DNA of 64,000 bases from positions 1-64,000 of the forward strand of contig CAIYUN010000087.1 in NCBI GenBank assembly GCA_903929355.1. Direction: 5' to 3'. This document shows positions 1 through 64,000 of this stretch, piece after piece (position 1 is the first letter of the stretch; each line of letters begins with the position of its first letter). The notes under the pieces were generated by a model. It searched no databases, was not told the origin of the DNA, and saw only the letters and a program-made list of their open reading frames with translations. Origin of the DNA: an uncultured Opitutaceae bacterium. Its GTDB lineage: Bacteria; Verrucomicrobiota; Verrucomicrobiia; Opitutales; Opitutaceae. The position numbers and the translations under genes were made by a program.

Positions 1-2804
1 GCGGCACCCGCGCCGCCCGCCCCACCACCACCGCGCCGCCCGCCGGCGGCGCTGACCGCCGCCGGGTTGCCGATCACGCCGCGCGGCTGGCCTCCGGGCT
101 GGGCGTCCGTGTTCAGCGCGATGCTGACGCCGCCGGGGAAGGACTGCGTTTTCACGGTGTCATTCCAACCGTCAAGCATCACGAGCGCCGGTGCGCCGCC
201 GAGCTTTCCGGCGTCCGCCTCGACCGTGATCGTGCGGGACTCGCCAGGGAGGAGCGAGACGAAGTTCTCGGAGTAATAGGCGGGCAGCACCCGCGCATTC
301 GTGTCCGCGCGACGCAGTTGGAGATGGGCCATCACCGCGATCGACGAACCGTGGTTCGCGAGGGTCACGTCGAGCAGGCAGTGACCGTCGGCGTCGTGGC
401 GCACGATGTTGGCGTCGAGGGCGGCGGGGGCGATTTTGTCGAGCGAGGTGTAGTCCGCCGCGTTGGCCGGCAGCGCACGCCAGTAGAAGTTGTCTGAAAC
501 GGTTCTGCCCGCCTCGTTCTTCAACTCCAGTTTCACGAAATGCACGGGGGAGAGATCCGTCGGAAACACAATCGCGCCGGCGTCGGTCACGGCGCTGGCG
601 GGCGCGGTGACGGGCACCGTGCGGTCGGACTTCAGGGTGCCGTCGAGGCTGAACACCCGGACCCGGGCGGTCAGCCCGGCGAGGGCGGCGGGGGTGTTGT
701 TGACCACCATGAGATTGAAGTTGGCCTGGTTCATCATCACATGGACGGGCTCGCACGCCTTTTGGGTGCCATAGAGCGACGCCAGCGGCTCGAGGTCGTA
801 GCTGTAATATTGCCAGACGAAGCTCGGCTGGGAGGGGTTGCTCATCCAGGTGAGCACGCCGGTGGCGGGCTTGAACAGCTTGGCGAAACGGCCCTCATAC
901 ATGGCCCGGTAGGACTCGTAACAGGCGAGCTGCGACTTGCGCGCGAACTCGGCGAGGTTGGCCGACACGCCATAGCGCTGGGCGAGCAAATCCTGATAAA
1001 GCCGGCCCTGGGCTGACTGCGCGCCGCGCAGCAGGTCGTGGATGGCCCAGTCGTCGTTAATGGTGTTCCAGTCCTTCTCCGGCATCATTGCCTTGATGGA
1101 CTCCAGCGTGGGGATGGAGACGCTGCCGAGCTCCGTCTTGAACGCCTCCGCCGCCCCAAAGGTGTAGTAGTCCTGCGGCACGCGCCACGCATACGGGCCG
1201 CTGGATTTGACGCCGGCTCCGTCGTTGGAATTGGGATGGTAAAGGCGCACCGGCTCCAGCTCCTTCATGATCTGCAGCAGGCCGGCGGCGACGGCGGCCG
1301 GACCGGGATCACCCTCGTTGCGGCCGCACCACAGCACGATGCTGGGGTGGTTGCGGAAACGGAGCACCTTCTCGCGGACGTTGGCGAGATACATCGGGAT
1401 GTCGCGCACATCGAGGCTGTCATTGTTCACGCCCGCCTCGCGCCGGCCGCTGTCGCTGGGGTTGGGCTCGAAAAACTCGTCCCAGATCATGATGCCGTGG
1501 CGGTCGCACAGGTCGTAAAAATCCTCGCCGGTGCTCTGGCCGACCCAGTTGCGGATCATGTTTACGTTGGCCAGTTGGTGGAAACGGATCTGTGCCTCCA
1601 GCCGTTCGCGCGGGATGCGTTTCATCGCCTCGTCCATGCCCCAGTCGCCGCCCTTGCACATGACGGGCACGCCGTTGACGGAGAGGGCGAGGTTGTCGCT
1701 GCCGGGCAGGGCGTAGGTGATCTCGCGGATGCCGAAGCTCACGTCGCGGGAGTCGGAGGGCGCCCCGCCGAGTGCAAAGCTCAGGTGCAGCGAGTAGAGC
1801 TCCGGCTTGCCGTAGCCGTTGGGCCACCAGAGGCGCGGGTTGGCGACATGCAGCACCGCAGTGCTGGCGGGGGTGAGTTTGATCAGCTTGGACTCGCCGG
1901 CCGCCAGGGTGACCGGCACCGAGAAGCTGCCACCTTCAAATTCGCCGGTGAGCGCACCGGACTGCGGGGCGGCGGTGACGTTGTGGACCGTGGCCTCGAC
2001 GGACAGGTCGGCGGTGTCCGTGCGCGGCAGCGGGAGATGGGACGTGACCAGCGGATTTTCAATGATCACCGCGCCGCTGGCGGCGAGGGTGACCTTCTGC
2101 CAGATGCCCATGTCGCGGTCGCGGATGACCGGGATCCAGTCCCAGCTCTGGGTGTCGATGAAGGTGGGTCCGTCCTGCGAGAGGATGCCGCCGTTGGTGA
2201 TGGTGCCCGAGGCCTGGGTGTGGTCGCGGGGCGTGCCGGGATGCGGCGGCGGCTGGATCAGCACGGCCACCACGGTCATCTGGCCCGGCCGCACGAACGG
2301 GGTGACATTGAATTTCCCGCGGGTGAACGCGCCCCGGATGTTGCCGAGGCTGTGGCCGTTGACCCACACTTCGGCGGTGTAGTTGATGCCCTCGAAATTC
2401 AGCCAGACCTGCCGGCCCGTGAAGGTGAGCGGGACGTTGACCTGGGTGCGATACCAGTAGGAGGTGCGGGAGAGGCTCTCGGGGATGGTCCGGTTGTTTT
2501 CGCCGTAGAGCGGCTCGGGATAGACCCCGTCGTTGACGAGGCTGGTGAGCACGGTGCCCGGCACGGTGGCCTGGAGCCAGTGAGCCGGCGTGTAACCGGC
2601 CGTGGAGATCGCGTCGCCCTTGTCGGGCACCTTGGCGATGTCCTGCAACTGCCAGCCCGACTGGAGGGTCACCGCGTCTGACAGGGCCGGCTCCGCCGGC
2701 CTGGATGAACTCGCGGTTCCGGTGCCGGGGCCGGAGCAGCCCGCCACCAATCCGGCCAATGCGACGGCCACCGTCAGCAGAATCTTGGGGAGAAACGTTT
2801 TCAT
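1..2804 (-). CDS. Glycoside hydrolase family 2 lipoprotein (exo-beta-glucosaminidase/beta-mannosidase-like), 3' end cut by window
   Basis: About 934 codons are visible and the C-terminus lies beyond the left edge. The start at 2804 gives a lipoprotein signal with lipobox LVAGC near residues 19-23, so the enzyme is probably anchored in the periplasm or outer membrane. A sugar-binding jelly-roll (around residues 50-230, with VWVNGHSLG) precedes the GH2 immunoglobulin-like and TIM-barrel domains. The acid/base motif WCGRNEG places the catalytic Glu at about residue 497, and KTELGSVSIP supplies the probable nucleophile at about 558. This layout fits the exo-beta-glucosaminidase/mannosidase branch of GH2; the true substrate is unknown. 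The last visible residues are a Gly/Arg-rich run (GGRRGGGGAGGAG) unlike the rest of the protein. It is divergent from the lactonase gene across a 134-bp gap that must hold both promoters. Confidence 0.9.
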   Translation of the reverse strand, partial: MKTFLPKILLTVAVALAGLVAGCSGPGTGTASSSRPAEPALSDAVTLQSGWQLQDIAKVPDKGDAISTAGYTPAHWLQATVPGTVLTSLVNDGVYPEPLYGENNRTIPESLSRTSYWYRTQVNVPLTFTGRQVWLNFEGINYTAEVWVNGHSLGNIRGAFTRGKFNVTPFVRPGQMTVVAVLIQPPPHPGTPRDHTQASGTITNGGILSQDGPTFIDTQSWDWIPVIRDRDMGIWQKVTLAASGAVIIENPLVTSHLPLPRTDTADLSVEATVHNVTAAPQSGALTGEFEGGSFSVPVTLAAGESKLIKLTPASTAVLHVANPRLWWPNGYGKPELYSLHLSFALGGAPSDSRDVSFGIREITYALPGSDNLALSVNGVPVMCKGGDWGMDEAMKRIPRERLEAQIRFHQLANVNMIRNWVGQSTGEDFYDLCDRHGIMIWDEFFEPNPSDSGRREAGVNNDSLDVRDIPMYLANVREKVLRFRNHPSIVLWCGRNEGDPGPAAVAAGLLQIMKELEPVRLYHPNSNDGAGVKSSGPYAWRVPQDYYTFGAAEAFKTELGSVSIPTLESIKAMMPEKDWNTINDDWAIHDLLRGAQSAQGRLYQDLLAQRYGVSANLAEFARKSQLACYESYRAMYEGRFAKLFKPATGVLTWMSNPSQPSFVWQYYSYDLEPLASLYGTQKACEPVHVMMNQANFNLMVVNNTPAALAGLTARVRVFSLDGTLKSDRTVPVTAPASAVTDAGAIVFPTDLSPVHFVKLELKNEAGRTVSDNFYWRALPANAADYTSLDKIAPAALDANIVRHDADGHCLLDVTLANHGSSIAVMAHLQLRRADTNARVLPAYYSENFVSLLPGESRTITVEADAGKLGGAPALVMLDGWNDTVKTQSFPGGVSIALNTDAQPGGQPRGVIGNPAAVSAAGGRRGGGGAGGAGA

Positions 2805-2938
2805 AGGGTAAAGGACGACTTTGAGAAGTTTGCCCCACGCCTGTCCAGCCATTAAGGGTCTCACTTTTACTCCGGTCCCGAAACTGAGCTGCGCCGGTTC
2901 TCCCTTGCCGACCGGACCCACCATTCCATGCTGCACGC

Positions 2939-4129
2939 ATGATTTCACCCCGCCCCTGCCTTCTCCTCCCTGCTCTGGGTGCGCTGTTCGCGTCCCTCGG
3001 CGGCGCCGCTCCCAACGCGCCCGTCCCCGTGGTTGGGCCTGCGACCGGCTTTCACGTCTTTTTCGGTACCAGCCGGGGCGGCGCCAATCGCGGAGTATCG
3101 CTCGGGGAGTTCGGCGCGGTTACCGGTGCACTGACCGTGCCCGCGCTGGACGCGGCCACCACTTCGCCGTCCTACCAGGCGTTGTCGGCCGATGGCCGCC
3201 ATCTCTACACCTGCGATTCCGTGGACAATCTGCCGGGTCAGCGAGGGGGCGGCGTGAGCGCGTTCGCCGTCGATCCCGCCACCGGACGGCTCACTGCGCT
3301 CAACACGCAGTTGTCCGGTGGCAACATGCCCACCTACCTCAGCCTCGATGGCAGCGGCCGCTTCGTCCTGGTGGCCAATTACAACAGCGGGAGTGTGGCC
3401 GTCCTGCCCATTCTGCCCGACGGGTCCCTCGGCGCGCGCACCGGCTTCGATCAGCACACCGGCCACAGCGTGAACCCCTCGCGCCAGTCCTCGCCCCATG
3501 CCCACTCGATCATCACCGACCCGACCAACCGCTTTGCCCTCACCTGCGACCTCGGTCTGGACCAGGTCCTCGTCTATCATTTCGACGACAAAACCGGCGC
3601 GATCACCCCCAACGACCCCGCCTTTGTCAGTCTCAAGGCCGGCTCCGGACCGCGGCATCTGGCCTTCGCGCCTTCCGGGAAAGTGCTCTATGTCACGAGC
3701 GAACTCGCCAACACCGTGACGGCCTTCAATTGGGACGCATCCTTGGGGGCTCTCACCGAATTTCAGACGGCCTCGACGCTACCGGCCGACTTCAAGGGCC
3801 AGAGCGCCTGCGCGGAGATCGGCATCCATCCCTCGGGCCGGTTTCTCTACGCCTCCAACCGGGGGGACAACAGTCTCGCGGTTTTCACCGTGGATCAGGC
3901 CACGGCCCGTTTGACCTTGGTGCAAAACATCCCCACCGGTGGCAAGACCCCGCGCGGCTTCAGCCTCGACCCGACCGGCGGATGGATCATCTGCACCAAT
4001 CAGGACAGCGACAACGCGGTGGTCTTCAAGGTCGACGCCGACACTGGGCGACTCACGCAGGTCGGCGCACCCGTCAGCGTGTCCAATCCGGTATGTCCGC
4101 GGTTCGTGCCAAGGCTGGCGACGCCGTGA
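2939..4129 (+). CDS. Exported lactonase family protein (YbhE-type 7-bladed beta-propeller)
   Basis: 396 aa with an N-terminal signal peptide (hydrophobic LLLPALGALFASLGG followed by AAP), then repeated propeller blades with motifs such as SADGRHLYTCD, LDGSGRFVLVANYNSGSVAV, GPRHLAFAPSGKVLYVTSEL, HPSGRFLYASNRGDNSLAVF and DPTGGWIICTNQDSDNAVVF. These match the 6-phosphogluconolactonase/lactonase family (Pfam Lactonase, PF10282). Because the protein is exported, an ordinary role in the cytosolic pentose phosphate pathway is unlikely; hydrolysis of a sugar lactone or a binding role in the periplasm is more plausible (inference). It is divergent from the GH2 lipoprotein and followed by an MFS transporter on the same strand, suggesting a small sugar-processing neighbourhood. 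Confidence 0.9.
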   Translation: MISPRPCLLLPALGALFASLGGAAPNAPVPVVGPATGFHVFFGTSRGGANRGVSLGEFGAVTGALTVPALDAATTSPSYQALSADGRHLYTCDSVDNLPGQRGGGVSAFAVDPATGRLTALNTQLSGGNMPTYLSLDGSGRFVLVANYNSGSVAVLPILPDGSLGARTGFDQHTGHSVNPSRQSSPHAHSIITDPTNRFALTCDLGLDQVLVYHFDDKTGAITPNDPAFVSLKAGSGPRHLAFAPSGKVLYVTSELANTVTAFNWDASLGALTEFQTASTLPADFKGQSACAEIGIHPSGRFLYASNRGDNSLAVFTVDQATARLTLVQNIPTGGKTPRGFSLDPTGGWIICTNQDSDNAVVFKVDADTGRLTQVGAPVSVSNPVCPRFVPRLATP

Positions 4130-4218
4130 CCCGGCAGGGAGTAGTGGTCGCCGCCGACTCCACTCCTGACGAAAGATAAAGATAAAGAGGAAAGAGAAAG
4201 AGCGGGGGACAGAGTGGC

Positions 4219-5598
4219 ATGGACGGAATTTCTATCCTTGCCGCCGCCCGACCGCTTCCCACGCTCGTCCGGATGCCCAACCCCGCCCCGGCGCCCCGTG
4301 AGGCCGCCACGCTCCGCGAAATCACCCCGTACCAATGGAAATCCGGCATCGCCGCCTGGCTGGGCTGGCTGTTCGATGGCCTCGAGCTGCATCTCTACAC
4401 GCTCGTCGCCGGGCCGCTGGTCCTTTACCTCCTTTTCAACACGACCAATGGCGGGCTGCTGACCCATGACCAGAATGTGTCCCTCACCGAGAAGAAGGGC
4501 TACATTCAGGCCGCGTTTCTCATCGGCTGGGCGCTCGGCGGATCGTTTTTCGGCCGGCTCGGCGACCGCCTGGGCCGCAGCCGCACGCTGGCCCTCACCG
4601 TGCTGACCTACGCGATTTGCACGGGCCTGTGCGCCTTCGCGCAAAACTGGTGGGAGCTCATGATCTTCCGCTTTGTCTCGGCGCTCGGCATTGGCGGCGA
4701 GTGGGCGGTCGGCGCCTCGCTGCTGTCCGAGACCTGGCCGCGGGCCTGGCGCCCGTGGCTGGCCGCCATCCTGCAAACCGGCGTGAATGTCGGCATCCTC
4801 GTCGCGGCCACGCTTGTCTGGTCGTTTCTGCCGCTGCTGCCAGAGCACTCCGAGCGTTATGTTTTTCTCATCGGCGTGCTGCCCGCCTTGTTCGTTTTCT
4901 GGATCCGCCGCAAGGTGCCGGAGACCGCCGCGTGGCAGGCGGCCGAGGCCTCCTCCGTCGTCAAGCCGGGGGTGCGCGATCTTTTCCGTGGCGACGTGGC
5001 CCGCACCACCTGGATCACGACCGTCGTTTGCGCGCTCGGCCTCTCGGTCTGGTGGCTGTTCCAGTTCTGGCATCCGCAACACCTCCGCAAATTGCTTGAG
5101 ACGGACGGCCATACGCCGAAGGAACAGATCACGTCGCTCATCACGGCCGCGTTCTTCACCGTCATCGCGGTGTCGGTGGCCGGGAACTTTTTCGCCGCCT
5201 GGCTGGCCCGCCGGCTGGGCAACCCCCGGGCGATTCTGATCTGCTTTGTCGGTCTGGGCGGTGCCATGGCGGGTGCGTTTATCGTGCCGCGCGGTTTCGG
5301 CGAGCTGGCCTGGTTCTGGTGTCCGTTGACCGGGTTTTTCTCCGGCGTGTTCGGGCTGTTCACGATGTATCTGCCGCCGCTGTTTCCAACCCTGCTGCGC
5401 ACGTCAGGGGCGGGCTTCTGTTTCAACATCGGCCGCCTCGCGGCCGCCGGGGTGCAAATCGTGTTCGCCAAACAGGCCCCGGACGACCTCCGCGTCGCCC
5501 TGCTCTGGTCAAGCGCGATCGCCTTTCTCGCCGCGATCAGCGCCCTCTGGCTCCCGCGTGGCACGGTGGATTGCACCAGCCCCGCCCCGACCTCCTAG
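4219..5598 (+). CDS. MFS transporter
   Basis: 459 aa with about 12 hydrophobic segments. The loop 2-3 signature GRLGDRLGRSRTLALT (MFS motif A) follows two N-terminal helices, the first containing GWLFDGLELHLYTLV; an acidic residue in the first helix is typical of proton-coupled organic-acid and sugar-acid symporters. The second half repeats the pattern with WLARRLGNPRAILICF. The substrate cannot be read from sequence; an acid or sugar acid is a guess consistent with the adjacent exported lactonase. The ATG at 4219 is used here, but ATG 4273 (MPNPAPAPREAATLRE) is an equally good start. The 89-bp upstream gap ends in a purine-rich stretch containing GATAAAGATAAAGAG. Confidence 0.85.
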   Translation: MDGISILAAARPLPTLVRMPNPAPAPREAATLREITPYQWKSGIAAWLGWLFDGLELHLYTLVAGPLVLYLLFNTTNGGLLTHDQNVSLTEKKGYIQAAFLIGWALGGSFFGRLGDRLGRSRTLALTVLTYAICTGLCAFAQNWWELMIFRFVSALGIGGEWAVGASLLSETWPRAWRPWLAAILQTGVNVGILVAATLVWSFLPLLPEHSERYVFLIGVLPALFVFWIRRKVPETAAWQAAEASSVVKPGVRDLFRGDVARTTWITTVVCALGLSVWWLFQFWHPQHLRKLLETDGHTPKEQITSLITAAFFTVIAVSVAGNFFAAWLARRLGNPRAILICFVGLGGAMAGAFIVPRGFGELAWFWCPLTGFFSGVFGLFTMYLPPLFPTLLRTSGAGFCFNIGRLAAAGVQIVFAKQAPDDLRVALLWSSAIAFLAAISALWLPRGTVDCTSPAPTS

Positions 5599-5665
5599 GT
5601 TTCCTTCCGCTCGTTCCCAGTTCGCCGTAACCTTGGCGAAGTGGAAAAAGCCTTGACGAACATGG

Positions 5666-5735
5666 AACGCGAAGACGCAGAGGCGCAGAGCCCAATATTC
5701 CCCTCTGCGCCTTTGCGTCTTTGCGTCTTCGCGTT
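5666..5735. repeat. Hairpin repeat, GCGCCTTTGCGT family, copy 1
   Basis: The left arm begins AACGCGAAGACGCAGAGGCG and the right arm ends CGTCTTCGCGTT, so the 70 bp can fold into a long imperfect hairpin around the loop CCCAATATTCC. A reverse-oriented relative with the same loop lies at 14538-14606, and a half copy lies just before tpiA (about 13470-13503). It sits in the 245-bp gap before the uvrA-like gene, next to a degenerate CGCCGTAxCCTTGGCGAAG word at 5623-5641. Confidence 0.75.
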
Positions 5736-5843
5736 AATGGATTGATCGGCGGTTTTTATTTGACCGGGGGTTGCCGCTTGGCCCCCCCCCGCACGAAATC
5801 CGTTTGCCCCCGCCCGGTTTCTGGTAAGTTGCGGGTAGCACCC

Positions 5844-8747
5844 ATGCCGGCCGCGACCCATCTCCACGTCAAAGGCGCGCGCGAGCACAACTTGAAGAAC
5901 CTCGAGTTGCGGCTCCCGCGGGGGAAGCTCGTGGTCGTCACCGGGCCGAGCGGTTCGGGCAAGTCGTCGCTCGCCTTCGACACCATCTACGCCGAGGGCC
6001 ACCGCAAATACATGGAGTCGCTTTCGACCCAGGCGCGCCAGATCCTCGACCAGCTCCCCCGGCCCGACGTGGACTTCATCCACGGCCTGTCCCCGGTGCT
6101 CGCCATCGGGCAGCGCACCGGCGGCGACTCGCCCCGCAGCACCATTGCGACCGTGACCGAGATCGCCGACTACGCGCGCCTGCTCTGGGCGCTCCACGGC
6201 GCCCAGGTGTGTCCCAAGGACGGGGGCAGGGTGGTCCGGCGCTCACTCGACGACAATGTGGCGCGGGTCCTGGGTGAATTTTCGGGCGAGCGCCTCATGC
6301 TGCTGGCCCCGGTGCTGCGGGCCAAGCCCGCCGTGCTGCGCGACGAGCTGCCGCGACTGCGCCAGCGGGGATTTCAGCGGGTGCGGATCGGCGGCGTGGT
6401 CAGGAACCTGGACGACCCGGACCTCGTGCCTTCCGGCCCCAGGGAGGTGGCGGTGGACTTGGTGGTGGACCGCCTCGTCGCCAACGCCGACCAGCACAGC
6501 CGCCTCGCCGACTCCCTCGAACTGGCCTTCCGCGAGGGGAAGGACCGGGCGATGGTGCTCGCGCAGAAATCTCCTGACGCGGAATGGCGCGAACTGGGGC
6601 TTTCCCAGGCGCTCGCGTGCGAGGTGTGCGGCGACACGTTTGAGAAGCTCACGCCGAAACATTTCTCGTTCAACCATCCCGAGGGCGCCTGTCCCGACTG
6701 CGGCGGACTGGGCCGCAAACTGCGCTTCGTGCCCGAGCTGATCGTGCCCGATCCGACCAAGTCCATCCGCGAGGGTGCGCTCAAGCCATGGCGCATCGGT
6801 GGAAAAAATCTCATCATCAAGCACAACGCCCTGCTCAAGCAGCTCGCCGAGCAACTACCCTTCGACGCGGATGTGCCCTGGCGGGACCTGCCCGAAAAGA
6901 CGCGCCACGCCATTCTGCACGGTGCGGGCGAGCGGCAATTTGCCTTCAAGCTCCGCCGGATGCGGACTGCGAAGGCGGGGCCGTTTGAGGGCGTGATCGC
7001 GGACCTCGAGGAAAGCTTTTACCACACCGACAGCGAGGGCTTCCAGGCGCGGCTGACGACCTTCATGGTGAGTGGGCCGTGCCCCACCTGCCGCGGGGCG
7101 CGGTTGAATCCGCGCAGCGCGGCCGTGCGGATTGAATATGGAGCGGCGTCGCGTCCCCAATTCGGACCGGAGGCAATCACCTTTCCCTCCTTTATGGCCC
7201 TCGACGTGACCGCCGCACACGCGGTCGCGGCCCGGCTGGCCGCCGCGCTGGCGACCAACCCCGCCCTGGGCGAGGTCGTCAACGGTATCGAGCAGCGGCT
7301 GCGCTTCCTGCTGGACACCGGCCTCGGCTACCTGACGCTCGACCGCGATTACGGCACGCTCTCCGGCGGCGAGGCGCAGCGGGTGCGGCTCGCCACCCAG
7401 CTCGGCATGGGGCTGATGGGGGTCATCTACGTGCTCGACGAGCCGAGCATCGGCCTGCACCCGCACGACAACCAGCGGCTTATCGGCCAGCTCCGGGGGC
7501 TGCGGGACCGGGGCAACACCGTGCTGGTGGTTGAACACGACGCCGAGACCATGCTGGCGGCCGACGAGATAATCGAGCTCGGGCCCGGTGCGGGCACCGA
7601 GGGCGGACACCTGCTGTTCCAGGGGACGCCGGCGGCGCTGATCGCCGCGCCGGCCAGGCAGACCCGCACCGGACCCTATCTCTCCCGCCAGCAACAGGTC
7701 ACCAAGGAAGCGAAAACCAAGGTGCCCGATGGGGCCTATGTCACCGTGCGCGAGGCGCGTGAGCACAACCTGCGCGGAATTGACGCGCGCTTCCCCGTCG
7801 GGCTGCTGACCGTGGTCACCGGGGTGAGCGGCTCGGGCAAGAGCACCCTGGTGAACGACATTCTGGCCGCGGCCGCCGCGCGGAAGCTCAACGGCGCGAA
7901 GAGCCTCCCCGGCAAACACCGTCACCTGGAGCACCTGGAGTTTTTTGAGAAGCTGGTGCAGGTGGACCAGGAGCCCATTGGCCGGAGCCCACGCTCGAAT
8001 CCCGCCACCTACACCAAGCTGCTGGACCTGCTGCGGGATCTCTACGCGCAGGTGTCGCTGGCGAAGGTGCGAGGCTATAAGGCGAGCCGTTTCTCGTTCA
8101 ATGTCCGGGGCGGCCGCTGCGAGCGCTGCCAGGGTGACGGGGTGATCAAGCTGGACATGCAGTTCATGGCCGACGCCTACGCCCCGTGCCCCAGTTGCGG
8201 CGGGCGGCGGTTCAACCGCGAGACCCTGGAAATCCTGTTTCATGGGAAATCCATCGCCGATGTCCTCGACCTCACGGTGCGGGAGGCGATTACCCTGTTT
8301 CGCAACATTCCGCGGGTCATCGACAAGCTGGCGACGCTCGACGCGGTGGGGCTGGGCTACCTCAAGCTCGGGCAGCCTGCGACTACCCTGTCCGGCGGCG
8401 AGGCGCAGCGGCTCAAGCTCTCGCTCGAGCTCAGCAAGCGCCAGCAGGGCGGCACGCTCTACATCCTCGACGAGCCGACGACCGGCCTGCACTGGGTGGA
8501 CATTCAGAACCTGATGGACCTGCTCTTCAAGCTGCGCGACCAGGGCAACACGGTGATCGTGATCGAGCACAATCTCGACGTGATCAACCTGGCCGACTGG
8601 CTCATCGACCTCGGCCCCGGTGGCGGGGCGGATGGTGGCGATTTGGTCTATGCCGGCCCGCGCGACGGCATCGAGGGTTGCGCCCGGTCGCTCACGGGGA
8701 TCGCACTCAAGCGCTGGGGGCGGCCGGCTGGGGCCGGCCCGGGTTGA
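5844..8747 (+). CDS. UvrA-family excinuclease ABC subunit A paralogue
   Basis: 967 aa from ATG 5844; the frame stays open upstream to 5721, but the family's start motif ([16 protein letters not shown]) sits right after this ATG. Two ABC ATPase modules are present: Walker [10 protein letters not shown] at about residue 36 and GVSGSGKST at about 661; signatures LSGGEAQR near 507 and 850; Walker [10 protein letters not shown] and LYILDEPT. Zinc-binding pairs CEVCG...CPDCGG and CERCQ...CPSCGG are visible, as is [11 protein letters not shown]. UvrA loads UvrB on damaged DNA in nucleotide excision repair. The family's usual YARQFLGQMxKPDVDxIEGLSPAIAIDQ block reads [20 protein letters not shown] followed by [11 protein letters not shown], so this is probably a divergent paralogue rather than the housekeeping copy; resistance or self-protection roles are known for some such paralogues. 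Confidence 0.9.
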
Positions 8748-8773
8748 GCGGCCTTAGGCTGAAGCTGAGTCGG

Positions 8774-9046
8774 TCAACCAATAACCGCGATGGCCAAGCA
8801 CACCACTATGAGCAGCAGGGCGGCGATGCGGTACGACCAGCGGGGGACGCCCAGTCCGAGGAGCAGGAAAGACGCGCACCAGATAAAGTAACCCTTCACC
8901 GCCGTCCCGCCCGGGCCAAAGTCGATGACTTGCCCGAGTAAAAACCAGCCCACACCGAACCAGAATCCAAAACGAAGCCACCGCTGTGCTGGCCGTAGCG
9001 GGGGCCTGGGCGTGTCCATGAGTTGGATGACGTGTTGCGGGCGCAC
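8774..9046 (-). CDS. Small membrane protein, unknown function
   Basis: 90 aa, or 81 aa from the internal ATG at 9019 (MDTPRPPLRPAQRWL). Three hydrophobic stretches are visible: FGFWFGVGWFLLGQVI, GYFIWCASFLLLGLGV and AALLLIVVCLAIAVIG, with Arg-rich ends between them. No family is recognised. It is convergent with the uvrA-like gene (27-bp gap), and its upstream side abuts a full-length dispersed repeat. It is short and not independently supported, but the clean hydrophobic segmentation argues for a real gene. Confidence 0.5.
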   Translation of the reverse strand: MRPQHVIQLMDTPRPPLRPAQRWLRFGFWFGVGWFLLGQVIDFGPGGTAVKGYFIWCASFLLLGLGVPRWSYRIAALLLIVVCLAIAVIG

Positions 9047-9106
9047 ACGTTACGTTCTGCTGGTACCTCCAACTCCTGTGAGCCGGTTCGTTCACCTTCC
9101 ACCCCC

Positions 9107-9342
9107 AGCGCCGATTCATGCAGGACATAAAATAATGATCATGAGAGACAAAACATTTCAGAAACCCGGTACGAAAACTTTTCGAACGGGCTGATTTGAA
9201 TCACTGATGGACGCTGATAAACACTGATTCAGAGGATCGGATAAGTGTAAATTAGTGTGCATAAGTGGTTACAGGTTTTTGTCTGATGAGGTCATGGCCG
9301 AACGCCAAGCCTTTGTGGCCTCGATATTCTTCCTTTCGTGAA
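9107..9342 (+). repeat. Dispersed ~237-bp repeat, copy 1
   Basis: It begins AGCGCCGATTCATG and ends in a TTCGTGAA tail, as do the copies at 10608-10844 and 27127-27366. The core at 9199-9270 is a ~72-bp imperfect hairpin built from three repeated ACACTGAT-like units on one arm and AGTGTxxAT-like units on the other, closed by AATCACT/AGTGGTT. The tail contains GTCTGATGAGGTCATGG. It has no open frame of its own and lies just upstream of the epimerase gene. Confidence 0.85.
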
Positions 9343-9413
9343 TAGGCGCTGTTCCATCCCATGATTGCGGACTCGACAGGCGCGGTCTGGTTTCGCAAAA
9401 CGGGTTCTCCCGC

Positions 9414-10481
9414 ATGGCCAAATCCCTCCTTGTCACCGGTTCCTCCGGCCTCATCGGCTCCGAGGTCTGCGCGCACTTCACCCGTGAGCTCGGCTACACC
9501 GTCCATGGCGTGGACAACAACCAGCGGGCCGTTTTTTTCGGCGCGCCGGGTGACACGCGATGGAACCAGGCCCGGCTCGTCCGCGACCTGCCGGGGTTTC
9601 AGCACCATGAGCTCGACATCCGGGACCGGGCGGGGGTGCTCGCGCTGGTCAAAACCCTCAAACCTGCGGTCATCATCCACACCGCCGCGCAACCGTCGCA
9701 TGACCGGGCGGCGGCGATCCCGTTTGACGACTTTGACACCAACGCCACCGGGACACTGAACCTCCTCGAGGCGGCACGCCAGGCCGCGCCGGAGGCGCCG
9801 TTCGTGCACATGAGCACCAACAAGGTCTATGGCGACGCGCCCAACCGAATCGCCCTGCGGGAGGAGCCCACGCGCTGGGACTACGCCGATCCGGTGTTTG
9901 CGCAGGGCATCCCGGAGACCTTCACCATCGACCAGTCGAAACATTCGCTGTTTGGCGCCAGCAAGGTTGCGGCGGACGTGATGGTGCAGGAATACGGCCG
10001 TTACTTCGGGCTGCCGACCTGCGCGCTGCGCGGAGGGTGCCTCACCGGGCCGAACCACAGCGGGGTCGAACTGCACGGGTTTCTCAGCTACCTGGTAAAG
10101 TGCAACCTGGAGGGCCGCGAATACCGGGTGTTCGGCTACCAGGGCAAACAGGTGCGCGACAACATCCACTCCCTCGACGTGGCGCGCTTCATGGCGGCGT
10201 TTGTCGCCGCGCCGCGGGCGGGCGAGGTCTACAATCTGGGCGGCGGCAAGGCCAACGCCTGTTCCATCATCGAAGCCTTTCAACTCGCGGAAACGGCCTC
10301 CGGCCGCGCCCAGGTCCACACCTATGTGGACCAAAACCGGGCGGGCGACCATATCTGCTACTATTCCGACCTGCGCAAGATGCGCGCGCATTTTCCCGGA
10401 TGGGACATCACTGTTTCACTGGGCGAGATTGTCCGCCAAATTGTCGCGGCCTGGAAAACCCGGTTGCCGTCCGGATTGTAG
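9414..10481 (+). CDS. NAD-dependent sugar-nucleotide epimerase/dehydratase (CDP-paratose/tyvelose 2-epimerase-like, extended SDR)
   Basis: 355 aa. The N-terminal Rossmann motif [10 protein letters not shown] (residues about 8-17), [11 protein letters not shown] near residue 138 and the late motif [13 protein letters not shown] place it in the extended SDR family near CDP-tyvelose epimerases. The catalytic Tyr-x3-Lys position reads FGASK (Phe180, Lys184), so the expected catalytic Tyr is replaced by Phe. The family epimerises a nucleotide-linked sugar for surface glycan synthesis. The gene stands alone between two direct copies of a ~237-bp repeat, which could let it be duplicated, moved or lost as a unit. 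No glycosyltransferase is adjacent, so its pathway is unclear. Confidence 0.85.
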
Positions 10482-10607
10482 CCGGCGTCGGCTGGTCGCA
10501 CCGCAGTTTGGGCGTAGGCGGATGACCCCGGTCCGATCCGGCTGACCTGGCACCAGGGTCAGCGACCCCGGCTGCAATTGAACCTGTCCATATCCGGCCC
10601 ACCCGCC

Positions 10608-10844
10608 AGTGCCGATTCATGGATGACTCCAACCCAATGATTATGAATAACCCAATAACTCTTGGAAAACTTGGATGAGAACTTTTCTAACCGTCGGATT
10701 TCAACCACTGATGGTCACTGATGAACACTGATGCTGAGGATCGGATCAGTGTAAATTAGTGTGCATAAGTGGTTACAGGTTTTGGTTTGGTGGGTCAGAG
10801 GCGAAGGCCCCTCCTTGTGGTCGCCCCATCCCTTCCTTCGTGAA
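10608..10844 (+). repeat. Dispersed ~237-bp repeat, copy 2
   Basis: Same orientation and length as the copy at 9107-9342. The head is AGTGCCGATTCATGG, the hairpin core is 10703-10774 (AACCACT ... AGTGGTT) and the tail ends in TTCGTGAAT. It is more diverged after the core (GGTTTGGTGGGTCAGAGG). Together with copy 1 it brackets the epimerase gene. The rest of the 10482-10983 gap holds a short hairpin (GCTGACC ... GGGTCAGC at about 10539-10562) and, presumably, the gap promoter. Confidence 0.85.
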
Positions 10845-10905
10845 TCGGCCGTGCCCACCCGGGCGAACCCCGTGCCAAATTCCTTGCATTCCGGCACGCC
10901 GCTAG

Positions 10906-12030
<1,125 letters not shown>

Positions 12031-12181
12031 GCGCGCCGGGCCCGCAAAGGCTGAAAGACTGAAGGGCTAAAAGGCCAAACTAGCGCCAAGCCTCGGCTGT
12101 TCAGTCTCCGTGGCAGGGACCTGCTTGCAGGCGATTCCGTTTCAACCTTTCAACCCTTCAGCCTTTAAACTTCTCCGCCCC

Positions 12182-13423
12182 ATGCCCTACAAATCCATCC
12201 GCGACCTCAATCTGGCCGGCAAACGCGTGCTCATGCGCGTGGACTTCAACGTCCCGCAGGACAAGGTCACCGGGGCGATCACCAACACCCAGCGCATCAC
12301 CGCCGCGCTGCCCTCGATCCGGCACGCGCTCGCCCAGGGCGCATCGGTGGTGCTCATGTCGCACCTCGGCCGGCCTGACGGGAAGAAAATCGCCAAGTTC
12401 TCGCTGCAGCCGGTCGCCGACGAGCTCGCCAAGCTCCTCGGCCAGCCGGTTATTTTCCTCGACGACTGCGTCGGTCCCGTGGTCGAGGCCGCCTGCGCCC
12501 GGCTCGCCCCCGGGCAGGTCGTGTTGCTGGAGAACCTCCGTTTTCACCTGGAGGAGGAGGGTAAGGTGAAGCTGGAGGACGGCACGTCCCAGAAGGCCGA
12601 TCCCGCCGCCGTCGCGGCTTTCCGGGCCTCGCTGACCAAGCTCGGCGACGTGTTTGTGAACGACGCCTTTGGCACCGCGCACCGCGCCCACAGCTCCATG
12701 GTCGGCGTCGCACTCCCGCAAAAAGCCGCCGGTTTTCTGATGGAGGCCGAGCTCAAGGCGTTCGCCGCCGTGCTCGACCATCCCCAACGCCCGCTCCTCG
12801 CCATCCTCGGCGGCGCGAAAATCGCCGACAAGATCCCGCTCATCCGAAACCTCCTGGCCAAGGCTGACGCGATCATCATCGGCGGCGGCATGGCCTACAC
12901 CTTCAAAAAGGTGGTCGATGGCATGGCCATCGGCGACAGCCTCTTTGACGCCGAGGGCGCCAAGATTGTCCAGCAGTTGGTGGCCGACGCCAAGGCCCGC
13001 GGCGTGCGGCTGATTTTCCCGGTGGACTACGTCTGCGCCGACAAATTCGCCCCTGACGCTGCCACGCAGCCGGCCACGGACGCCACCGGCATTCCCACCG
13101 GCTGGCAGGGTCTCGACGCCGGCCCGCAGTCCGTCGCCCTTTACCGCGAGGCCATCCTGGCGGCCAGGACCATCATCTGGAACGGCCCCTCCGGCGTGTT
13201 CGAGTTCGAGAAATTCTCCGGCTCGACCAAGGCCATGGCCGCGGCGATCGCCGAGGCGACCGCCCTCGGGGCCACCACGGTCGTCGGCGGCGGCGACACC
13301 GCCACGGCCGCGAAAAAGTTCAAGGTCGCCGACAAGGTCACCCACTGTTCGACCGGCGGCGGTGCGAGCCTCGAGTTCCTCGAGGGCAAGGTCCTCCCCG
13401 GCGTCGCCTTTTTGGAAGTCTGA
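12182..13423 (+). CDS. pgk: Phosphoglycerate kinase
   Basis: 413 aa from ATG 12182 ([20 protein letters not shown]); the frame is open upstream but that part encodes repeat-derived sequence. Typical motifs: [15 protein letters not shown], the substrate-binding [30 protein letters not shown] and the nucleotide-loop [14 protein letters not shown]. It catalyses 1,3-bisphosphoglycerate + ADP to 3-phosphoglycerate + ATP in the cytosol and sits between gap and tpiA. The end [21 protein letters not shown] is the normal family C-terminus. Confidence 0.98.
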
Positions 13424-13512
13424 GCCAGATTCAACGCCAGGACGCCTCAGTTTGAAACCAAACTTCTTTTCCGAACTTTGCATCTTTGCGCCTTTGCGCT
13501 AAAACCATCTCC

Positions 13513-14280
13513 ATGACCCACCGCAAAAAACTCATCGCCGGCAACTGGAAGATGAACAAGACCCCCGCCGATGCCGTCGCGCTCGCGCGCGAGATCGTCG
13601 CCGCCGCCGGCCAGCGCACCGACGTGGACATCGTCATCTGCCCGCCCTTCACGGCGACCGAGAGCGTCGGCAAGGTGCTCGACGGCTCCACCGTCAAACT
13701 GGGGGCGCAGAACCTGCATCCGGAAAAAAGCGGCGCGTTCACCGGCGAGATTTCGCCCGACATGCTCCGCGCCCTCTTTGTCAGCCATGTCATCCTCGGC
13801 CACAGCGAACGGCGCGCCCTCTTTGGCGAGACGGACGCTTTCATCAACCTGAAGGTGCTGTCCGCGCTCAAGAACCAGCTCCGCCCGATTTTCTGCGTCG
13901 GCGAGACTCTGGCCGAGCGCGAGGCCGGCGCCACGCTCAAGGTCGTGCAGACGCAGGTCGAGGCGGGCCTGGAAGGGGTGGGGCGGGAGGCGGCGGCCGA
14001 CCTCATCATCGCCTACGAGCCGGTATGGGCCATTGGCACCGGCAAGGTGGCCACGACCGCGCAGGCGCAGGAGGTCCACGCGTTCATCCGCATGCTGCTG
14101 GCGAAGCTCTTCACCGAGCCGGTGGCCCAGAAGATCCGCATCCTTTACGGCGGATCGATGAAGCCCGCCAACGCCCCCGAGTTGCTCGCGCAAACCGACA
14201 TCGACGGCGGCCTCATTGGCGGCGCCTCGTTGGAGGCACGGAGCTTTGGGGAGCTGATCACCGCCGCCGCGGCGAAGTGA
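13513..14280 (+). CDS. tpiA: Triose-phosphate isomerase
   Basis: 255 aa from ATG 13513 (MTHRKKLIAGNWKMNKTPAD); the nine upstream codons come from a repeat (CTTTGCGCCTTTGCGC) and are unlikely to be translated. Catalytic residues: Lys in GNWKMN, His in ILGHSERR and Glu in AYEPVWAIGTGK; the phosphate loop LYGGSMKPAN is intact. It interconverts dihydroxyacetone phosphate and glyceraldehyde 3-phosphate and completes the gap-pgk-tpiA set. The downstream DHAP link also serves the rhamnose aldolase encoded at 33221-35413. Confidence 0.98.
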   Translation: MTHRKKLIAGNWKMNKTPADAVALAREIVAAAGQRTDVDIVICPPFTATESVGKVLDGSTVKLGAQNLHPEKSGAFTGEISPDMLRALFVSHVILGHSERRALFGETDAFINLKVLSALKNQLRPIFCVGETLAEREAGATLKVVQTQVEAGLEGVGREAAADLIIAYEPVWAIGTGKVATTAQAQEVHAFIRMLLAKLFTEPVAQKIRILYGGSMKPANAPELLAQTDIDGGLIGGASLEARSFGELITAAAAK

Positions 14281-14537
14281 TCCCAACCTCGCCCGGGATC
14301 AGGCTACTCGGCAGTTGGACACACAGCCACAGAGATAAACGCCGAGTTCACAGAGGAGGCAATGGACCAGCCGCAGATTCTACTGTCACCGCTGGGTGAG
14401 AGGGTCATCCCTGTGGTTCGATAGCGCGAGTGGTATGCTCCGTGACCTCTGGGGCCACCTCATTACCACTGAATCAGCGCACCGGGCTGGTTCGAAAGGA
14501 AATCACCATCCGTGCGACCAGTTAGAACCAATCCATC

Positions 14538-14606
14538 AACGCAAAGGCACGAAGGCGCAGAGGGAATATTGGGCATTGCGCCTCAGCGTCTCAGCGCCTT
14601 TGCGTT
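14538..14606. repeat. Hairpin repeat, GCGCCTTTGCGT family, reverse-oriented copy
   Basis: The arms AACGCAAAGGCACGAAGGCG and GCGCCTTTGCGTT enclose GGGAATATTGGGCATT, the reverse complement of the loop at 5666-5735. It lies in the 340-bp gene-free gap 14281-14620 between convergent tpiA and recN. The same gap also holds a CACAGAG-type word (about 14316-14362, ACACACAGCCACAGAGAT). I see no gene there. Confidence 0.7.
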
Positions 14607-14620
14607 AAATTTATTCAGGC

Positions 14621-16285
14621 TTACCGCCCGCCCAGCAGTTCATCCGCATGGGCCAGGGCGCTCTTCGCGTTGCGGTCGCCCAGCATCCGGGCCAGCTCGG
14701 CCACCCGGGCTGGCCGCTTGGTATGCAGCGGGGTGATGCTCACCACGGTCCGGCCCTTGGCCTCGTCCTTGGTCACCACGTAATGGGTGTCGCCCTGGGC
14801 GGCCACCTGCGGGAGGTGGGTCACGCAGAAGACCTGGCGGTCCTGCGCGATGGCGGCCATCTTCTCACCCACCACCCGGCCGATCTCGCCGCCGACATTT
14901 GCGTCCACTTCGTCAAAAACGAGCACCGGCACCTCGTCGAGGTCGGCCAGCACGGTTTTGAGCGCCAGCATCACCCGGGCGAGCTCGCCGCTCGACGCCA
15001 CCCGGTTGAGAGGCAGCAAGGGCTCTCCCACGTTGGGTGAAAACAGAAACTCTGCCCCGCAGTCACCCGTGGGACCGGGCTCAGTCAGCGGGACGATGCG
15101 CACTGCAAAATCGGCCTTGCGGAATCCGAGCTGGGCGATGCCTGTCGCTGCGGCCTTGGCCAGCTCCCTGGCCGCCTTTTCCCGTAGGAGACGGAGGGCG
15201 TGGCCGGCGGTTTTCACCGCCCGGGCAGTCGCGGCGATCTGGCCTTCAAGCCGGACGAGAGCACCGGCGAGATCCCCTTGCGCCTCCAGCCGCCCGCGGA
15301 GTGCCTCGCGCGCTGCCTGCACCGCCGCGAGGTCGCCGCCGTGCTGGCGTTTCACCTCCAGCCACGTGTTGAGCCGGGCCTCCAGCTCCGCCGCCTGCTC
15401 GGGGTCATAAACCAGCGACTGCGCCAGCGCGGCGAACTCTGCGCCGAGATCGTTGAGTTCGATCGCGGTCGAGCCCAGCCGGTCGGCCAGCGTCTGGCTG
15501 GCGGGGTCGAGGGCGGCGAGCTGGCGGGCCTCGCGCACCAGTCCGGCCAGCCGGGTCTGCAAGCCGTCATCGCCGGTCAACCCATTGGCCAGCCTCTCGG
15601 CCAGCGTCATCAGCTCCTGGGCGCGGCTGGCGCGCTGGCTGTCGCGTTCCAGCGCCTCGACGGCTTCGGCGGTCAGCTCCAGGGCGTCGAGCCGCCCGAG
15701 CTGGTTTTGGAGAAACGCGAGCTGGTCGGGGGCCAGTTTGGTTTCGTGGGCGAGCTGGTCGCGCGCGTCGAGCAGCCCGCGCCACGCGCGATACTTCTCC
15801 TGGTAGGCGACCAGCGCGTGGCCGGAGCGGCCAAAGAGATCCAGCAGTTCGAGCTGGCAGGCTTCCTTGAGGAGGCGGCGGGGCTCGCCCGGGCCGTGGA
15901 AATCGATCCAATGCTCGCCGAGCCGGGCAAGCGCGGCCAGTGTGGCCAGGCTGCCGTTCACGGTGATTTTAGGCGGCTTGTCGCGGGGGAGGCTGCGCTT
16001 GAGCAGGAGCACACCCTCTTCGCAGGGGGGCAGCTCAAGCTCGGCGAGGAGGCCGTTGATTTTTATGTCGTCACTGAAAAACAGGGCCGCCTCGACCTCG
16101 CAGGCGGGCGCGCCCTGGCGGATGACCGTCTTGTCCGCCCGGGCGCCGGAGAGGAGCGACAGGGCACCGAGGAGGATGCTCTTGCCCGCGCCGGTCTCGC
16201 CGGTGACGGTGGTAAACCCGGCCTCGAAGTCGAGGGCGACCTCCTCGAGGAGGGCGAGGTTTTTGATCCGAAGCGATTGGAGCAT
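14621..16285 (-). CDS. recN: DNA repair protein RecN
   Basis: 554 aa SMC-like ATPase involved in double-strand break repair by recombination. The N-terminal head reads MLQSLRIKNLALLEEVALDF and TTVTGETGAGKSILLGALSLL (Walker A near residues 30-37). An Ala/Leu/Gln/Arg-rich coiled coil occupies roughly residues 150-380. The C-terminal head supplies RVASSGELARVMLALK, VPVLVFDEVDANVGG (Walker B) and CVTHLPQVAAQGD. The length is usual for the family. It is transcribed away from the tRNA-Leu island; the 306-bp upstream gap carries a 74-bp hairpin repeat. Confidence 0.96.
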   Translation of the reverse strand: MLQSLRIKNLALLEEVALDFEAGFTTVTGETGAGKSILLGALSLLSGARADKTVIRQGAPACEVEAALFFSDDIKINGLLAELELPPCEEGVLLLKRSLPRDKPPKITVNGSLATLAALARLGEHWIDFHGPGEPRRLLKEACQLELLDLFGRSGHALVAYQEKYRAWRGLLDARDQLAHETKLAPDQLAFLQNQLGRLDALELTAEAVEALERDSQRASRAQELMTLAERLANGLTGDDGLQTRLAGLVREARQLAALDPASQTLADRLGSTAIELNDLGAEFAALAQSLVYDPEQAAELEARLNTWLEVKRQHGGDLAAVQAAREALRGRLEAQGDLAGALVRLEGQIAATARAVKTAGHALRLLREKAARELAKAAATGIAQLGFRKADFAVRIVPLTEPGPTGDCGAEFLFSPNVGEPLLPLNRVASSGELARVMLALKTVLADLDEVPVLVFDEVDANVGGEIGRVVGEKMAAIAQDRQVFCVTHLPQVAAQGDTHYVVTKDEAKGRTVVSITPLHTKRPARVAELARMLGDRNAKSALAHADELLGGR

Positions 16286-16446
16286 GGCGTGCGGCCAAGT
16301 CAGCGGCCCGGCGGGCGGGGATCAATCCTCTTTCGTCGGGCAATCGAAAACCACAAGAGCCAAGGCCGGGCCGGGTTTTACAGGAGGCACCGAGGAAACG
16401 GAGGGAGGGGATGAAACAAGCGTGAAGAACTGAAACCGGAGGAGTT

Positions 16447-16520
16447 AACCACTGATGGACATTGATGGGCACTGATGCCGGAGGGATAGGATCAGTGCAA
16501 ATAAGTGAAGATCAGTGGTT
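16447..16520. repeat. ACACTGAT hairpin repeat, core only
   Basis: It reads AACCACTGATGGACATTGAT through to GATCAGTGGTT, matching the core of the ~237-bp repeats at 9107 and 27127 but without their head and tail. It ends 71 bp before tRNA-Leu. The remainder of 16286-16591 shows no coding frame that I trust. Confidence 0.7.
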
Positions 16521-16591
16521 CAAGCGCCGGCAATTCTGCGGCTTTTTCGTGGACAAGAAGGCAGCCCTTCCTAGATTGAGTCCTTCGCGTC

Positions 16592-16679
16592 GCCCGGATG
16601 GCGGAATTGGCAGACGCACGGGACTCAAAATCCCGCGACCTCAAAAGTCGTGCCGGTTCGACCCCGGCTCCGGGCACCA
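16592..16679 (+). tRNA. tRNA-Leu (anticodon CAA), CCA encoded
   Basis: 88 nt. The acceptor stem GCCCGGA pairs with TCCGGGC (16669-16675), followed by A and an encoded CCA. The anticodon arm is CGGGA-CTCAAAA-TCCCG, giving anticodon CAA for UUG codons. The long variable arm CGACCTCAAAAGTCG is typical of class II leucine tRNAs, and the T arm GCCGG-TTCGACC-CCGGC is intact. Its 3' 60 nt (16621-16680, including the base after CCA) recur perfectly at 17972-18031 and 18655-18714, making this the intact parental copy and the insertion point of the two downstream cassettes. Confidence 0.97.
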
Positions 16680-16853
16680 TTACTGGCGGTGGAACAGATA
16701 GTTACGAAAGTAGTAGAAACACAATTACGCTTGTGTTACAGAAAAAAACGTAACCAATGTTTAGATACACGTTTCGGTGGTGCTATCGGCTATGGTCCAG
16801 CGGCTTAGGACTTCAGGATTGCTTTTTGTTTACAAATTTTTGCATCAAAGACA

Positions 16854-16870
16854 CGGGACTTTGAGTCCCG
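16854..16870 (+). other. Anticodon-arm-like hairpin 1 (loop UUG)
   Basis: CGGGACT-TTG-AGTCCCG forms a perfect 7-bp stem, or a 5-bp CGGGA/TCCCG stem with the 7-nt loop CTTTGAG. The 5-bp stem is identical to the tRNA-Leu anticodon stem, and U33 and A37 equivalents are present. It closes the conserved left end of cassette 1. Confidence 0.6.
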
Positions 16871-16921
16871 CCAGGAAATATTCACAGTTAAGAGCTTAGG
16901 AGTGTTTCAAATGGAAGACCA

Positions 16922-16938
16922 CGGGATTCATAATCCCG
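16922..16938 (+). other. Anticodon-arm-like hairpin 2 (loop CAU)
   Basis: CGGGATT-CAT-AATCCCG has a perfect 7-bp stem with the same CGGGA/TCCCG base. Read as an anticodon arm it would carry CAU. It starts 68 bp after hairpin 1 begins, in the variable part of cassette 1 ahead of the first cargo gene. Confidence 0.6.
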
Positions 16939-17032
16939 CCGGGAGCCAACTTCTCGCGATCAGTACTAGCCTCCGAAATCCCCATTCCACCTTGCCATTG
17001 TTCGGAGCCCGCCCCAATCTGGAGGGGAAAAG

Positions 17033-17470
17033 ATGACAACCGCAGACTATGCCTCAGGCATAAACGGGTTCCGGCTCCTCAAGAGCGGGGGGGGCGGATA
17101 TGGATACCAACCGACGGCTGAGTTTACTTTGAAATCGGCTTCGCGATTGCTCGCGAATCTTCCCGAATGGTGCGAGCTGGATTTCTTCGACCCCGAGAAA
17201 CCAAAAGAGGAAGCCTACGTGTTCGTGCGTCGCTTCGGCGATACTTACCAAACCATGCGCGTTACGAGGGTGTCTTCAAAGTGGGGTGAAGAACCCTTCG
17301 ATCGAATTCTTGAGCTTTTCATGGCGAGCCCGCTCGTGAAGAAACCGTTCGACGATTTCCCTTCGTTTCAGGTTCGTTTCATTCATATGGACGAGCGAAA
17401 AGCGCGCCACGGAGATTCGTTCGCCCCAAATCGTCCTGCCACTAAGCCGTGGTGGAGATTCTGGCGATAA
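17033..17470 (+). CDS. Cassette 1 cargo protein A, unknown function
   Basis: 145 aa, start ATG 17033 preceded by GGAGGGGAAAAG, a good ribosome-binding site. The protein is charged and aromatic, without signal peptide or membrane segment; recognisable stretches are LPEWCELDFFDPEKPKEEAY, YVFVRRFGDTYQTMRVTRV and a Trp/Arg C-terminus KPWWRFWR. No family is recognised. Base use is less GC-rich than in chromosomal neighbours, consistent with acquired DNA. It is followed after 11 bp by cargo gene B, so the two are probably co-transcribed. Confidence 0.65.
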   Translation: MTTADYASGINGFRLLKSGGGGYGYQPTAEFTLKSASRLLANLPEWCELDFFDPEKPKEEAYVFVRRFGDTYQTMRVTRVSSKWGEEPFDRILELFMASPLVKKPFDDFPSFQVRFIHMDERKARHGDSFAPNRPATKPWWRFWR

Positions 17471-17481
17471 AGGCGTTCCCC

Positions 17482-17820
17482 ATGAATGATCAATTGAGAA
17501 AATCAGTGACCCAGGTTCTCAGGCTTCTTGTTGCCGGCCAGTTTGACGAGTTGGAAGTCCTCACGAATGGGGTCCGGCTTTCCAGTGAGGAAATCGGCAA
17601 GGCAGTCTCCGGTTACGGCAAGATGCTCGTCCTCCCGCCGGAGGACGGCTTCCGGCTGATGGAGATTATCGAAATCAAGAATGCCCAACCCAAGCGGTGG
17701 TCCATCACCATGCCGCTCTGGACCCAGGAGGAGGGACGCTCTGACTTGACGATGGAGATGACGGTCATCGAACGGCAGGAAGGCATCGCCGTTGAACTGG
17801 ACGACATCCACGTGCTTTGA
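17482..17820 (+). CDS. Cassette 1 cargo protein B (WT-x-EEGRSDL small-protein family)
   Basis: 112 aa from ATG 17482 (MNDQLRKSVTQVLRLLVAGQ), with AAAGG upstream; a GTG at 17449 would overlap gene A. The protein shows LRLLVAGQFDELE, AVSGYGKMLVLPPEDGF, then the distinctive MPLWTQEEGRSDLTMEMTV and an acidic end AVELDDIHVL. This pattern recurs in a widespread family of small uncharacterised bacterial proteins (a DUF; I recall DUF7668 but cannot verify). Cytosolic by composition. Members are often found in accessory regions, so an immunity or antitoxin-like role is possible but is inference. Confidence 0.65.
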   Translation: MNDQLRKSVTQVLRLLVAGQFDELEVLTNGVRLSSEEIGKAVSGYGKMLVLPPEDGFRLMEIIEIKNAQPKRWSITMPLWTQEEGRSDLTMEMTVIERQEGIAVELDDIHVL

Positions 17821-17971
17821 CGTTGCATGGCGAACCTTTCGGAAATGCAGCGACTGTTAAACAAGATTCCAACAGGGTAGCCTGCCAGTTCCCTGCTTCC
17901 ACGAGCCAGAAAATGTGCCAAAAAGATCAAAAACGCTGACGCAAGCCAATGACCACCAATGCCCCGTGAGC

Positions 17972-18031
17972 GGACTCAAAATCCCGCGACCTCAAAAGTC
18001 GTGCCGGTTCGACCCCGGCTCCGGGCACCAT
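17972..18031 (+). repeat. tRNA-Leu 3'-half direct repeat, copy 2 (attachment-site-like)
   Basis: A perfect 60-bp repeat of 16621-16680, from GGACTCAAAATCCCG through CACCAT. It lacks the tRNA acceptor 5' strand and D arm (the preceding bases are CCCGTGAGC, not GCAGACGCACG), so it is not a tRNA gene. It marks the junction between cassettes 1 and 2. Confidence 0.9.
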
Positions 18032-18201
18032 TACTGGCGGTGGAAAAGACAGTTACGAAAGTAGTCGAAACAGCATTACGCTTGTGTTATAGAGAAACAC
18101 GTAACCAAGATTTAGATACACGTTGCGGTGGTGCTATCGGCTATGAGCCAGCGGCTTATGACTTCGGCATTGCTTTTTGTTTACAAATTTTTGCATCAAA
18201 G

Positions 18202-18224
18202 ACACGGGACTTTTAGTCCCGTGT
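18202..18224 (+). other. Anticodon-arm-like hairpin 3 (loop UUU)
   Basis: A perfect 10-bp stem, ACACGGGACT with AGTCCCGTGT, around TTT. The inner part is equivalent to hairpin 1 at the matching cassette position but with loop CTTTTAG. The stem is extended by three pairs compared with cassette 1, so pairing is maintained despite sequence change nearby. Confidence 0.65.
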
Positions 18225-18268
18225 CGGACTATTCTCTCAGAAGAGGTTATGAAGGCGAACCCAACGCA

Positions 18269-18285
18269 CGGGATCTGAAGTCCCG
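18269..18285 (+). other. Anticodon-arm-like hairpin 4 (loop UGA)
   Basis: CGGGATC-TGA-AGTCCCG keeps the CGGGA/TCCCG 5-bp stem with a 7-nt loop TCTGAAG; the inner two pairs are a wobble and a mismatch. It starts 64 bp after hairpin 3, close to the 68-bp spacing in cassette 1. Confidence 0.5.
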
Positions 18286-18654
18286 CGCCCTGCCTTCACC
18301 CATTTGTACGCTGGCACTTTGGGCCATTTCGCCCTTGCCATCCTTTGAGGCCCGGCCGGAATTTCCCCATCGATTTGGTCCAGCCCCTTTGACCGGAGCG
18401 GTGCAGGTCGACCCAACCATTTTTCAACCTACGATGTCCCAATCAAAGCCAAGAGGCATTCTTCCGGACGCGGTGGGACCCGACGCGGTCTTCTTGATCA
18501 AGGCATGTGGATCATTGCGATTGACCTATGAAACGACTGTTGAAAAAGTTTCCAACCCGGTAGCCTAACAGTTAACCGCTGCCACGAGCCAGAAAATGTG
18601 CCAAAAAGATCAAAAACGCTTACGCAAGCCAATGGTCATCAATATCCCGTGAGC

Positions 18655-18714
18655 GGACTCAAAATCCCGCGACCTCAAAAGTCGTGCCGGTTCGACCCCG
18701 GCTCCGGGCACCAT
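18655..18714 (+). repeat. tRNA-Leu 3'-half direct repeat, copy 3 (right boundary of array)
   Basis: Perfect 60-bp copy, preceded by the same CCCGTGAGC as copy 2 but followed by unrelated sequence (CGTGGGTCTACACC). It is therefore the right end of the array, and the bases after it may be what originally followed tRNA-Leu. Confidence 0.9.
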
Positions 18715-18814
18715 CGTGGGTCTACACCAAAGTTTGGGGAGGGGCATGATTGGGTTGATGGTTGGTTTTCGGCTTGGTTTCTTGCGTCTGGCCGAATAAT
18801 CATAGGTTTCAATT

Positions 18815-19045
18815 GTGAGCACGATCGCGGAAATCGAAGAGGCCATCGCGAAACTTCCGGCGACGGAGGTTCGCCTGCTGTTGCAACGGCTGCAAGGGCG
18901 CGAGGCGGCGGCTTGGGATCAGCAAATCGCCGGCGACGCCCAAAGCGGACGGCTCGACGCCTTGTATACGCGGCTGACAGAACGAGATGGCGGTCAGCCT
19001 CAAATGTCGCTTGATGAAGTCCTCGACGACCCCAAGTTTTCGTGA
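18815..19045 (+). CDS. Putative antitoxin of RelE/ParE-like module (addiction-module component family)
   Basis: 76 aa, MSTIAEIEEAIAKLPATEVR; the pattern IEEAIxKLPxxExxxL, an internal basic/acidic helix and the C-terminal SLDEVLDDPKFS are typical of short antitoxins that sit upstream of RelE/ParE-fold toxins. The start could also be the GTG at 18815, which the upstream AGGTTTCAATT spacing supports. The next gene overlaps its 3' end by 32 bp in another frame, the usual antitoxin-first arrangement. It starts 100 bp after the last tRNA-Leu repeat, placing the module at the edge of the cassette array. Confidence 0.7.
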   Translation: MSTIAEIEEAIAKLPATEVRLLLQRLQGREAAAWDQQIAGDAQSGRLDALYTRLTERDGGQPQMSLDEVLDDPKFS

Positions 19046-19268
19046 ACGGCTCGCCGGCCTGCCTCCGGACATACGCCGGCTGGCCGTGAAAAACTTCAAG
19101 CTCTGGTTGGCCAACCCGCGGCACCCCTCGCTGCATTTCAAAAAGGTCGGTCGCTTTTGGTCGGCCCGGGTGGACGACGATTATCGCGCCTTGGCGATCA
19201 TGAAGCCAAGCGGTCCCGAATGGTTTTGGATCGGGTCTCATGCGGAGTACGACCGCTTGCTGGGATAG
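19014..19268 (+). CDS. RelE/ParE-superfamily toxin
   Basis: 84 aa from ATG 19014. Recognisable toxin motifs: RRLAVKNFKLWLANPRHPSL, HFKKVGRFWSARVDDDYRAL and FWIGSHAEYDRLL, matching the small plasmid-stabilisation/RelE-like family that inhibits growth by mRNA cleavage or gyrase poisoning. The ATG at 18987 is also in frame, but it lies deep in the antitoxin gene. The pair is probably auto-repressed from a promoter in the 18715-18814 gap, where TTGGGGAGGGGCATGATTGG is seen but no clear operator. Confidence 0.8.
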   Translation: MKSSTTPSFRERLAGLPPDIRRLAVKNFKLWLANPRHPSLHFKKVGRFWSARVDDDYRALAIMKPSGPEWFWIGSHAEYDRLLG

Positions 19269-19446
19269 GGTCGGCGGCGGCGATCATGCGGCCCAAGCGA
19301 GGTAAGTTCCCAATTGCCGCCAAGCTCCTATCGGGGCAAGAATGCGCGAATGAAATCGGTTCCTGAACATGTCGTGGCCAGCGGTCCGCCGGCGACCATT
19401 TGGTTTGGCGGGAGCGTTGACCGGTCGACAATGACCCTTCGTGTGA

Positions 19447-19671
19447 TGGCAAAGCATCGCGGCGACGGTTTCCAACGGTGCGACTGAGGCCGTCGAGCTC
19501 ACTTGCCAGGCCTTCGAGGGCGGCAACGCCACCGGCCAGCTCGTCTTCACCCGCCTCGGCTTCCTCCAATGCGTGCAGGACGTCTGGGCTGAGCTGGATC
19601 CCTGCGGCATGCCGCCCGAGCCTCCCGGTGTCCGCTACGCCGACCACAGCCGGACGATCCTTGTGATGTGA
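19447..19671 (+). pseudogene. Phage-like protein remnant upstream of portal gene
   Basis: An open stretch with no start codon reads ATVSNGATEAVELTCQAFEG and continues to PGVRYADHSRTILVM, then stops 2 bp before the portal-like ATG. The composition and immediate coupling to the portal fragment suggest the 3' end of a phage structural or packaging gene whose 5' part is lost. No exact family is recognised. The region 19269-19446 before it has no recognisable gene. Confidence 0.45.
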
Positions 19672-19673
19672 CC

Positions 19674-20171
19674 ATGGGCAAGCACTCCAGAGCTGAACAC
19701 CGGGCCATGCTCGCTGAAGCCAAGGCCATGGCTTTGCGGCCCGAGCCCCGCCCCGACGGTGGCACCGGCGACGGCGGCTTCGGTGGTTTCGGTTTTGGCG
19801 GCTACGGCTGCGGCAACGGCCACCAGGGCGCCGACTTCACACGCATGCGCGGGTATGTCTATTTCCCATAGCTCGACACCCGCCGCGCGATCACGACCTA
19901 TGCCCGGACCGAGATTCTTCGGCGGTCCCGCTTCCTGGTGGCCAACTATGGGATTGCGCGCCGGATCACCTTCGGCCTCGCCCGCATGGTCGCCGGCACC
20001 GGCCGGGTTCCGCAGCCCACCACCCGCGATCGTGCCTGGAACAAGTTGGCGAAAAATGCCTTCAACCGCGTCGCCGCCTCCCGCATCAGCTACGACCTCG
20101 GCGGCCGCTACGACTTCTATTCCTCGCAGGCCGCCGTCAAAGGCTTCCAGCATCGCGATGCTGGTTGCTGA
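19674..20171 (+). pseudogene. Phage portal protein fragment, amber-interrupted and truncated
   Basis: The frame starts MGKHSRAEHRAMLAEAKAMA, runs through a Gly-rich linker to FTRMRGYVYFP, meets TAG at 19869, and continues in the same frame LDTRRAITTYARTEILRRSR ... AWNKLAKNAFNRVA ... LGGRYDFYSSQAAV before ending at 20171. Both halves look like one lambda-type portal N-terminus, so the TAG is probably a CAG-to-TAG (Gln) change. Only about 165 codons of an expected ~500 remain. It is a prophage relic between the toxin-antitoxin pair and tRNA-Pro. The short hydrophobic ORF after it (20165-20389) is probably fortuitous. Confidence 0.6.
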
Positions 20172-20374
20172 TCATCTTCTCTGACAACCGCACCGTACGC
20201 CTCCTGCTGCGGACGCTGGTGATCGTGTTCGGCTTCATCGCCGCCGGGCTTTGCGTCATGGGTTCGCCGGCCAGCGGGAGAGCGCTTGCGATCCAAGAAA
20301 AGTCTATTTTCTCCCTGTGTGCGAAATCGCTTGCGTCGCCGGCTGGGGGATGGTTTCCTGACCCTTCAGTTGTT

Positions 20375-20451
<77 letters not shown>

Positions 20452-20584
20452 TTTTCCCCTTTCTGTGCCGCCATTCCCCGCCGGGGCGATAATGGCGCCT
20501 GCCCGCGCCCTCATCCCCTCCGTTTTTCAGTTCCCTGTTCAATTCCGGCATCAGGCATCCGGCCTCTGACCTCCTGACTTCTGA

Positions 20585-22669
<2,085 letters not shown>

Positions 22670-22728
22670 GTTAGCTGGCTCTGTGGCTCAGGGGAACCGG
22701 CAAAAAAACTTTTCCTCCCGGCGGAAGC

Positions 22729-23394
22729 GTGCATCTTGTCCCGATCGTGGCAGTTTCCCGCAATTCCAAACCTCGAATCGTCCTGTTCGGCGGCACCGAC
22801 CCGGAGTTCCTCGGTTGTGCCCGGGAGCAAATCACTGACCACGTCGCCGGGCGGTTGGATCATCCGACCGCCAAGGCACGGCTCCGGAAGTTCCTCGGGG
22901 CCCGTGGCTACCAGCCGGCGCCCGGGGACAAGGGCACAATCAATGATTTTGAGGGGGACGAGCGCCTCGATCTCATCCTCCAGGCCAACTTCCGCCTGGA
23001 GCGTGGGTACCTGCGCTGGGAGAAGGGTCAGACCAAGGCCATGCTGGAGGCCTGGCCGGCCCAGGAAGTCGTGGCGTTGTCGAATGGCGTGGCGTATGCG
23101 GCCGCCTGGGCCGCAGCGGGAGGAGTGATGGTTGAGGACCGGATGATCGCGTTGCTCGATGATCCGGTCTGGGAGAAATTCTCCCCCTTCGGCCTGCCCT
23201 ATGAGCCGTTTGCGCTCGATGGTAGCCTGCGGGTGCGGGGTCTGCTCCGCACTGAATGGGTCGGCCTTAATCCTTTTCAAGCCGAACCCCATCCCAAGGG
23301 CCTGACCCGGAGCTTTGCCGAGGACTTGGAGATCGCGGAGACCCGATGCGACGAGATCTTGCGGGGATTGGCTGCCGGGGCGCTCCCGAGCTGA
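22729..23394 (+). CDS. Hypothetical protein with phage minor-head-like segment
   Basis: 221 aa from GTG 22729 (GGCGGAAG upstream); a second GTG at 22747 (VAVSRNSKPRIVLFG) is possible. The middle reads LQANFRLERGYLRWEKGQ and WPAQEVVALSNGVAYAAAWA, then DPVWEKFSPFGLPYEPFALD and EWVGLNPFQAEPHPKG. The W-x-x-x-S-x-FG-x-PY-PF pattern is reminiscent of phage head-morphogenesis (Mu gpF-like) C-termini, where a substrate block precedes 'DP-W'. No signal or membrane segment. It may be a domesticated phage fragment; function unknown. Confidence 0.55.
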   Translation: MHLVPIVAVSRNSKPRIVLFGGTDPEFLGCAREQITDHVAGRLDHPTAKARLRKFLGARGYQPAPGDKGTINDFEGDERLDLILQANFRLERGYLRWEKGQTKAMLEAWPAQEVVALSNGVAYAAAWAAAGGVMVEDRMIALLDDPVWEKFSPFGLPYEPFALDGSLRVRGLLRTEWVGLNPFQAEPHPKGLTRSFAEDLEIAETRCDEILRGLAAGALPS

Positions 23395-23515
23395 AAGGGA
23401 GCCCTGAATCCCGAGTTTTCCGGCTCCGCTGCCACTCGGGCAATCATCGCTACGGTCGGCTCTCCGAGCCGTCTGCGGTCGCCACGGAGTGACGTCCCTA
23501 CCTGTTGGCGGCGTC

Positions 23516-23968
23516 CTACGGCTTGTAGAATTCCACCAGGTCCTTCAAACTCACCGAATACACGTCGCCGTTGCTGTTTTCGACGTTCTGGAGCTGAAAG
23601 CACAGCTCGGGGTCGCCCACCGCCGCTTCCGGCACGACAAAGATGCAGGTGAGGGTCGTTTCATGCTTGTCGGCCGGGAGGGCGCGCACCGTGGTGCCTG
23701 TATAGGCCCCAGTGGCGTCCTTTTGCTCCACCGCGAGGCAGGTGTTGGCTCCGGCGCGGAAGGGCTGGCCGCGGGTCGCGATTGAGACCCGGAAAAGCAG
23801 GCTGCCGTCCTTCAGCCGGTCCACCTTGATGGTGAAGCTGAGCGGGTTGGAGGCGGTGGCCTTCAGCTTTTCCGGGGTCAGCCGGAAATCGGTCGTCGTG
23901 GCCTGTGCGGGGGCGATGGCTCCGCCCACCAGCAGGATCACGGGAACAATTCGAATACATCGCCACAT
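23516..23968 (-). CDS. Exported protein, unknown function
   Basis: 150 aa from ATG 23968 (MWRCIRIVPVILLVGGAIAP), with a signal peptide ending near AQA. The mature part is a predicted all-beta domain: DFRLTPEKLKATASNPLSFT, IKVDRLKDGSLLFRVSI, and FVVPEAAVGDPELCFQLQNV. No family recognised. It is probably periplasmic. The convergent gap 23395-23515 holds diverged GGCTCTCCGAGCC and GCCACGGAGTGACGTCCC hairpin words, also seen at 48073-48116. Confidence 0.6.
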   Translation of the reverse strand: MWRCIRIVPVILLVGGAIAPAQATTTDFRLTPEKLKATASNPLSFTIKVDRLKDGSLLFRVSIATRGQPFRAGANTCLAVEQKDATGAYTGTTVRALPADKHETTLTCIFVVPEAAVGDPELCFQLQNVENSNGDVYSVSLKDLVEFYKP

Positions 23969-24150
23969 GGTCACGTGACGCAAACCGCCTTTCGGCCCGT
24001 GGGCAAGCGCGGAGGAATCCCGGCGTTCCTGCGGTTTTGCGCCCTTGGCGATCTGGTGTAAGTGCTCCGCTGGTTTGGAATGTATGAGGTCCCTGGTCGC
24101 GCCATCTCAACCGCCCTTGTTTCTGACCTCTGGCTTCTGACCCCTGACCC

Positions 24151-25605
24151 TCACTCCCAAGTGTAATGCACCTTGTAGGTGACCGTTTTCTCCTCATCGG
24201 GCTTCAGGCTCACTCGGAATTCGATGGTCTGCGCGTCATTCTTGAGGAAGGGGTCGGATTTCTCGGTGATTGCCCAGTTGGTGCCGCGGTAGAGGTGTTC
24301 GACCACGCGGATTTCGGCCGGCTCCAACTTGTGGTTGCGCACCTTGATCTCAAAGGTCTCATCCGCGAAATCGCCCCGGGCGCTGGCGGTGAAGTCGGTG
24401 CGCGCCCGCTCGCCGACGAGGTCGAAGGAATCGCCGACATAGAGGCGGATCGTCTCGTCCTTGGGGGTGTGGTCGAGGTTGTTCTCGCCCACGAACTCGA
24501 GCCGCTGTTCCTCGTCCGACCGGTAAAAGCGCACCCGGCCCTTGGGCAGCGGCAGACCGAGATGGTTCTCCTTGGTGTTGTGGATCTCGCGCATCACCCA
24601 CACCTTCTTGTTCGACTGGGTGCCGTAGTTGGGGCTGCGGGCGGTGCCCGGGTTGAGGCCGCGGTAATCGCCGACCGCAGCGCCGTCGTAGATGTAGAGG
24701 GCCGGCGCGGTGATGCCCTCGGCCCGGACAAACTCGACCTGCACCGTCTCGCGATCTCGCAGGGTCGCCGGACGGGCCAGCGTGTAGAGATGGTACTCGT
24801 CAAAGGTCTTCTCGGTAACGACCGGTGCCATGGCGGCCATGGCCATCGCCCCGCCCGCCCCGCCGCGCGCCCCCAGGCGTGGGGCCACCGGCTGGATTTT
24901 GTTCACGTCGCCGGCCATCAGTTTGACGGTGGCATTCGCAAAGGACATGCCCGACTGGTTGTTGATGGTGACCCAGCCGACGAGGTCGGCCTTGTCGCCC
25001 TTTTCGGCCGCCACCAGGTTGTAGGCGGCCTGCCAGGAAAACCCGCCGGTGACGTAGCTCAGGTCGGCGTTGAATTTCACGGCGGACTCGGACTCGATGT
25101 CCCACCCCAGCGTCGGCTTGAGGATGGCGTCATCGGCCAGCGCGGGAAAGACCGGTTCCCCGGGCAGGGAGAAGCGGAGCTGGCCGTTCACCTCGATGAT
25201 GGGCGTCTGGTCACCCTGGCCGCGGGAGGCGCCCGGGGTGTAACCACTGCGGATGATCCGGCCCTGCACGGGAAACTCCTTCTGGTTCTGGTCGTGGACG
25301 AGAAACGTGATGGTTTTACCCTCGTTGAACTGGAGCAGCAGACCCTGCGAGATCGTGTCGGCCCGGTAGTTCTGGTCGAGGATGCGAAACGGCACCTGGC
25401 CCGCCGGGTCGCGCAGCACGACCGAGTCGGTCTCCATCTGCGCGGTGACGCCGGAGAAGGCGACGGTGTTGACCCCGGCCTTGAGGTCGAGCGGCACCCG
25501 GTCGCGGACGACGGCAAAGTTGGCGTTGTAGATCGTGAGCGAGGGCTGGCCGGCGAGGACGGCAGGCAGCAGACCGGCGAGGGCGAGGAAGCGGGGAAAG
25601 GTCAT
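24151..25605 (-). CDS. Exported DUF4139 domain protein
   Basis: 484 aa with signal peptide MTFPRFLALAGLLPAVLAGQ. The N-terminus SLTIYNANFAVVRDRVPLDL and the later WQAAYNLVAAEKGDKADLVG, VTINNQSGMSFANATVKLMA and KTFDEYHLYTLARPATLRDR are the hallmark of DUF4139 proteins (related to mucoidy inhibitor MuiA-type proteins). The C-terminus VTYKVHYTWE ends the beta-sandwich. Role unknown; probably periplasmic or envelope-associated. A short Gly/Ala/Met-rich insert (LGARGGAGGAMAMAAMAP) interrupts the domain around residue 255. The upstream gap beyond 23968 (23969-24150) carries a TCTGACC word repeat. Confidence 0.85.
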   Translation of the reverse strand: MTFPRFLALAGLLPAVLAGQPSLTIYNANFAVVRDRVPLDLKAGVNTVAFSGVTAQMETDSVVLRDPAGQVPFRILDQNYRADTISQGLLLQFNEGKTITFLVHDQNQKEFPVQGRIIRSGYTPGASRGQGDQTPIIEVNGQLRFSLPGEPVFPALADDAILKPTLGWDIESESAVKFNADLSYVTGGFSWQAAYNLVAAEKGDKADLVGWVTINNQSGMSFANATVKLMAGDVNKIQPVAPRLGARGGAGGAMAMAAMAPVVTEKTFDEYHLYTLARPATLRDRETVQVEFVRAEGITAPALYIYDGAAVGDYRGLNPGTARSPNYGTQSNKKVWVMREIHNTKENHLGLPLPKGRVRFYRSDEEQRLEFVGENNLDHTPKDETIRLYVGDSFDLVGERARTDFTASARGDFADETFEIKVRNHKLEPAEIRVVEHLYRGTNWAITEKSDPFLKNDAQTIEFRVSLKPDEEKTVTYKVHYTWE

Positions 25606-25840
25606 GGAGGGGAAGGTTCAACCAATTAGACGGGCGAGGGCGGCAAACCTTAGAAGAAAACGGCGTTTTAGCCAGCCGCGATGGCCGGGGAGGGTTGACC
25701 GTGCAGTCCGCGCGTAGCTGGCATGAGCTAGGGCGCGACCGCTGACCGCGCCGTCCGGGAGCGCGCAAGTGATCGCCATGGGCCGTGCGGTGGTTCATTG
25801 CAGGCTGGAAGCCGGCGCTACTCCCTGCTTAAACCCTCCC

Positions 25841-26644
25841 ATGATTGACTGGCGCCACTGGCACAACGAGCCGCATCTCATCGGCGGGCTGGTCCTGCTC
25901 GGGTGGCTCTTTGCCCTGTTGACGGGCCCGTTCCGGGCGCGGTTGGCCCCGCCGGGGACACTCTGGCCGCGCGGCCCCGCCTTCTGCTTTTACACCTCTT
26001 TGGCCATCTTTTACCTCTCGGTCGGCTCGCCGCTCGACCAGTTTGGCGAGCGCTTTCTGCTCAGCGCGCACATGATCCAACACCAGCTGATCGTGTATCC
26101 GGCGGCGGCGCTTTTTCTCCTCGGGTTGCCTCCCTGGGTGGTCCGGCCGGTGACCGGCCAGGCCAGCCTGCGTGGCCTGCTCCGCTTCCTCACGAATCCA
26201 GTGGTCTGCGGCTTGGTTTTTTCCCTCACTTACAACGTCTGGCATTTGCCCGCCCTCTATGACTGGGCGTTGGAAAATCGCGTCATCCACATCGTGGAAC
26301 ATGTCATGTTTTTTGGCGCGGCGCTGTTTTATTGGTGGCCGCTGCTCAGTCCGTCCACGGAGTTTCCTCCGCTGGGTTCAGGCGCGCAGTTGCTCTACCT
26401 GCTCGCGGTGATGATCAGCATGACGCCGCTGTTCGCCTACCTCGCGTTTGTCGGCGACGTGGTCTATCCGACTTACGAATTCGCCCCCCGGCTCTTCCCC
26501 AATTTCTCACCGGCCGACGACCAGAATCTCGCCGCCGGCATCATGGAACTGGGAGGAGGGACGGTTGTTTTTATCGCCTCGGCGGTGCTTTTTTTCCGCT
26601 GGCAGCGTCCCGAGCAACTGCGGCGGCGGGCCCTGCCGGTGTAG
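25841..26644 (+). CDS. ctaG: Cytochrome c oxidase assembly factor CtaG (caa3_CtaG family)
   Basis: 267 aa from ATG 25841 (MIDWRHWHNEPHLIGGLVLL). Seven or so hydrophobic segments, with HMIQHQLIVYPAAALFLLGL, NVWHLPALYDWALENR and HIVEHVMFFGAALFYWWPLL supplying the conserved His residues of caa3_CtaG membrane proteins, which help assemble the copper centre of terminal oxidases in the inner membrane. No oxidase genes flank it, so its partner lies elsewhere. The 235-bp upstream gap contains GC-rich hairpins (CGCGACCGCTGACCGCG) but no gene. Confidence 0.85.
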   Translation: MIDWRHWHNEPHLIGGLVLLGWLFALLTGPFRARLAPPGTLWPRGPAFCFYTSLAIFYLSVGSPLDQFGERFLLSAHMIQHQLIVYPAAALFLLGLPPWVVRPVTGQASLRGLLRFLTNPVVCGLVFSLTYNVWHLPALYDWALENRVIHIVEHVMFFGAALFYWWPLLSPSTEFPPLGSGAQLLYLLAVMISMTPLFAYLAFVGDVVYPTYEFAPRLFPNFSPADDQNLAAGIMELGGGTVVFIASAVLFFRWQRPEQLRRRALPV

Positions 26645-26670
26645 GATCTCGGCTCCCCCTCGGCTTTACC

Positions 26671-27123
26671 ATGCGCCTCTGGACGCTTCATCCCCGTTAC
26701 CTCGATGCCAAGGGCTTGGTCGCGCTCTGGCGCGAGGCCTTGCTGGCCCAGGCGGTTCTGCGGGGACAGACCAAGGGCTACCGGCATCACCCCCAGCTCC
26801 ATCGTTTCCTCGCCACGGACGATCCCCCGGCGGCCCTGGCCAGCTATCTGGCGGCCGTTCATGCCGAGTCGGTCGACCGCGGCTATCATTTCGACGCCGC
26901 CAAGATCGGGGACGCGCGGTTTTCCCGGCTGCTGCCGGAAACGCGTGGCCAGTTGCGGCATGAGTGGACGCATCTGCGGCGCAAGCTCCGCGAACGCGAC
27001 CCGGCGCGGTGGCGCGCGCTGTCGGACGTGAAGCAGCCCCGGCCGCATCCCCTGTTTCGCCTCGTTGCGGGCGGGATCCGACCCTGGGAAAAGGTCTCCA
27101 TTCCACCTCCTAAGCGCATCTGA
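26671..27123 (+). CDS. Pyrimidine dimer DNA glycosylase/endonuclease V-like protein
   Basis: 150 aa from ATG 26671. The N-terminus MRLWTLHPRYLDAKGLVALW and REALLAQAVLRGQTKGYRHH match the bacterial group annotated as pyrimidine-dimer glycosylase (Pfam Pyr_excise). T4 DenV belongs to the same superfamily and cuts UV-damaged DNA. Later basic motifs: LRHEWTHLRRKLRERDP and HPLFRLVAGGIRPWE. It lies 26 bp after ctaG and is possibly co-transcribed. Whether this branch has glycosylase activity is not established to my knowledge. Confidence 0.7.
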   Translation: MRLWTLHPRYLDAKGLVALWREALLAQAVLRGQTKGYRHHPQLHRFLATDDPPAALASYLAAVHAESVDRGYHFDAAKIGDARFSRLLPETRGQLRHEWTHLRRKLRERDPARWRALSDVKQPRPHPLFRLVAGGIRPWEKVSIPPPKRI

Positions 27124-27126
27124 CCC

Positions 27127-27366
27127 AGCGCCGATTCATGTACGGATATAAAACCATGATTATGATAGATAAAACACCATTTATAAACCCGGGATAAAAT
27201 CCGGCCGAACGGACGGCTTTGAACCACTGATGGACACTGATGAACACTGATTCAGAGGATCGGATAAGTGTAAATTAGTGTGAATAAGTGGTTACAGGTT
27301 TTTGTCTGATGAGGTCATGGACGAACACCCAAGCCTTTGTGGCCTCGATATTCTTCCCTTCGTGAA
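27127..27366 (+). repeat. Dispersed ~240-bp repeat, copy 3
   Basis: The head AGCGCCGATTCATG, hairpin core 27222-27293 and TTCGTGAA tail all match the copies at 9107 and 10608, with the strongest arm pairing of the set (30-position stem with a few mismatches). It fills most of the 342-bp gap 27124-27465; the remainder (27367-27465) shows nothing recognisable. Confidence 0.85.
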
Positions 27367-27465
27367 CCAGCAGTAAAAGATTATCAGACGTTGATATAAG
27401 TGGTTTGTTCGGTGCACTCTCGGGTTGGGCTCTGTGATGTCTGTGACCAATAGTTGAAATCAGGA

Positions 27466-28179
27466 TCATGGGCTCTTCAAGCCCATCAACGCCTCCTGGA
27501 GTTTTTGGGCGGTGGCCCGCGTCTGCTCGGTTTCAGCGGGGCGGTTGGCGATGTTCCGGGCCCGGTCGCCGGCGATGTCGATTGCCTGGTGCAATACACC
27601 GGCGAGCACTGCACTCCGGGCAGGGTCGGAGCCGCGGTCGTTGGCCACAGCACCGGCCGCCTGTGCCAGGGATCGCAAGTCCGCGTACAGCCCGGGGTGG
27701 GCCGTGAGGCTGACGAACCCGATGTCCTGCTCGATGGTTCTGACCAAACCCAGGGCCGCATCGGCCACCACGCGGGGCGGCGTCGGCCGTTCGCCGGCCC
27801 TGGCCGCCGGAGTGCCCGGCGTCCTGGGGGGCAGGGCAAACGGATCCGTGCTGGCGTCGTAAACCTTGGCAGGTGCGGGCGAAAGGGCGGGTGCGGGCGA
27901 AGAGGCGGAGACGGCGGCGGGGCGGGTTGGCTGGGCAGGGACAGGAGGCGTCACGGGATCCACGACGGCCAAAAGGTGGAGTGGAGCCGCCGGAGCTGGT
28001 GCCGAGGCCGGTGGTGGTACAAGGGTGTGGAGGATGCTGAGGCACGTCACCGCGCTGGTGAGCGCCGAGCAGAGAACCGTGAGCAGCAGGATCCGAACCG
28101 AACCGGTGATCGAACAACCCGTCGGACCGGAACAGAACGCTGCGCGCGATGAGCGGCGGCATGAACCAACCTCCACCAT
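27466..28179 (-). CDS. Membrane-anchored Pro/Ala-rich protein, unknown function
   Basis: 237 aa from ATG 28179 (MVEVGSCRRSSRAAFCSG); the frame is open further upstream to 28362 but that part looks non-coding. One transmembrane segment (SVRILLLTVLCSALTSAVTC) is followed by a long Pro/Ala-rich linker (PPASAPAPAAP, AVSASSPAPALSPAPAK) and a helical C-terminus with DDD-free repeats such as TAHPGLYADLRSLAQAAGAV and VLAGVLHQAIDIAGDRARNI. The topology fits a periplasmic domain on a flexible stalk. No family recognised. The gap 28180-28436 contains a GGGACGCCACTCCGAGGC word (28342). Confidence 0.5.
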   Translation of the reverse strand: MVEVGSCRRSSRAAFCSGPTGCSITGSVRILLLTVLCSALTSAVTCLSILHTLVPPPASAPAPAAPLHLLAVVDPVTPPVPAQPTRPAAVSASSPAPALSPAPAKVYDASTDPFALPPRTPGTPAARAGERPTPPRVVADAALGLVRTIEQDIGFVSLTAHPGLYADLRSLAQAAGAVANDRGSDPARSAVLAGVLHQAIDIAGDRARNIANRPAETEQTRATAQKLQEALMGLKSP

Positions 28180-28436
28180 CGAGGGCGCGGCGTTCAATGT
28201 GAAACCTGGGGGCACAACATTGTGGGATAGCACTGGCATCGGGGGGGAGCGGAGTTCCAACCACTGGCCTGAACGATGTACCCTAACGAGGGCGGAGTCA
28301 ATTTGGCCAGGGTAGGGCATGACGTGTTCTGGCTCGCGGGCAGGGACGCCACTCCGAGGCATCAGCCGAACACCATCGGTGCGATTTTAAATGCGTCACC
28401 ACCGTCCTCCGGGCCATCACCCTGTCATTCAACCAG

Positions 28437-28853
28437 TCACGGATGAATGAGACTGAGCGGTTGGTTGCGCTGACGGCGATAAGTGGAAAAATGTCGCAGA
28501 TCCGTTGTGATGATTTTTGCTCCCGGGAACAGTTCATTGAGCCGAAGCACACAGCCATCGGCCACATCCATCTCGGGCCAGTATTTCGCCACAGCTGCAC
28601 GCACATGGTCGGAGTCCCCGGACAGGACTGGTGCGAGGCGCACCTGTCCACGCGCCGGCAGGGCCAGGACGAGATCCACCGCGCGGGACGAAGTGGCAAG
28701 CAAGTAACACGCCTCGGCGAGAACAATTTCACAAGTGACCGGAGGCTCACCAAGCGAATTGAGCACCTGCCGCGCCCAAGAGTGATGCGAATCAGCGACG
28801 TTGGCGAAGGCCACGAGCGGGCCAGTGTCGAGAATGTAACGCGGGCTAGCCAC
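28437..28853 (-). CDS. PIN-domain ribonuclease toxin (VapC-like)
   Basis: 138 aa. The PIN acidic residues are visible: Asp in RYILDTGPLVAFAN (about residue 9), Glu in IVLAEACYLL (about 46), and Asp in DVADGCVLRLNE and IITTDLRHF. PIN toxins cleave tRNA or rRNA and are neutralised by a partner encoded just upstream. Its start overlaps the preceding small gene by 8 bp, so the two are translationally coupled. The length is normal for the family. Confidence 0.85.
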   Translation of the reverse strand: MASPRYILDTGPLVAFANVADSHHSWARQVLNSLGEPPVTCEIVLAEACYLLATSSRAVDLVLALPARGQVRLAPVLSGDSDHVRAAVAKYWPEMDVADGCVLRLNELFPGAKIITTDLRHFSTYRRQRNQPLSLIHP

Positions 28854-29052
28854 GCGGAAAACCCTCGCGCAATGACAGATCGGCCGGCCCGGTCATCACT
28901 CCACACAAAGCGGGGGCGAATCCGCGCCATTCGCGGACTTTTTTCCGCCCGAGCACCGGCGCGGGGATTCTCAACCGCACACCGTTTGCCGGCACCACTG
29001 TTCCAGATGCCGTGCCGGGCTTTGACCGAGTGAGAGGGACCTTTGCCTTCAT
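28846..29052 (-). CDS. Putative partner/antitoxin of PIN toxin
   Basis: 68 aa, start ATG 29052 (MKAKVPLTRSKPGTASGTVV). A basic region (LGRKKVREWRGFAPAL) precedes GPADLSLREGFPRG. It overlaps the PIN gene and precedes it, as antitoxins do, but it does not show a clear AbrB, RHH or Phd motif that I recognise. Assignment is from position only. Confidence 0.55.
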   Translation of the reverse strand: MKAKVPLTRSKPGTASGTVVPANGVRLRIPAPVLGRKKVREWRGFAPALCGVMTGPADLSLREGFPRG

Positions 29053-29131
29053 GTTCCAAGCATGGGTGATGGCGCAGCGGCGTCAAGCGGGCTGTCTTGC
29101 AAACGACGCCCGCCGGCAGCCCGGGTCCGGC

Positions 29132-30241
29132 TCACAGCAGCACGAGGTTGTTGCGATGGATGACCTCGAGGCGTTTGCGGCCGGGGTAGAGCGGTTTCAG
29201 CTGATCGGTGCTCCGGCCCGCGATGCTGGAGATCTCGGTGTCGGCAAACGCGGTCTCACCACGGGCAAATATTTTTCCGTCCGGACCCGCCAGGTCCACC
29301 ACATCACCGGCGGCAAACGTGCCGCGGCTGCCCGTCACGCCCACCGGCAGCAGGCTGCGGCCCTGCTCGCGGAGCACGGGCACGGCGGTGGCGTTGACCT
29401 GAATCACGCCGGCGGGGCGCTGGAACCAGGTGAGCCAGCGTTTCCGCGACTCCATCGGCAGGCCGCTGGGCACGAAAAAAGTGCCGGGGCTCCGGCCGCT
29501 GAACAGGCGGGCGAGGATGTCGGGCTCGGCGCCACTGGCGATGAAGACCCCGCAGCCGGCCTTGGTCGCGAGCCGCGCGGCCGAGATTTTGCTGACCATG
29601 CCGCCGGTGGCGGTCTCGCTGGTGGTGCCGCCGGCCATCGCCTCGATGGCGGGTGTGATTTTTTCCACCACCGGGACGATCAGGCCCGTGCCCTGCTGGT
29701 CGATGAGGCCGGGGGCGGTCGAGAGCATCACGAGGTATTGCGCACCGACGAGGCTGGCGACCATCGCGGAAAGCGTGTCGTTGTCGCCCACCTTGATCTC
29801 GGCGGCGCTGACGGTGTCGTTTTCGTTGATCACCGGGATGGCGTCGTAGTCGAGGATGCACTGCAGGCAGGCCTTGACGCCGAGATGGCGGGCGCGTTCG
29901 CGCAAATCCTCATGCGTGAGCAGCACCTGGGCGACGGTCAGCGCATGCGGCTCAAAGCCCCGCTGCCAGGTTTGCATGAGCAACGACTGGCCGACGGCCG
30001 CGCAGGCCTGTTTCTGCGCCAGCCCGGCAGGGCGTTTTTTCAGTCCGAGTCGGCCCATCCCCAGGCCGACCGCGCCGGAAGAGACGACGATGACCTCCGT
30101 GCCGCCACGCCGGAGCGCGGCGAGCCCCGCACAGACCGCGGCGATCCGCGCGGTGTCAAGCTGCCCGACACCCGACGTGAGCACACCCGTGCCGAGTTTG
30201 ACGACGACACGCTTGGGGACGGTGGGAGAGGACGGGGGCAT
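29132..30241 (-). CDS. proB: Glutamate 5-kinase
   Basis: 369 aa. It phosphorylates glutamate to gamma-glutamyl phosphate, the first step of proline synthesis. The amino-acid kinase domain has VVKLGTGVLT, VVSSGAVGLGMGRL, NENDTVSAAEIKVGDNDTLS and GTGLIVPVVEK; the C-terminal PUA domain (about residues 285-369) has RGTFAAGDVVDLAGPDGKIF and ends RLEVIHRNNLVLL. The start at 30241 follows a TCAGAGGTCAGATGTCAGAG repeat. proA is not in the window. The 29053-29131 gap shows nothing. Confidence 0.95.
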   Translation of the reverse strand: MPPSSPTVPKRVVVKLGTGVLTSGVGQLDTARIAAVCAGLAALRRGGTEVIVVSSGAVGLGMGRLGLKKRPAGLAQKQACAAVGQSLLMQTWQRGFEPHALTVAQVLLTHEDLRERARHLGVKACLQCILDYDAIPVINENDTVSAAEIKVGDNDTLSAMVASLVGAQYLVMLSTAPGLIDQQGTGLIVPVVEKITPAIEAMAGGTTSETATGGMVSKISAARLATKAGCGVFIASGAEPDILARLFSGRSPGTFFVPSGLPMESRKRWLTWFQRPAGVIQVNATAVPVLREQGRSLLPVGVTGSRGTFAAGDVVDLAGPDGKIFARGETAFADTEISSIAGRSTDQLKPLYPGRKRLEVIHRNNLVLL

Positions 30242-30328
30242 CGGGAAACAGATATCAGAGGTCAGATGTCAGAGGTCAGAAGCCGGAGGCCAGGGGGCGG
30301 AAGCATGTGGGTAAAGATTCAAACAGGG

Positions 30329-30422
30329 TTGGCCACAAAGAGGCACCCGCCTTCGCCAAGGCTACGGCGCGGCCGGTGGGGGCCCGAGCGCAGGCGAGAT
30401 TCTGTGCTTTATTGTGGCCAAA
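30329..30422. repeat. Nested inverted repeat with CGCCTTCGCCAAGGC core
   Basis: Outer arms TTGGCCACAAAGAGGCAC and GTGCTTTATTGTGGCCAA (3 mismatches) enclose the 22-bp word at 30348-30369 (CGCCTTCGCCAAGGC then TACGGCG). The same inner word recurs in reverse at 57185-57206 and degenerate at 5623-5641, each inside a different outer pair. It lies in the 190-bp gap between proB and frr, which also holds a TCAGAGGTCAG repeat at 30250-30295. Confidence 0.7.
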
Positions 30423-30431
30423 CTCCGAAGC

Positions 30432-30977
30432 TCAGACAGTCGTGAGCTCCTTCTCCTTGGCGGCGAGGTGACGGTTGATGTCCTCGGTGGCCTTGTCGGT
30501 CGCGACCTGGATTTCCTTTTCAAGGCGATTGCCCTGGTCCTCGGGAAGTTTGGCCCGTTTGGCGGCTTCGTGGGCGTCGCGGCGGACGGTGCGGACCTGG
30601 ACCCGGCCCTCCTCGGCGAGGCGATGGGCGACCTTGACGAACTCCAGGCGGCGCTCCCGGCTCATGTCGGGCAGCGGAATGCGGATGACCTGGCTGTCCG
30701 GGATCGGGTTGAAACCGAGGTTGGCGGTCTGGATGCCCTTGATGATGGCGGAGACGAGGGCCTTGTCCCAAGGCTGGATGAGAATCATGCGCGGGTCGGG
30801 GGTGCTGATGGCGGCGCAGTCTTTCAGGCGCATGTGCGAGCCGTAGGCCTCAACGCTGATGGTTTCGACCATCGTGGGGCTGGCTTTGCCGGTGTGGATG
30901 CTGCTGAACTCATGGAGCGTGTGATCCACGGCTTTCTTCATCTTGGACTGGGTGTCGGTGAGGATGGGATGGGACAT
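30432..30977 (-). CDS. frr: Ribosome recycling factor
   Basis: 181 aa from ATG 30977 (MSHPILTDTQSKMKKAVDHT). It splits post-termination ribosomes together with EF-G. Conserved motifs: HTLHEFSSIHTGKASPTMVE, YGSHMRLKDCAAISTPDPRM, LPDMSRERRLEFVKVAHRLA and VRTVRRDAHEAAKRAK. The length is normal. The usual neighbour pyrH is absent on the upstream side. The 237-bp gap 30978-31214 holds an inverted word pair (AACCGGTGGGTTG / CAACCGGTTCCACC type) but no gene. Confidence 0.97.
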   Translation of the reverse strand: MSHPILTDTQSKMKKAVDHTLHEFSSIHTGKASPTMVETISVEAYGSHMRLKDCAAISTPDPRMILIQPWDKALVSAIIKGIQTANLGFNPIPDSQVIRIPLPDMSRERRLEFVKVAHRLAEEGRVQVRTVRRDAHEAAKRAKLPEDQGNRLEKEIQVATDKATEDINRHLAAKEKELTTV

Positions 30978-31214
30978 GGGAAGGAGGAAGGGGTTGGAGG
31001 GGAAACCGACAGCATGAACCCGCAGGCGGCCGGGCTTCAATCCCAACTTTGCGATGCGGAACCGGTGGGTTGCATCGAGGTTTGGAAGGTGGAGCGTGTT
31101 GACCCCAACGCGCTGAACCGGTTGGGGTCAACCGGTTCCACCTGGTCGCAGCGCAGTCACTTGCCATCCGCTACAGGCTCGGTGGTGGCGTATGCGTAGG
31201 CCAGGGAAGACGGC

Positions 31215-31652
31215 TTATGGCTTCTTCCCGGCCAGCCGGGCGCCGACGGCGAGCAGGGAGGCCTTTTCCTCCTCGGTCCAATCGTGGGCGACCGCCTTGG
31301 CCACTCCGAGAACACCGCGCACCTCCTCACCCGCTAGCATCGGCACGGCGATCGAGCCCTCCATGCCGCTGGCTTTGGCGGCGGGCCGGGCGTGCCCGCT
31401 GGTGTCGGTCTGCAGGTTGCACAGGCTGACAGGCATGCGGGTTTGCGCGGCCAGGCCGGCCATGCCCTTGCCCACGGGAACCATGCGGACCAGCTCCACG
31501 ATGGGCGGCGGGAGGTTGTGAGCGGCGCTGAGCTGCAACACACCGTTCACCATGCGGTGAACCGTGCCTGCCTGGCAGTCGAAACGCGCAAGGATGGCGG
31601 CGAGTGCGGCCGCATCATCCGCGGGCAGGGCGAGGTCGGGATTCATCGCCAT
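31215..31652 (-). CDS. GAF domain protein
   Basis: 145 aa from ATG 31652 (MAMNPDLALPADDAAALAAI); an in-frame ATG at 31646 is an alternative. A single GAF fold: GTVHRMVNGVLQLSAAHNLP, VPVGKGMAGLAAQTRMPVSL, MEGSIAVPMLAGEEVRGVLG and the end HDWTEEEKASLLAVGARLAG. GAF domains bind small ligands or serve as sensors. It starts 5 bp after rhamnulokinase and is clearly in the same operon, so it may sense a sugar or metabolite of rhamnose breakdown (inference). No output domain is attached. Confidence 0.85.
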   Translation of the reverse strand: MAMNPDLALPADDAAALAAILARFDCQAGTVHRMVNGVLQLSAAHNLPPPIVELVRMVPVGKGMAGLAAQTRMPVSLCNLQTDTSGHARPAAKASGMEGSIAVPMLAGEEVRGVLGVAKAVAHDWTEEEKASLLAVGARLAGKKP

Positions 31653-31657
31653 GCGGT

Positions 31658-33094
31658 TTACCCCTTCGGGGCGTAGGTCGTGGTCTTGATCTGCCGCGCG
31701 AAGATTTCGCGGAAGGCGGCCAGGTTCTTCACCGCTTTCAGCGCGATCAACTGGCTGGCGAGGTTGCCCACGGCCGTGCCTTCCAACTCGCAGGCCACCA
31801 CGGGCAGGCGGGCGGCGTTGGCGGTGGCCTGGCAAAGCAGTCGGTTTTTGGCCCCGCCGCCCACCATCAGGATGCGCCGGAACCGGCGGTCGGCCAGTCG
31901 TTCAAAGGCGCGCATCGCCTCCGCGTGGCCGCGGCCCAGGGAGTCGCAGATCAGACGGGTGTAACCGGCCAGGTTCTTGGGCACGGGCAGCTTGCGCCGC
32001 TTCAGCTGGGCGGCGATGGCCGCGCGCATCGAGGTCGGGTTGCCAAACTCGGCGAAGGCGAGGTCGAGGAGAGCGGGCGGGGCGGGCAGCTTTTCGGCGG
32101 CCGCAATGAGCGCGGCCCACCCGCGGTCGTTGGTCGGGCGCGAGGCAAAATCCTTCAGCGTGCCCTCGAGCATCCAGAGGCCGATCACATTGGTGAGCGG
32201 GCGATAGCGGCCGTCACCGGTGCGCTCGTTGGAAACACGGGCGGCCAGCGCCTCCGGGCCGAGCACCGGGGTCTCGCTCTCAAAGCCGACCAGCGACCAG
32301 GTGCCGGAGCTGATATAGAGGTCGGATCCATCCGCGGCGGCCGGCATCGCGTCATAGGCACAAGCCGTGTCGTGTCCGGGCACGGCGATGACCGTCGCCC
32401 CCGCCAGTTCGGGCAGATGCTTCACCCGCCCCAGCCGGGTCCCGGCGAGGACGGGCGCGGTGAACCAGGAGGGCGGCAGGCGGAAATGGTCGAGGGTGGC
32501 CCGCGACCAGTCGGTCGAGCGGACATCGAGCAACTGGGTCGTGCTGGCGATGGTGACCTCGTTGGCCATGCGGCCGGAGAGCAGAAAGTTGAAATAATCC
32601 GGCAGGAAAAGACAGCGCGTGGCGAGGTCGGTGAGGGCGGGGCAGCTGGCGACGGCCTCGGCGAGCTGGAGCGAGGAGTTGTAGAAAACATTGGGTATGC
32701 CGGTGGCGGCATACACGCGGGCCAGCGCCGCGGCATCGGCGTCGAGGCGGGCCAGCCCGGCCTGGGTGCGGGCGTCGCGGTAGGCGTGCGCGGGAAACAC
32801 CAGCCGACCGGCGTCGTTGAGGAGCACATGATCGCAACCCCAACAGTCCACGCCCACGGACGCCAAGCGCGCCCCCCGGGGCAGGGCGGCGGCGGCGAGT
32901 CGCAGGCCGGTCTGGATTTCATGCCACAGGCCCGCGATGTCCCAGTAATCATGCGCGCCCAGTGAACGAAACTGATTGGGGAAGCGGTGGACCTCTCGCA
33001 GGGTGAGGCGCGAGCGGCTCCAAGTGCCGAGGATGACCCGGCCGCTCGTGGCGCCGAGGTCGATGGCGGCGCAATGGAGGGATTTCACGCTCAT
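31658..33094 (-). CDS. rhaB: Rhamnulokinase (FGGY family)
   Basis: 478 aa. ATP-dependent phosphorylation of L-rhamnulose at C1. The N-terminus CAAIDLGATSGRVILGTW and HRFPNQFRSLGAHDYWDIAG, then SVGVDCWGCDHVLLNDAGRL and AYRDART, are typical of RhaB; later come TVIAVPGHDTACAYDAMPAA, YISSGTWSLVGFES and the C-terminal MVGGGAKNRLLCQATANAA. It lies between the aldolase/dehydrogenase gene (126 bp upstream) and the GAF gene (5 bp downstream). Confidence 0.93.
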   Translation of the reverse strand: MSVKSLHCAAIDLGATSGRVILGTWSRSRLTLREVHRFPNQFRSLGAHDYWDIAGLWHEIQTGLRLAAAALPRGARLASVGVDCWGCDHVLLNDAGRLVFPAHAYRDARTQAGLARLDADAAALARVYAATGIPNVFYNSSLQLAEAVASCPALTDLATRCLFLPDYFNFLLSGRMANEVTIASTTQLLDVRSTDWSRATLDHFRLPPSWFTAPVLAGTRLGRVKHLPELAGATVIAVPGHDTACAYDAMPAAADGSDLYISSGTWSLVGFESETPVLGPEALAARVSNERTGDGRYRPLTNVIGLWMLEGTLKDFASRPTNDRGWAALIAAAEKLPAPPALLDLAFAEFGNPTSMRAAIAAQLKRRKLPVPKNLAGYTRLICDSLGRGHAEAMRAFERLADRRFRRILMVGGGAKNRLLCQATANAARLPVVACELEGTAVGNLASQLIALKAVKNLAAFREIFARQIKTTTYAPKG

Positions 33095-33220
33095 GATTGG
33101 GTCAATGGTTTGCGCTCAGAAAACACTCAATTACAAAGCCGGAGGAAGCGCCAAAACTGTCAGGGGATTTCGTAAATAAACATATAAGCGATAACCATTA
33201 ACCAATAAGCAATCCTCCTC

Positions 33221-35413
33221 CTACCGCAGGAATGCCTCGTGCAGGCCGCCGTCCACCGTGATGATCTGGCCGGTGGTTTTGCTGAGGCGCTGGGTCACGA
33301 GGAGGAAATAAGCCTCGGCCTGGTCGGCCGGCGTGATCGGCGACTTGGTCAGCGTCCGGTCGGCGTAAAACTGCGCGAGCTTTTTGACCAGGGACTCGGT
33401 GGCCTCGTCCTCCGTGTAGGGGATGTTGTATTTGGCGAGGGAGCCGACGACGCGGTCGCGGGGGAACATCGCGGAGCCCTGCACGACGGTCGCGGGGGCG
33501 ACGCCGTTGACGCGCACGAGCGGCGAAAGCTCGATGGCAAGCTCCCGCACCAGATGGTTGCCGGCGGCCTTGGACACGTCGTAGGCCACGGAGCCTTTCT
33601 TGGCGACGGCGGCGTTGGCCGAGGTCGTCAGGACGAGGCTGCCGCGCAGACCCTGCTCTTTCCAGGTCTTGTGGGCCTCGTCGGCGACCAGATAGCTGCC
33701 CGTCACGTTGATGGCAAAAGTGACCGCCCACTTGTCGTCCGGGATGTGGCCGGAGGTGTCGCTCGGCACGAATATGCCCGCGGTCACGCAGATGGAGTCA
33801 AAGCCGCCGTAGGCGAGGGCGACATCGTCCAGCATCCGGCGGATGCTGGCGCGGTCGGTGATGTTGGCCGCGAGCCCGATGGCCGGGCCGCAGTTGGAGA
33901 GGCCCGTGCCGGCGACGCCGATGCCGAGACCGTGCTTGTCGGTGATCTCCTTCGCGGTGGCCTGGGCGGCTCCCTCGTTGAGGTCCACGCACACGATATG
34001 CGCGCCCTCCCGCACGAGTCGGTGGGCGGTTTCCTTGCCAATGCCGGAGCCGGCGCCGATCACGACGATCACCTGGCGGGCGAGCTCTTTCTCGGGGGGC
34101 ATCCGCTTCAATTTGGCCTCCTCCAGCAGCCAGTATTCGATGTCAAACGCCTCCTGCTGCGGGAGCGCGATGTAGCGGTCGATGGCCTCGGCACCGCGCA
34201 TGACCTCCACGGCGCAGTTGTAAAACTCGGCCGTCACCCGGCTCTCGGACTTGTCCTTGCCCCAGGCGACCATGCCCAGGCCCGGGATGAGGACGACGGT
34301 CGGGTTGGCGTCGCGTTGAGCGGGAGAGTTGGCGTGTTTGCACTTCGCGTAATAGGCTGCGTAGTCCAGGCGGTAGGCGGCGAGGCCGGCGGCCAGCTTC
34401 TTTTTCAGCGCCGCGGCATCCTCGGTCTGCGGGTTCCAGTCCACATAGAGCGGCTTGATCTTGGTGCGGAGGAAATGATCGGGGCAGGAGGTGCCCAACT
34501 CGGCCAGCCGGGGGGCGTCCTTGGAGTTGACGAAGCGGAGGATCTTTTCGTCGTCCTGCACGGTGCCGATCAGACGGCGGACCGAGGAAACCTGGCCGCG
34601 AAGCCAGGGCAGGATGGCGGCCAGCGTCGCGCGCCGCTGGTCGGCCGGGAGCGTCTGGTATTTCGCCCCGCCGAAGGCGGTGGCGTGGCCGCCCTTGGCG
34701 GTGTAGCGGGCCTCGAGATGGGCGGAAGCCTTTTCAATGAGATCGAGGGTCAGGGTGTAGCAGGCCTTGTCCTCGTCGGCCCAAGAGATGAAGCCATGCT
34801 GGCCCATCATGATGGCCTTCACCGCGGGGTTCTCCCGGGAAATGCGCTGCATGGCGAGGCCGAGCTCGAAGCCGGGCCGCATCCAGGGCACATAGGCCAT
34901 GGCCCCGCCGAAAATTTCCTTGGTCAGTCGCTCGCAGTTCGCCGAGGCGGCGATGGCGATGATCGCGTTCGGGTGCATGTGGTCCACCTGCTTGCCCGGC
35001 AGAAACGAGTGCAGCGGGGTGTCGATGGAGGAGGCGCGCGGATTCAGGTTGAACGTCGTGTGCGAGTAGAGCCCGACCATGTCGTCCTCGGCGGGCGCCT
35101 TCAGTCCCTTGTCGGGGCGGGCGGCGTAGAGCTGCTGCAGGTCGCGCAGCTTCTGCTGGTAAAGGGAGGAGAAATTCTCTCGCGTGCTGGTGCGCAGGTC
35201 GCCCCCGGAGCCCTTGACCCAGAGCACTTCGGTGGGCTGGGCGTTGAGCGGGTCGGGCTCGGTCAGTTTGGCCGAGGTGTTGCCACCCCCCGTGTTGGTG
35301 ATGCGCTGGTCGCTGCCGAGCAGGTTCGAGCGGTAGATGAGACGGCCGACGGGATCAAGCGACGCGGCTTTGGCGTCATCCCAGGCGAAGGTTACGAATT
35401 GATGGGCGGACAT
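33221..35413 (-). CDS. Bifunctional rhamnulose-1-phosphate aldolase/L-lactaldehyde dehydrogenase (RhaEW type)
   Basis: 730 aa from ATG 35413 (MSAHQFVTFAWDDAKAASLD). The class II aldolase domain (about 1-430) contains NTGGGNTSAKL and DHMHPNAIIAIAASANCERL. An SDR domain (about 450-730) follows, with VIGAGSGIGKETAHRLVREG near 452, catalytic Tyr/Lys in AYDVSKAAGNHLVRELAIEL near 608, and C-terminal GQIITVDGGLHEAF. It splits rhamnulose 1-phosphate into DHAP and L-lactaldehyde and oxidises the latter, so one protein does both. With rhaB it gives two of the three core rhamnose steps; isomerase and transporter are not in the window. The 35414-35700 gap holds a degenerate dispersed repeat. Confidence 0.93.
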   Translation of the reverse strand: MSAHQFVTFAWDDAKAASLDPVGRLIYRSNLLGSDQRITNTGGGNTSAKLTEPDPLNAQPTEVLWVKGSGGDLRTSTRENFSSLYQQKLRDLQQLYAARPDKGLKAPAEDDMVGLYSHTTFNLNPRASSIDTPLHSFLPGKQVDHMHPNAIIAIAASANCERLTKEIFGGAMAYVPWMRPGFELGLAMQRISRENPAVKAIMMGQHGFISWADEDKACYTLTLDLIEKASAHLEARYTAKGGHATAFGGAKYQTLPADQRRATLAAILPWLRGQVSSVRRLIGTVQDDEKILRFVNSKDAPRLAELGTSCPDHFLRTKIKPLYVDWNPQTEDAAALKKKLAAGLAAYRLDYAAYYAKCKHANSPAQRDANPTVVLIPGLGMVAWGKDKSESRVTAEFYNCAVEVMRGAEAIDRYIALPQQEAFDIEYWLLEEAKLKRMPPEKELARQVIVVIGAGSGIGKETAHRLVREGAHIVCVDLNEGAAQATAKEITDKHGLGIGVAGTGLSNCGPAIGLAANITDRASIRRMLDDVALAYGGFDSICVTAGIFVPSDTSGHIPDDKWAVTFAINVTGSYLVADEAHKTWKEQGLRGSLVLTTSANAAVAKKGSVAYDVSKAAGNHLVRELAIELSPLVRVNGVAPATVVQGSAMFPRDRVVGSLAKYNIPYTEDEATESLVKKLAQFYADRTLTKSPITPADQAEAYFLLVTQRLSKTTGQIITVDGGLHEAFLR

Positions 35414-35493
35414 GGTGGGAGGGCGAGGATTTGTCGGGAACAGCCGGCGGGCAACAATTTTTCGCGGGCGAACCACGGCGAGCACGGCTGATG

Positions 35494-35606
35494 CACCAAG
35501 GGAAGAATCTCGAGGAGCCCAAGGCTGGGCGTTCGTCCATGACCTCACCAGACCAAAACCTGTAACCAACTCTGAACAATGATTTGCACTAAGCCGATCC
35601 CTGGAA
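35494..35606 (-). repeat. Dispersed ~240-bp repeat, degenerate reverse copy
   Basis: On the minus strand it reads GGTTACAGGTTTTGGTCTGG then TGAGGTCATGGACGAACGCC, matching the tails of the copies at 9107 and 27127. The hairpin core is degraded (GATCGGCTTAGTGCAAATCA). It occupies the middle of the 287-bp gap upstream of the rhamnose operon and may include its promoter. Confidence 0.6.
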
Positions 35607-35700
35607 TCCGTGTTCAGCCACGGTTAAAACCAGCCTTCTCCGGACGCGGGGTCCTCCGGTTCGCCCCGGCGGGGTCTGTGTCCCACTGCTGATTTTCAGA

Positions 35701-37887
35701 TCAGGCAAGTTCCTCGGCGGCCACGGTGCGCTGCCGGGCGGAGGCCATGAAATAGTTTTGCGCGGAAAAGGGTGGGGTGCCACCGGCGCGCGCGACGGGC
35801 AGGTAGCCGCCGTCGGCCTGCAGCTCGCGGGCGTTTTCCGTGTCCTGCAGCTCCAGCGCAAAGAGCTCGTCCATCATCCAGCGGCGGTGCCCGGGGTCCA
35901 CGATGGGGAACACCACCTCGATCCGGCGGAGAAAATTCCGCGGCATCCAGTCGGCGCTGCCGGCCAGGAGCACCGGCTCGGCCCCGTGGTTCTCGAAGTA
36001 GAACGCACGCGCGTGTTCGAGAAACCGGCCCACCAGGCTGCGGACGCGAATATTTTCGCTCAACCCGCGCACCCCGGGCACAAGGCAGCAGATGCCGCGG
36101 ATGATGAGGTCGATCCGCACCCCGGCCTGCGAGGCGGTGTAAAGCGCGTCAATCACGGCCTTGTCCACCAGCGCGTTCATTTTGACCAGGATGCGCCCGG
36201 GGCGGCCGGCGGCGGCGTGGTCCGTTTCGCGACCGATGAGCTCGAGCAGACGGTGTTGCAGGGTGTAGGGCGCGACCAGCAGATGCTGGAAGGACGGCGA
36301 GCGGCTGTAGCCTGTGAGGGTGTTGAACAGGTGCGCCACATCGTCGGCGATCTCCCGGCGCGCGGTGAACAGGCTCAGGTCCGTGTAGAGCCGGGCCGTG
36401 CCGGGGTTGTAGTTGCCCGTGCCCAGGTGCGCGTAGTGGCGCAGCGCCTGGTCCTCCCGGCGGACGACCAGCGAGCACTTGCCATGGGTTTTGTGGCTCA
36501 CCAGCCCGTAAACGACATGGACGCCCGCCTCCTCGAGCTGCCGGGCCCACTGGATGTTGTTGGCCTCGTCGAACCGGGCGCGGAGCTCGATGAGGGCGGT
36601 CACCTGCTTGCCGTTGCGCGAGGCCTCCATCAGCGCCCGCACGACCGGCGAGTCCCCGCTCGTGCGGTAAAGCGTCTGCTTCAGCGCGAAGACCTGCGGG
36701 TCCCGCGCGGCCTGCTCGACGAAGTCCACCACCGGTTGGAAGGAGTCGTAGGGGTGGTGCAGGAGCACGTCCCGGGACCGGAGCGTCTCGAAGATGTGGG
36801 CGGGCTCGCGCAGGGGCGAGAGGTTGACGGGCGTGAAGGGCGGGTATTTCAGGTCCGGCCGGTCGATCTCGCCCAGGCTCATCAGCCGCAGCAGGTTCAG
36901 CGGTCCCTCGAGCCGGAAGACGTATTCATGCGACAGCGCGAGGTGCTCGCAGAGGGTCGTGAAGATGGCGTCATCGACCCCGTTCTCGATCTCCAGGCGC
37001 ACCGCCGCGCCGCGCCGGCGCTGGTGCAGTTCCTCCTCGATTTTTTTGAGCAGGTTGTCTGATTCCTCGTCGTCAATGTAGAGCTCGCTGTTGCGGGTGA
37101 CGCGGAAGGCGTGCGCGCCGCGGACTTCGTAGCCGGGGAAAAAGGCGCCGGCGCAGAGCTTGATGACCTCGGTGAGAAAAATGAACTGCTGCGGCCCTGC
37201 GGCGGCCGGGTCAATCCGCACCAGGCGCGGCAGGATGCGCGGCACGGGCAGCAGCGCGACGAGCGCCGCGGCGGCTGCGGGGGTGTCGGGCGCGGCGAGC
37301 GAGACGACGATGTTGAGCGTCTTGTTGCCCAGCTGGGGAAACGGATGGGACTCATCCACCGCGAGCGGGGTGAGCACCGGGTAAACCTGCTCGCGGAAAT
37401 AGGTCTCGACCCAGCGCAGCTCCCCGGGGGTGAGTTCCGGGGCGGATTTGAAGCGGATGTCCTCACGTGCCAGCGCGGGCACCAGCTGGGTGTGCCAGCA
37501 CTGGTACTGGCTTTCGACCAGCGAGGCCACCACGGAATGGATGCGCCGGAGCTGCTCGCGCGCGCCCAGCCCGTCAAAGCTCGTCTCGGCCACCTCGCCG
37601 TCCACCTGTTGGATGAGGCCGGCGACGCGGATCTCAAAGAATTCGTCCAGGTTGGAGCTGAAGATGGCGAGAAACTTCACGCGCTCAAGCAGCGGATGAC
37701 GTTCGCTTTGTGCCTGGTCGAGCACGCGGCGGTTGAACGCGAGCCAGCTCAGCTCGCGGTTGAAATACGCGGCCTTGACGGGCTTGGCGGGCGGCGCGAC
37801 CGGGAGCGCGCGTGGGGCCGGGATGATGACACGTTCGTCATCAGGGTGTTCGGGCCGGGAGGCGGAGCGTGGGCGCTTGACGGGCAT
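35701..37887 (-). CDS. ppk1: Polyphosphate kinase 1
   Basis: 728 aa from ATG 37887 (MPVKRPRSASRPEHPDDERV). Membrane-associated enzyme that makes polyphosphate from ATP. The N-domain carries FNRELSWLAFNRRVLDQAQS and VKFLAIFSSNLDEFFEIRVA; the head region ESHPFPQLGNKTLNIVV; and the two C-domains contain ELRARFDEANNIQWARQLEE, HYAHLGTGNYNPGTARLYTD (probable phospho-His) and RGICCLVPGVRGLSENIRVR. The length fits Ppk1. An upstream frame extension to 37932 is probably not used. Confidence 0.96.
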   Translation of the reverse strand: MPVKRPRSASRPEHPDDERVIIPAPRALPVAPPAKPVKAAYFNRELSWLAFNRRVLDQAQSERHPLLERVKFLAIFSSNLDEFFEIRVAGLIQQVDGEVAETSFDGLGAREQLRRIHSVVASLVESQYQCWHTQLVPALAREDIRFKSAPELTPGELRWVETYFREQVYPVLTPLAVDESHPFPQLGNKTLNIVVSLAAPDTPAAAAALVALLPVPRILPRLVRIDPAAAGPQQFIFLTEVIKLCAGAFFPGYEVRGAHAFRVTRNSELYIDDEESDNLLKKIEEELHQRRRGAAVRLEIENGVDDAIFTTLCEHLALSHEYVFRLEGPLNLLRLMSLGEIDRPDLKYPPFTPVNLSPLREPAHIFETLRSRDVLLHHPYDSFQPVVDFVEQAARDPQVFALKQTLYRTSGDSPVVRALMEASRNGKQVTALIELRARFDEANNIQWARQLEEAGVHVVYGLVSHKTHGKCSLVVRREDQALRHYAHLGTGNYNPGTARLYTDLSLFTARREIADDVAHLFNTLTGYSRSPSFQHLLVAPYTLQHRLLELIGRETDHAAAGRPGRILVKMNALVDKAVIDALYTASQAGVRIDLIIRGICCLVPGVRGLSENIRVRSLVGRFLEHARAFYFENHGAEPVLLAGSADWMPRNFLRRIEVVFPIVDPGHRRWMMDELFALELQDTENARELQADGGYLPVARAGGTPPFSAQNYFMASARQRTVAAEELA

Positions 37888-38024
37888 GGCGGGCGGAAAA
37901 GGCAAGGGCGGCAACGCTACCCGCCGGCACACCCGAAACGAGTCTATAGTTCGTCGTCACACCGTTGTCACAAGCGTCGCGCAGGCTTCCAGCCTGCCGG
38001 TGCGGCCCGCCGCACCCGTTCCAA

Positions 38025-40304
38025 TCACAGGCTCTGTTCCGCCGCGAGGGGCACCTGCGCGGTCACGCGGATGTCGTCCGACGCGGCGCCGATCTCGAAC
38101 TCGTACACCCCGGCCGCGAGGGCGTAGGCTTTTTTGACCGGATCCCAGTGCCGGAGGGCCTCGGCGGCCACGTCGAGTTCGACCATGACCCGCTTGCCTT
38201 TCGGCACGCTCACGCGCCGGAACGCGCAGAGCTGCCGGCGCGGGGAGTCCGGGCCCGGCGTCCTGGCATAGACCTGCACCACCTCGTCCCCGTCGCGGTC
38301 GCCGGTGTTGGCCACATCGACCCGGATCCGGGCGAACCGGCCGTCGGGCCGGGTGACCAGGAGCCCGGAATATTGGAAGGTCGTGTAGCTGAGCCCATGG
38401 CCGAAGGCGTAGAGCGGCTGGCCGGTGAAATAGCGGTAGGTGCGATTCGCCATGCGGTAGTCGTCGAAGGCGGGCAGGTCCGTCGTCGCCCGGTAGAAGG
38501 TGACCGGGAGGCGGCCCGCCGGGTTGGCGTCGCCAAAGAGGATGTCGGCCACGGCCGTGCCGCCGTTTTCGCCGGGATACCATGCCTGCACGATCGCGGG
38601 CAGGTTTTCCGCCTCCCACGGCATCGCCATCGCGCTGCCGCTGCAGTTCACCAAGACCACCGGCCGGCCCGTGGCGGCGAGCGCCTGCAGCAACGCGGTC
38701 TGCACCCCGGGCAGCTCGATCCGCGTGCGGTCGCCGCCGGCGAAGCCCTCCAGGTTGACGCTCATCTCCTCGCCCTCGAGCTGGGCGCTGATTCCGCCGA
38801 CAAAGATGACGGCGTCGGCGTCGCGCGCCAGGGCGAGCGCCGCCGGAAAGTCGGGTGAGGATGGGCCGGTCGGTTCCGTCGGGGCGGGCGCGCCGCCGCG
38901 CCGCCCGCCGCGCGGGCCGGCGGCGGCCACCGTCGGACAGCCGGGGGCGTAGTCCACCTGGATGCCCCGGCCGGCGGTGGCGGCCCGGATGCCTTGGAGG
39001 ATCGTGACCGGCCGCGAGGGCGTGCCGTTGTAGTTGCCCAGCAGCATGAGCAGGGAGTCCGCGTTCGGCCCGATGACGGCGAGGCGTTTCAGTTTCGAGC
39101 GGTTGAGCGGGAGCATCCCGGTGTTCTTTAGCAGCACGATGGATTCGCGCGCCGCCTGGAGTGCCAGGGCGGAGTTCGCGGCCGTGTCCACGTCCGCCAG
39201 CGTATATTTTGAGAAAGGCACCCGGTCGGCGGGGTCAAACATGCCGAGCCGGAAGCGGCCGGTGAGCACGCGGCGCAGCGCCTGGTCGAGGTCCGGCGCG
39301 GTGACCAGGCCCTGCTGGACGGCGGCGGCGAGGCTGTTGTACGTGGTGCCGCAGTTGAGGTCGTCGCCGGCCTTGAGCGCCAGCGCGGCGGCCGCGGCGG
39401 CGGTGGGGACGAGATGATGGGTCCGGTAGATGTCACCGACGGCGTCGCAGTCGGAGACCACATAGCCTTGGAACCCCCACCGGGTCCGCAGCAGGTCGGT
39501 CAGCAGCAGGGGACTGGCGCTGGCGGACGCGCCATAGACCTCGTTGTAGGCGCCCATCACGCAGCCGACCCGGGCCTCGCGCACGGCCGCCTCAAAGTGC
39601 GGCAGGTAGTTGTCGTAAAAGTCGACCTCGGTGGGCTGGGCGTTGAAGGTGTGCCGGGTGGACTCCGGGCCGCTGTGGACGGCGAAGTGCTTCGCGCAGG
39701 CGAGGGCCTTGAGGTAGTGCGGGTCGTCGCCCTGCAGCCCCTCGATGAACGCGACCCCCATGCGCCCGGTGAGGAACGTGTCCTCGCCGTAGGTCTCCTG
39801 GCCGCGGCCCCAGCGCGGGTCGCGGAAGAGGTTGAGGTTGGGCGTCCAGAAGGTGAGCCCGTAATACTGGAGCTGCTGGGTGGTCCAGGGTCCGGTCTGG
39901 AGGGCGTCGTGGTATTTTCCGCGCGCCTCGGTGGCGATGGTGTCCGCGACCTGCTGGAGCAACGCCGGGTCCCACATCGCGGCCATCCCAATGGTCTGCG
40001 GAAACACGGTCGCCGTGCCGGCTCGCGCGACGCCGTGCAGGGCCTCGTTCCAATAATTGTAGGGTGGCAGGTTGAGCCGCGGGATGCCGGGCGCGGCGTT
40101 GACGAGCTGGCTGATTTTTTCGGCGAGGGTCATCCGGCCGACGAGGTCGGCCACCCGGCGGTCCACCGGCTGGGCGGAATCCAGGTAAAGGGCGGACGGG
40201 GTGGCGGCGACCATGGCGGCCGCCGGGGCGGGCTGGGCGCGGGCGGCGGAGGCGGCCAGCGCCAGCATGGCGAGCCCGAGATGATGGAGGCGGCGGGGGG
40301 ACAT
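38025..40304 (-). CDS. Exported glycoside hydrolase family 3 (beta-xylosidase/beta-glucosidase-like)
   Basis: 759 aa from ATG 40304 (MSPRRLHHLGLAMLALAASA), which gives a clean signal peptide ending ARA-QP; a GTG at 40340 overlaps the upstream stop and is an alternative. The GH3 barrel has WNEALHGVARAGTATVFPQT, DPRWGRGQETYGEDTFL and nucleophile Asp285 in YVVSDCDAVG. The alpha/beta sandwich follows (NADSLLMLLGNYNGTPSRPV), then FGHGLSYTTFQYSGL and a fibronectin-like C-terminus. It looks closest to plant-type/Bacteroides xylosidases. A Gly/Arg-rich insert GPRGGRRGGAPAP sits near residue 480. Confidence 0.93.
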   Translation of the reverse strand: MSPRRLHHLGLAMLALAASAARAQPAPAAAMVAATPSALYLDSAQPVDRRVADLVGRMTLAEKISQLVNAAPGIPRLNLPPYNYWNEALHGVARAGTATVFPQTIGMAAMWDPALLQQVADTIATEARGKYHDALQTGPWTTQQLQYYGLTFWTPNLNLFRDPRWGRGQETYGEDTFLTGRMGVAFIEGLQGDDPHYLKALACAKHFAVHSGPESTRHTFNAQPTEVDFYDNYLPHFEAAVREARVGCVMGAYNEVYGASASASPLLLTDLLRTRWGFQGYVVSDCDAVGDIYRTHHLVPTAAAAAALALKAGDDLNCGTTYNSLAAAVQQGLVTAPDLDQALRRVLTGRFRLGMFDPADRVPFSKYTLADVDTAANSALALQAARESIVLLKNTGMLPLNRSKLKRLAVIGPNADSLLMLLGNYNGTPSRPVTILQGIRAATAGRGIQVDYAPGCPTVAAAGPRGGRRGGAPAPTEPTGPSSPDFPAALALARDADAVIFVGGISAQLEGEEMSVNLEGFAGGDRTRIELPGVQTALLQALAATGRPVVLVNCSGSAMAMPWEAENLPAIVQAWYPGENGGTAVADILFGDANPAGRLPVTFYRATTDLPAFDDYRMANRTYRYFTGQPLYAFGHGLSYTTFQYSGLLVTRPDGRFARIRVDVANTGDRDGDEVVQVYARTPGPDSPRRQLCAFRRVSVPKGKRVMVELDVAAEALRHWDPVKKAYALAAGVYEFEIGAASDDIRVTAQVPLAAEQSL

Positions 40305-40336
40305 GGCGGTCAAAGGGCTGCGCGGCAACACTCGGC

Positions 40337-40915
40337 TCACGGCCCGGGGGGCGGGCCGGGGCTGGTGGACTTGGCGGCGACTTCAGTTTTCAGGCGGGTG
40401 ATCCCGCGAATGACTGGAAGCGATGCATAATAGAGGAAGATGACGCAGGGCGGCACCAACACCGCCCAGACGACGACCGTGTGGATCACCCCCTGGCCGT
40501 AATCATGGCACGCCTGGAACAAGTCGGTGCGGAAAGCATGGTAGATCACGCGCGGGCTCAGGATCAGCCGTTCATCGGTCTTGACGTGGAAGACCAGCTC
40601 ACCCAACCGCCAGAGCGCGAAAAACACGGGCAGGTGCACCGGCAGCAACGCCTGGTTGAGCAGTTGGATGATGGGCTGGTTGAGCCGCAGGACATAGGCG
40701 GCGCAGAAACAGAGCAACGAGGTGAAGCCGAAGACGGGAAACATCCCGAGGGCGAATCCGATCGCGAGGGTGAGGGCGATTTTCTCCGGGGTGATACCCT
40801 GCGTGAGCTGCAGGACGATGGGGTCGCGCACGCGGCGTTCCCAAAAGGTCCGCGTTTTTGGCGGATCGGCCGGGGCTGAGGACAGGGCTGCGGTGGTCGG
40901 GGAGGGGGTTTCCAC
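40337..40915 (-). CDS. DUF2062 membrane protein
   Basis: 192 aa. After a short basic region (ERRVRDPIVLQLTQGITPEK) come membrane segments IALTLAIGFALGMFPVFGFT and SLLCFCAAYVLRLNQPIIQL, the DUF2062 signature, then TVVVWAVLVPPCVIFLYYAS. DUF2062 proteins are inner-membrane proteins of unknown biochemical role, often near glycan genes. Its stop abuts the GH3 gene, suggesting co-transcription. Confidence 0.85.
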   Translation of the reverse strand: METPSPTTAALSSAPADPPKTRTFWERRVRDPIVLQLTQGITPEKIALTLAIGFALGMFPVFGFTSLLCFCAAYVLRLNQPIIQLLNQALLPVHLPVFFALWRLGELVFHVKTDERLILSPRVIYHAFRTDLFQACHDYGQGVIHTVVVWAVLVPPCVIFLYYASLPVIRGITRLKTEVAAKSTSPGPPPGP

Positions 40916-41025
40916 GGGAATCCCACTGTCTGTCAGACCGCCGGAGGGACCGCAACACCGATCGGGCCCGCCTGTCCGCTCACTTTCTGGCAGGCTCCCG
41001 GACGGCGCGCCCGGCGTGTCCTGCC

Positions 41026-42237
41026 CTACCTCGGGGATGGCTTGGGCACCTCGGCAACGGTCACCTGCGCCGGTGGCGTCATGCCGTGGGCCAGCTCGGT
41101 CCCGTCGCGATGGAGCGCGGGGTGCCCGGCCTTTTGCGGCAGGGTGACCTGTGCGGCGGACGCGGTGGCGACCGCCATCGCCGCCGCGGTGGGGACGACG
41201 CGCTTGAGGGTGGCATACGAATATTCGCGATGGGCGTGCGCGGCCTTTTGCGCGGCGATGACGGTGGCCGCGTGCTCGGCCTCGTGGCCCTCGTCGAGCA
41301 CGGACTGGGGCACGGGTTTGAGGCCCCAGATGAGGCCCGTCCGGGCCAGCAGTTTCAGCCCGTAGTAGGTCGGATCAATCTCCCACCAATAAAACCCGTT
41401 GCGCGTGGCGCTCATGTAGCGGTGGTGGTTGTTGTGCCAGCCCTCGCCGAGCGTGACGAGGGCGAGGATGAAGCTGTTGCGCGAGTCATCGCCCGTCTGG
41501 AAGCGGCGCCGGCCCATCAGGTGGGCCAGCGAGTTGATGGTCGAGGTGCCGTGGAAAAGTGCCGTCGTGCTGATGAAAAACCCCCAGGTCAGCATCTGCC
41601 AGCGGGTGGTGCCGAGGCCCGGAGCGTAAACCTCCAGCAGCCACCCAAGGCCCCAGACGGCAAAACCGGTGAGGATCGGCACGGCCGTGTCGAAACGGTT
41701 CAGCCAGACCAATTCGGGAAACCGGGCGAGATCGCGCACCTTGCTGTAATCGGTCGGAAAATTTTTCCGGCTCGTGATCCAGCCGATGTGCGACCACCAA
41801 AAGCCGTGGACGTGGGGCGAGTGGGCGTCCTCCGCGTCGTCGGAGTGCTGGTGGTGGTGCCGGTGGTGGTAGGCCCACCAGAGCGGACCGCGTTGCACGG
41901 TGGTGCCGCCCCACAGGGCGAGGAGGAACTGGCCCGGCCGCGAGGTGGTGTAGGTCTTGTGGGAGAAGTAGCGGTGATAAATGCCCGTGACCGCGAACAT
42001 CCGGGCGAAATAAAACGCGACCGCAGCGGCCACCGCGACGGGGCTCCAGCCCACCCAGATCACCCCGAGACACCCGGCGTGGAGGATGACAAACGGGATG
42101 ACGCGCACCCAGTCCACCTTGTCGGGTGCGGCACGGATCTTCTCCGCCCCTCCGGGCGCGAAGTCGGCGTCAAACCAATGGACGAGCGCGACAGTGGCGC
42201 GGCGGAAAAACGAGGGGCGAGGCGAGGAGTTCGGCAT
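41026..42237 (-). CDS. Acyl-CoA/fatty acid desaturase
   Basis: 403 aa from ATG 42237 (MPNSSPRPSFFRRATVALVH); the frame is open upstream to 42366 but lacks similarity. The three histidine boxes that bind the di-iron centre are intact: HRYFSH, HHRHHHQH and GEGWHNNHH. Four membrane segments surround them (VIPFVILHAGCLGVIWVGWS, AVAAAVAFYFARMFAVTG). It inserts a delta-9-type double bond into fatty acyl chains. The ~75 C-terminal residues are Ala/His-rich and less conserved. The gap 40916-41025 has no feature. Confidence 0.93.
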   Translation of the reverse strand: MPNSSPRPSFFRRATVALVHWFDADFAPGGAEKIRAAPDKVDWVRVIPFVILHAGCLGVIWVGWSPVAVAAAVAFYFARMFAVTGIYHRYFSHKTYTTSRPGQFLLALWGGTTVQRGPLWWAYHHRHHHQHSDDAEDAHSPHVHGFWWSHIGWITSRKNFPTDYSKVRDLARFPELVWLNRFDTAVPILTGFAVWGLGWLLEVYAPGLGTTRWQMLTWGFFISTTALFHGTSTINSLAHLMGRRRFQTGDDSRNSFILALVTLGEGWHNNHHRYMSATRNGFYWWEIDPTYYGLKLLARTGLIWGLKPVPQSVLDEGHEAEHAATVIAAQKAAHAHREYSYATLKRVVPTAAAMAVATASAAQVTLPQKAGHPALHRDGTELAHGMTPPAQVTVAEVPKPSPR

Positions 42238-42362
42238 CGGTGGAGGAGGCGGAAAAAGGGACAGAAGTTGGGCCGGGAACCCGTCCGGCGCAAGCTGTGT
42301 TTTCCAGAAACCTTGCGGGCCGGGATCGGGCTCGGGGCGGCCCCGCCGACCCGACCGAACGG

Positions 42363-43109
42363 TCATTTTCCGCGGGTGCCGCCACCCGCCAAGCGGCGGA
42401 GGTTGTCACATATAATCGCGGCGGCGGCGGCGGCGTTGAGCGACTCCGCCCCGCCATGCCGGGGGATTGTAACGTAATACGTTACAAGTTGCCGGACGGC
42501 GGGTGACAGGCCGAGGCCCTCGCTGCCGATGACCAGCACGGCGTCGCGCCGGGGCGGGAGGGTGTGGATATTTTCGCCCGCGAGGTCGCAGCCGAGCACG
42601 GGCGCGGCGCAACCGGCCAGCGCGGCGGCGAGCGGCGCCGTATGAACCCGCACCCGGGCAAACGAGCCCATGCTGGCGTTGATCACCTTCTGGGAATATA
42701 GGTCGGCGCAGTCCGGCGAGAGCAGCACGCGGTCGAGCGCGAACCAGTCGGCGATCCGCAGGAGGGTGCCGACATTGCCGGCGTCCTGGATGCCGTCGAG
42801 CGCGAGCGTGAGCCCATGGTTGAGCGCACCAGCCGGCAGCGGCTCGCGCACGAGGCGGCCGATGGCGAGCACGGGCGACGGGGTGGGGAAGTGGCTGATC
42901 CGCGCCATCTCCGCCGCGGTGACCCGGGTCGCCGGGGCGCCAGTTTTATCCACCCACTCCGGCGTCGCGTAGATTTCCAGCAACGGGTGCCCGGCGGTGA
43001 GCAGCTCGCCGACGACTTTCGCCCCCTCGACGACAAACTGTCCCGCCGCCTCGCGGTGCTGTTTCCCGCGCAGGTCGCGCAGGCGGGTGACGGTGGCCTT
43101 GGTCAGCAT
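42363..43109 (-). CDS. TrmH/SpoU-family RNA 2'-O-methyltransferase
   Basis: 248 aa from ATG 43109 (MLTKATVTRLRDLRGKQHRE). An N-terminal L30e-like substrate-binding domain (QFVVEGAKVVGELLTAGHPL) precedes the knotted SPOUT domain with motif 1 LDGIQDAGNVGTLLRIADWF, motif 2 VLVIGSEGLGLSPAVRQLVT and motif 3 VTIPRHGGAESLNAAAAAAI. It uses S-adenosylmethionine to methylate ribose in rRNA or tRNA; the target is not predictable. A GC hairpin precedes the next gene. Confidence 0.92.
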   Translation of the reverse strand: MLTKATVTRLRDLRGKQHREAAGQFVVEGAKVVGELLTAGHPLLEIYATPEWVDKTGAPATRVTAAEMARISHFPTPSPVLAIGRLVREPLPAGALNHGLTLALDGIQDAGNVGTLLRIADWFALDRVLLSPDCADLYSQKVINASMGSFARVRVHTAPLAAALAGCAAPVLGCDLAGENIHTLPPRRDAVLVIGSEGLGLSPAVRQLVTYYVTIPRHGGAESLNAAAAAAIICDNLRRLAGGGTRGK

Positions 43110-43228
43110 CCCGGGGAGCAAGGCACGCGGCGGTCCGGATGGCAATTTTCTCCGCACAATTGCGACCGTTTGTTTTTGCATCGGGGGGAGGCTTCTGCCA
43201 CAGCATCGGGCGCACCGGCCTTTCCTCC

Positions 43229-43471
43229 ATGAACTTCAAAGTCTTCATCCGCACCGTCCTCTTCCTGCTGACCCTGTTTATCGTGATTTACACCGCGATG
43301 TACAACACCCAGGAGATCGTGTTCAATTTTCCCCTGCTGCTCAAGAATCCAGTCAAGGCGGAAGCCCCGCTGATTTTCTTCGCCATTTTCGCCGTGGGGG
43401 TCTTCGGCGGGACGTTGCTCAACGCCGGCGGTGGCAAGGGCAAGGGCGGCGACAGCGGGAAGCGGAAATGA
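43229..43471 (+). CDS. LapA-domain small membrane protein
   Basis: 80 aa from ATG 43229 (MNFKVFIRTVLFLLTLFIVI). Two membrane segments (VLFLLTLFIVIYTAMYN and PLIFFAIFAVGVFGGTLL) with the central TQEIVFNFPLLL fit the lipopolysaccharide assembly protein A domain family. The C-terminus is a short basic tail GGKGKGGDSGKRK. It is 69 bp ahead of gcvP on the same strand; a functional link is not evident. Confidence 0.7.
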   Translation: MNFKVFIRTVLFLLTLFIVIYTAMYNTQEIVFNFPLLLKNPVKAEAPLIFFAIFAVGVFGGTLLNAGGGKGKGGDSGKRK

Positions 43472-43540
43472 GCCGGTCCGGACCGCGCCGCCGCGAAAAC
43501 CCGTTGCGCGACGCCGTCCCGTCCGCCTAGCGTCCGCGCC

Positions 43541-46438
<2,898 letters not shown>

Positions 46439-46602
46439 ACGGTTGAAGTCAAAAACAGCACGCATCTTCAGATTGTCGGGCTCTGGGCCCTTGTCTCTCT
46501 CTCCCTCCTCCGTGTGCGCCGCGTCCTCTGTGCTACAACTTCTTCTCCGATTTGTCCCATCCGCGACGATCCGTGTAATCCATGGTTCAAACATCGCACC
46601 TC

Positions 46603-46928
46603 CATTCCTGATTTCCTGATTTCCATATTCAATTCGAGTCTGGAACTCAGGAACTCACGCCGGACCCCGAGTTCCAGAGCGCGATGACCGGCATGTCCGG
46701 GTGATCGGGCACGCTCCCGAGCCGGCTGAGGGACGCGGTGCCGAGGTGCCCTTCGGTGCAATCCGTGGTTAAAACTCTGCCTGCTCCGATCCTGATTTCC
46801 TGATTTCCATATTCGATTCCGAATCAGGAACTCAGGAACTCACGCCGGACCCCGAGTTCCAGAGCGCGATGACCGGCATATCCGGGTGATCGGGCACGCT
46901 CCCGAGCCGGCTGAGGGACGCGGTGCCC
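46603..46928. repeat. Direct duplication of the phosphatase 3' end
   Basis: 46603-46743 and 46788-46928 are near-identical: each runs from TTCCTGATTTCCTGATTTCC through GAACTCACGCCGGACCCCGA to GAGGGACGCGGTGCC. The second copy is the true 3' end of the histidine phosphatase gene; the first is a detached fossil encoding only its last ~33 codons. They are offset by about 185 bp. This and a CTCTGTG/ATCCGTGTAATCC word region explain most of the 393-bp gap 46439-46831. Confidence 0.85.
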
Positions 46929-47422
46929 AGCGGAAAATGCCCACCTTGCTCCACGGGCAGTTCGATCCATCTCACGCCCAGCACGCTCCCGAGATGACCG
47001 TGGGTGAAGAGCGCAACATCGCCCCCCAGCGTGCGCAGCCGCGCGATCAGCCGGTCGGCGCGGTCGGCGATCTGGGCCGGGGACTCTCCGTTCGGGCAGC
47101 CGTCGCGGAATAAATTCCACGTTGGTGCGGTCTGGTGAATGTCCACGGTGCGCCGGCCTTCGTAATCGCCATAGTCCCATTCGGCCAGATCTGGCTCGGT
47201 CTCGGCCGCCGCCCCCAGGCCGGCCAGCTCGCAGGTTTGCCGCGCCCGCAGCCGCGGGCTGGTGAACACCCGGTTGAACGCGGTTCCGCGCAGTCGCTCC
47301 TTCAGCGTGCGTGCCGCTTGTTCGCCACGGGCGGTGAGGGCCAGATCCGTCCGGCTGGTGTGCCGCCCGGACCGGGACCATTCCGTTTCTCCGTGGCGGA
47401 TGAGATGAAGGCGCACAGGCAT
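46832..47422 (-). CDS. Histidine phosphatase family protein
   Basis: 196 aa. The phospho-accepting His is in HLIRHGETEWSRSGRH (about residue 10, RHG motif); the second catalytic region is FTHGHLGSVLGVRWI; SPRLRARQTCELAG supplies the conserved Arg. Members are phosphoglycerate-mutase-like phosphatases acting on small phosphorylated metabolites. The 3' end is duplicated downstream (46603-46743), which does not alter this intact copy. Confidence 0.92.
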   Translation of the reverse strand: MPVRLHLIRHGETEWSRSGRHTSRTDLALTARGEQAARTLKERLRGTAFNRVFTSPRLRARQTCELAGLGAAAETEPDLAEWDYGDYEGRRTVDIHQTAPTWNLFRDGCPNGESPAQIADRADRLIARLRTLGGDVALFTHGHLGSVLGVRWIELPVEQGGHFPLGTASLSRLGSVPDHPDMPVIALWNSGSGVSS

Positions 47423-47452
47423 GTTGCCGGGCGACGGGCCGTGGGCAGGTCA

Positions 47453-47989
47453 CTACCGCGAGACGGTTCCGCTGGGGGCCATGCCCACGACCTGGATGCT
47501 GTTCACGACCTGCTCAAATTCCGTCTCGCTGGGGTTGTCCAGGGAGAAAAATACGCCGAGCAAGTAATAGTCCTGCAGTGGGGTGCCCACCTTGGGGTTG
47601 AACATCACGTAGGCCACCGTGTTGCCGTCGGCATCCTTGCCATGGGCGAACACTCCGGCCCCGCGCAGAGTGCCGAGCTGGTTGATGCTCTCCTCCTGTA
47701 CGCCCGTCATCATCCTTTTGGCCTGAAGCATGGTGGCGTTGGGCTGCCCGGGCTGCCGCCCCACCGATAGGAGCACCCGGTGATCATTGCGGTAGAGCAG
47801 CATCTCAAAAGTCCGGCTCAGCCCGGTTTGGGGCGTGTCGGCGCTCTGCCAGTCGACCGGGAGCGTGACCGTGAGTGAGTCCTTGGGTTGACGCATCGTC
47901 CCGGTGTCGCGGGCCGATCCGGTCGAACTGTGCATGCAGCCGGTTAAGATTGAAGCGAGCAGACAGGGCAGAAAAAGGCGCGGCAGCAT
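47453..47989 (-). CDS. Putative lipoprotein, unknown function
   Basis: 178 aa with signal MLPRLFLPCLLASILTGC and a lipobox LTGC at residues 15-18. The mature part: SLTVTLPVDWQSADTPQTGL, EMLLYRNDHRVLLSVGRQPG, GVFAHGKDADGNTVAYVMFN and EFEQVVNSIQVVGM. No family recognised; it resembles small lipoproteins with a PsbP-like fold (tentative). It ends 30 bp from the phosphatase start on the same strand. Confidence 0.6.
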   Translation of the reverse strand: MLPRLFLPCLLASILTGCMHSSTGSARDTGTMRQPKDSLTVTLPVDWQSADTPQTGLSRTFEMLLYRNDHRVLLSVGRQPGQPNATMLQAKRMMTGVQEESINQLGTLRGAGVFAHGKDADGNTVAYVMFNPKVGTPLQDYYLLGVFFSLDNPSETEFEQVVNSIQVVGMAPSGTVSR

Positions 47990-48072
47990 AGAGGGGCCAC
48001 AGCATCGCCCGTTTGTACTGCTGCGTCAAGCCTGACTGGCGCGGGTCGTGACGCATTTTGCCGTCTTGGGGG

Positions 48073-48116
48073 GGACGCCACTCCGTGGCGTCCGCGGGCG
48101 GCTCGGAGAGCCGCCC
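48073..48116. repeat. Paired hairpins GGACGCCACTCCGTGGCGTCC-type
   Basis: Two adjacent perfect hairpins: GGACGCCA...TGGCGTCC (48073-48093) and GGGCGGCT...AGCCGCCC (48096-48116). Diverged copies of the same words occur at about 23430-23500 and 28341. They lie in the 216-bp gap 47990-48205 between co-directional genes and could act as a terminator-like structure for GT2 transcription, though no T-run follows. Confidence 0.65.
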
Positions 48117-48205
48117 CTGACGTTGCGGTGGCATTGCAAAATACGTCGCCACCGGTCGGAAGCAGACGGCAGCAGGCGGCGGCACCCGGCCGGTGGCCAA
48201 CGGCC

Positions 48206-48994
48206 TCAGCCTGGCCGGCGGTAATCACCCCGGCTGAAATATTTTTCGAGCCAGACGTAGGCGCAGATGAAGAAATAGCGGCTGCCCATTTCCTTGAGTT
48301 TGAGCTTGGCCACCCCATGGCGGCGGTTCTGCCAGGAGATCGGGATCACCGTCCACGAATAGCCCCTCACAATGGCCTTGAGGGGAATCTCGACCGTCAG
48401 GTTGAAGTGGGGCGAGAGGAACGGCCGGCAGCCCTCGATCGCGGTCCGGCGGTAGGCCTTGAAGGCGTTCGTGGTGTCGTTCAGGGCGATATTGAAGCCC
48501 AGGCGAACCAGCAGATTGGCCAGCCGGTTGATGAGGAGCTTCACCCGCGGGTACCCTTCCACTCTGGCCCCCTTGATGAAACGGCTGCCAAAAACGCAGT
48601 CCCAGCCCTCGTTCAACAGCCGCCAGTAGCGCACGGCGTCGGCGGGGGAGTCGGATGCATCCGCCATCATGATGGCGCAGGCGTCGCCCCGCATTTGGGC
48701 CAGGCCATGCAGCACGGCGCGTCCGAAACCGGACGGGCCCGGGTTGCGCAACGGGACCAGCGTCGGCATGGAGCGGGTCAGTTCCTGCAGCACCGCCCAG
48801 GTGCGATCTTTGGAGCTGTCATCCACCACGATGATCTCATGGGGCACACCGGCCCGCGTCAGCTCGGCCTGGAGGTCGCGCAGGGTGCCGGGCAGCGATT
48901 CATCCTCATTCCGGGCCGGGATGACAATGCTGTAAAGCGACAGGGGCGCGGCGGAGGCCGGGGGCACAGCCATGGAGGCGGGGGTGCGGGACAT
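48206..48994 (-). CDS. Glycosyltransferase family 2 (dolichol-phosphate-mannose-synthase-like)
   Basis: 262 aa from ATG 48994. GT-A fold: SIVIPARNEDESLPGTLRDL, EIIVVDDSSKDRTWAVLQEL, GFGRAVLHGLAQMRGDACAI, MMADASDSPADAVRYW (metal-binding Asp) and VFGSRFIKGARVEGYPRVKL. It probably transfers a sugar to a polyprenyl phosphate at the membrane. The start codon shares a base with the stop of the epimerase (TGATG), so the two are translationally coupled. A second relative is cut by the right edge of the window (63609). Confidence 0.92.
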   Translation of the reverse strand: MSRTPASMAVPPASAAPLSLYSIVIPARNEDESLPGTLRDLQAELTRAGVPHEIIVVDDSSKDRTWAVLQELTRSMPTLVPLRNPGPSGFGRAVLHGLAQMRGDACAIMMADASDSPADAVRYWRLLNEGWDCVFGSRFIKGARVEGYPRVKLLINRLANLLVRLGFNIALNDTTNAFKAYRRTAIEGCRPFLSPHFNLTVEIPLKAIVRGYSWTVIPISWQNRRHGVAKLKLKEMGSRYFFICAYVWLEKYFSRGDYRRPG

Positions 48995-50067
48995 CAGGAA
49001 GGGGAGGACAACTCCAGCCAGCCGGGGTGCTGCTCCGCATGGAGTGCGAGCTCCTCCAGGATGGCCGGGGTCGCGGTCATCGGCCTCCAGTCCCAGACCC
49101 GCGCGGCCTTGGCCGGATTGAGCACCACCCAGGGGAGGTCGAACGGGCGCGTGAGTCCCTCGGTGCCAACCTCCCGCGGCCCGAAGCGCCGACCGCACCA
49201 GGCGCTGAGCTGACGGAGCGACATCGCGGAGCCGGCGCCGCCGGAAAGATTCACCATCCGGTCGGCCACGGCCAGCCGGGGGGCGCCGAACTGCCGGAGG
49301 AGCAACGACGCCAGATCGCGGGGATGAAGGCAGTCGCGGACCTGGTGGCCGTGGCCGCCGAAACCGAGATAGCGCAGGGGGTGGCGGGAATGCCACGCGT
49401 GGATCCAGTAGGCAAAAATACCCTGATCCGCCCGGCCAAACTGGCCACCGCCGGCCAGCACTCCGCAGCGGTTGATGAACACCGGGAAACCGAAGGCCTC
49501 GCCGTATTCGAGCGCGAGCGCCTCGCTGGCCAGCTTGGTGGCGCCGTAGAGCGAGACGGGCGCCTGGGTGGAAAAAGTCTCGTCCAAACCGGCCGGGGTG
49601 AGGCCGGGGGGCAGGGCGGCCCCGGGATCGGGCCGGAAGGCGTCGCCCTCGACGGTCACCGGGAGCGCGGCCAGCGGGGCGATGGAGTAAACGCGGCTGG
49701 TGGAGAGGAGGATGAATCCCGCGCGGCGGGTCTTGCAGTATTCCAGCAGGTTGATGGTGCCCACGAGGTTGTGCTCGAGCAACTGGCGGGAGGACAACTG
49801 GCCGTCGAGTCCGCCGAGCACGCTGGGGCTGGCCGCCGCATCCACGACAAAGTCCGCCGCGGGCAGCGCCGCCACATCGCTGGCGCAACGCAAGTCGGCG
49901 TGAACCACCTGGACCCCGTGACGCTTGAGCTCCAACCGGTTGGTTTCGCTGCCGGGCCGGCTGAAGTTGTCGCAGCCGACCAGCTGGTGTCCGGTGCCCG
50001 CCTGCGCCAGCGCGCGGGCCAGGGTGCTGCCCGCAAAACCGCAAACGCCGGTGAGAAGGATGGTCAT
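48994..50067 (-). CDS. NAD-dependent sugar-nucleotide epimerase/dehydratase
   Basis: 357 aa extended SDR. LLTGVCGFAGSTLARALAQ (NAD motif), ADFVVDAAASPSVLGGLDGQ and LLSTSRVYSIAPL resemble CDP-paratose epimerases; catalytic Tyr174 and Lys178 lie in LYGATKLASEALALEYG. Unlike the epimerase at 9414, the catalytic Tyr is present. It is coupled by TGATG to a GT2 gene, indicating that it supplies a sugar nucleotide or a modified lipid-linked sugar for the same glycan. Confidence 0.9.
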   Translation of the reverse strand: MTILLTGVCGFAGSTLARALAQAGTGHQLVGCDNFSRPGSETNRLELKRHGVQVVHADLRCASDVAALPAADFVVDAAASPSVLGGLDGQLSSRQLLEHNLVGTINLLEYCKTRRAGFILLSTSRVYSIAPLAALPVTVEGDAFRPDPGAALPPGLTPAGLDETFSTQAPVSLYGATKLASEALALEYGEAFGFPVFINRCGVLAGGGQFGRADQGIFAYWIHAWHSRHPLRYLGFGGHGHQVRDCLHPRDLASLLLRQFGAPRLAVADRMVNLSGGAGSAMSLRQLSAWCGRRFGPREVGTEGLTRPFDLPWVVLNPAKAARVWDWRPMTATPAILEELALHAEQHPGWLELSSPS

Positions 50068-50132
50068 GGGGCCATGAAACGGGCTTGAGGCGCGGGACTG
50101 AAGCCAAAACTGGCCGACCCGGGCTGGCGAGT

Positions 50133-51662
50133 CTAACTCGGCCGGGTCGGATCAGGCGGCACGTGCCGGCCGAAGGCAAAAGGGGGGCGGGAAGTATCCA
50201 ACGGATGCTCGGCGAGGAGCTGGTCGAGGGGTTTCTGCAGGAACTCGGTGGCCGCCGCCTCTTCCAGGGACTGATCGTAGAAACGCAGCAACGGGTCGAT
50301 GCCGGTGAACACGGGGCCGACGGAGACGTCGCCGAAATCATCGTCGAGCCGCTTGAACTCGCCCAAGGTGACCCGGTGCAGCGGCCGGGCGGGCTGGTAA
50401 CAGAAATCGGCGGCGGCCGCACCGGCGGGGGGCGGGACCGGCATGATGAGCTGCATCTGCCCGAGGCGGTTGAGGCACTCGTTGAGGATCTGGGTGGGGA
50501 CCTTTAACATGCCGCCGAGCTGGGTGGCGTTGCAGGGTGGCAGGCAGGCTTGGAAGCGGCGGCCGATGGTGAGGAGGACCAGCAGGGAAAGCCGGCCGCG
50601 GGTGGAGCCGGCGAGCCCGCCCCACACGGCCTGGCTGTTGCGGAAATGCACGTTCTGCACGGCGTAGCTCAACTGGCCGCCGACGAGGACGAACAACCAG
50701 AAGATATACAGCCCGGCCATGAGCACGGGGAGGAGGCCGAGCGAGCCGTACAGGGTGGTCTGCAGGACGACGCGCCGGAAATAAAGAAAGGCCACGTAGT
50801 TGTTGAGCACGAGCAGCGCAGCCACCACGACGGCGCCGAGAAACGCGGCGCTCCACCACACCTTGGTGTTGGGAATGAAACGATAGAAGACGGTCAGGAC
50901 GGCCACGAGCACGACCACGGAGAGGGACGGCAGGAGGAGCCGCAGCAGGCCCAGCATCTGCGATCCCAGTGGCAGCCGTCCGGCCAGCGCGTTGAAAAAC
51001 GTGCCGGCGGACAGGCCGGCCACCGCGGCAAAGAACAGGACGGCGCCCAGCGTGAGGACGGTCCAGTAAAACACCACGCGCATGAACAGTGAACGCCCCC
51101 GCCGCACCCCCCAGATCTCATTGAAGGCGTTTTCGACCGAGGTGAACAACTGGAGCACGATGAGGATGAGCGTGAGCGCGCCGATGATGCCGGCGGTCGG
51201 CTTGTGGGAACCGGCGATGAAGCCATTGATCAGCTCCAGCATCTGCGGGGTCGGGGCCGGCGCCGGGGTCCCGTCCGGCAGGGGCCGCAGGTCGGGCGGG
51301 GCGGACGGAGTTGCATCGGACCCCTGGCCGGCGGACAGCCGGTCATATTGCTCGAGCTGCGGCACGATCTGATGCAGCAGCGTGTTCAACCGGGCGGCCG
51401 CGAGGTCGGGTTTGACGATGAAACCGGCGATGAGGACGACAATGGCGACGAGCGGGCCCAGGCCCAGGAGCGAGCTGAAGCTGAGCGCGGCGGCGCGGCT
51501 GCCGGACTTGTTGTCCACCAGCCCGGTGACCGTGAGCGACAAGACCCGCATCAACGCATAAAACCGGCCCCGCACCGACCGGTCGCCGAGATGCTCAAAC
51601 CGCCAGATTTCGCGCTGGAAGAAATGCGGGAGCTTTTTCCAGAAGGGGACGGCGCGGGACAT
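50133..51662 (-). CDS. YihY/BrkB family membrane protein
   Basis: 509 aa from ATG 51662 (MSRAVPFWKKLPHFFQREIW). The membrane part (about residues 40-380) contains SLTVTGLVDNKSGSRAAALS, FSSLLGLGPLVAIVVLIAG, TSVENAFNEIWGVRRGRSLF, RFIPNTKVWWSAAFLGAVVV and YGSLGLLPVLMAGLYIFWLF, the YihY/BrkB pattern with six helices. A cytosolic C-terminal domain of ~110 residues follows. Function is not established for the family (once misassigned as RNase BN). A 65-bp gap precedes the epimerase. Confidence 0.9.
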   Translation of the reverse strand: MSRAVPFWKKLPHFFQREIWRFEHLGDRSVRGRFYALMRVLSLTVTGLVDNKSGSRAAALSFSSLLGLGPLVAIVVLIAGFIVKPDLAAARLNTLLHQIVPQLEQYDRLSAGQGSDATPSAPPDLRPLPDGTPAPAPTPQMLELINGFIAGSHKPTAGIIGALTLILIVLQLFTSVENAFNEIWGVRRGRSLFMRVVFYWTVLTLGAVLFFAAVAGLSAGTFFNALAGRLPLGSQMLGLLRLLLPSLSVVVLVAVLTVFYRFIPNTKVWWSAAFLGAVVVAALLVLNNYVAFLYFRRVVLQTTLYGSLGLLPVLMAGLYIFWLFVLVGGQLSYAVQNVHFRNSQAVWGGLAGSTRGRLSLLVLLTIGRRFQACLPPCNATQLGGMLKVPTQILNECLNRLGQMQLIMPVPPPAGAAAADFCYQPARPLHRVTLGEFKRLDDDFGDVSVGPVFTGIDPLLRFYDQSLEEAAATEFLQKPLDQLLAEHPLDTSRPPFAFGRHVPPDPTRPS

Positions 51663-51681
51663 GGCGGCGGCGCGGGGCGCC

Positions 51682-52440
51682 TCAGGCCGGATGGTTGAGC
51701 ACAAACCAGGCGAGACCGGCCATGCCGCCGAGCCCGGCGAGCGCCGCCAGACCGACCCCGAGGTAGCTGATGCAGATCGTGCAGAAGTAAAGCCCCGCCG
51801 ACCCGGCCACGAGCGCCGCAAGCGGCAGGGTGTGGCCGTGGACGAACAGGATGAAGCCCACCATCCCAAGGCCGAAAACGGCGCGGAAGCGGACAAATGG
51901 ATAAAAGTTGATGGACCCGAGGCTCAGCATCAGGGCCAGAAAAAGATCCAGCACCCCGAGCAGGGCGAGGGGCTGCTGCGACAGGAGTCCGACCAGGTCG
52001 AGGGCGAAGATCCGGTCCACCGAGGGGGCGGCGAGCGCGGCGGCGCTGACGAGGAGCGTGAGCAACCCCGACCAGAGCCCGATCTTGGCGGCCCGGCCCT
52101 GATCAATCGCCAGCGACTGCCGGCCCTTCGTGTCGGTCGTGAGACCCTCGGCGGCGGCGAGCATGTCGCCCACGGAGATGGGCGGGGCGGATTCGGCCTG
52201 CACGTTGACGGACTTGATCTCCTTGGTGCCGAGCCGGAGCTTTTTCTTTTCGGGGAAGGCCAGGGCCATGAGCTCGGCACTGGAGGCCAGTTCCGCCCAC
52301 TGTTCGGCCGCGGCGTCATAATAAAGGGTGGTGGGGTCAATCTGGGCGTTTTCCGCCAGGCTGACGAGCTGCTCCAGGCTAAACGGGCCACGGGCCTCGT
52401 TTTCCGTCGCGCTGCGGATGTAAAATTCCTGCGTGGCCAT
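51682..52440 (-). CDS. GYF_2/DUF4339 domain membrane protein
   Basis: 252 aa. The N-terminal GYF_2-type domain (about 1-60) reads EFYIRSATENEARGPFSLEQ and ALAFPEK after WAELASSAELM. A linker leads to several membrane segments (KIGLWSGLLTLLVSAAALAA, PLALLGVLDLFLALMLSLGS, FGLGMVGFILFVHGHTLPLA, GLYFCTICISYLGVGLAALA). It may display the GYF domain on the cytosolic face. It is 19 bp upstream of the YihY gene and probably in one operon with it. Confidence 0.8.
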   Translation of the reverse strand: MATQEFYIRSATENEARGPFSLEQLVSLAENAQIDPTTLYYDAAAEQWAELASSAELMALAFPEKKKLRLGTKEIKSVNVQAESAPPISVGDMLAAAEGLTTDTKGRQSLAIDQGRAAKIGLWSGLLTLLVSAAALAAPSVDRIFALDLVGLLSQQPLALLGVLDLFLALMLSLGSINFYPFVRFRAVFGLGMVGFILFVHGHTLPLAALVAGSAGLYFCTICISYLGVGLAALAGLGGMAGLAWFVLNHPA

Positions 52441-52562
52441 ATGGTGGGGCGAGGCTGGGTGGGCGCGGCCGGGGCGGCAAGGATTTTATGGTCCGGGCTC
52501 CGGCGAATTTTTGGGCGCGCAATTGGCGGCGGATTGTGCCAGACTTTCTCTTCTCCCCACCC

Positions 52563-54776
52563 ATGTCTGTCCCTCTCCTCTTTGTGGCCTGGTTGTTCCC
52601 GCCCGCCCTGGTGCTGGCCGCCGTTTCGTCCGGCGCGGCGGGCCCGGCGACCGCGCCGCCCGGACCGATCGACCGGGCGGCCTTGGTCAGCCGGCACCAC
52701 CCGGTCAACCACCAGCTCGACGTGGACTCGCCTTTCATGGTGGGCAACGGCGGCTTCGCGTTTGGGGCCGACATCACGGGGCTGCAGACTTTCGCCGATC
52801 TCTACCAACGCACCGGTGTGCCGGTGTCGACCCTCTCGCGCTGGGCGTGGCACTCCGAGCCGAACCCCAACGGCTACAAGCTGGACGACACCAACACCCC
52901 TTTCACCATGCCGGACGGCCGCGTGCTGGGCTTTCCCACCAAGTCCTCCGGCGCCGGCGACTGGCTGCGCAAGAACCCGCAATGCCAGCCGCTCGGGCAG
53001 ATCACGTTCGAACTGGCCGACGCGGACGGCACCCCGGTGCCCATCCGGCCGGAGGAGGTCAAACGTCCGCAGCAGGTGCTCAATCTGTTGGAGGGCGTCA
53101 TTCGCAGCCAGTTTGAGCTCGCGGGCGAGATCGTGACCGTGCGGACCACCTGTCATCCCGACCTCGACCAGATCGCCGTGGTGGTGGAATCACCGCTGCT
53201 GGCACCGGGCCGGCTGCGGGTGAGGATTGCGTTCCCGCGGGGTGACAATCTGGCGGTCAAGAACACCCCGCCGCTCGACTGGAGCCACCCGGAGACGCAC
53301 CAGACCGTGGTCAGCCGCCGCACCGACCGGCGCGTGGACCTGACCCGCACGATTGACGACCTGCAATACTCGGTGGCGGTGGCCTGGGCGGGCGGGGCCA
53401 CGCTGACCGAGTCCGCGCCGCACCAATTCAGCCTGCAGGCCGCGCCCGGCGGGACGGCGCTGGAGTTCACGGTGGCGTTTTCCCCCCGGCCTCTGCCGTC
53501 CAACCTGCCGGACGCGGCCGCCACCGCCGACGCGAGCGCGCGGCACTGGGCCGGGTTCTGGCACGAAACCGCAGCCGTGGATTTCACCGGCAGCACCGAC
53601 CCGCGGGCGGCGAAGCTCGAGGACCGCATCATTCTGTCGCGCTACCTCATGGCGGTGCAGGAGGCGGGGGACGCGCCGCCGCAGGAGTCGGGGCTGACCT
53701 GCAACACCTGGTACGGCAAGTTCCACACGGAGATGATCTGGTGGCATACGGCGCAGTTCGCGCTGTGGGGCAGCGACGCGCTGCTGGCCAAAAACCTGGC
53801 CTGGTTCCAGGCCCGCCTGCCGGAGGCCCGCGTGCTCGCGCAAAGCCGCGGCCTCGCCGGCGCGCGCTGGGCCAAGATGACCGGCCCCGAGGACCGCGAA
53901 AGCCCCGGCGGCAACCCGCTCATCGTCTGGAACCAGCCGCATCTGATTTACCTTGGTGAGCTGCTGTACCGCAACACGCCGACGCCGGCCACGCTCGCCC
54001 AATACCGCGATCTGGTCCTGGAAACGGCCGACTGCATGGCCTCGATGCTGCATTTTAACGAAAAGACCGGCGTCTATGATCTGGGCCCGCCGCTGTGGAT
54101 CGTGCAGGAAATTCACGACCAGGCGACCAGCCAGAACCCGGCCTTCGAGCTGTCCTACTGGCGCTGGGGGCTGGAGACGGCGCAGCAGTGGCGGGTGCGC
54201 CTGGGACTCCCGCGGGAGGCGAAGTGGGACGACATCCTCGCGCACCTCGCGCCGCTGCCGGTGAAGGACGGCAAGTATGTCGCGCTCGCCTCGACCCCGG
54301 ACACCTGGGACAATCTGGCCAGCCGCCACGACCATCCGGAGATGCTCATGCCCCTCGGCGTGCTGCCCGGCCGCGACATCGACCGTCCGACCATGGCCCG
54401 GACGCTCGACGCCGTGCTGAAGACCTGGGATTGGGAGACCAAAATCTGGGGCTGGGACTACCCGATGATCGCGATGACCGCCACCCGTCTCGGGCAGCCG
54501 GAGACGGCGTTGGAGATCCTGTTGCGCGACGGACCCAACAACCGTTATCTGCCCAACGGCCAGTGCCCTCAGCGCAGCGATGAGGCGCTGCCCAAAGATC
54601 CGCCGCCGGGAGCACGGAAGCGTGAGATCGCCGCCTATCTGCCGGCCAACGGGGCCTTCCTGGCCGCCGTCGCGCTGATGGTTGCGGGTTGGGATGGTTG
54701 CACCGAACAGTATCCCGGCTTCCCGAAGGACGGGACCTGGGCCATCCGGTCCGAGGGGTTGCATCCACTCCCGTAG
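52563..54776 (+). CDS. Exported GH65-like alpha/alpha-barrel glycosidase
   Basis: 737 aa from ATG 52563 (MSVPLLFVAWLFPPALVLAA), with signal peptide. An N-terminal beta-sandwich (SPFMVGNGGFAFGADITGLQ) precedes an (alpha/alpha)6 barrel with NTWYGKFHTEMIWWHTAQFA near residue 385, WNQPHLIYLGELLYR, ELSYWRWGLETAQQWRVRLG and WGWDYPMIAMTATRLGQPE. This is reminiscent of GH65/GH15 clan enzymes and of a group annotated simply as glycosyl hydrolase family 65. Substrate unknown; periplasmic polysaccharide or disaccharide hydrolysis is likely. It is divergent from the GYF-YihY pair. Confidence 0.75.
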   Translation: MSVPLLFVAWLFPPALVLAAVSSGAAGPATAPPGPIDRAALVSRHHPVNHQLDVDSPFMVGNGGFAFGADITGLQTFADLYQRTGVPVSTLSRWAWHSEPNPNGYKLDDTNTPFTMPDGRVLGFPTKSSGAGDWLRKNPQCQPLGQITFELADADGTPVPIRPEEVKRPQQVLNLLEGVIRSQFELAGEIVTVRTTCHPDLDQIAVVVESPLLAPGRLRVRIAFPRGDNLAVKNTPPLDWSHPETHQTVVSRRTDRRVDLTRTIDDLQYSVAVAWAGGATLTESAPHQFSLQAAPGGTALEFTVAFSPRPLPSNLPDAAATADASARHWAGFWHETAAVDFTGSTDPRAAKLEDRIILSRYLMAVQEAGDAPPQESGLTCNTWYGKFHTEMIWWHTAQFALWGSDALLAKNLAWFQARLPEARVLAQSRGLAGARWAKMTGPEDRESPGGNPLIVWNQPHLIYLGELLYRNTPTPATLAQYRDLVLETADCMASMLHFNEKTGVYDLGPPLWIVQEIHDQATSQNPAFELSYWRWGLETAQQWRVRLGLPREAKWDDILAHLAPLPVKDGKYVALASTPDTWDNLASRHDHPEMLMPLGVLPGRDIDRPTMARTLDAVLKTWDWETKIWGWDYPMIAMTATRLGQPETALEILLRDGPNNRYLPNGQCPQRSDEALPKDPPPGARKREIAAYLPANGAFLAAVALMVAGWDGCTEQYPGFPKDGTWAIRSEGLHPLP

Positions 54777-54947
54777 GTGATCCCCGCTCCGGGCTGGAGC
54801 TGCGGCGACCCCGCCGCCGTCGGGCACGGAACCGCCACCCCGGATTGGAAAAGCTTGCGGGTAAATCCGCCCGCCACCACAACTCGGCGGTCTGAGCCGC
54901 AAAATCCACCTTCCCTTCTTTCCGGCCGTCCGGCCGTCCCTCCGCCC

Positions 54948-56363
54948 ATGATCGCCTATCGCCAGCGGGGTCTGGTGAACGTGTATGCCATCATCACCAA
55001 CGCCGTGGCGGTGACGGTCCTGACCGTCTTTGCCGCGGCGGTGCCGTTGTTGCCGGGCCTGGACCTGAACCGCAGCGTCAACCTGCTGCCCTACTGCCTG
55101 GCGGTGTTCATCGGCATGGCCGCGAGCAACGGCATCGTCCGGGATCTCGGGCCGTCGCTGCATGTGCTCCGGTTCAGCGAGGCCTTCGGCCTGGCCCTGC
55201 GGCAGACTTTTTATGTGGGGGTCTGCGTGTTCACGCTGATGTTTGTGGACAAGGACCGGACCATCAGCCGCATCTTTCTCGGGAGTTATCTGACGTTGAA
55301 CCTGCTGGTCCTGACGGTGCTGCATCATAATGTGCCCCGGGCCCTGGCCCGCCTGTTGTTTTCCGACCGGGTCCGGCTGCCCACTCTGTTGGTGGGGCGG
55401 GGCGCGGTGCTGGAAAACCTGGACGCCTGGATCACCAACCGGGGGCATCTGGGGATCCAGGTGGTGGGTTTGCTTTCCGACGAAAAATCCACCCGGGCCG
55501 AGCAGGCCATCGCCCCCCGGCTTGGGGGCGTGGAGAACCTGCGGGAGGTCATCCGCGACAAAAGCGTGTCGCAGGTCATCCTGATCGAATGGATCGACGA
55601 CCCGACCCAGGTGGAGAACATTGTGCAGGTCTGTGAAAGCGAGGGCTGCCGCTTTCTCATCCACAACAATTACGGCGCGCGGTTCGCGCGCAGCTTCACG
55701 CCGGTGGAGGAGGGCGGGCAGCACTTTCTCGCGCTCCAGTCCGAGCCGCTGGAGGATCCGCTCAACCGGGCGGTGAAACGCGCCCTGGACCTGGCCGTGG
55801 CCCTCCCGATCGTGGTGTTCATCCTGCCCCCGCTGTGCCTGGTGGTCTGGATCATGCATTGTCTCCAGGCCCCGGGACCGTTGTTTTTTGTCCGCCCACG
55901 GGGCGGGCAGAACCGCAAGGAGTTCAACATGCTGAAATTTCGGTCGATGCGGGTGGCGGTGGCGGATCCGGTGGGCGAGGCCCGGCAGGCCACCGCCGGG
56001 GACAGCCGGGTGTTCCCGTTCGGCCGCTTTATGCGCCGCGCCAGCCTTGATGAATTTCCGCAGTTTTTGAACGTGCTGCGCGGCGACATGAGCGTGGTCG
56101 GTCCGCGTCCGCACCTGCCGCGGCACGATGACGAGTTCAGCCGGATCGCCCGCGCCTACCGGAGCCGCGCGATGGTCAAACCCGGGGTCACGGGCCTCGC
56201 CCAGGTGAGGGGTTTCCGCGGGGAGATCACCGACTCGGAAAAGCTCCACCGCCGCGTGTACTGGGACCTTTATTACGTCACCCACTGGTCCCTGCTGCTG
56301 GACGTCCAACTGATCGTGCGCACGATCTGGCTCGTCCCGTTCCCCAACGAGGCCGCCTACTGA
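54948..56363 (+). CDS. Polyprenyl-phosphate sugar phosphotransferase (WbaP/EPS-type)
   Basis: 471 aa from ATG 54948 (MIAYRQRGLVNVYAIITNAV). Four or five N-terminal helices (NAVAVTVLTVFAAAVPLLP, NLLPYCLAVFIGMAA), a Rossmann-like middle domain (LPTLLVGRGAVLENLDAWIT) and the bacterial sugar transferase domain from about residue 270: PLNRAVKRALDLAVALPIVV, KEFNMLKFRSMRV, RASLDEFPQFLNVLRGDMSV and GPRPHLPRHDDEFSRIARAY. It transfers a sugar phosphate onto undecaprenyl phosphate to start an exopolysaccharide or capsule unit. Convergent with hisF (11-bp gap). Confidence 0.93.
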   Translation: MIAYRQRGLVNVYAIITNAVAVTVLTVFAAAVPLLPGLDLNRSVNLLPYCLAVFIGMAASNGIVRDLGPSLHVLRFSEAFGLALRQTFYVGVCVFTLMFVDKDRTISRIFLGSYLTLNLLVLTVLHHNVPRALARLLFSDRVRLPTLLVGRGAVLENLDAWITNRGHLGIQVVGLLSDEKSTRAEQAIAPRLGGVENLREVIRDKSVSQVILIEWIDDPTQVENIVQVCESEGCRFLIHNNYGARFARSFTPVEEGGQHFLALQSEPLEDPLNRAVKRALDLAVALPIVVFILPPLCLVVWIMHCLQAPGPLFFVRPRGGQNRKEFNMLKFRSMRVAVADPVGEARQATAGDSRVFPFGRFMRRASLDEFPQFLNVLRGDMSVVGPRPHLPRHDDEFSRIARAYRSRAMVKPGVTGLAQVRGFRGEITDSEKLHRRVYWDLYYVTHWSLLLDVQLIVRTIWLVPFPNEAAY

Positions 56364-56374
56364 CCGCCGGTGAC

Positions 56375-57139
56375 TCAGGCGCGGACCGGGACGCCCTGGG
56401 CGGCGAGGTAGGTTTTTACCTGGCCGATGGTGAACGTGCCGAAATGGAACAGGCTGGCGGCCAGCACGGCGCTGGCGTGACCCTGGCCGAGCACCTCGGA
56501 AAAATCCTCCAACCGGCCCGCCCCGCCGCTCGCGATCACCGGGACGGTGACGGCGTCGCTCACCCGGCGGGTCAGCGCGCAGTCATAGCCGGCCTGGGTT
56601 CCGTCCGCATCCATGCTGGTGAGCAGGATTTCGCCCGCGCCGAGTTCGACCGCGCGGCGCGCCCAGGCGACGGCATCCAGCTCCGTCGGATTGCGCCCGC
56701 CATGGGTGAACACGCGCCAGCGCGGTTCCGGCCCCGGGTCGCGCTTGGCGTCGATCGCGAGCACGATGCACTGCGCGCCGAACCGGTCGGAGGCGGCGCG
56801 GATGAGGTTCGGATCCGCGATTGCCGCCGTGTTGAGGGACACCTTGTCGGCCCCGCTTTTGAGCATCGCCCCGATGTCCTCCACCGTGCGGAGCCCGCCG
56901 CCGACCGTGAGCGGCATGAAGCAGCGTTCAGCCGTGGCGGCCACGATGTCGCGCATGATCTTCCGGCCGTCGCTGGAGGCGGTGATGTCCAGGAAGACGA
57001 GTTCGTCGGCTCCCTGGGCGTCGTAGGCTGCGGCGGACTCGACGGGGTCGCCGGCGTCGCGCAGCGACTGGAAGCGGACGCCCTTGACGACGCGGCCGGC
57101 GGTCACGTCAAGACAGGGGATGATGCGGCGGGAGAGCAT
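56375..57139 (-). CDS. hisF: Imidazole glycerol phosphate synthase cyclase subunit
   Basis: 254 aa TIM barrel. Catalytic Asp11 in [16 protein letters not shown] and Asp in [12 protein letters not shown]; phosphate-binding [12 protein letters not shown] and [15 protein letters not shown]. It converts PRFAR with ammonia to imidazole glycerol phosphate and AICAR in histidine synthesis. The partner hisH is not adjacent, so this his gene is isolated from its operon mates. Confidence 0.97.
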
Positions 57140-57298
57140 GGGGGCTTCGTTCTAAGTTCTTGGTTCCTGGTTCTTGGCTTGTCGCGCCGTAGCCTTGGCG
57201 AAGGCGGATGCTGAGTTCGCGACCACGCGCCATTAGGTGCAGGGTAAGAGTCCAGATCCACAAACCAAGAACCAAGCACTAAGCACCAAGCACCCACC
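57140..57298. repeat. Nested word repeats between hisF and the lyase-like gene
   Basis: The outer pair is AGTTCTTGGTTCCTGGTTCT (about 57158-57177) and CCAAGAACCAAGCACTAAGC (about 57265-57284), approximate complements; the inner word CGCCGTAGCCTTGGCGAAGG (57185-57206) is the one seen at 30348. The whole gap is repeat-derived. Confidence 0.65.
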
Positions 57299-59077
57299 TC
57301 AGCCCTCCGTGTGCGCGAGGTCGGGGTGGAAGTTGACCGCGAGATGGTAGGTCTGGCCGGGCCGCATGTTGAGCGGATGGTCCCGGACGAGGTGCTGGAG
57401 ATAATGAACCTTGCCGTAGTTGGTGCGGTAGGTCGGGTCGGCAGTCACGACCTCGGTCTCCTTCCAGGTTGCCTGGAAATCGTCCTTGGCCACGCTGCAA
57501 CGGTGCCCCTCGGGTCCAAGCGCGAGGGCCCCGGGCACATGGTATTTGGAGTGGGGTGCGGCAATGACCAGCGTGAGGCGGAAATGGGTCAGGGTCACGG
57601 GCTGTCGCACGGTGTAGGCAAACTCGCAGCCGATGTTCGCGCCGGAGAAGTTCCACTGCACCTTGGCGCTGCCCAGTCCCTTGAGGATCTCCTCCTGCTT
57701 CGAGATCAGCTCGGGTTGCTCGTAGCGGAAGTAAAAGCTGTTGCGCAGCCCGAGCCCGGTCACGCAGTTCTTGCCGTAAAAGGCGGGCAGGGTGACCTGC
57801 TCGACGCCGCCGACGCTGAAGGTGAGCTCGGGCAGCATCACCGGCAGATAGACATTGTTGGGCCAGTCGAAGACCCCCGGACAGTGCGGAAACGGCAGCG
57901 AGTCGCTGGTGAGCGTGGTGCCGGAGCTGATCAGCGGGATCTGCGCGTGGAGGCCGCTGGCCGGGTCCCGGTAAAGGAAGAGGCCCTGCTCCTTGCGGTT
58001 GGACTTGTCAAAGATGACGAAACGGCCGACGGCCCGCGGGGGTTCGGGCTTCACGCTGCCGCCGCCGGTGGCGGGCGGGATGGACTTGGCGAGACGGGCC
58101 CACTGGCAGAGATAACGGGCGGCGTCGAAGTTGGCCATCCGGGTGGTGTGGTGGCCGTACGCGGTGCGCTCGGCGTCGCGCAGGTCGAGGAAGCCGTGCT
58201 CCTGGTCGAGGTAGGTTTGGTAGAAAAACACGAACAACCGGCGCATCAGGTCGAAATATTTCGCCTTCTGGTCATCGGCGATCCAGCCGTCGCGCATCCC
58301 CTGCAGAATGAGGCTGACACAGTGCATCTGCCCATACGCGCCCGCGGCGCGGCCGAAGGCCCAGCCCAGGCCATCCTCCCGCACGAGGTCGGGCATCATC
58401 CGGATGTATTTCTCCCCGTAGGTGCGGAGCGTCGGCAGCTTGCGCTCGCGCACGCCGGCGTTGGCGTGGAGCTGGAGGGCCGAACGGGTGAAGACAAAAG
58501 TCATCAGACCATACAGGTTGAAATTGCCCCCGAACCCCTTGGTGGAGTCGTCGAAAAACCCGGCCGAGCTGGTGCGGTTGATGCGGTCCACCATCCGCTC
58601 GATCAGGCGGGAGGTCTCGTCCTTTTTGGAGAGCCCGAGGCTGAAGCGCGCGACCGCCTTGGCGATGTTGAACGCCTGCCAGTGGTTGTCGTAGTCGGTG
58701 CGCTGGAGCAGGGCCTTGTCGATGCGCAGCTGGGTTTCCGGGACGAGCCGCTCCCAGACCGGGTTGCGCTCCTTGGAGGGACCGTAACAGAGCAGGCCGA
58801 GCGCGGCGTAGGCCAGGCCGTTTTCGGCGGCGGGCTCGGTGAAAATCTGGGCGGTCAGGCAGCGCGCGGTGAGGTCCACGAGGTCGTGGCCCTTGAGCGA
58901 CGTCTCGCCGGTGGCGCGAAAATACTCCCCCAGCGCAAAGGCCGCGTGGCCGGGCTCGTCGGAACGGGGCTGCTCGTCAGGCGCAGGCAGGAGGGTGCCG
59001 TCGGGCTGGATCGAGTCCAGGTTGTGCTCCAAAATGGAGCGGGCCATGTCGAGACATTGCTCGGAAAAACTATGCAT
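57299..59077 (-). CDS. Polysaccharide lyase/heparinase-like protein, cytosolic, unknown substrate
   Basis: 592 aa from ATG 59077 (MHSFSEQCLDMARSILEHNL); the ORF is open further upstream but that part is proline-rich and not conserved in appearance. There is no signal peptide. Helical N-terminal half (HAAFALGEYFRATGETSLKG, YDNHWQAFNIAKAVARFSLG, EDGLGWAFGRAAGAYGQMHC near 240) and a beta-rich C-terminal half (FSVGGVEQVTLPAFYGKNCV, NSFYFRYEQPELISKQEEIL, TLTHFRLTLVIAAPHSKYHV) resemble the alpha-toroid plus beta-sandwich plan of lyases and some GH families. No catalytic residues can be assigned. The 171-bp gap to rpmA shows nothing. Confidence 0.55.
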   Translation of the reverse strand: MHSFSEQCLDMARSILEHNLDSIQPDGTLLPAPDEQPRSDEPGHAAFALGEYFRATGETSLKGHDLVDLTARCLTAQIFTEPAAENGLAYAALGLLCYGPSKERNPVWERLVPETQLRIDKALLQRTDYDNHWQAFNIAKAVARFSLGLSKKDETSRLIERMVDRINRTSSAGFFDDSTKGFGGNFNLYGLMTFVFTRSALQLHANAGVRERKLPTLRTYGEKYIRMMPDLVREDGLGWAFGRAAGAYGQMHCVSLILQGMRDGWIADDQKAKYFDLMRRLFVFFYQTYLDQEHGFLDLRDAERTAYGHHTTRMANFDAARYLCQWARLAKSIPPATGGGSVKPEPPRAVGRFVIFDKSNRKEQGLFLYRDPASGLHAQIPLISSGTTLTSDSLPFPHCPGVFDWPNNVYLPVMLPELTFSVGGVEQVTLPAFYGKNCVTGLGLRNSFYFRYEQPELISKQEEILKGLGSAKVQWNFSGANIGCEFAYTVRQPVTLTHFRLTLVIAAPHSKYHVPGALALGPEGHRCSVAKDDFQATWKETEVVTADPTYRTNYGKVHYLQHLVRDHPLNMRPGQTYHLAVNFHPDLAHTEG

Positions 59078-59248
59078 GCAGGAAAGTGGGCGAAACACCG
59101 GTCCGCGCAACGGGCGCGGGGGCGGGGGAGGGGAAGCCTCGGGTTTTTCGGCCCGTGGTGCAAGCGGGAAAAACAAAAAGCTCCCGGGCGGCGGAACCCG
59201 GATGGGGGAGGGCGGGGCGCGGCGGTGGCGACCCGTGGCAGGAACTGC

Positions 59249-59488
59249 TCAGACGACCGCGACGGAGCGGTGGGCCTTGTCGAACTTCACGGTGCCGGCC
59301 TTGAGGGCGAAGAGGGTCCAGTCGCGGCCGACGCCGACGTTGAGGCCGGGGTGGAGCTTGGAGCCGCACTGGCGCATGATGATGTGGCCGGCGAGAACGG
59401 ACTCGCCGCCGAATTTTTTCACGCCGAGGCGTTTGGACTGGCTCTCGCGTCCGTTCTGGGTGGTGGCTGCGCCTTTTTTATGGGCCAT
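59249..59488 (-). CDS. rpmA: 50S ribosomal protein bL27
   Basis: 79 aa: [40 protein letters not shown] and [20 protein letters not shown] match bL27, which contacts the peptidyl-transferase centre. There is no N-terminal extension to be cleaved. It lies 27 bp after rplU in the usual rplU-rpmA order. The W in GRDWTLF replaces the more common D/N. Confidence 0.97.
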
Positions 59489-59515
59489 GGGAAATTCTCC
59501 GGTTGGGGGTGAGGG

Positions 59516-59830
59516 TCAGGCGGTGATGGACTCGATCTTGATGACGGACAGCTCCTGCCGGTGGCCGCGTTTGCGCTCGTAGCCCTTGCGCTTCTTTTTC
59601 TTGAAGACGATGACCTTGTCACCGCGCTTGTTTTCGAGGATCTTGGCGGTCACCTTGGCGCCGGCCAGCATGGGCGTGCCGACCTTGAAGGCTGCGCCCT
59701 CGCCGGAGGAGAGCACCTCGGTGATTTCGACAATGGCGCCCGCCACCGTGTCCGGGTAGCGGTTGACGGTCAGGATGTCCCCCTCGGTCACGGCGAACTG
59801 CTGGCCTTGTGTTTTGATGGTCGCTTTCAT
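59516..59830 (-). CDS. rplU: 50S ribosomal protein bL21
   Basis: 104 aa from ATG 59830 ([20 protein letters not shown]). Typical bL21 motifs: [60 protein letters not shown] and the end LSVIKIESI. The 189-bp upstream gap (59831-60019), shared with a divergent gene, has no recognised leader element. Confidence 0.97.
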
Positions 59831-60019
59831 AAATGGAAGGGTCATTGAAAATGGCTGCGACACCGGGAAGCAAGGATATTTTGGAAAAACCTGCAGGGGG
59901 TCGCCTCGCTGCATTTGCCCGCCCGGGTTGAGGCCTCGCTTTTGTCCTGTGGTCGCCGGGGGCGCCACCCCCAAACATGGGGTCTTGCCAATTGGGATCG
60001 GTGGCATCACGTTTCATCC

Positions 60020-60784
60020 ATGCTGGCGAACTCCCGCTCCTTCCGACTGATGGGCCTGATCTTGACGGGGATCGCCATGGCCCCGGGCGGAGCGTGGGCA
60101 CGCGTGGGCGAGACGCGGGCGGACATTGAGAAACGCATTGTGCAGCCGGGGGTCGGCAGGATTTTACAAGGCGACCCCGCTTCGGGCAATCCCGCCAATC
60201 CCGCCAATCCTGCCCCGCCTGGCCCCGCCAGCACTCCGGGGACCGGTGCCGCCGGCACCGGTCGGCGCGGCGCATTCGGCGGTGGTCGCGGCGGGCGCGC
60301 CGCCCTGACCCTTGATCCCTTTCGCGAGATCCGTCCCTTTCTGCCCAAGTCGCTGGTGGAGGTGACTTATCTCAAGTCAGATGCGCCCATCAACCCGACC
60401 GCGCCGAAGACGGATGTGCCCCTTCCTCCCATCGTCAATCTGCTCAATCCCGAAACCTGCTGGCACCAACATGTCCTGTATTCCAGTGGCCGCTCGGTCA
60501 TCGAGGCCTATGTGCGCGTCGGGGTGGCATTGAGCGAGTTTGAGGTGAATGGAGTGTTGGCGCTGAACAAGGGCGGCTCGGTTTGGAAAAAAGTCGACAA
60601 TGGGTCCGTGGAAAGCGGCATTGGCACCGAGTATATTTTGGACGACGGCTCCATCCGGGCGAAGCAGGACGGCAATGCCCTGCTGATTTTTGCCACCAAG
60701 GTGGACGATTACATTCTGGAACAGCAGAAGGGCGCGGCGACGGTCGAGCAAGGCAAGGCGCCGACCAGCGTGCTGGGCTTTTGA
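60020..60784 (+). CDS. Exported protein with Gly/Arg-rich insert, unknown function
   Basis: 254 aa from ATG 60020 (MLANSRSFRLMGLILTGIAM), with a signal peptide ending near AWA. Then TRADIEKRIVQPGVGRIL, a Pro/Asn-rich stretch (NPANPANPAPPGPA) and a GRRGAFGGGRGGRAAL segment precede a folded part EIRPFLPKSLVEVTYLKSDA and EAYVRVGVALSEFEVNGVLA, FATKVDDYILEQQKGAATVE. No family recognised; probably periplasmic. Confidence 0.6.
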   Translation: MLANSRSFRLMGLILTGIAMAPGGAWARVGETRADIEKRIVQPGVGRILQGDPASGNPANPANPAPPGPASTPGTGAAGTGRRGAFGGGRGGRAALTLDPFREIRPFLPKSLVEVTYLKSDAPINPTAPKTDVPLPPIVNLLNPETCWHQHVLYSSGRSVIEAYVRVGVALSEFEVNGVLALNKGGSVWKKVDNGSVESGIGTEYILDDGSIRAKQDGNALLIFATKVDDYILEQQKGAATVEQGKAPTSVLGF

Positions 60785-60818
60785 GGGCGCGCCCGCCGCG
60801 ACTTCCGTCCGGTCTGGC

Positions 60819-61409
60819 CTACGGCTTGACCGAGGGAACCCTGGCCAGGGCGGCTGCCAGCGCCTTGCGTGCGGCGTCGAGCTGGACCTGGCGCTGGGCC
60901 GCCAGCAGGCCGTTGTCACTCGCGGCCTTTTCCGCGGCGACGGCGCGCTGCTTTTCCTGATCGAGGAGCTGGAGCACCGTGTTGAGGCGGACCGCCGCCG
61001 CCGCCACTTCCTCCTGGGCCTGCTGGCGGGAGAGTTGGAGCCCATCGGCGGCGATTTTCTTCTCCTCGGCGATGACGCGGGCGGACTCTGCGGCGGCCTG
61101 GCTGGCCTCGTCCGTGGCGGTCCGCGCAGCCGCCTCGGCGGCGGCCAGCGCGTTGCGGGTCTCGGTGAGCCGTTGTTGGGCGCTGGCGGCCTCCTGCCGG
61201 GCCTGCCGGGTCTCCTCCTTGCTGGCGGCCAGCGCGTCAGCAGCCTGTTTTTCCGCGTCGGCCAGGCGACGGCTGATCTCCGTCTGGTCGGACACCGCCT
61301 GATGCTCGACCAGCTCGCCCGCGTTCCTGGCCTCATAATAGAGGAATCCGAAATACGCGGCAAACGCCACGGCGAGCAGCAGGAGGGCCGCGAGGGCGAA
61401 GTTTTTCAT
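60819..61409 (-). CDS. Membrane-anchored coiled-coil protein
   Basis: 196 aa: one N-terminal helix (NFALAALLLLAVAFAAYFGF) then a nearly continuous Ala/Glu/Gln/Arg coiled coil (DAEKQAADALAASKEETRQA, ESARVIAEEKKIAADGLQLS, VLQLLDQEKQRAVAAEKAAS) with no Pro until the end. Likely an inner-membrane protein with a long periplasmic or cytosolic stalk. No specific family; composition resembles TolA/SMC-like low-complexity helices. Confidence 0.6.
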   Translation of the reverse strand: MKNFALAALLLLAVAFAAYFGFLYYEARNAGELVEHQAVSDQTEISRRLADAEKQAADALAASKEETRQARQEAASAQQRLTETRNALAAAEAAARTATDEASQAAAESARVIAEEKKIAADGLQLSRQQAQEEVAAAAVRLNTVLQLLDQEKQRAVAAEKAASDNGLLAAQRQVQLDAARKALAAALARVPSVKP

Positions 61410-61473
61410 GGCGGAGCGAAGCTCACTCAGGCTGATCCGGGCTGGAGGCGGTTCAACCTAAATTCGGCAGTTG

Positions 61474-61655
61474 GTCACAGAGCACACCGAGAAAAAATCC
61501 GAGGTCACAGAGGAAGGCATCGAACGGCGGGAAGGTCTGGGAGTCGCCCACCGGGTGCGATGGTTGCAGCCACCATGGATTGTTTAAGTGCTTTGCTCTG
61601 TGAACTCTGTGTCCGCCCTCTGTGCCCTCTGTGTCACTCGTCCGTGGTTTTTATG
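61474..61655. repeat. CACAGAG / CTCTGTG word repeats and ACCACGGA word
   Basis: GGTCACAGAGCACACCGAG and AGGTCACAGAGGAAGG on one side, CTCTGTGAACTCTGTGTCC and CCTCTGTGCCCTCTGTGTCA on the other, form a diffuse inverted pair around a ~60-bp spacer. The right end overlaps the last ~7 codons of the PfkB gene (stop at 61634), so its C-terminus (IKTTDE) is partly repeat-encoded. Related words occur at about 14316-14362 and 46510-46545. Confidence 0.6.
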
Positions 61656-62551
61656 TTCAAATCAAATTCGGCGATGCCCGGGCTGGCGGAGTTGGCGGCG
61701 GCGCGGGGCAGCGCAAAGGCGACCGCGTCCGCGAGCGGGCGCGCCTCGTGGAACAGCGCGTGGAGCACGCAGGCAAAGAGCACATCGCCGGAGCCTGTGG
61801 CCGAAACCTCGATGACCGTGGGCGGGGCCAGACTATCCGGCGGCACCCCCGGCCCGGCGAACCAGACGGGGCGCGGCCCGTCGGTGATGATCCAGGCAGG
61901 GTGGGGCCAACGTGCCTGCGCCAACCGCAGCCGCCGGGCGAGGTCGGCGGCTTCCGTGTCGGAGCCGGGCGGCAGCAGCCCGTCGAACTCCTGCCGGTTG
62001 ATCTTGACCAGCCGCAGGGGCTGCTCGACGAGCCAGGCGAGGGGAGGGCCATGGCTGTCGGCAACCAGGGGTGCGCGCCGGGCCCAGGCGGCGACGGCCG
62101 CACGCAACGTGTCCGCACCCGGGTCGTCCCAGCCGGGAAAACTGCCGCAGAACGCGAGCACGTCCGCGGGTGACCGTTGGGCGGACAGAAAACGGGCGCA
62201 GGCGTCCGCGGCCTCCGGATCGGGTGCGACATCGGGGCCGAGGAAGGTCGTCTCAGGCTGTCCGGGTGCACGCACGACCAGTCCGGTCCGGGTGGGACGC
62301 GCGCCGTGGAAGATCTCGGCCGGCCAGCCCTGACGGGCCAGCCAGGCGGCGCATTCGTCACCCGCTGCGCCGCCCGCGAAGCAGAGGGAATTCGTGGGCG
62401 TGCCCAGTCGATGGAGCATTTTGGACACATTGATCCCCTTGCCGCCGACTTGAAACGACCCGGCGCGCGCGCGCTGGGTCCGGCCCGGAGCCCAGGTGGC
62501 GAAATCGAAGGTGCGTTCGGCGAGCAGGTTGCCGGTGAGGGTGAGGATCAT
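61634..62551 (-). CDS. PfkB-family sugar kinase (1-phosphofructokinase/tagatose-6-phosphate kinase-like)
   Basis: 305 aa from ATG 62551 (MILTLTGNLLAERTFDFATW). The substrate motif FQVGGKGINVSKMLHRLG (about 34-51) and the C-terminal ATGSGDVLFACVLHALF with the catalytic Asp in GSGD are the PfkB signatures; the N-terminal form resembles 1-phosphofructokinase/LacC rather than ribokinase. It phosphorylates a sugar phosphate, feeding glycolysis. No PTS genes flank it. The last codons overlap a repeat word. Confidence 0.85.
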   Translation of the reverse strand: MILTLTGNLLAERTFDFATWAPGRTQRARAGSFQVGGKGINVSKMLHRLGTPTNSLCFAGGAAGDECAAWLARQGWPAEIFHGARPTRTGLVVRAPGQPETTFLGPDVAPDPEAADACARFLSAQRSPADVLAFCGSFPGWDDPGADTLRAAVAAWARRAPLVADSHGPPLAWLVEQPLRLVKINRQEFDGLLPPGSDTEAADLARRLRLAQARWPHPAWIITDGPRPVWFAGPGVPPDSLAPPTVIEVSATGSGDVLFACVLHALFHEARPLADAVAFALPRAAANSASPGIAEFDLNIKTTDE

Positions 62552-62690
62552 ACGGGGCGGGAGAAATCCAGCTGGATCCAAATGATCTTCTGGGACGGAT
62601 CCAACCTCATTGTCGGCGGCCCCCCGGGCCTGAATCCGACCGTCCATTCCCGCGGATTGTGGCCGGCGGAATCCCCTGTCCGGCCCGGGC

Positions 62691-63497
62691 TCACGGCGCC
62701 GGGCTGGTGAACGCGACCACGGGTGCCGCCGCGGGTGGCGGTGGATTCTGGTGGCTGATGAGGAGGGCGGTCGCGGTGCCGACCTTGGTCTTCACGGTGA
62801 ATTTCAACGGGAGCCGGTCGGGGTCATTGGAAATCCACACCTGGATCGCGCCGCCCTTTTTGAACATGCCCTTGGGGGTGCCGTTCATGGCGGGCGTGAG
62901 CAGCATCGCATCGCGCTTGCCCGAGGGGGTGTCGATCTTCTCGACCTGCAGCGCGGTGACGGTCAGGGAGTAAAACTCATTGTCGAACAACACGAGGGCG
63001 GGGTGGGTGGCCCCCGGCTTCAGATCCCAGGCCCGGGCTTGGATGAGCACGGTGATGAGGTCCATCGGCCGGCCGCCCGGCGGCATGGCCAGCGTGGCGT
63101 TGCGCTCGGGCCGGAGCGGGTCCACGTAACTGGCCGATTGACGCTGGTAGTCAAAGTTCACCGCCATCAGCGTCTGCTTTTTCCCCGCCGTGGTGGCGGC
63201 ACGGGCGGTGGTCAACAGCCCGTCCATGGCGTCGAAGTGCGCGACCACCTCGCCGGTGAAGGGGTAGAGCATCCCGATGATGCCCTTGGTCTCGGTCAGG
63301 GTGGTCACCCGCGTCTGCGAACGGCCGTCAATTTTGTCGGCGCTGGCCGTCACCTGCACCTCGCCGGCATTGCTGAAGATGCCCCAGCCCACCCGGAAAG
63401 TGAACGCCTCCCCCGGCTGCAGGGCCACCGCCTCGCCGGCCCGCGCGGGGCGCAGGCTGGCAAGCAACAAGGGGAGCAATAAAAGCAGGGATTTCAC
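62691..63497 (-). CDS. Exported DUF3108 domain protein
   Basis: 268 aa with signal peptide MKSLLLLLPLLLASLRPARA. The domain shows LQPGEAFTFRVGWGIFSNAG, MLYPFTGEVVAHFDAMDGLL, GGRPMDLITVLIQARAWDLK, TALQVEKIDTPSGKRDAMLL and IQVWISNDPDRLPLKFTVKT, the DUF3108 pattern. The C-terminus is Pro/Ala-rich. Function unknown, probably periplasmic. The gap 62552-62690 shows nothing. Confidence 0.8.
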   Translation of the reverse strand: MKSLLLLLPLLLASLRPARAGEAVALQPGEAFTFRVGWGIFSNAGEVQVTASADKIDGRSQTRVTTLTETKGIIGMLYPFTGEVVAHFDAMDGLLTTARAATTAGKKQTLMAVNFDYQRQSASYVDPLRPERNATLAMPPGGRPMDLITVLIQARAWDLKPGATHPALVLFDNEFYSLTVTALQVEKIDTPSGKRDAMLLTPAMNGTPKGMFKKGGAIQVWISNDPDRLPLKFTVKTKVGTATALLISHQNPPPPAAAPVVAFTSPAP

Positions 63498-63608
63498 CGG
63501 GGAATGAATGAAAGATGAATGACGAAATCAGCACCGGCGGAGGGAGCAACCGGCCTGAGGGACAGAAGCTCACCCTGTCTGGTCCTGGGGGAAACGCGAG
63601 TCCAAAGC

Positions 63609-64000
63609 TCAGTTTCGCCAAAGGTTGTACTTAAGGATGGCGTAGATGGCACGAAAACCATCGCGCCAGCCGATTTTTTTACCCTCGGCGTAGGTTCGGC
63701 CGTAGTAGCTGATCCCCACCTCATAGATGGTGCAGCCCAGCCGGGCGACTTTGGCGGTGATTTCGGGCTCAAACCCAAAGCGGTTTTCCTCCAGGGTGAT
63801 CTTTTTCAGGATTTCCCGGCGGAAGACTTTATAACAGGTCTCCATGTCGGTGACATTGATGTTGGTCAGCATGTTCGAGAGCAACGTGAGGAAACGGTTG
63901 CCGACCATGTGCCAGAAATAGACCACGCGGTGCGCGTCGGCCCCCATGAAACGCGAGCCAAAGACGACATCGGCCCGGCCGGCCAGGATGGGTGCGAGCA
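63609..64000 (-). CDS. Glycosyltransferase family 2, 5' end cut by window
   Basis: About 130 C-terminal codons are visible, reading [20 protein letters not shown] then [40 protein letters not shown] and [20 protein letters not shown]. The [10 protein letters not shown] and [10 protein letters not shown] blocks are typical of DPM1-like polyprenyl-phosphate glycosyltransferases. The catalytic N-terminus lies beyond the right edge. Shorter and more canonical than the GT2 at 48206. Confidence 0.88.

Follow-up and report, generated by a model that had tools for sequence, protein, structure and literature searches.

In the 64,000-nucleotide stretch analysed here (the window; the first 64,000 positions of contig CAIYUN010000087.1, assembly GCA_903929355.1 of an uncultured Opitutaceae bacterium, 3.8 Mb in 91 contigs and 96% complete), an intact tRNA-Leu(CAA) gene is followed by two tandem units of 1351 and 683 bp, stacked head-to-tail (Table 1). 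ARAGORN calls the tRNA gene, and the sequence bears out this arrangement, which an earlier note on the DNA had described, as well as the perfect 60-bp repeat of the tRNA 3' half that closes each unit. The three 60-bp copies share the orientation of a 3' fragment and span from inside the anticodon stem to the CCA, and a search of the assembly gave no other strong match to the tRNA-Leu(CAA) 3' half outside the array. Its extent, from anticodon stem-loop to CCA, gives the repeated segment the footprint typical of tyrosine integrases of the anticodon-loop class. The layout of the putative att core was modelled on that described in PMC8371274, and the terminal GAGC of the unit 1 right end, together with the following GGA, would represent the attP-side half of the core.

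Table 1. Features of the tRNA-Leu(CAA) array and its downstream flank (positions in the window)
Feature	Position	Strand	Description	Basis
tRNA-Leu(CAA)	16592-16679	+	intact; putative integration target (attL side)	ARAGORN
att core	16617-16637	+	anticodon stem-loop CACGGGA-CTCAAAA-TCCCGCG; 7-nt loop is the presumed overlap	sequence and pattern
60-bp tRNA 3' half, copy 1	16621-16680	+	inside the intact tRNA, plus one base	
Unit 1	16621-17971	+	1351 bp; two small genes	
Unit 1 left end	16681-16870	+	190 bp, 42.1% GC; presumed attP arm	17/190 mismatches to 18032-18221
Unit 1 internal core-like site 1	16852-16870	+	CACGGGA-CTTTGAG-TCCCG	pattern
Unit 1 internal core-like site 2	16920-16938	+	CACGGGA-TTCATAA-TCCCG	pattern
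Unit 1 cargo ORF	17033-17470	+	145 aa; no accepted family match	
Unit 1 cargo ORF	17482-17820	+	112 aa; DUF7668 (PF24705)	Pfam E 6.2e-23
Unit 1 right end	17845-17971	+	127 bp, 51.2% GC; presumed other attP arm	19/127 mismatches to 18528-18654
60-bp tRNA 3' half, copy 2	17972-18031	+	junction of units 1 and 2	
Unit 2	17972-18654	+	683 bp; no convincing gene	
Unit 2 left end	18032-18221	+	190 bp, 43.7% GC	
Unit 2 internal core-like site 1	18203-18223	+	CACGGGA-CTTTTAG-TCCCGTG; perfect arms, pattern matched on both strands	
Unit 2 internal core-like site 2	18267-18285	+	CACGGGA-TCTGAAG-TCCCG	
Unit 2 right end	18528-18654	+	127 bp, 45.7% GC	
60-bp tRNA 3' half, copy 3	18655-18714	+	attR; presumed displaced chromosomal 3' half	
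IS-end relic	18718-18744			
Phage portal fragment	19872-20168		relatives found	weak PHROG match, E 0.021

The two units resemble each other at their ends and differ in their interiors, as first reported. Specifically, gap-free comparison gives 17 mismatches over the 190 positions of the left ends and 17 over 121 positions of the right ends (17851-17971 in unit 1), the best boundary of the latter stretching to 127 bp with 19 mismatches. The change point of the left homology falls at 16870 (posterior 0.54; 16867-16872 jointly about 0.92), and the left-end similarity is thus best placed as stopping at the final base of internal site 1, beyond which the relation between the units is not significant (p 0.08 and 0.10). 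The cargo of unit 1 (17033-17844) and the interior of unit 2 (18379-18527) are unrelated (alignment p 0.515 against shuffles). The ends are AT-rich, with a GC content of 42-51%, compared with 54-56% for the interiors and 65.6% for the window. The 60-bp copies differ at 0 of 60 positions while the ends have diverged by 11%, a contrast with a chance of 0.0007 if both had diverged alike, suggesting that the copies were probably exchanged by recombination after the ends of the units had diverged, and speaking against simple duplication in the recent past. A search of the ends for arm-type integrase sites gave none: 8-mers common within the ends number zero per unit (null mean 1.55) and 7-mers six and five (null mean 5.97), and one inverted 7-mer pair, CTTTTTG, is shared by unit 1 and unit 2. 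No Rfam match indicating a tRNA-like fold was obtained for the left end on the + strand, and matches elsewhere in the array were sub-threshold.

Each unit carries two further copies of the anticodon-stem palindrome CACGGGA-N7-TCCCG, which the first reading of the sequence had missed, as it had the fact that the left homology stops at one of them. All six matches to this pattern in the 3.8-Mb assembly, at five sites, lie at the tRNA-Leu(CAA) array. The four internal 7-nt loops are all unlike CTCAAAA and unlike one another. Site 2 of unit 2, with its flanks (ACGCACGGGA...TCCCGCGCCCT), is the same as the tRNA-Leu stem of three congeners (G001, G002 and G005), the 7-nt loop excepted. No comparable cluster was seen near five tRNAs of integrase-bearing loci in the same genome, in a noisy comparison made by eye over stretches of about 3.5 kb with 2 mismatches. 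Considered as a terminator of a lost leftward gene, site 1 is among 2 terminator-like sites found, with 3.1 expected from shuffles. Since the target hairpin recurs inside the units, a prediction on integrase binding follows that can be tested directly.

Unit 1 holds two small genes and unit 2 no convincing one, in line with the original description. The 145-aa cargo ORF has no relative in any of the 386 other genomes sampled from the phylum, and in unit 2 the longest ORF, at 146 aa (150 aa when counted between stop codons), matches nothing in NCBIfam, Pfam or PHROGs. The DUF7668 ORF has 52% relatives at two loci (L079 and L080); these and a third (L061) were considered as further islets and rejected, since the stretches examined contain neither a tRNA nor tRNA-type repeats, and the cargo thus led to no further islets. 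More distant DUF7668 relatives occur in four plasmid records. Neither cargo ORF of unit 1 matches an integrase, transfer or phage family, and no such family was matched among the 43 stop-to-stop ORFs of the units in the 10 scanned against Pfam and the 8 scanned against PHROGs (best 0.1, unknown function). PF00589 has nine matches in the assembly and none at the array; the earlier note had seen no room for an integrase in either unit. A tyrosine recombinase linked to the units had also been anticipated; the 96%-complete assembly yielded no helper integrase accompanied by such ends.

Beyond the array, the left end was not found in the rest of the assembly or in 251 other genomes of the family, nor the right end in the rest of the assembly or in 371 other genomes of the order. 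Searches with the ends or with patterns derived from them gave no convincing match in other genomes, in phage or plasmid records or in IMG/VR contigs, the last searched with exact patterns only. Several matches were judged to be due to chance, namely a 28-nt left-end match in a family genome (L049 in G285), which sits between chaperonin genes that we take to be groEL/groES-like, two IMG/VR matches that fall in phage genes (L088 and L091), and weak 37-nt matches in one phage and 32 plasmid records (E 0.2 and 0.7). The earlier note proposed comparing the tRNA-Leu(CAA) loci of relatives for unit number; a second 3' half was seen at 0 of the 29 loci examined, and a similar array likewise at none. 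The content of the locus does vary among congeners, with genes between tRNA-Leu and tRNA-Pro in G002 and G001 that are presumably DUF4159-like, versus unrelated sequence in G004 and G005.

Directly 3' of the array lie an IS-end relic, a toxin-antitoxin-like pair and a phage portal fragment, which had previously gone unnoticed. One locus (L067 in G013) was considered as an empty site on the strength of a 27-nt match to 18718-18744 downstream of its tRNA, but the stretch resembles the end of an IS, presumably ISL3-like. It occurs in G013 in 24 copies at ≤1 mismatch, of which ten lie no more than 130 bases from the start of a contig, and adjoins a transposase-like C-terminus, so the locus gives no evidence for an empty site.

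The proposal that these are trans-mobilised cassettes or satellite-type islets is retained in part: the units are tRNA-anchored, their ends are conserved while their interiors differ, and no integrase was detected in them, but a cassette system circulating in relatives is so far not supported. The genomes and records searched gave no further instance of the ends, an outcome that the note itself had named as refuting, and a general mobile cassette system therefore lacks support; with neither a helper with matching ends nor a second example of the ends, mobility is not demonstrated.

We consider it fairly probable that the two units are non-autonomous, tRNA-Leu(CAA)-specific islets of the CIME type, integrated by the now-absent integrase of another element and accreted in tandem. 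Each unit would consist of an attP-like region (when circular, right end, 60-bp tRNA 3' half and left end) plus a small insert. An anticodon-loop-class tyrosine integrase, encoded elsewhere, may have recombined the attP of the units with the tRNA gene, the exchange probably taking place inside the 7-nt anticodon loop CTCAAAA. Each integration would rebuild a working tRNA and displace the old 3' half, and the tandem would have formed when this target was used for integration once more. From this anatomy we infer the helper acting in trans, the circular intermediate, the order of integration and mobility, and the array may be a fossil. The conserved ends, with 190 bp and 127 bp flanking the 60-bp core, have a length comparable to the attP of about 250 bp given in PMC4383910, where a tRNA 3' fragment in the same orientation also serves as a signature for mapping tRNA islands. 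As a counterpoint, gene conversion could be the source of the three identical 60-bp copies. By the published definition, a CIME is an ICE or IME reduced by deletion, and it is mobilised by accretion with such an element; an ancestor of this kind with the same ends was not found in the assembly, among the family genomes for the left end or among the order genomes for the right end. If the islets move in trans, an almost bare attP region would be enough to carry genes, and cassette arrays could exist at tRNA genes as well as in integrons.

A rather unlikely alternative is that the units are nothing but fossils: first one and then another larger island or prophage with its own integrase would have integrated, each losing its interior by deletion and leaving both ends, and nothing would have moved in trans at the present size. 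Interior deletion is the usual origin of CIMEs in the accounts of PMC5704250 and PMC7563491, the downstream DNA with its IS-end relic and portal fragment looks decayed, and the assembly yielded no helper; however, no integrase, transfer or phage family was matched in the unit ORFs scanned, and two deletions, independent of each other, would both have had to leave exactly the ends intact, the left boundary coinciding with the final base of a core-like palindrome. The coincidence of this boundary with site 1, the confinement of the palindromes to the array and the lack of a significant relation beyond site 1 would also fit integron-like exchange on tRNA anticodon stems, which we regard as improbable. 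The block from the att core to site 1 would then be a reusable platform, the internal palindromes further binding or exchange sites with different overlaps for the same integrase acting in trans, and the inserts would be swapped at site 1. However, the differences of the four internal loops from CTCAAAA and from one another would normally block exchange, the right-hand boundary has no such site, and two units only are available for comparison, with no further example found. Duplication of a single unit in place, with later divergence and the exchange of one interior for another, would account for the same ends, order and orientation at one locus and for ends found nowhere else searched, but is very improbable given identical 60-bp copies beside ends 11% apart and unrelated interiors. 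An assembly chimera of strain variants is scarcely credible, even with near-identical repeats in a fragmented assembly, since the perfect repeat is 60 bp only, shorter than usual sequencing reads, and each copy of an end has its own differences.

Among known systems, a Xer-exploiting element (IMEX), compared by layout, differs from the units, the presumed core here being a 7-nt centre within a tRNA anticodon stem. In dif, by comparison, two 11-nt arms surround a 6-nt spacer (PMC8371274). Integron cassettes and CALINs likewise have exchangeable cargo, but the site here is a tRNA half, there are two units only, and without a PF00589 match no integron integrase was detected at the locus. Tycheposons, as described in PMC10872708, carry cargo between tRNA borders, encode a tyrosine recombinase and span 4-200 kb, whereas both units are smaller and lack a recombinase of their own. 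The same source reports for fGI-2 of 'Ca. Methylopumilus' recurring repeats of a tRNA-Lys end with variable content of 330 bp to 42 kb; there the repeat is 20 bp rather than 60, and conserved ends are not described in its passages on fGI-2. The Dehalococcoides ssrA islands, in the account of PMC3146451, stand in tandem behind a single tmRNA gene, and their borders are formed by ssrA itself or by a repeated copy of its 3' end; an integration module is present in sixteen, and others are discussed as cis-mobilizable elements; unlike the present array, they involve a serine recombinase, a 20-bp repeat and an rdhA-rich region. The Islander catalogue of tRNA islands (PMC4383910) drops candidates that are below 2 kb or lack an integrase. 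Our units are flanked, as its islands are, by an intact tDNA and a displaced 3' fragment in the same orientation, yet they show no internal integrase and fall short of its 2-200 kb range, so islets of this kind would go uncounted there.

Classical CIMEs measure 1.2-13 kb and gene-less microCIMEs 130-220 bp, and S. agalactiae is reported to have CIMEs at a tRNA-Lys gene (PMC7563491, PMC5704250). In contrast to these, the present units have no parent ICE or IME found and no integrase-bearing tandem partner, and they contain internal core-like palindromes, which go unmentioned in the descriptions of CIMEs in those papers. Like Streptococcus CIMEs and microCIMEs, which lack integration and transfer genes, keep both att sites and accrete in tandem at the 3' end of a target gene, the units appear from sequence to retain attL and attR, and no integration or transfer gene was detected in the part of their ORFs scanned. 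In addition, the gene-less unit 2 is the one farther from the target, matching the report that the most decayed CIMEs and microCIMEs sit farthest from it (PMC7563491). Small integrase-less tandem elements are thus already known, and what is unusual here is the very small size and the internal copies of the target hairpin.

Within the 3.8-Mb assembly containing the window (91 contigs, 96% complete), contig C87 carries tRNA-Leu(CAA) followed by two units whose lengths, 1351 bp and 683 bp, are set by three copies of the tRNA 3′ half. The left ends of the units differ at 17 of 190 positions and the right ends at 17 of 121, confirming the sizes and mismatch counts of the earlier note; with the right-end boundary placed where it is best supported, the latter count becomes 19 of 127. 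The cargo of unit 1 shows no relation to the interior of unit 2 (p 0.515). The GC content is 42–51% in the ends and 54–56% in the interiors, compared with 65.6% in the window.

Features of the tRNA-Leu(CAA) array and the region downstream of it (window positions)
Feature	Position	Basis or remark
tRNA-Leu(CAA)	16592-16679	ARAGORN
60-bp copies of the tRNA 3′ half, three	16621-16680, 17972-18031, 18655-18714	perfect
Unit 1; unit 2	16621-17971; 17972-18654	
Left ends (190 bp)	16681-16870; 18032-18221	
Right ends (127 bp)	17845-17971; 18528-18654	
CACGGGA-N7-TCCCG	16617 (tRNA), 16852, 16920, 18203 (minus strand too), 18267	pattern search of window
IS-end relic	18718-18744	directly after third tRNA 3′ half
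Toxin-antitoxin-like small overlapping gene pair	18815-19268	downstream of array; second gene resembles ParE (sub-threshold Pfam match, E 5.8e-4)
Phage portal protein fragment	19872-20168 (19447-20171)	PHROG portal E 0.021

Judged from their sequence, the repeats of the array are the footprint of an anticodon-loop tyrosine integrase. Excerpts of published accounts describe such a footprint as repeats that start within the anticodon stem and extend to CCA, with the tRNA restored (PMC4383910; PMC8371274), and an overlap and core-site layout that fits the 7-bp loop and its stem (PMC8371274). The attP of each unit would thus consist of its right end, the 60 bp and its left end. Divergence between the ends amounts to 11%, yet the 60-bp copies show none (chance 0.0007 had both diverged alike), which indicates that exchange at the copies probably occurred after the units had diverged. 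Gene conversion could also keep copies identical, but site-specific recombination accounts for them most simply.

The claim that the units lack their own integrase is borne out in the ORFs scanned. The array overlaps 43 stop-to-stop ORFs that are 40 aa or longer; the Pfam scan of 10 of these gave no match, and the PHROGs scan of 8 gave a single match (E 0.1) of unknown function. Furthermore, none of the nine PF00589 matches of the assembly, seven of them above cut-off, falls at the array, and another tRNA is present at five of these nine loci. Since no integrase is detected in the units, one would be supplied in trans by a helper; the assembly yielded no helper bearing these ends. The ends gave no sign of arm-type sites: within each unit they share no 8-mer, and their shared 7-mers are at chance level, with one inverted 7-mer pair retained in both units. 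Separately, contig C40 of the same assembly holds a possible very small island of ~2.2 kb (L059 688-2967), comprising tRNA-Ser(TGA), a partial repeat of that tRNA's 3′ end, and one integrase-like gene whose partial PF00589 match falls below cut-off.

Both units contain internal copies of the target hairpin. Specifically, CACGGGA-N7-TCCCG, the anticodon stem around its 7-nt loop, gives six matches at five sites in the window (0.05 expected), and the shorter CGGGA-N7-TCCCG gives five (0.38 expected). All six matches of the whole assembly lie at this locus, and a reversed control pattern has none in the assembly. The pattern, mostly with other loops, has at least one match in 57 of the 115 genomes searched, this one included. 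The internal loops (CTTTGAG, TTCATAA, CTTTTAG and TCTGAAG) all differ from the tRNA loop CTCAAAA. In a change-point analysis, the similarity of the left ends is best placed as stopping at 16870/18221, which is the final base of site 1, the first internal palindrome (posterior 0.54; joint posterior about 0.92 for 16867-16872). Past this point the units show no significant resemblance, either in the stretch separating the two sites (p 0.08) or downstream of site 2 (p 0.10). The left block is therefore bounded on one side by the att core (the anticodon stem-loop) and on the other by a core-like site, although with two units compared this boundary may reflect coincidence or a simple constraint on the palindrome. 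The excerpts of tRNA-island and CIME (cis-mobilizable element) literature compared, in which such copies were not themselves a search term, contain no report of them.

Two proteins are encoded in unit 1, one of 145 aa and one of the DUF7668 family (Pfam E 6.2e-23). For unit 2, searches of NCBIfam, Pfam and PHROGs with the longest ORF gave no match, in agreement with the proposal of two small genes in unit 1 and none convincing in unit 2. The 145-aa protein has no accepted family match, and none of the 386 other genomes in the phylum sample of 387 holds a relative. DUF7668 matches occur in two of 372 order genomes, this one counted; relatives with 52% identity occur in one Planctomycetota MAG and one Verrucomicrobia MAG, with no tRNA in the stretch examined around either. 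In these two relatives (L079 1156-3160 and L080 118-726), the DUF7668 gene lies 3′ of two genes, possibly an accessory or defence cluster; these presumably resemble TcmP and a DUF5131/Gp37-Gp68 protein, and in L080 the DUF7668 gene adjoins what we take to be an Rhs-like fragment.

The expectation that the ends would recur in this genome or its relatives found no convincing support. Neither end has another significant match in the assembly; across 252 family genomes the left end hit this genome plus a single 28-mer attributed to chance (no more than three candidates were scored in the genomes listed), and across 372 order genomes the right end matched this genome alone (no more than two scored in those listed). 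Exact patterns from the ends gave nothing in genome and viral contigs beyond two matches judged to be chance, and no convincing match to phages or plasmids emerged from blastn. The whole 2123-bp region matched 176 of 189 genomes, this one included, and among the matches listed all others are confined to the first 106 query positions, which cover the tRNA and its edge. This search supplied 29 tRNA-Leu(CAA) loci of relatives for inspection, in 39 views of which ten were duplicates, reaching 141 to 9431 nt downstream. The suggested comparison of unit number yielded no second tRNA 3′ half in the 29 loci, and no stem-N7-stem palindrome (≤2 mismatches) in their first 3000 nt, both soft absences because several views are short at contig ends; the array scored positive for both in the same scan. 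Four of five congeners yielded a tRNA-Leu(CAA) locus, and the fifth, G003, tRNA-Leu(TAA) only.

The region after tRNA-Leu resembles a hot spot for integration that has undergone decay. The portal fragment (30% to Akkermansia phage Moulinsart; relatives in 3 of 56 other genomes) adjoins broken frames, and a decayed prophage probably lies between tRNA-Leu and tRNA-Pro. Congener G002 keeps the order tRNA-Leu, tRNA-Pro, ligA with other genes filling the gap, and G001 has one gene of this type. Two further congeners, G004 and G005, share a sequence right after tRNA-Leu(CAA) that is unrelated to the array (L064 10693-11585; L065 1-835), which may represent a separate islet using this target; it carries repeated TTGTGCTCTTT motifs, direct and inverted, and both contigs stop less than 0.9 kb on. 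A match to the IS-end relic mimicked an empty site in another relative (G013) but was rejected as evidence of one, as a 22-nt pattern from the relic (≤1 mismatch) recurs 24 times there, ten of them within 130 bases of a contig start; in the own assembly the pattern occurs three times, once with a mismatch.

The array is a real, tidy case of integrase-less tRNA islets, a kind already known, and differs in details; an integron-like reading of its two units is a less likely possibility. The closest kind is CIMEs and microCIMEs, which, in the excerpts available, have no recombination or transfer genes, retain att sites and accrete in tandem (PMC7563491, PMC5704250), the members farthest from the target being the most decayed (PMC7563491). 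The ssrA islands of Dehalococcoides (PMC3146451) and the additive island of Methylopumilus (PMC10872708), likewise as excerpted, are parallel cases. What sets the array apart from these cases is the near-minimal content of its units, the conserved attP-like ends of both, and their internal target-like palindromes.
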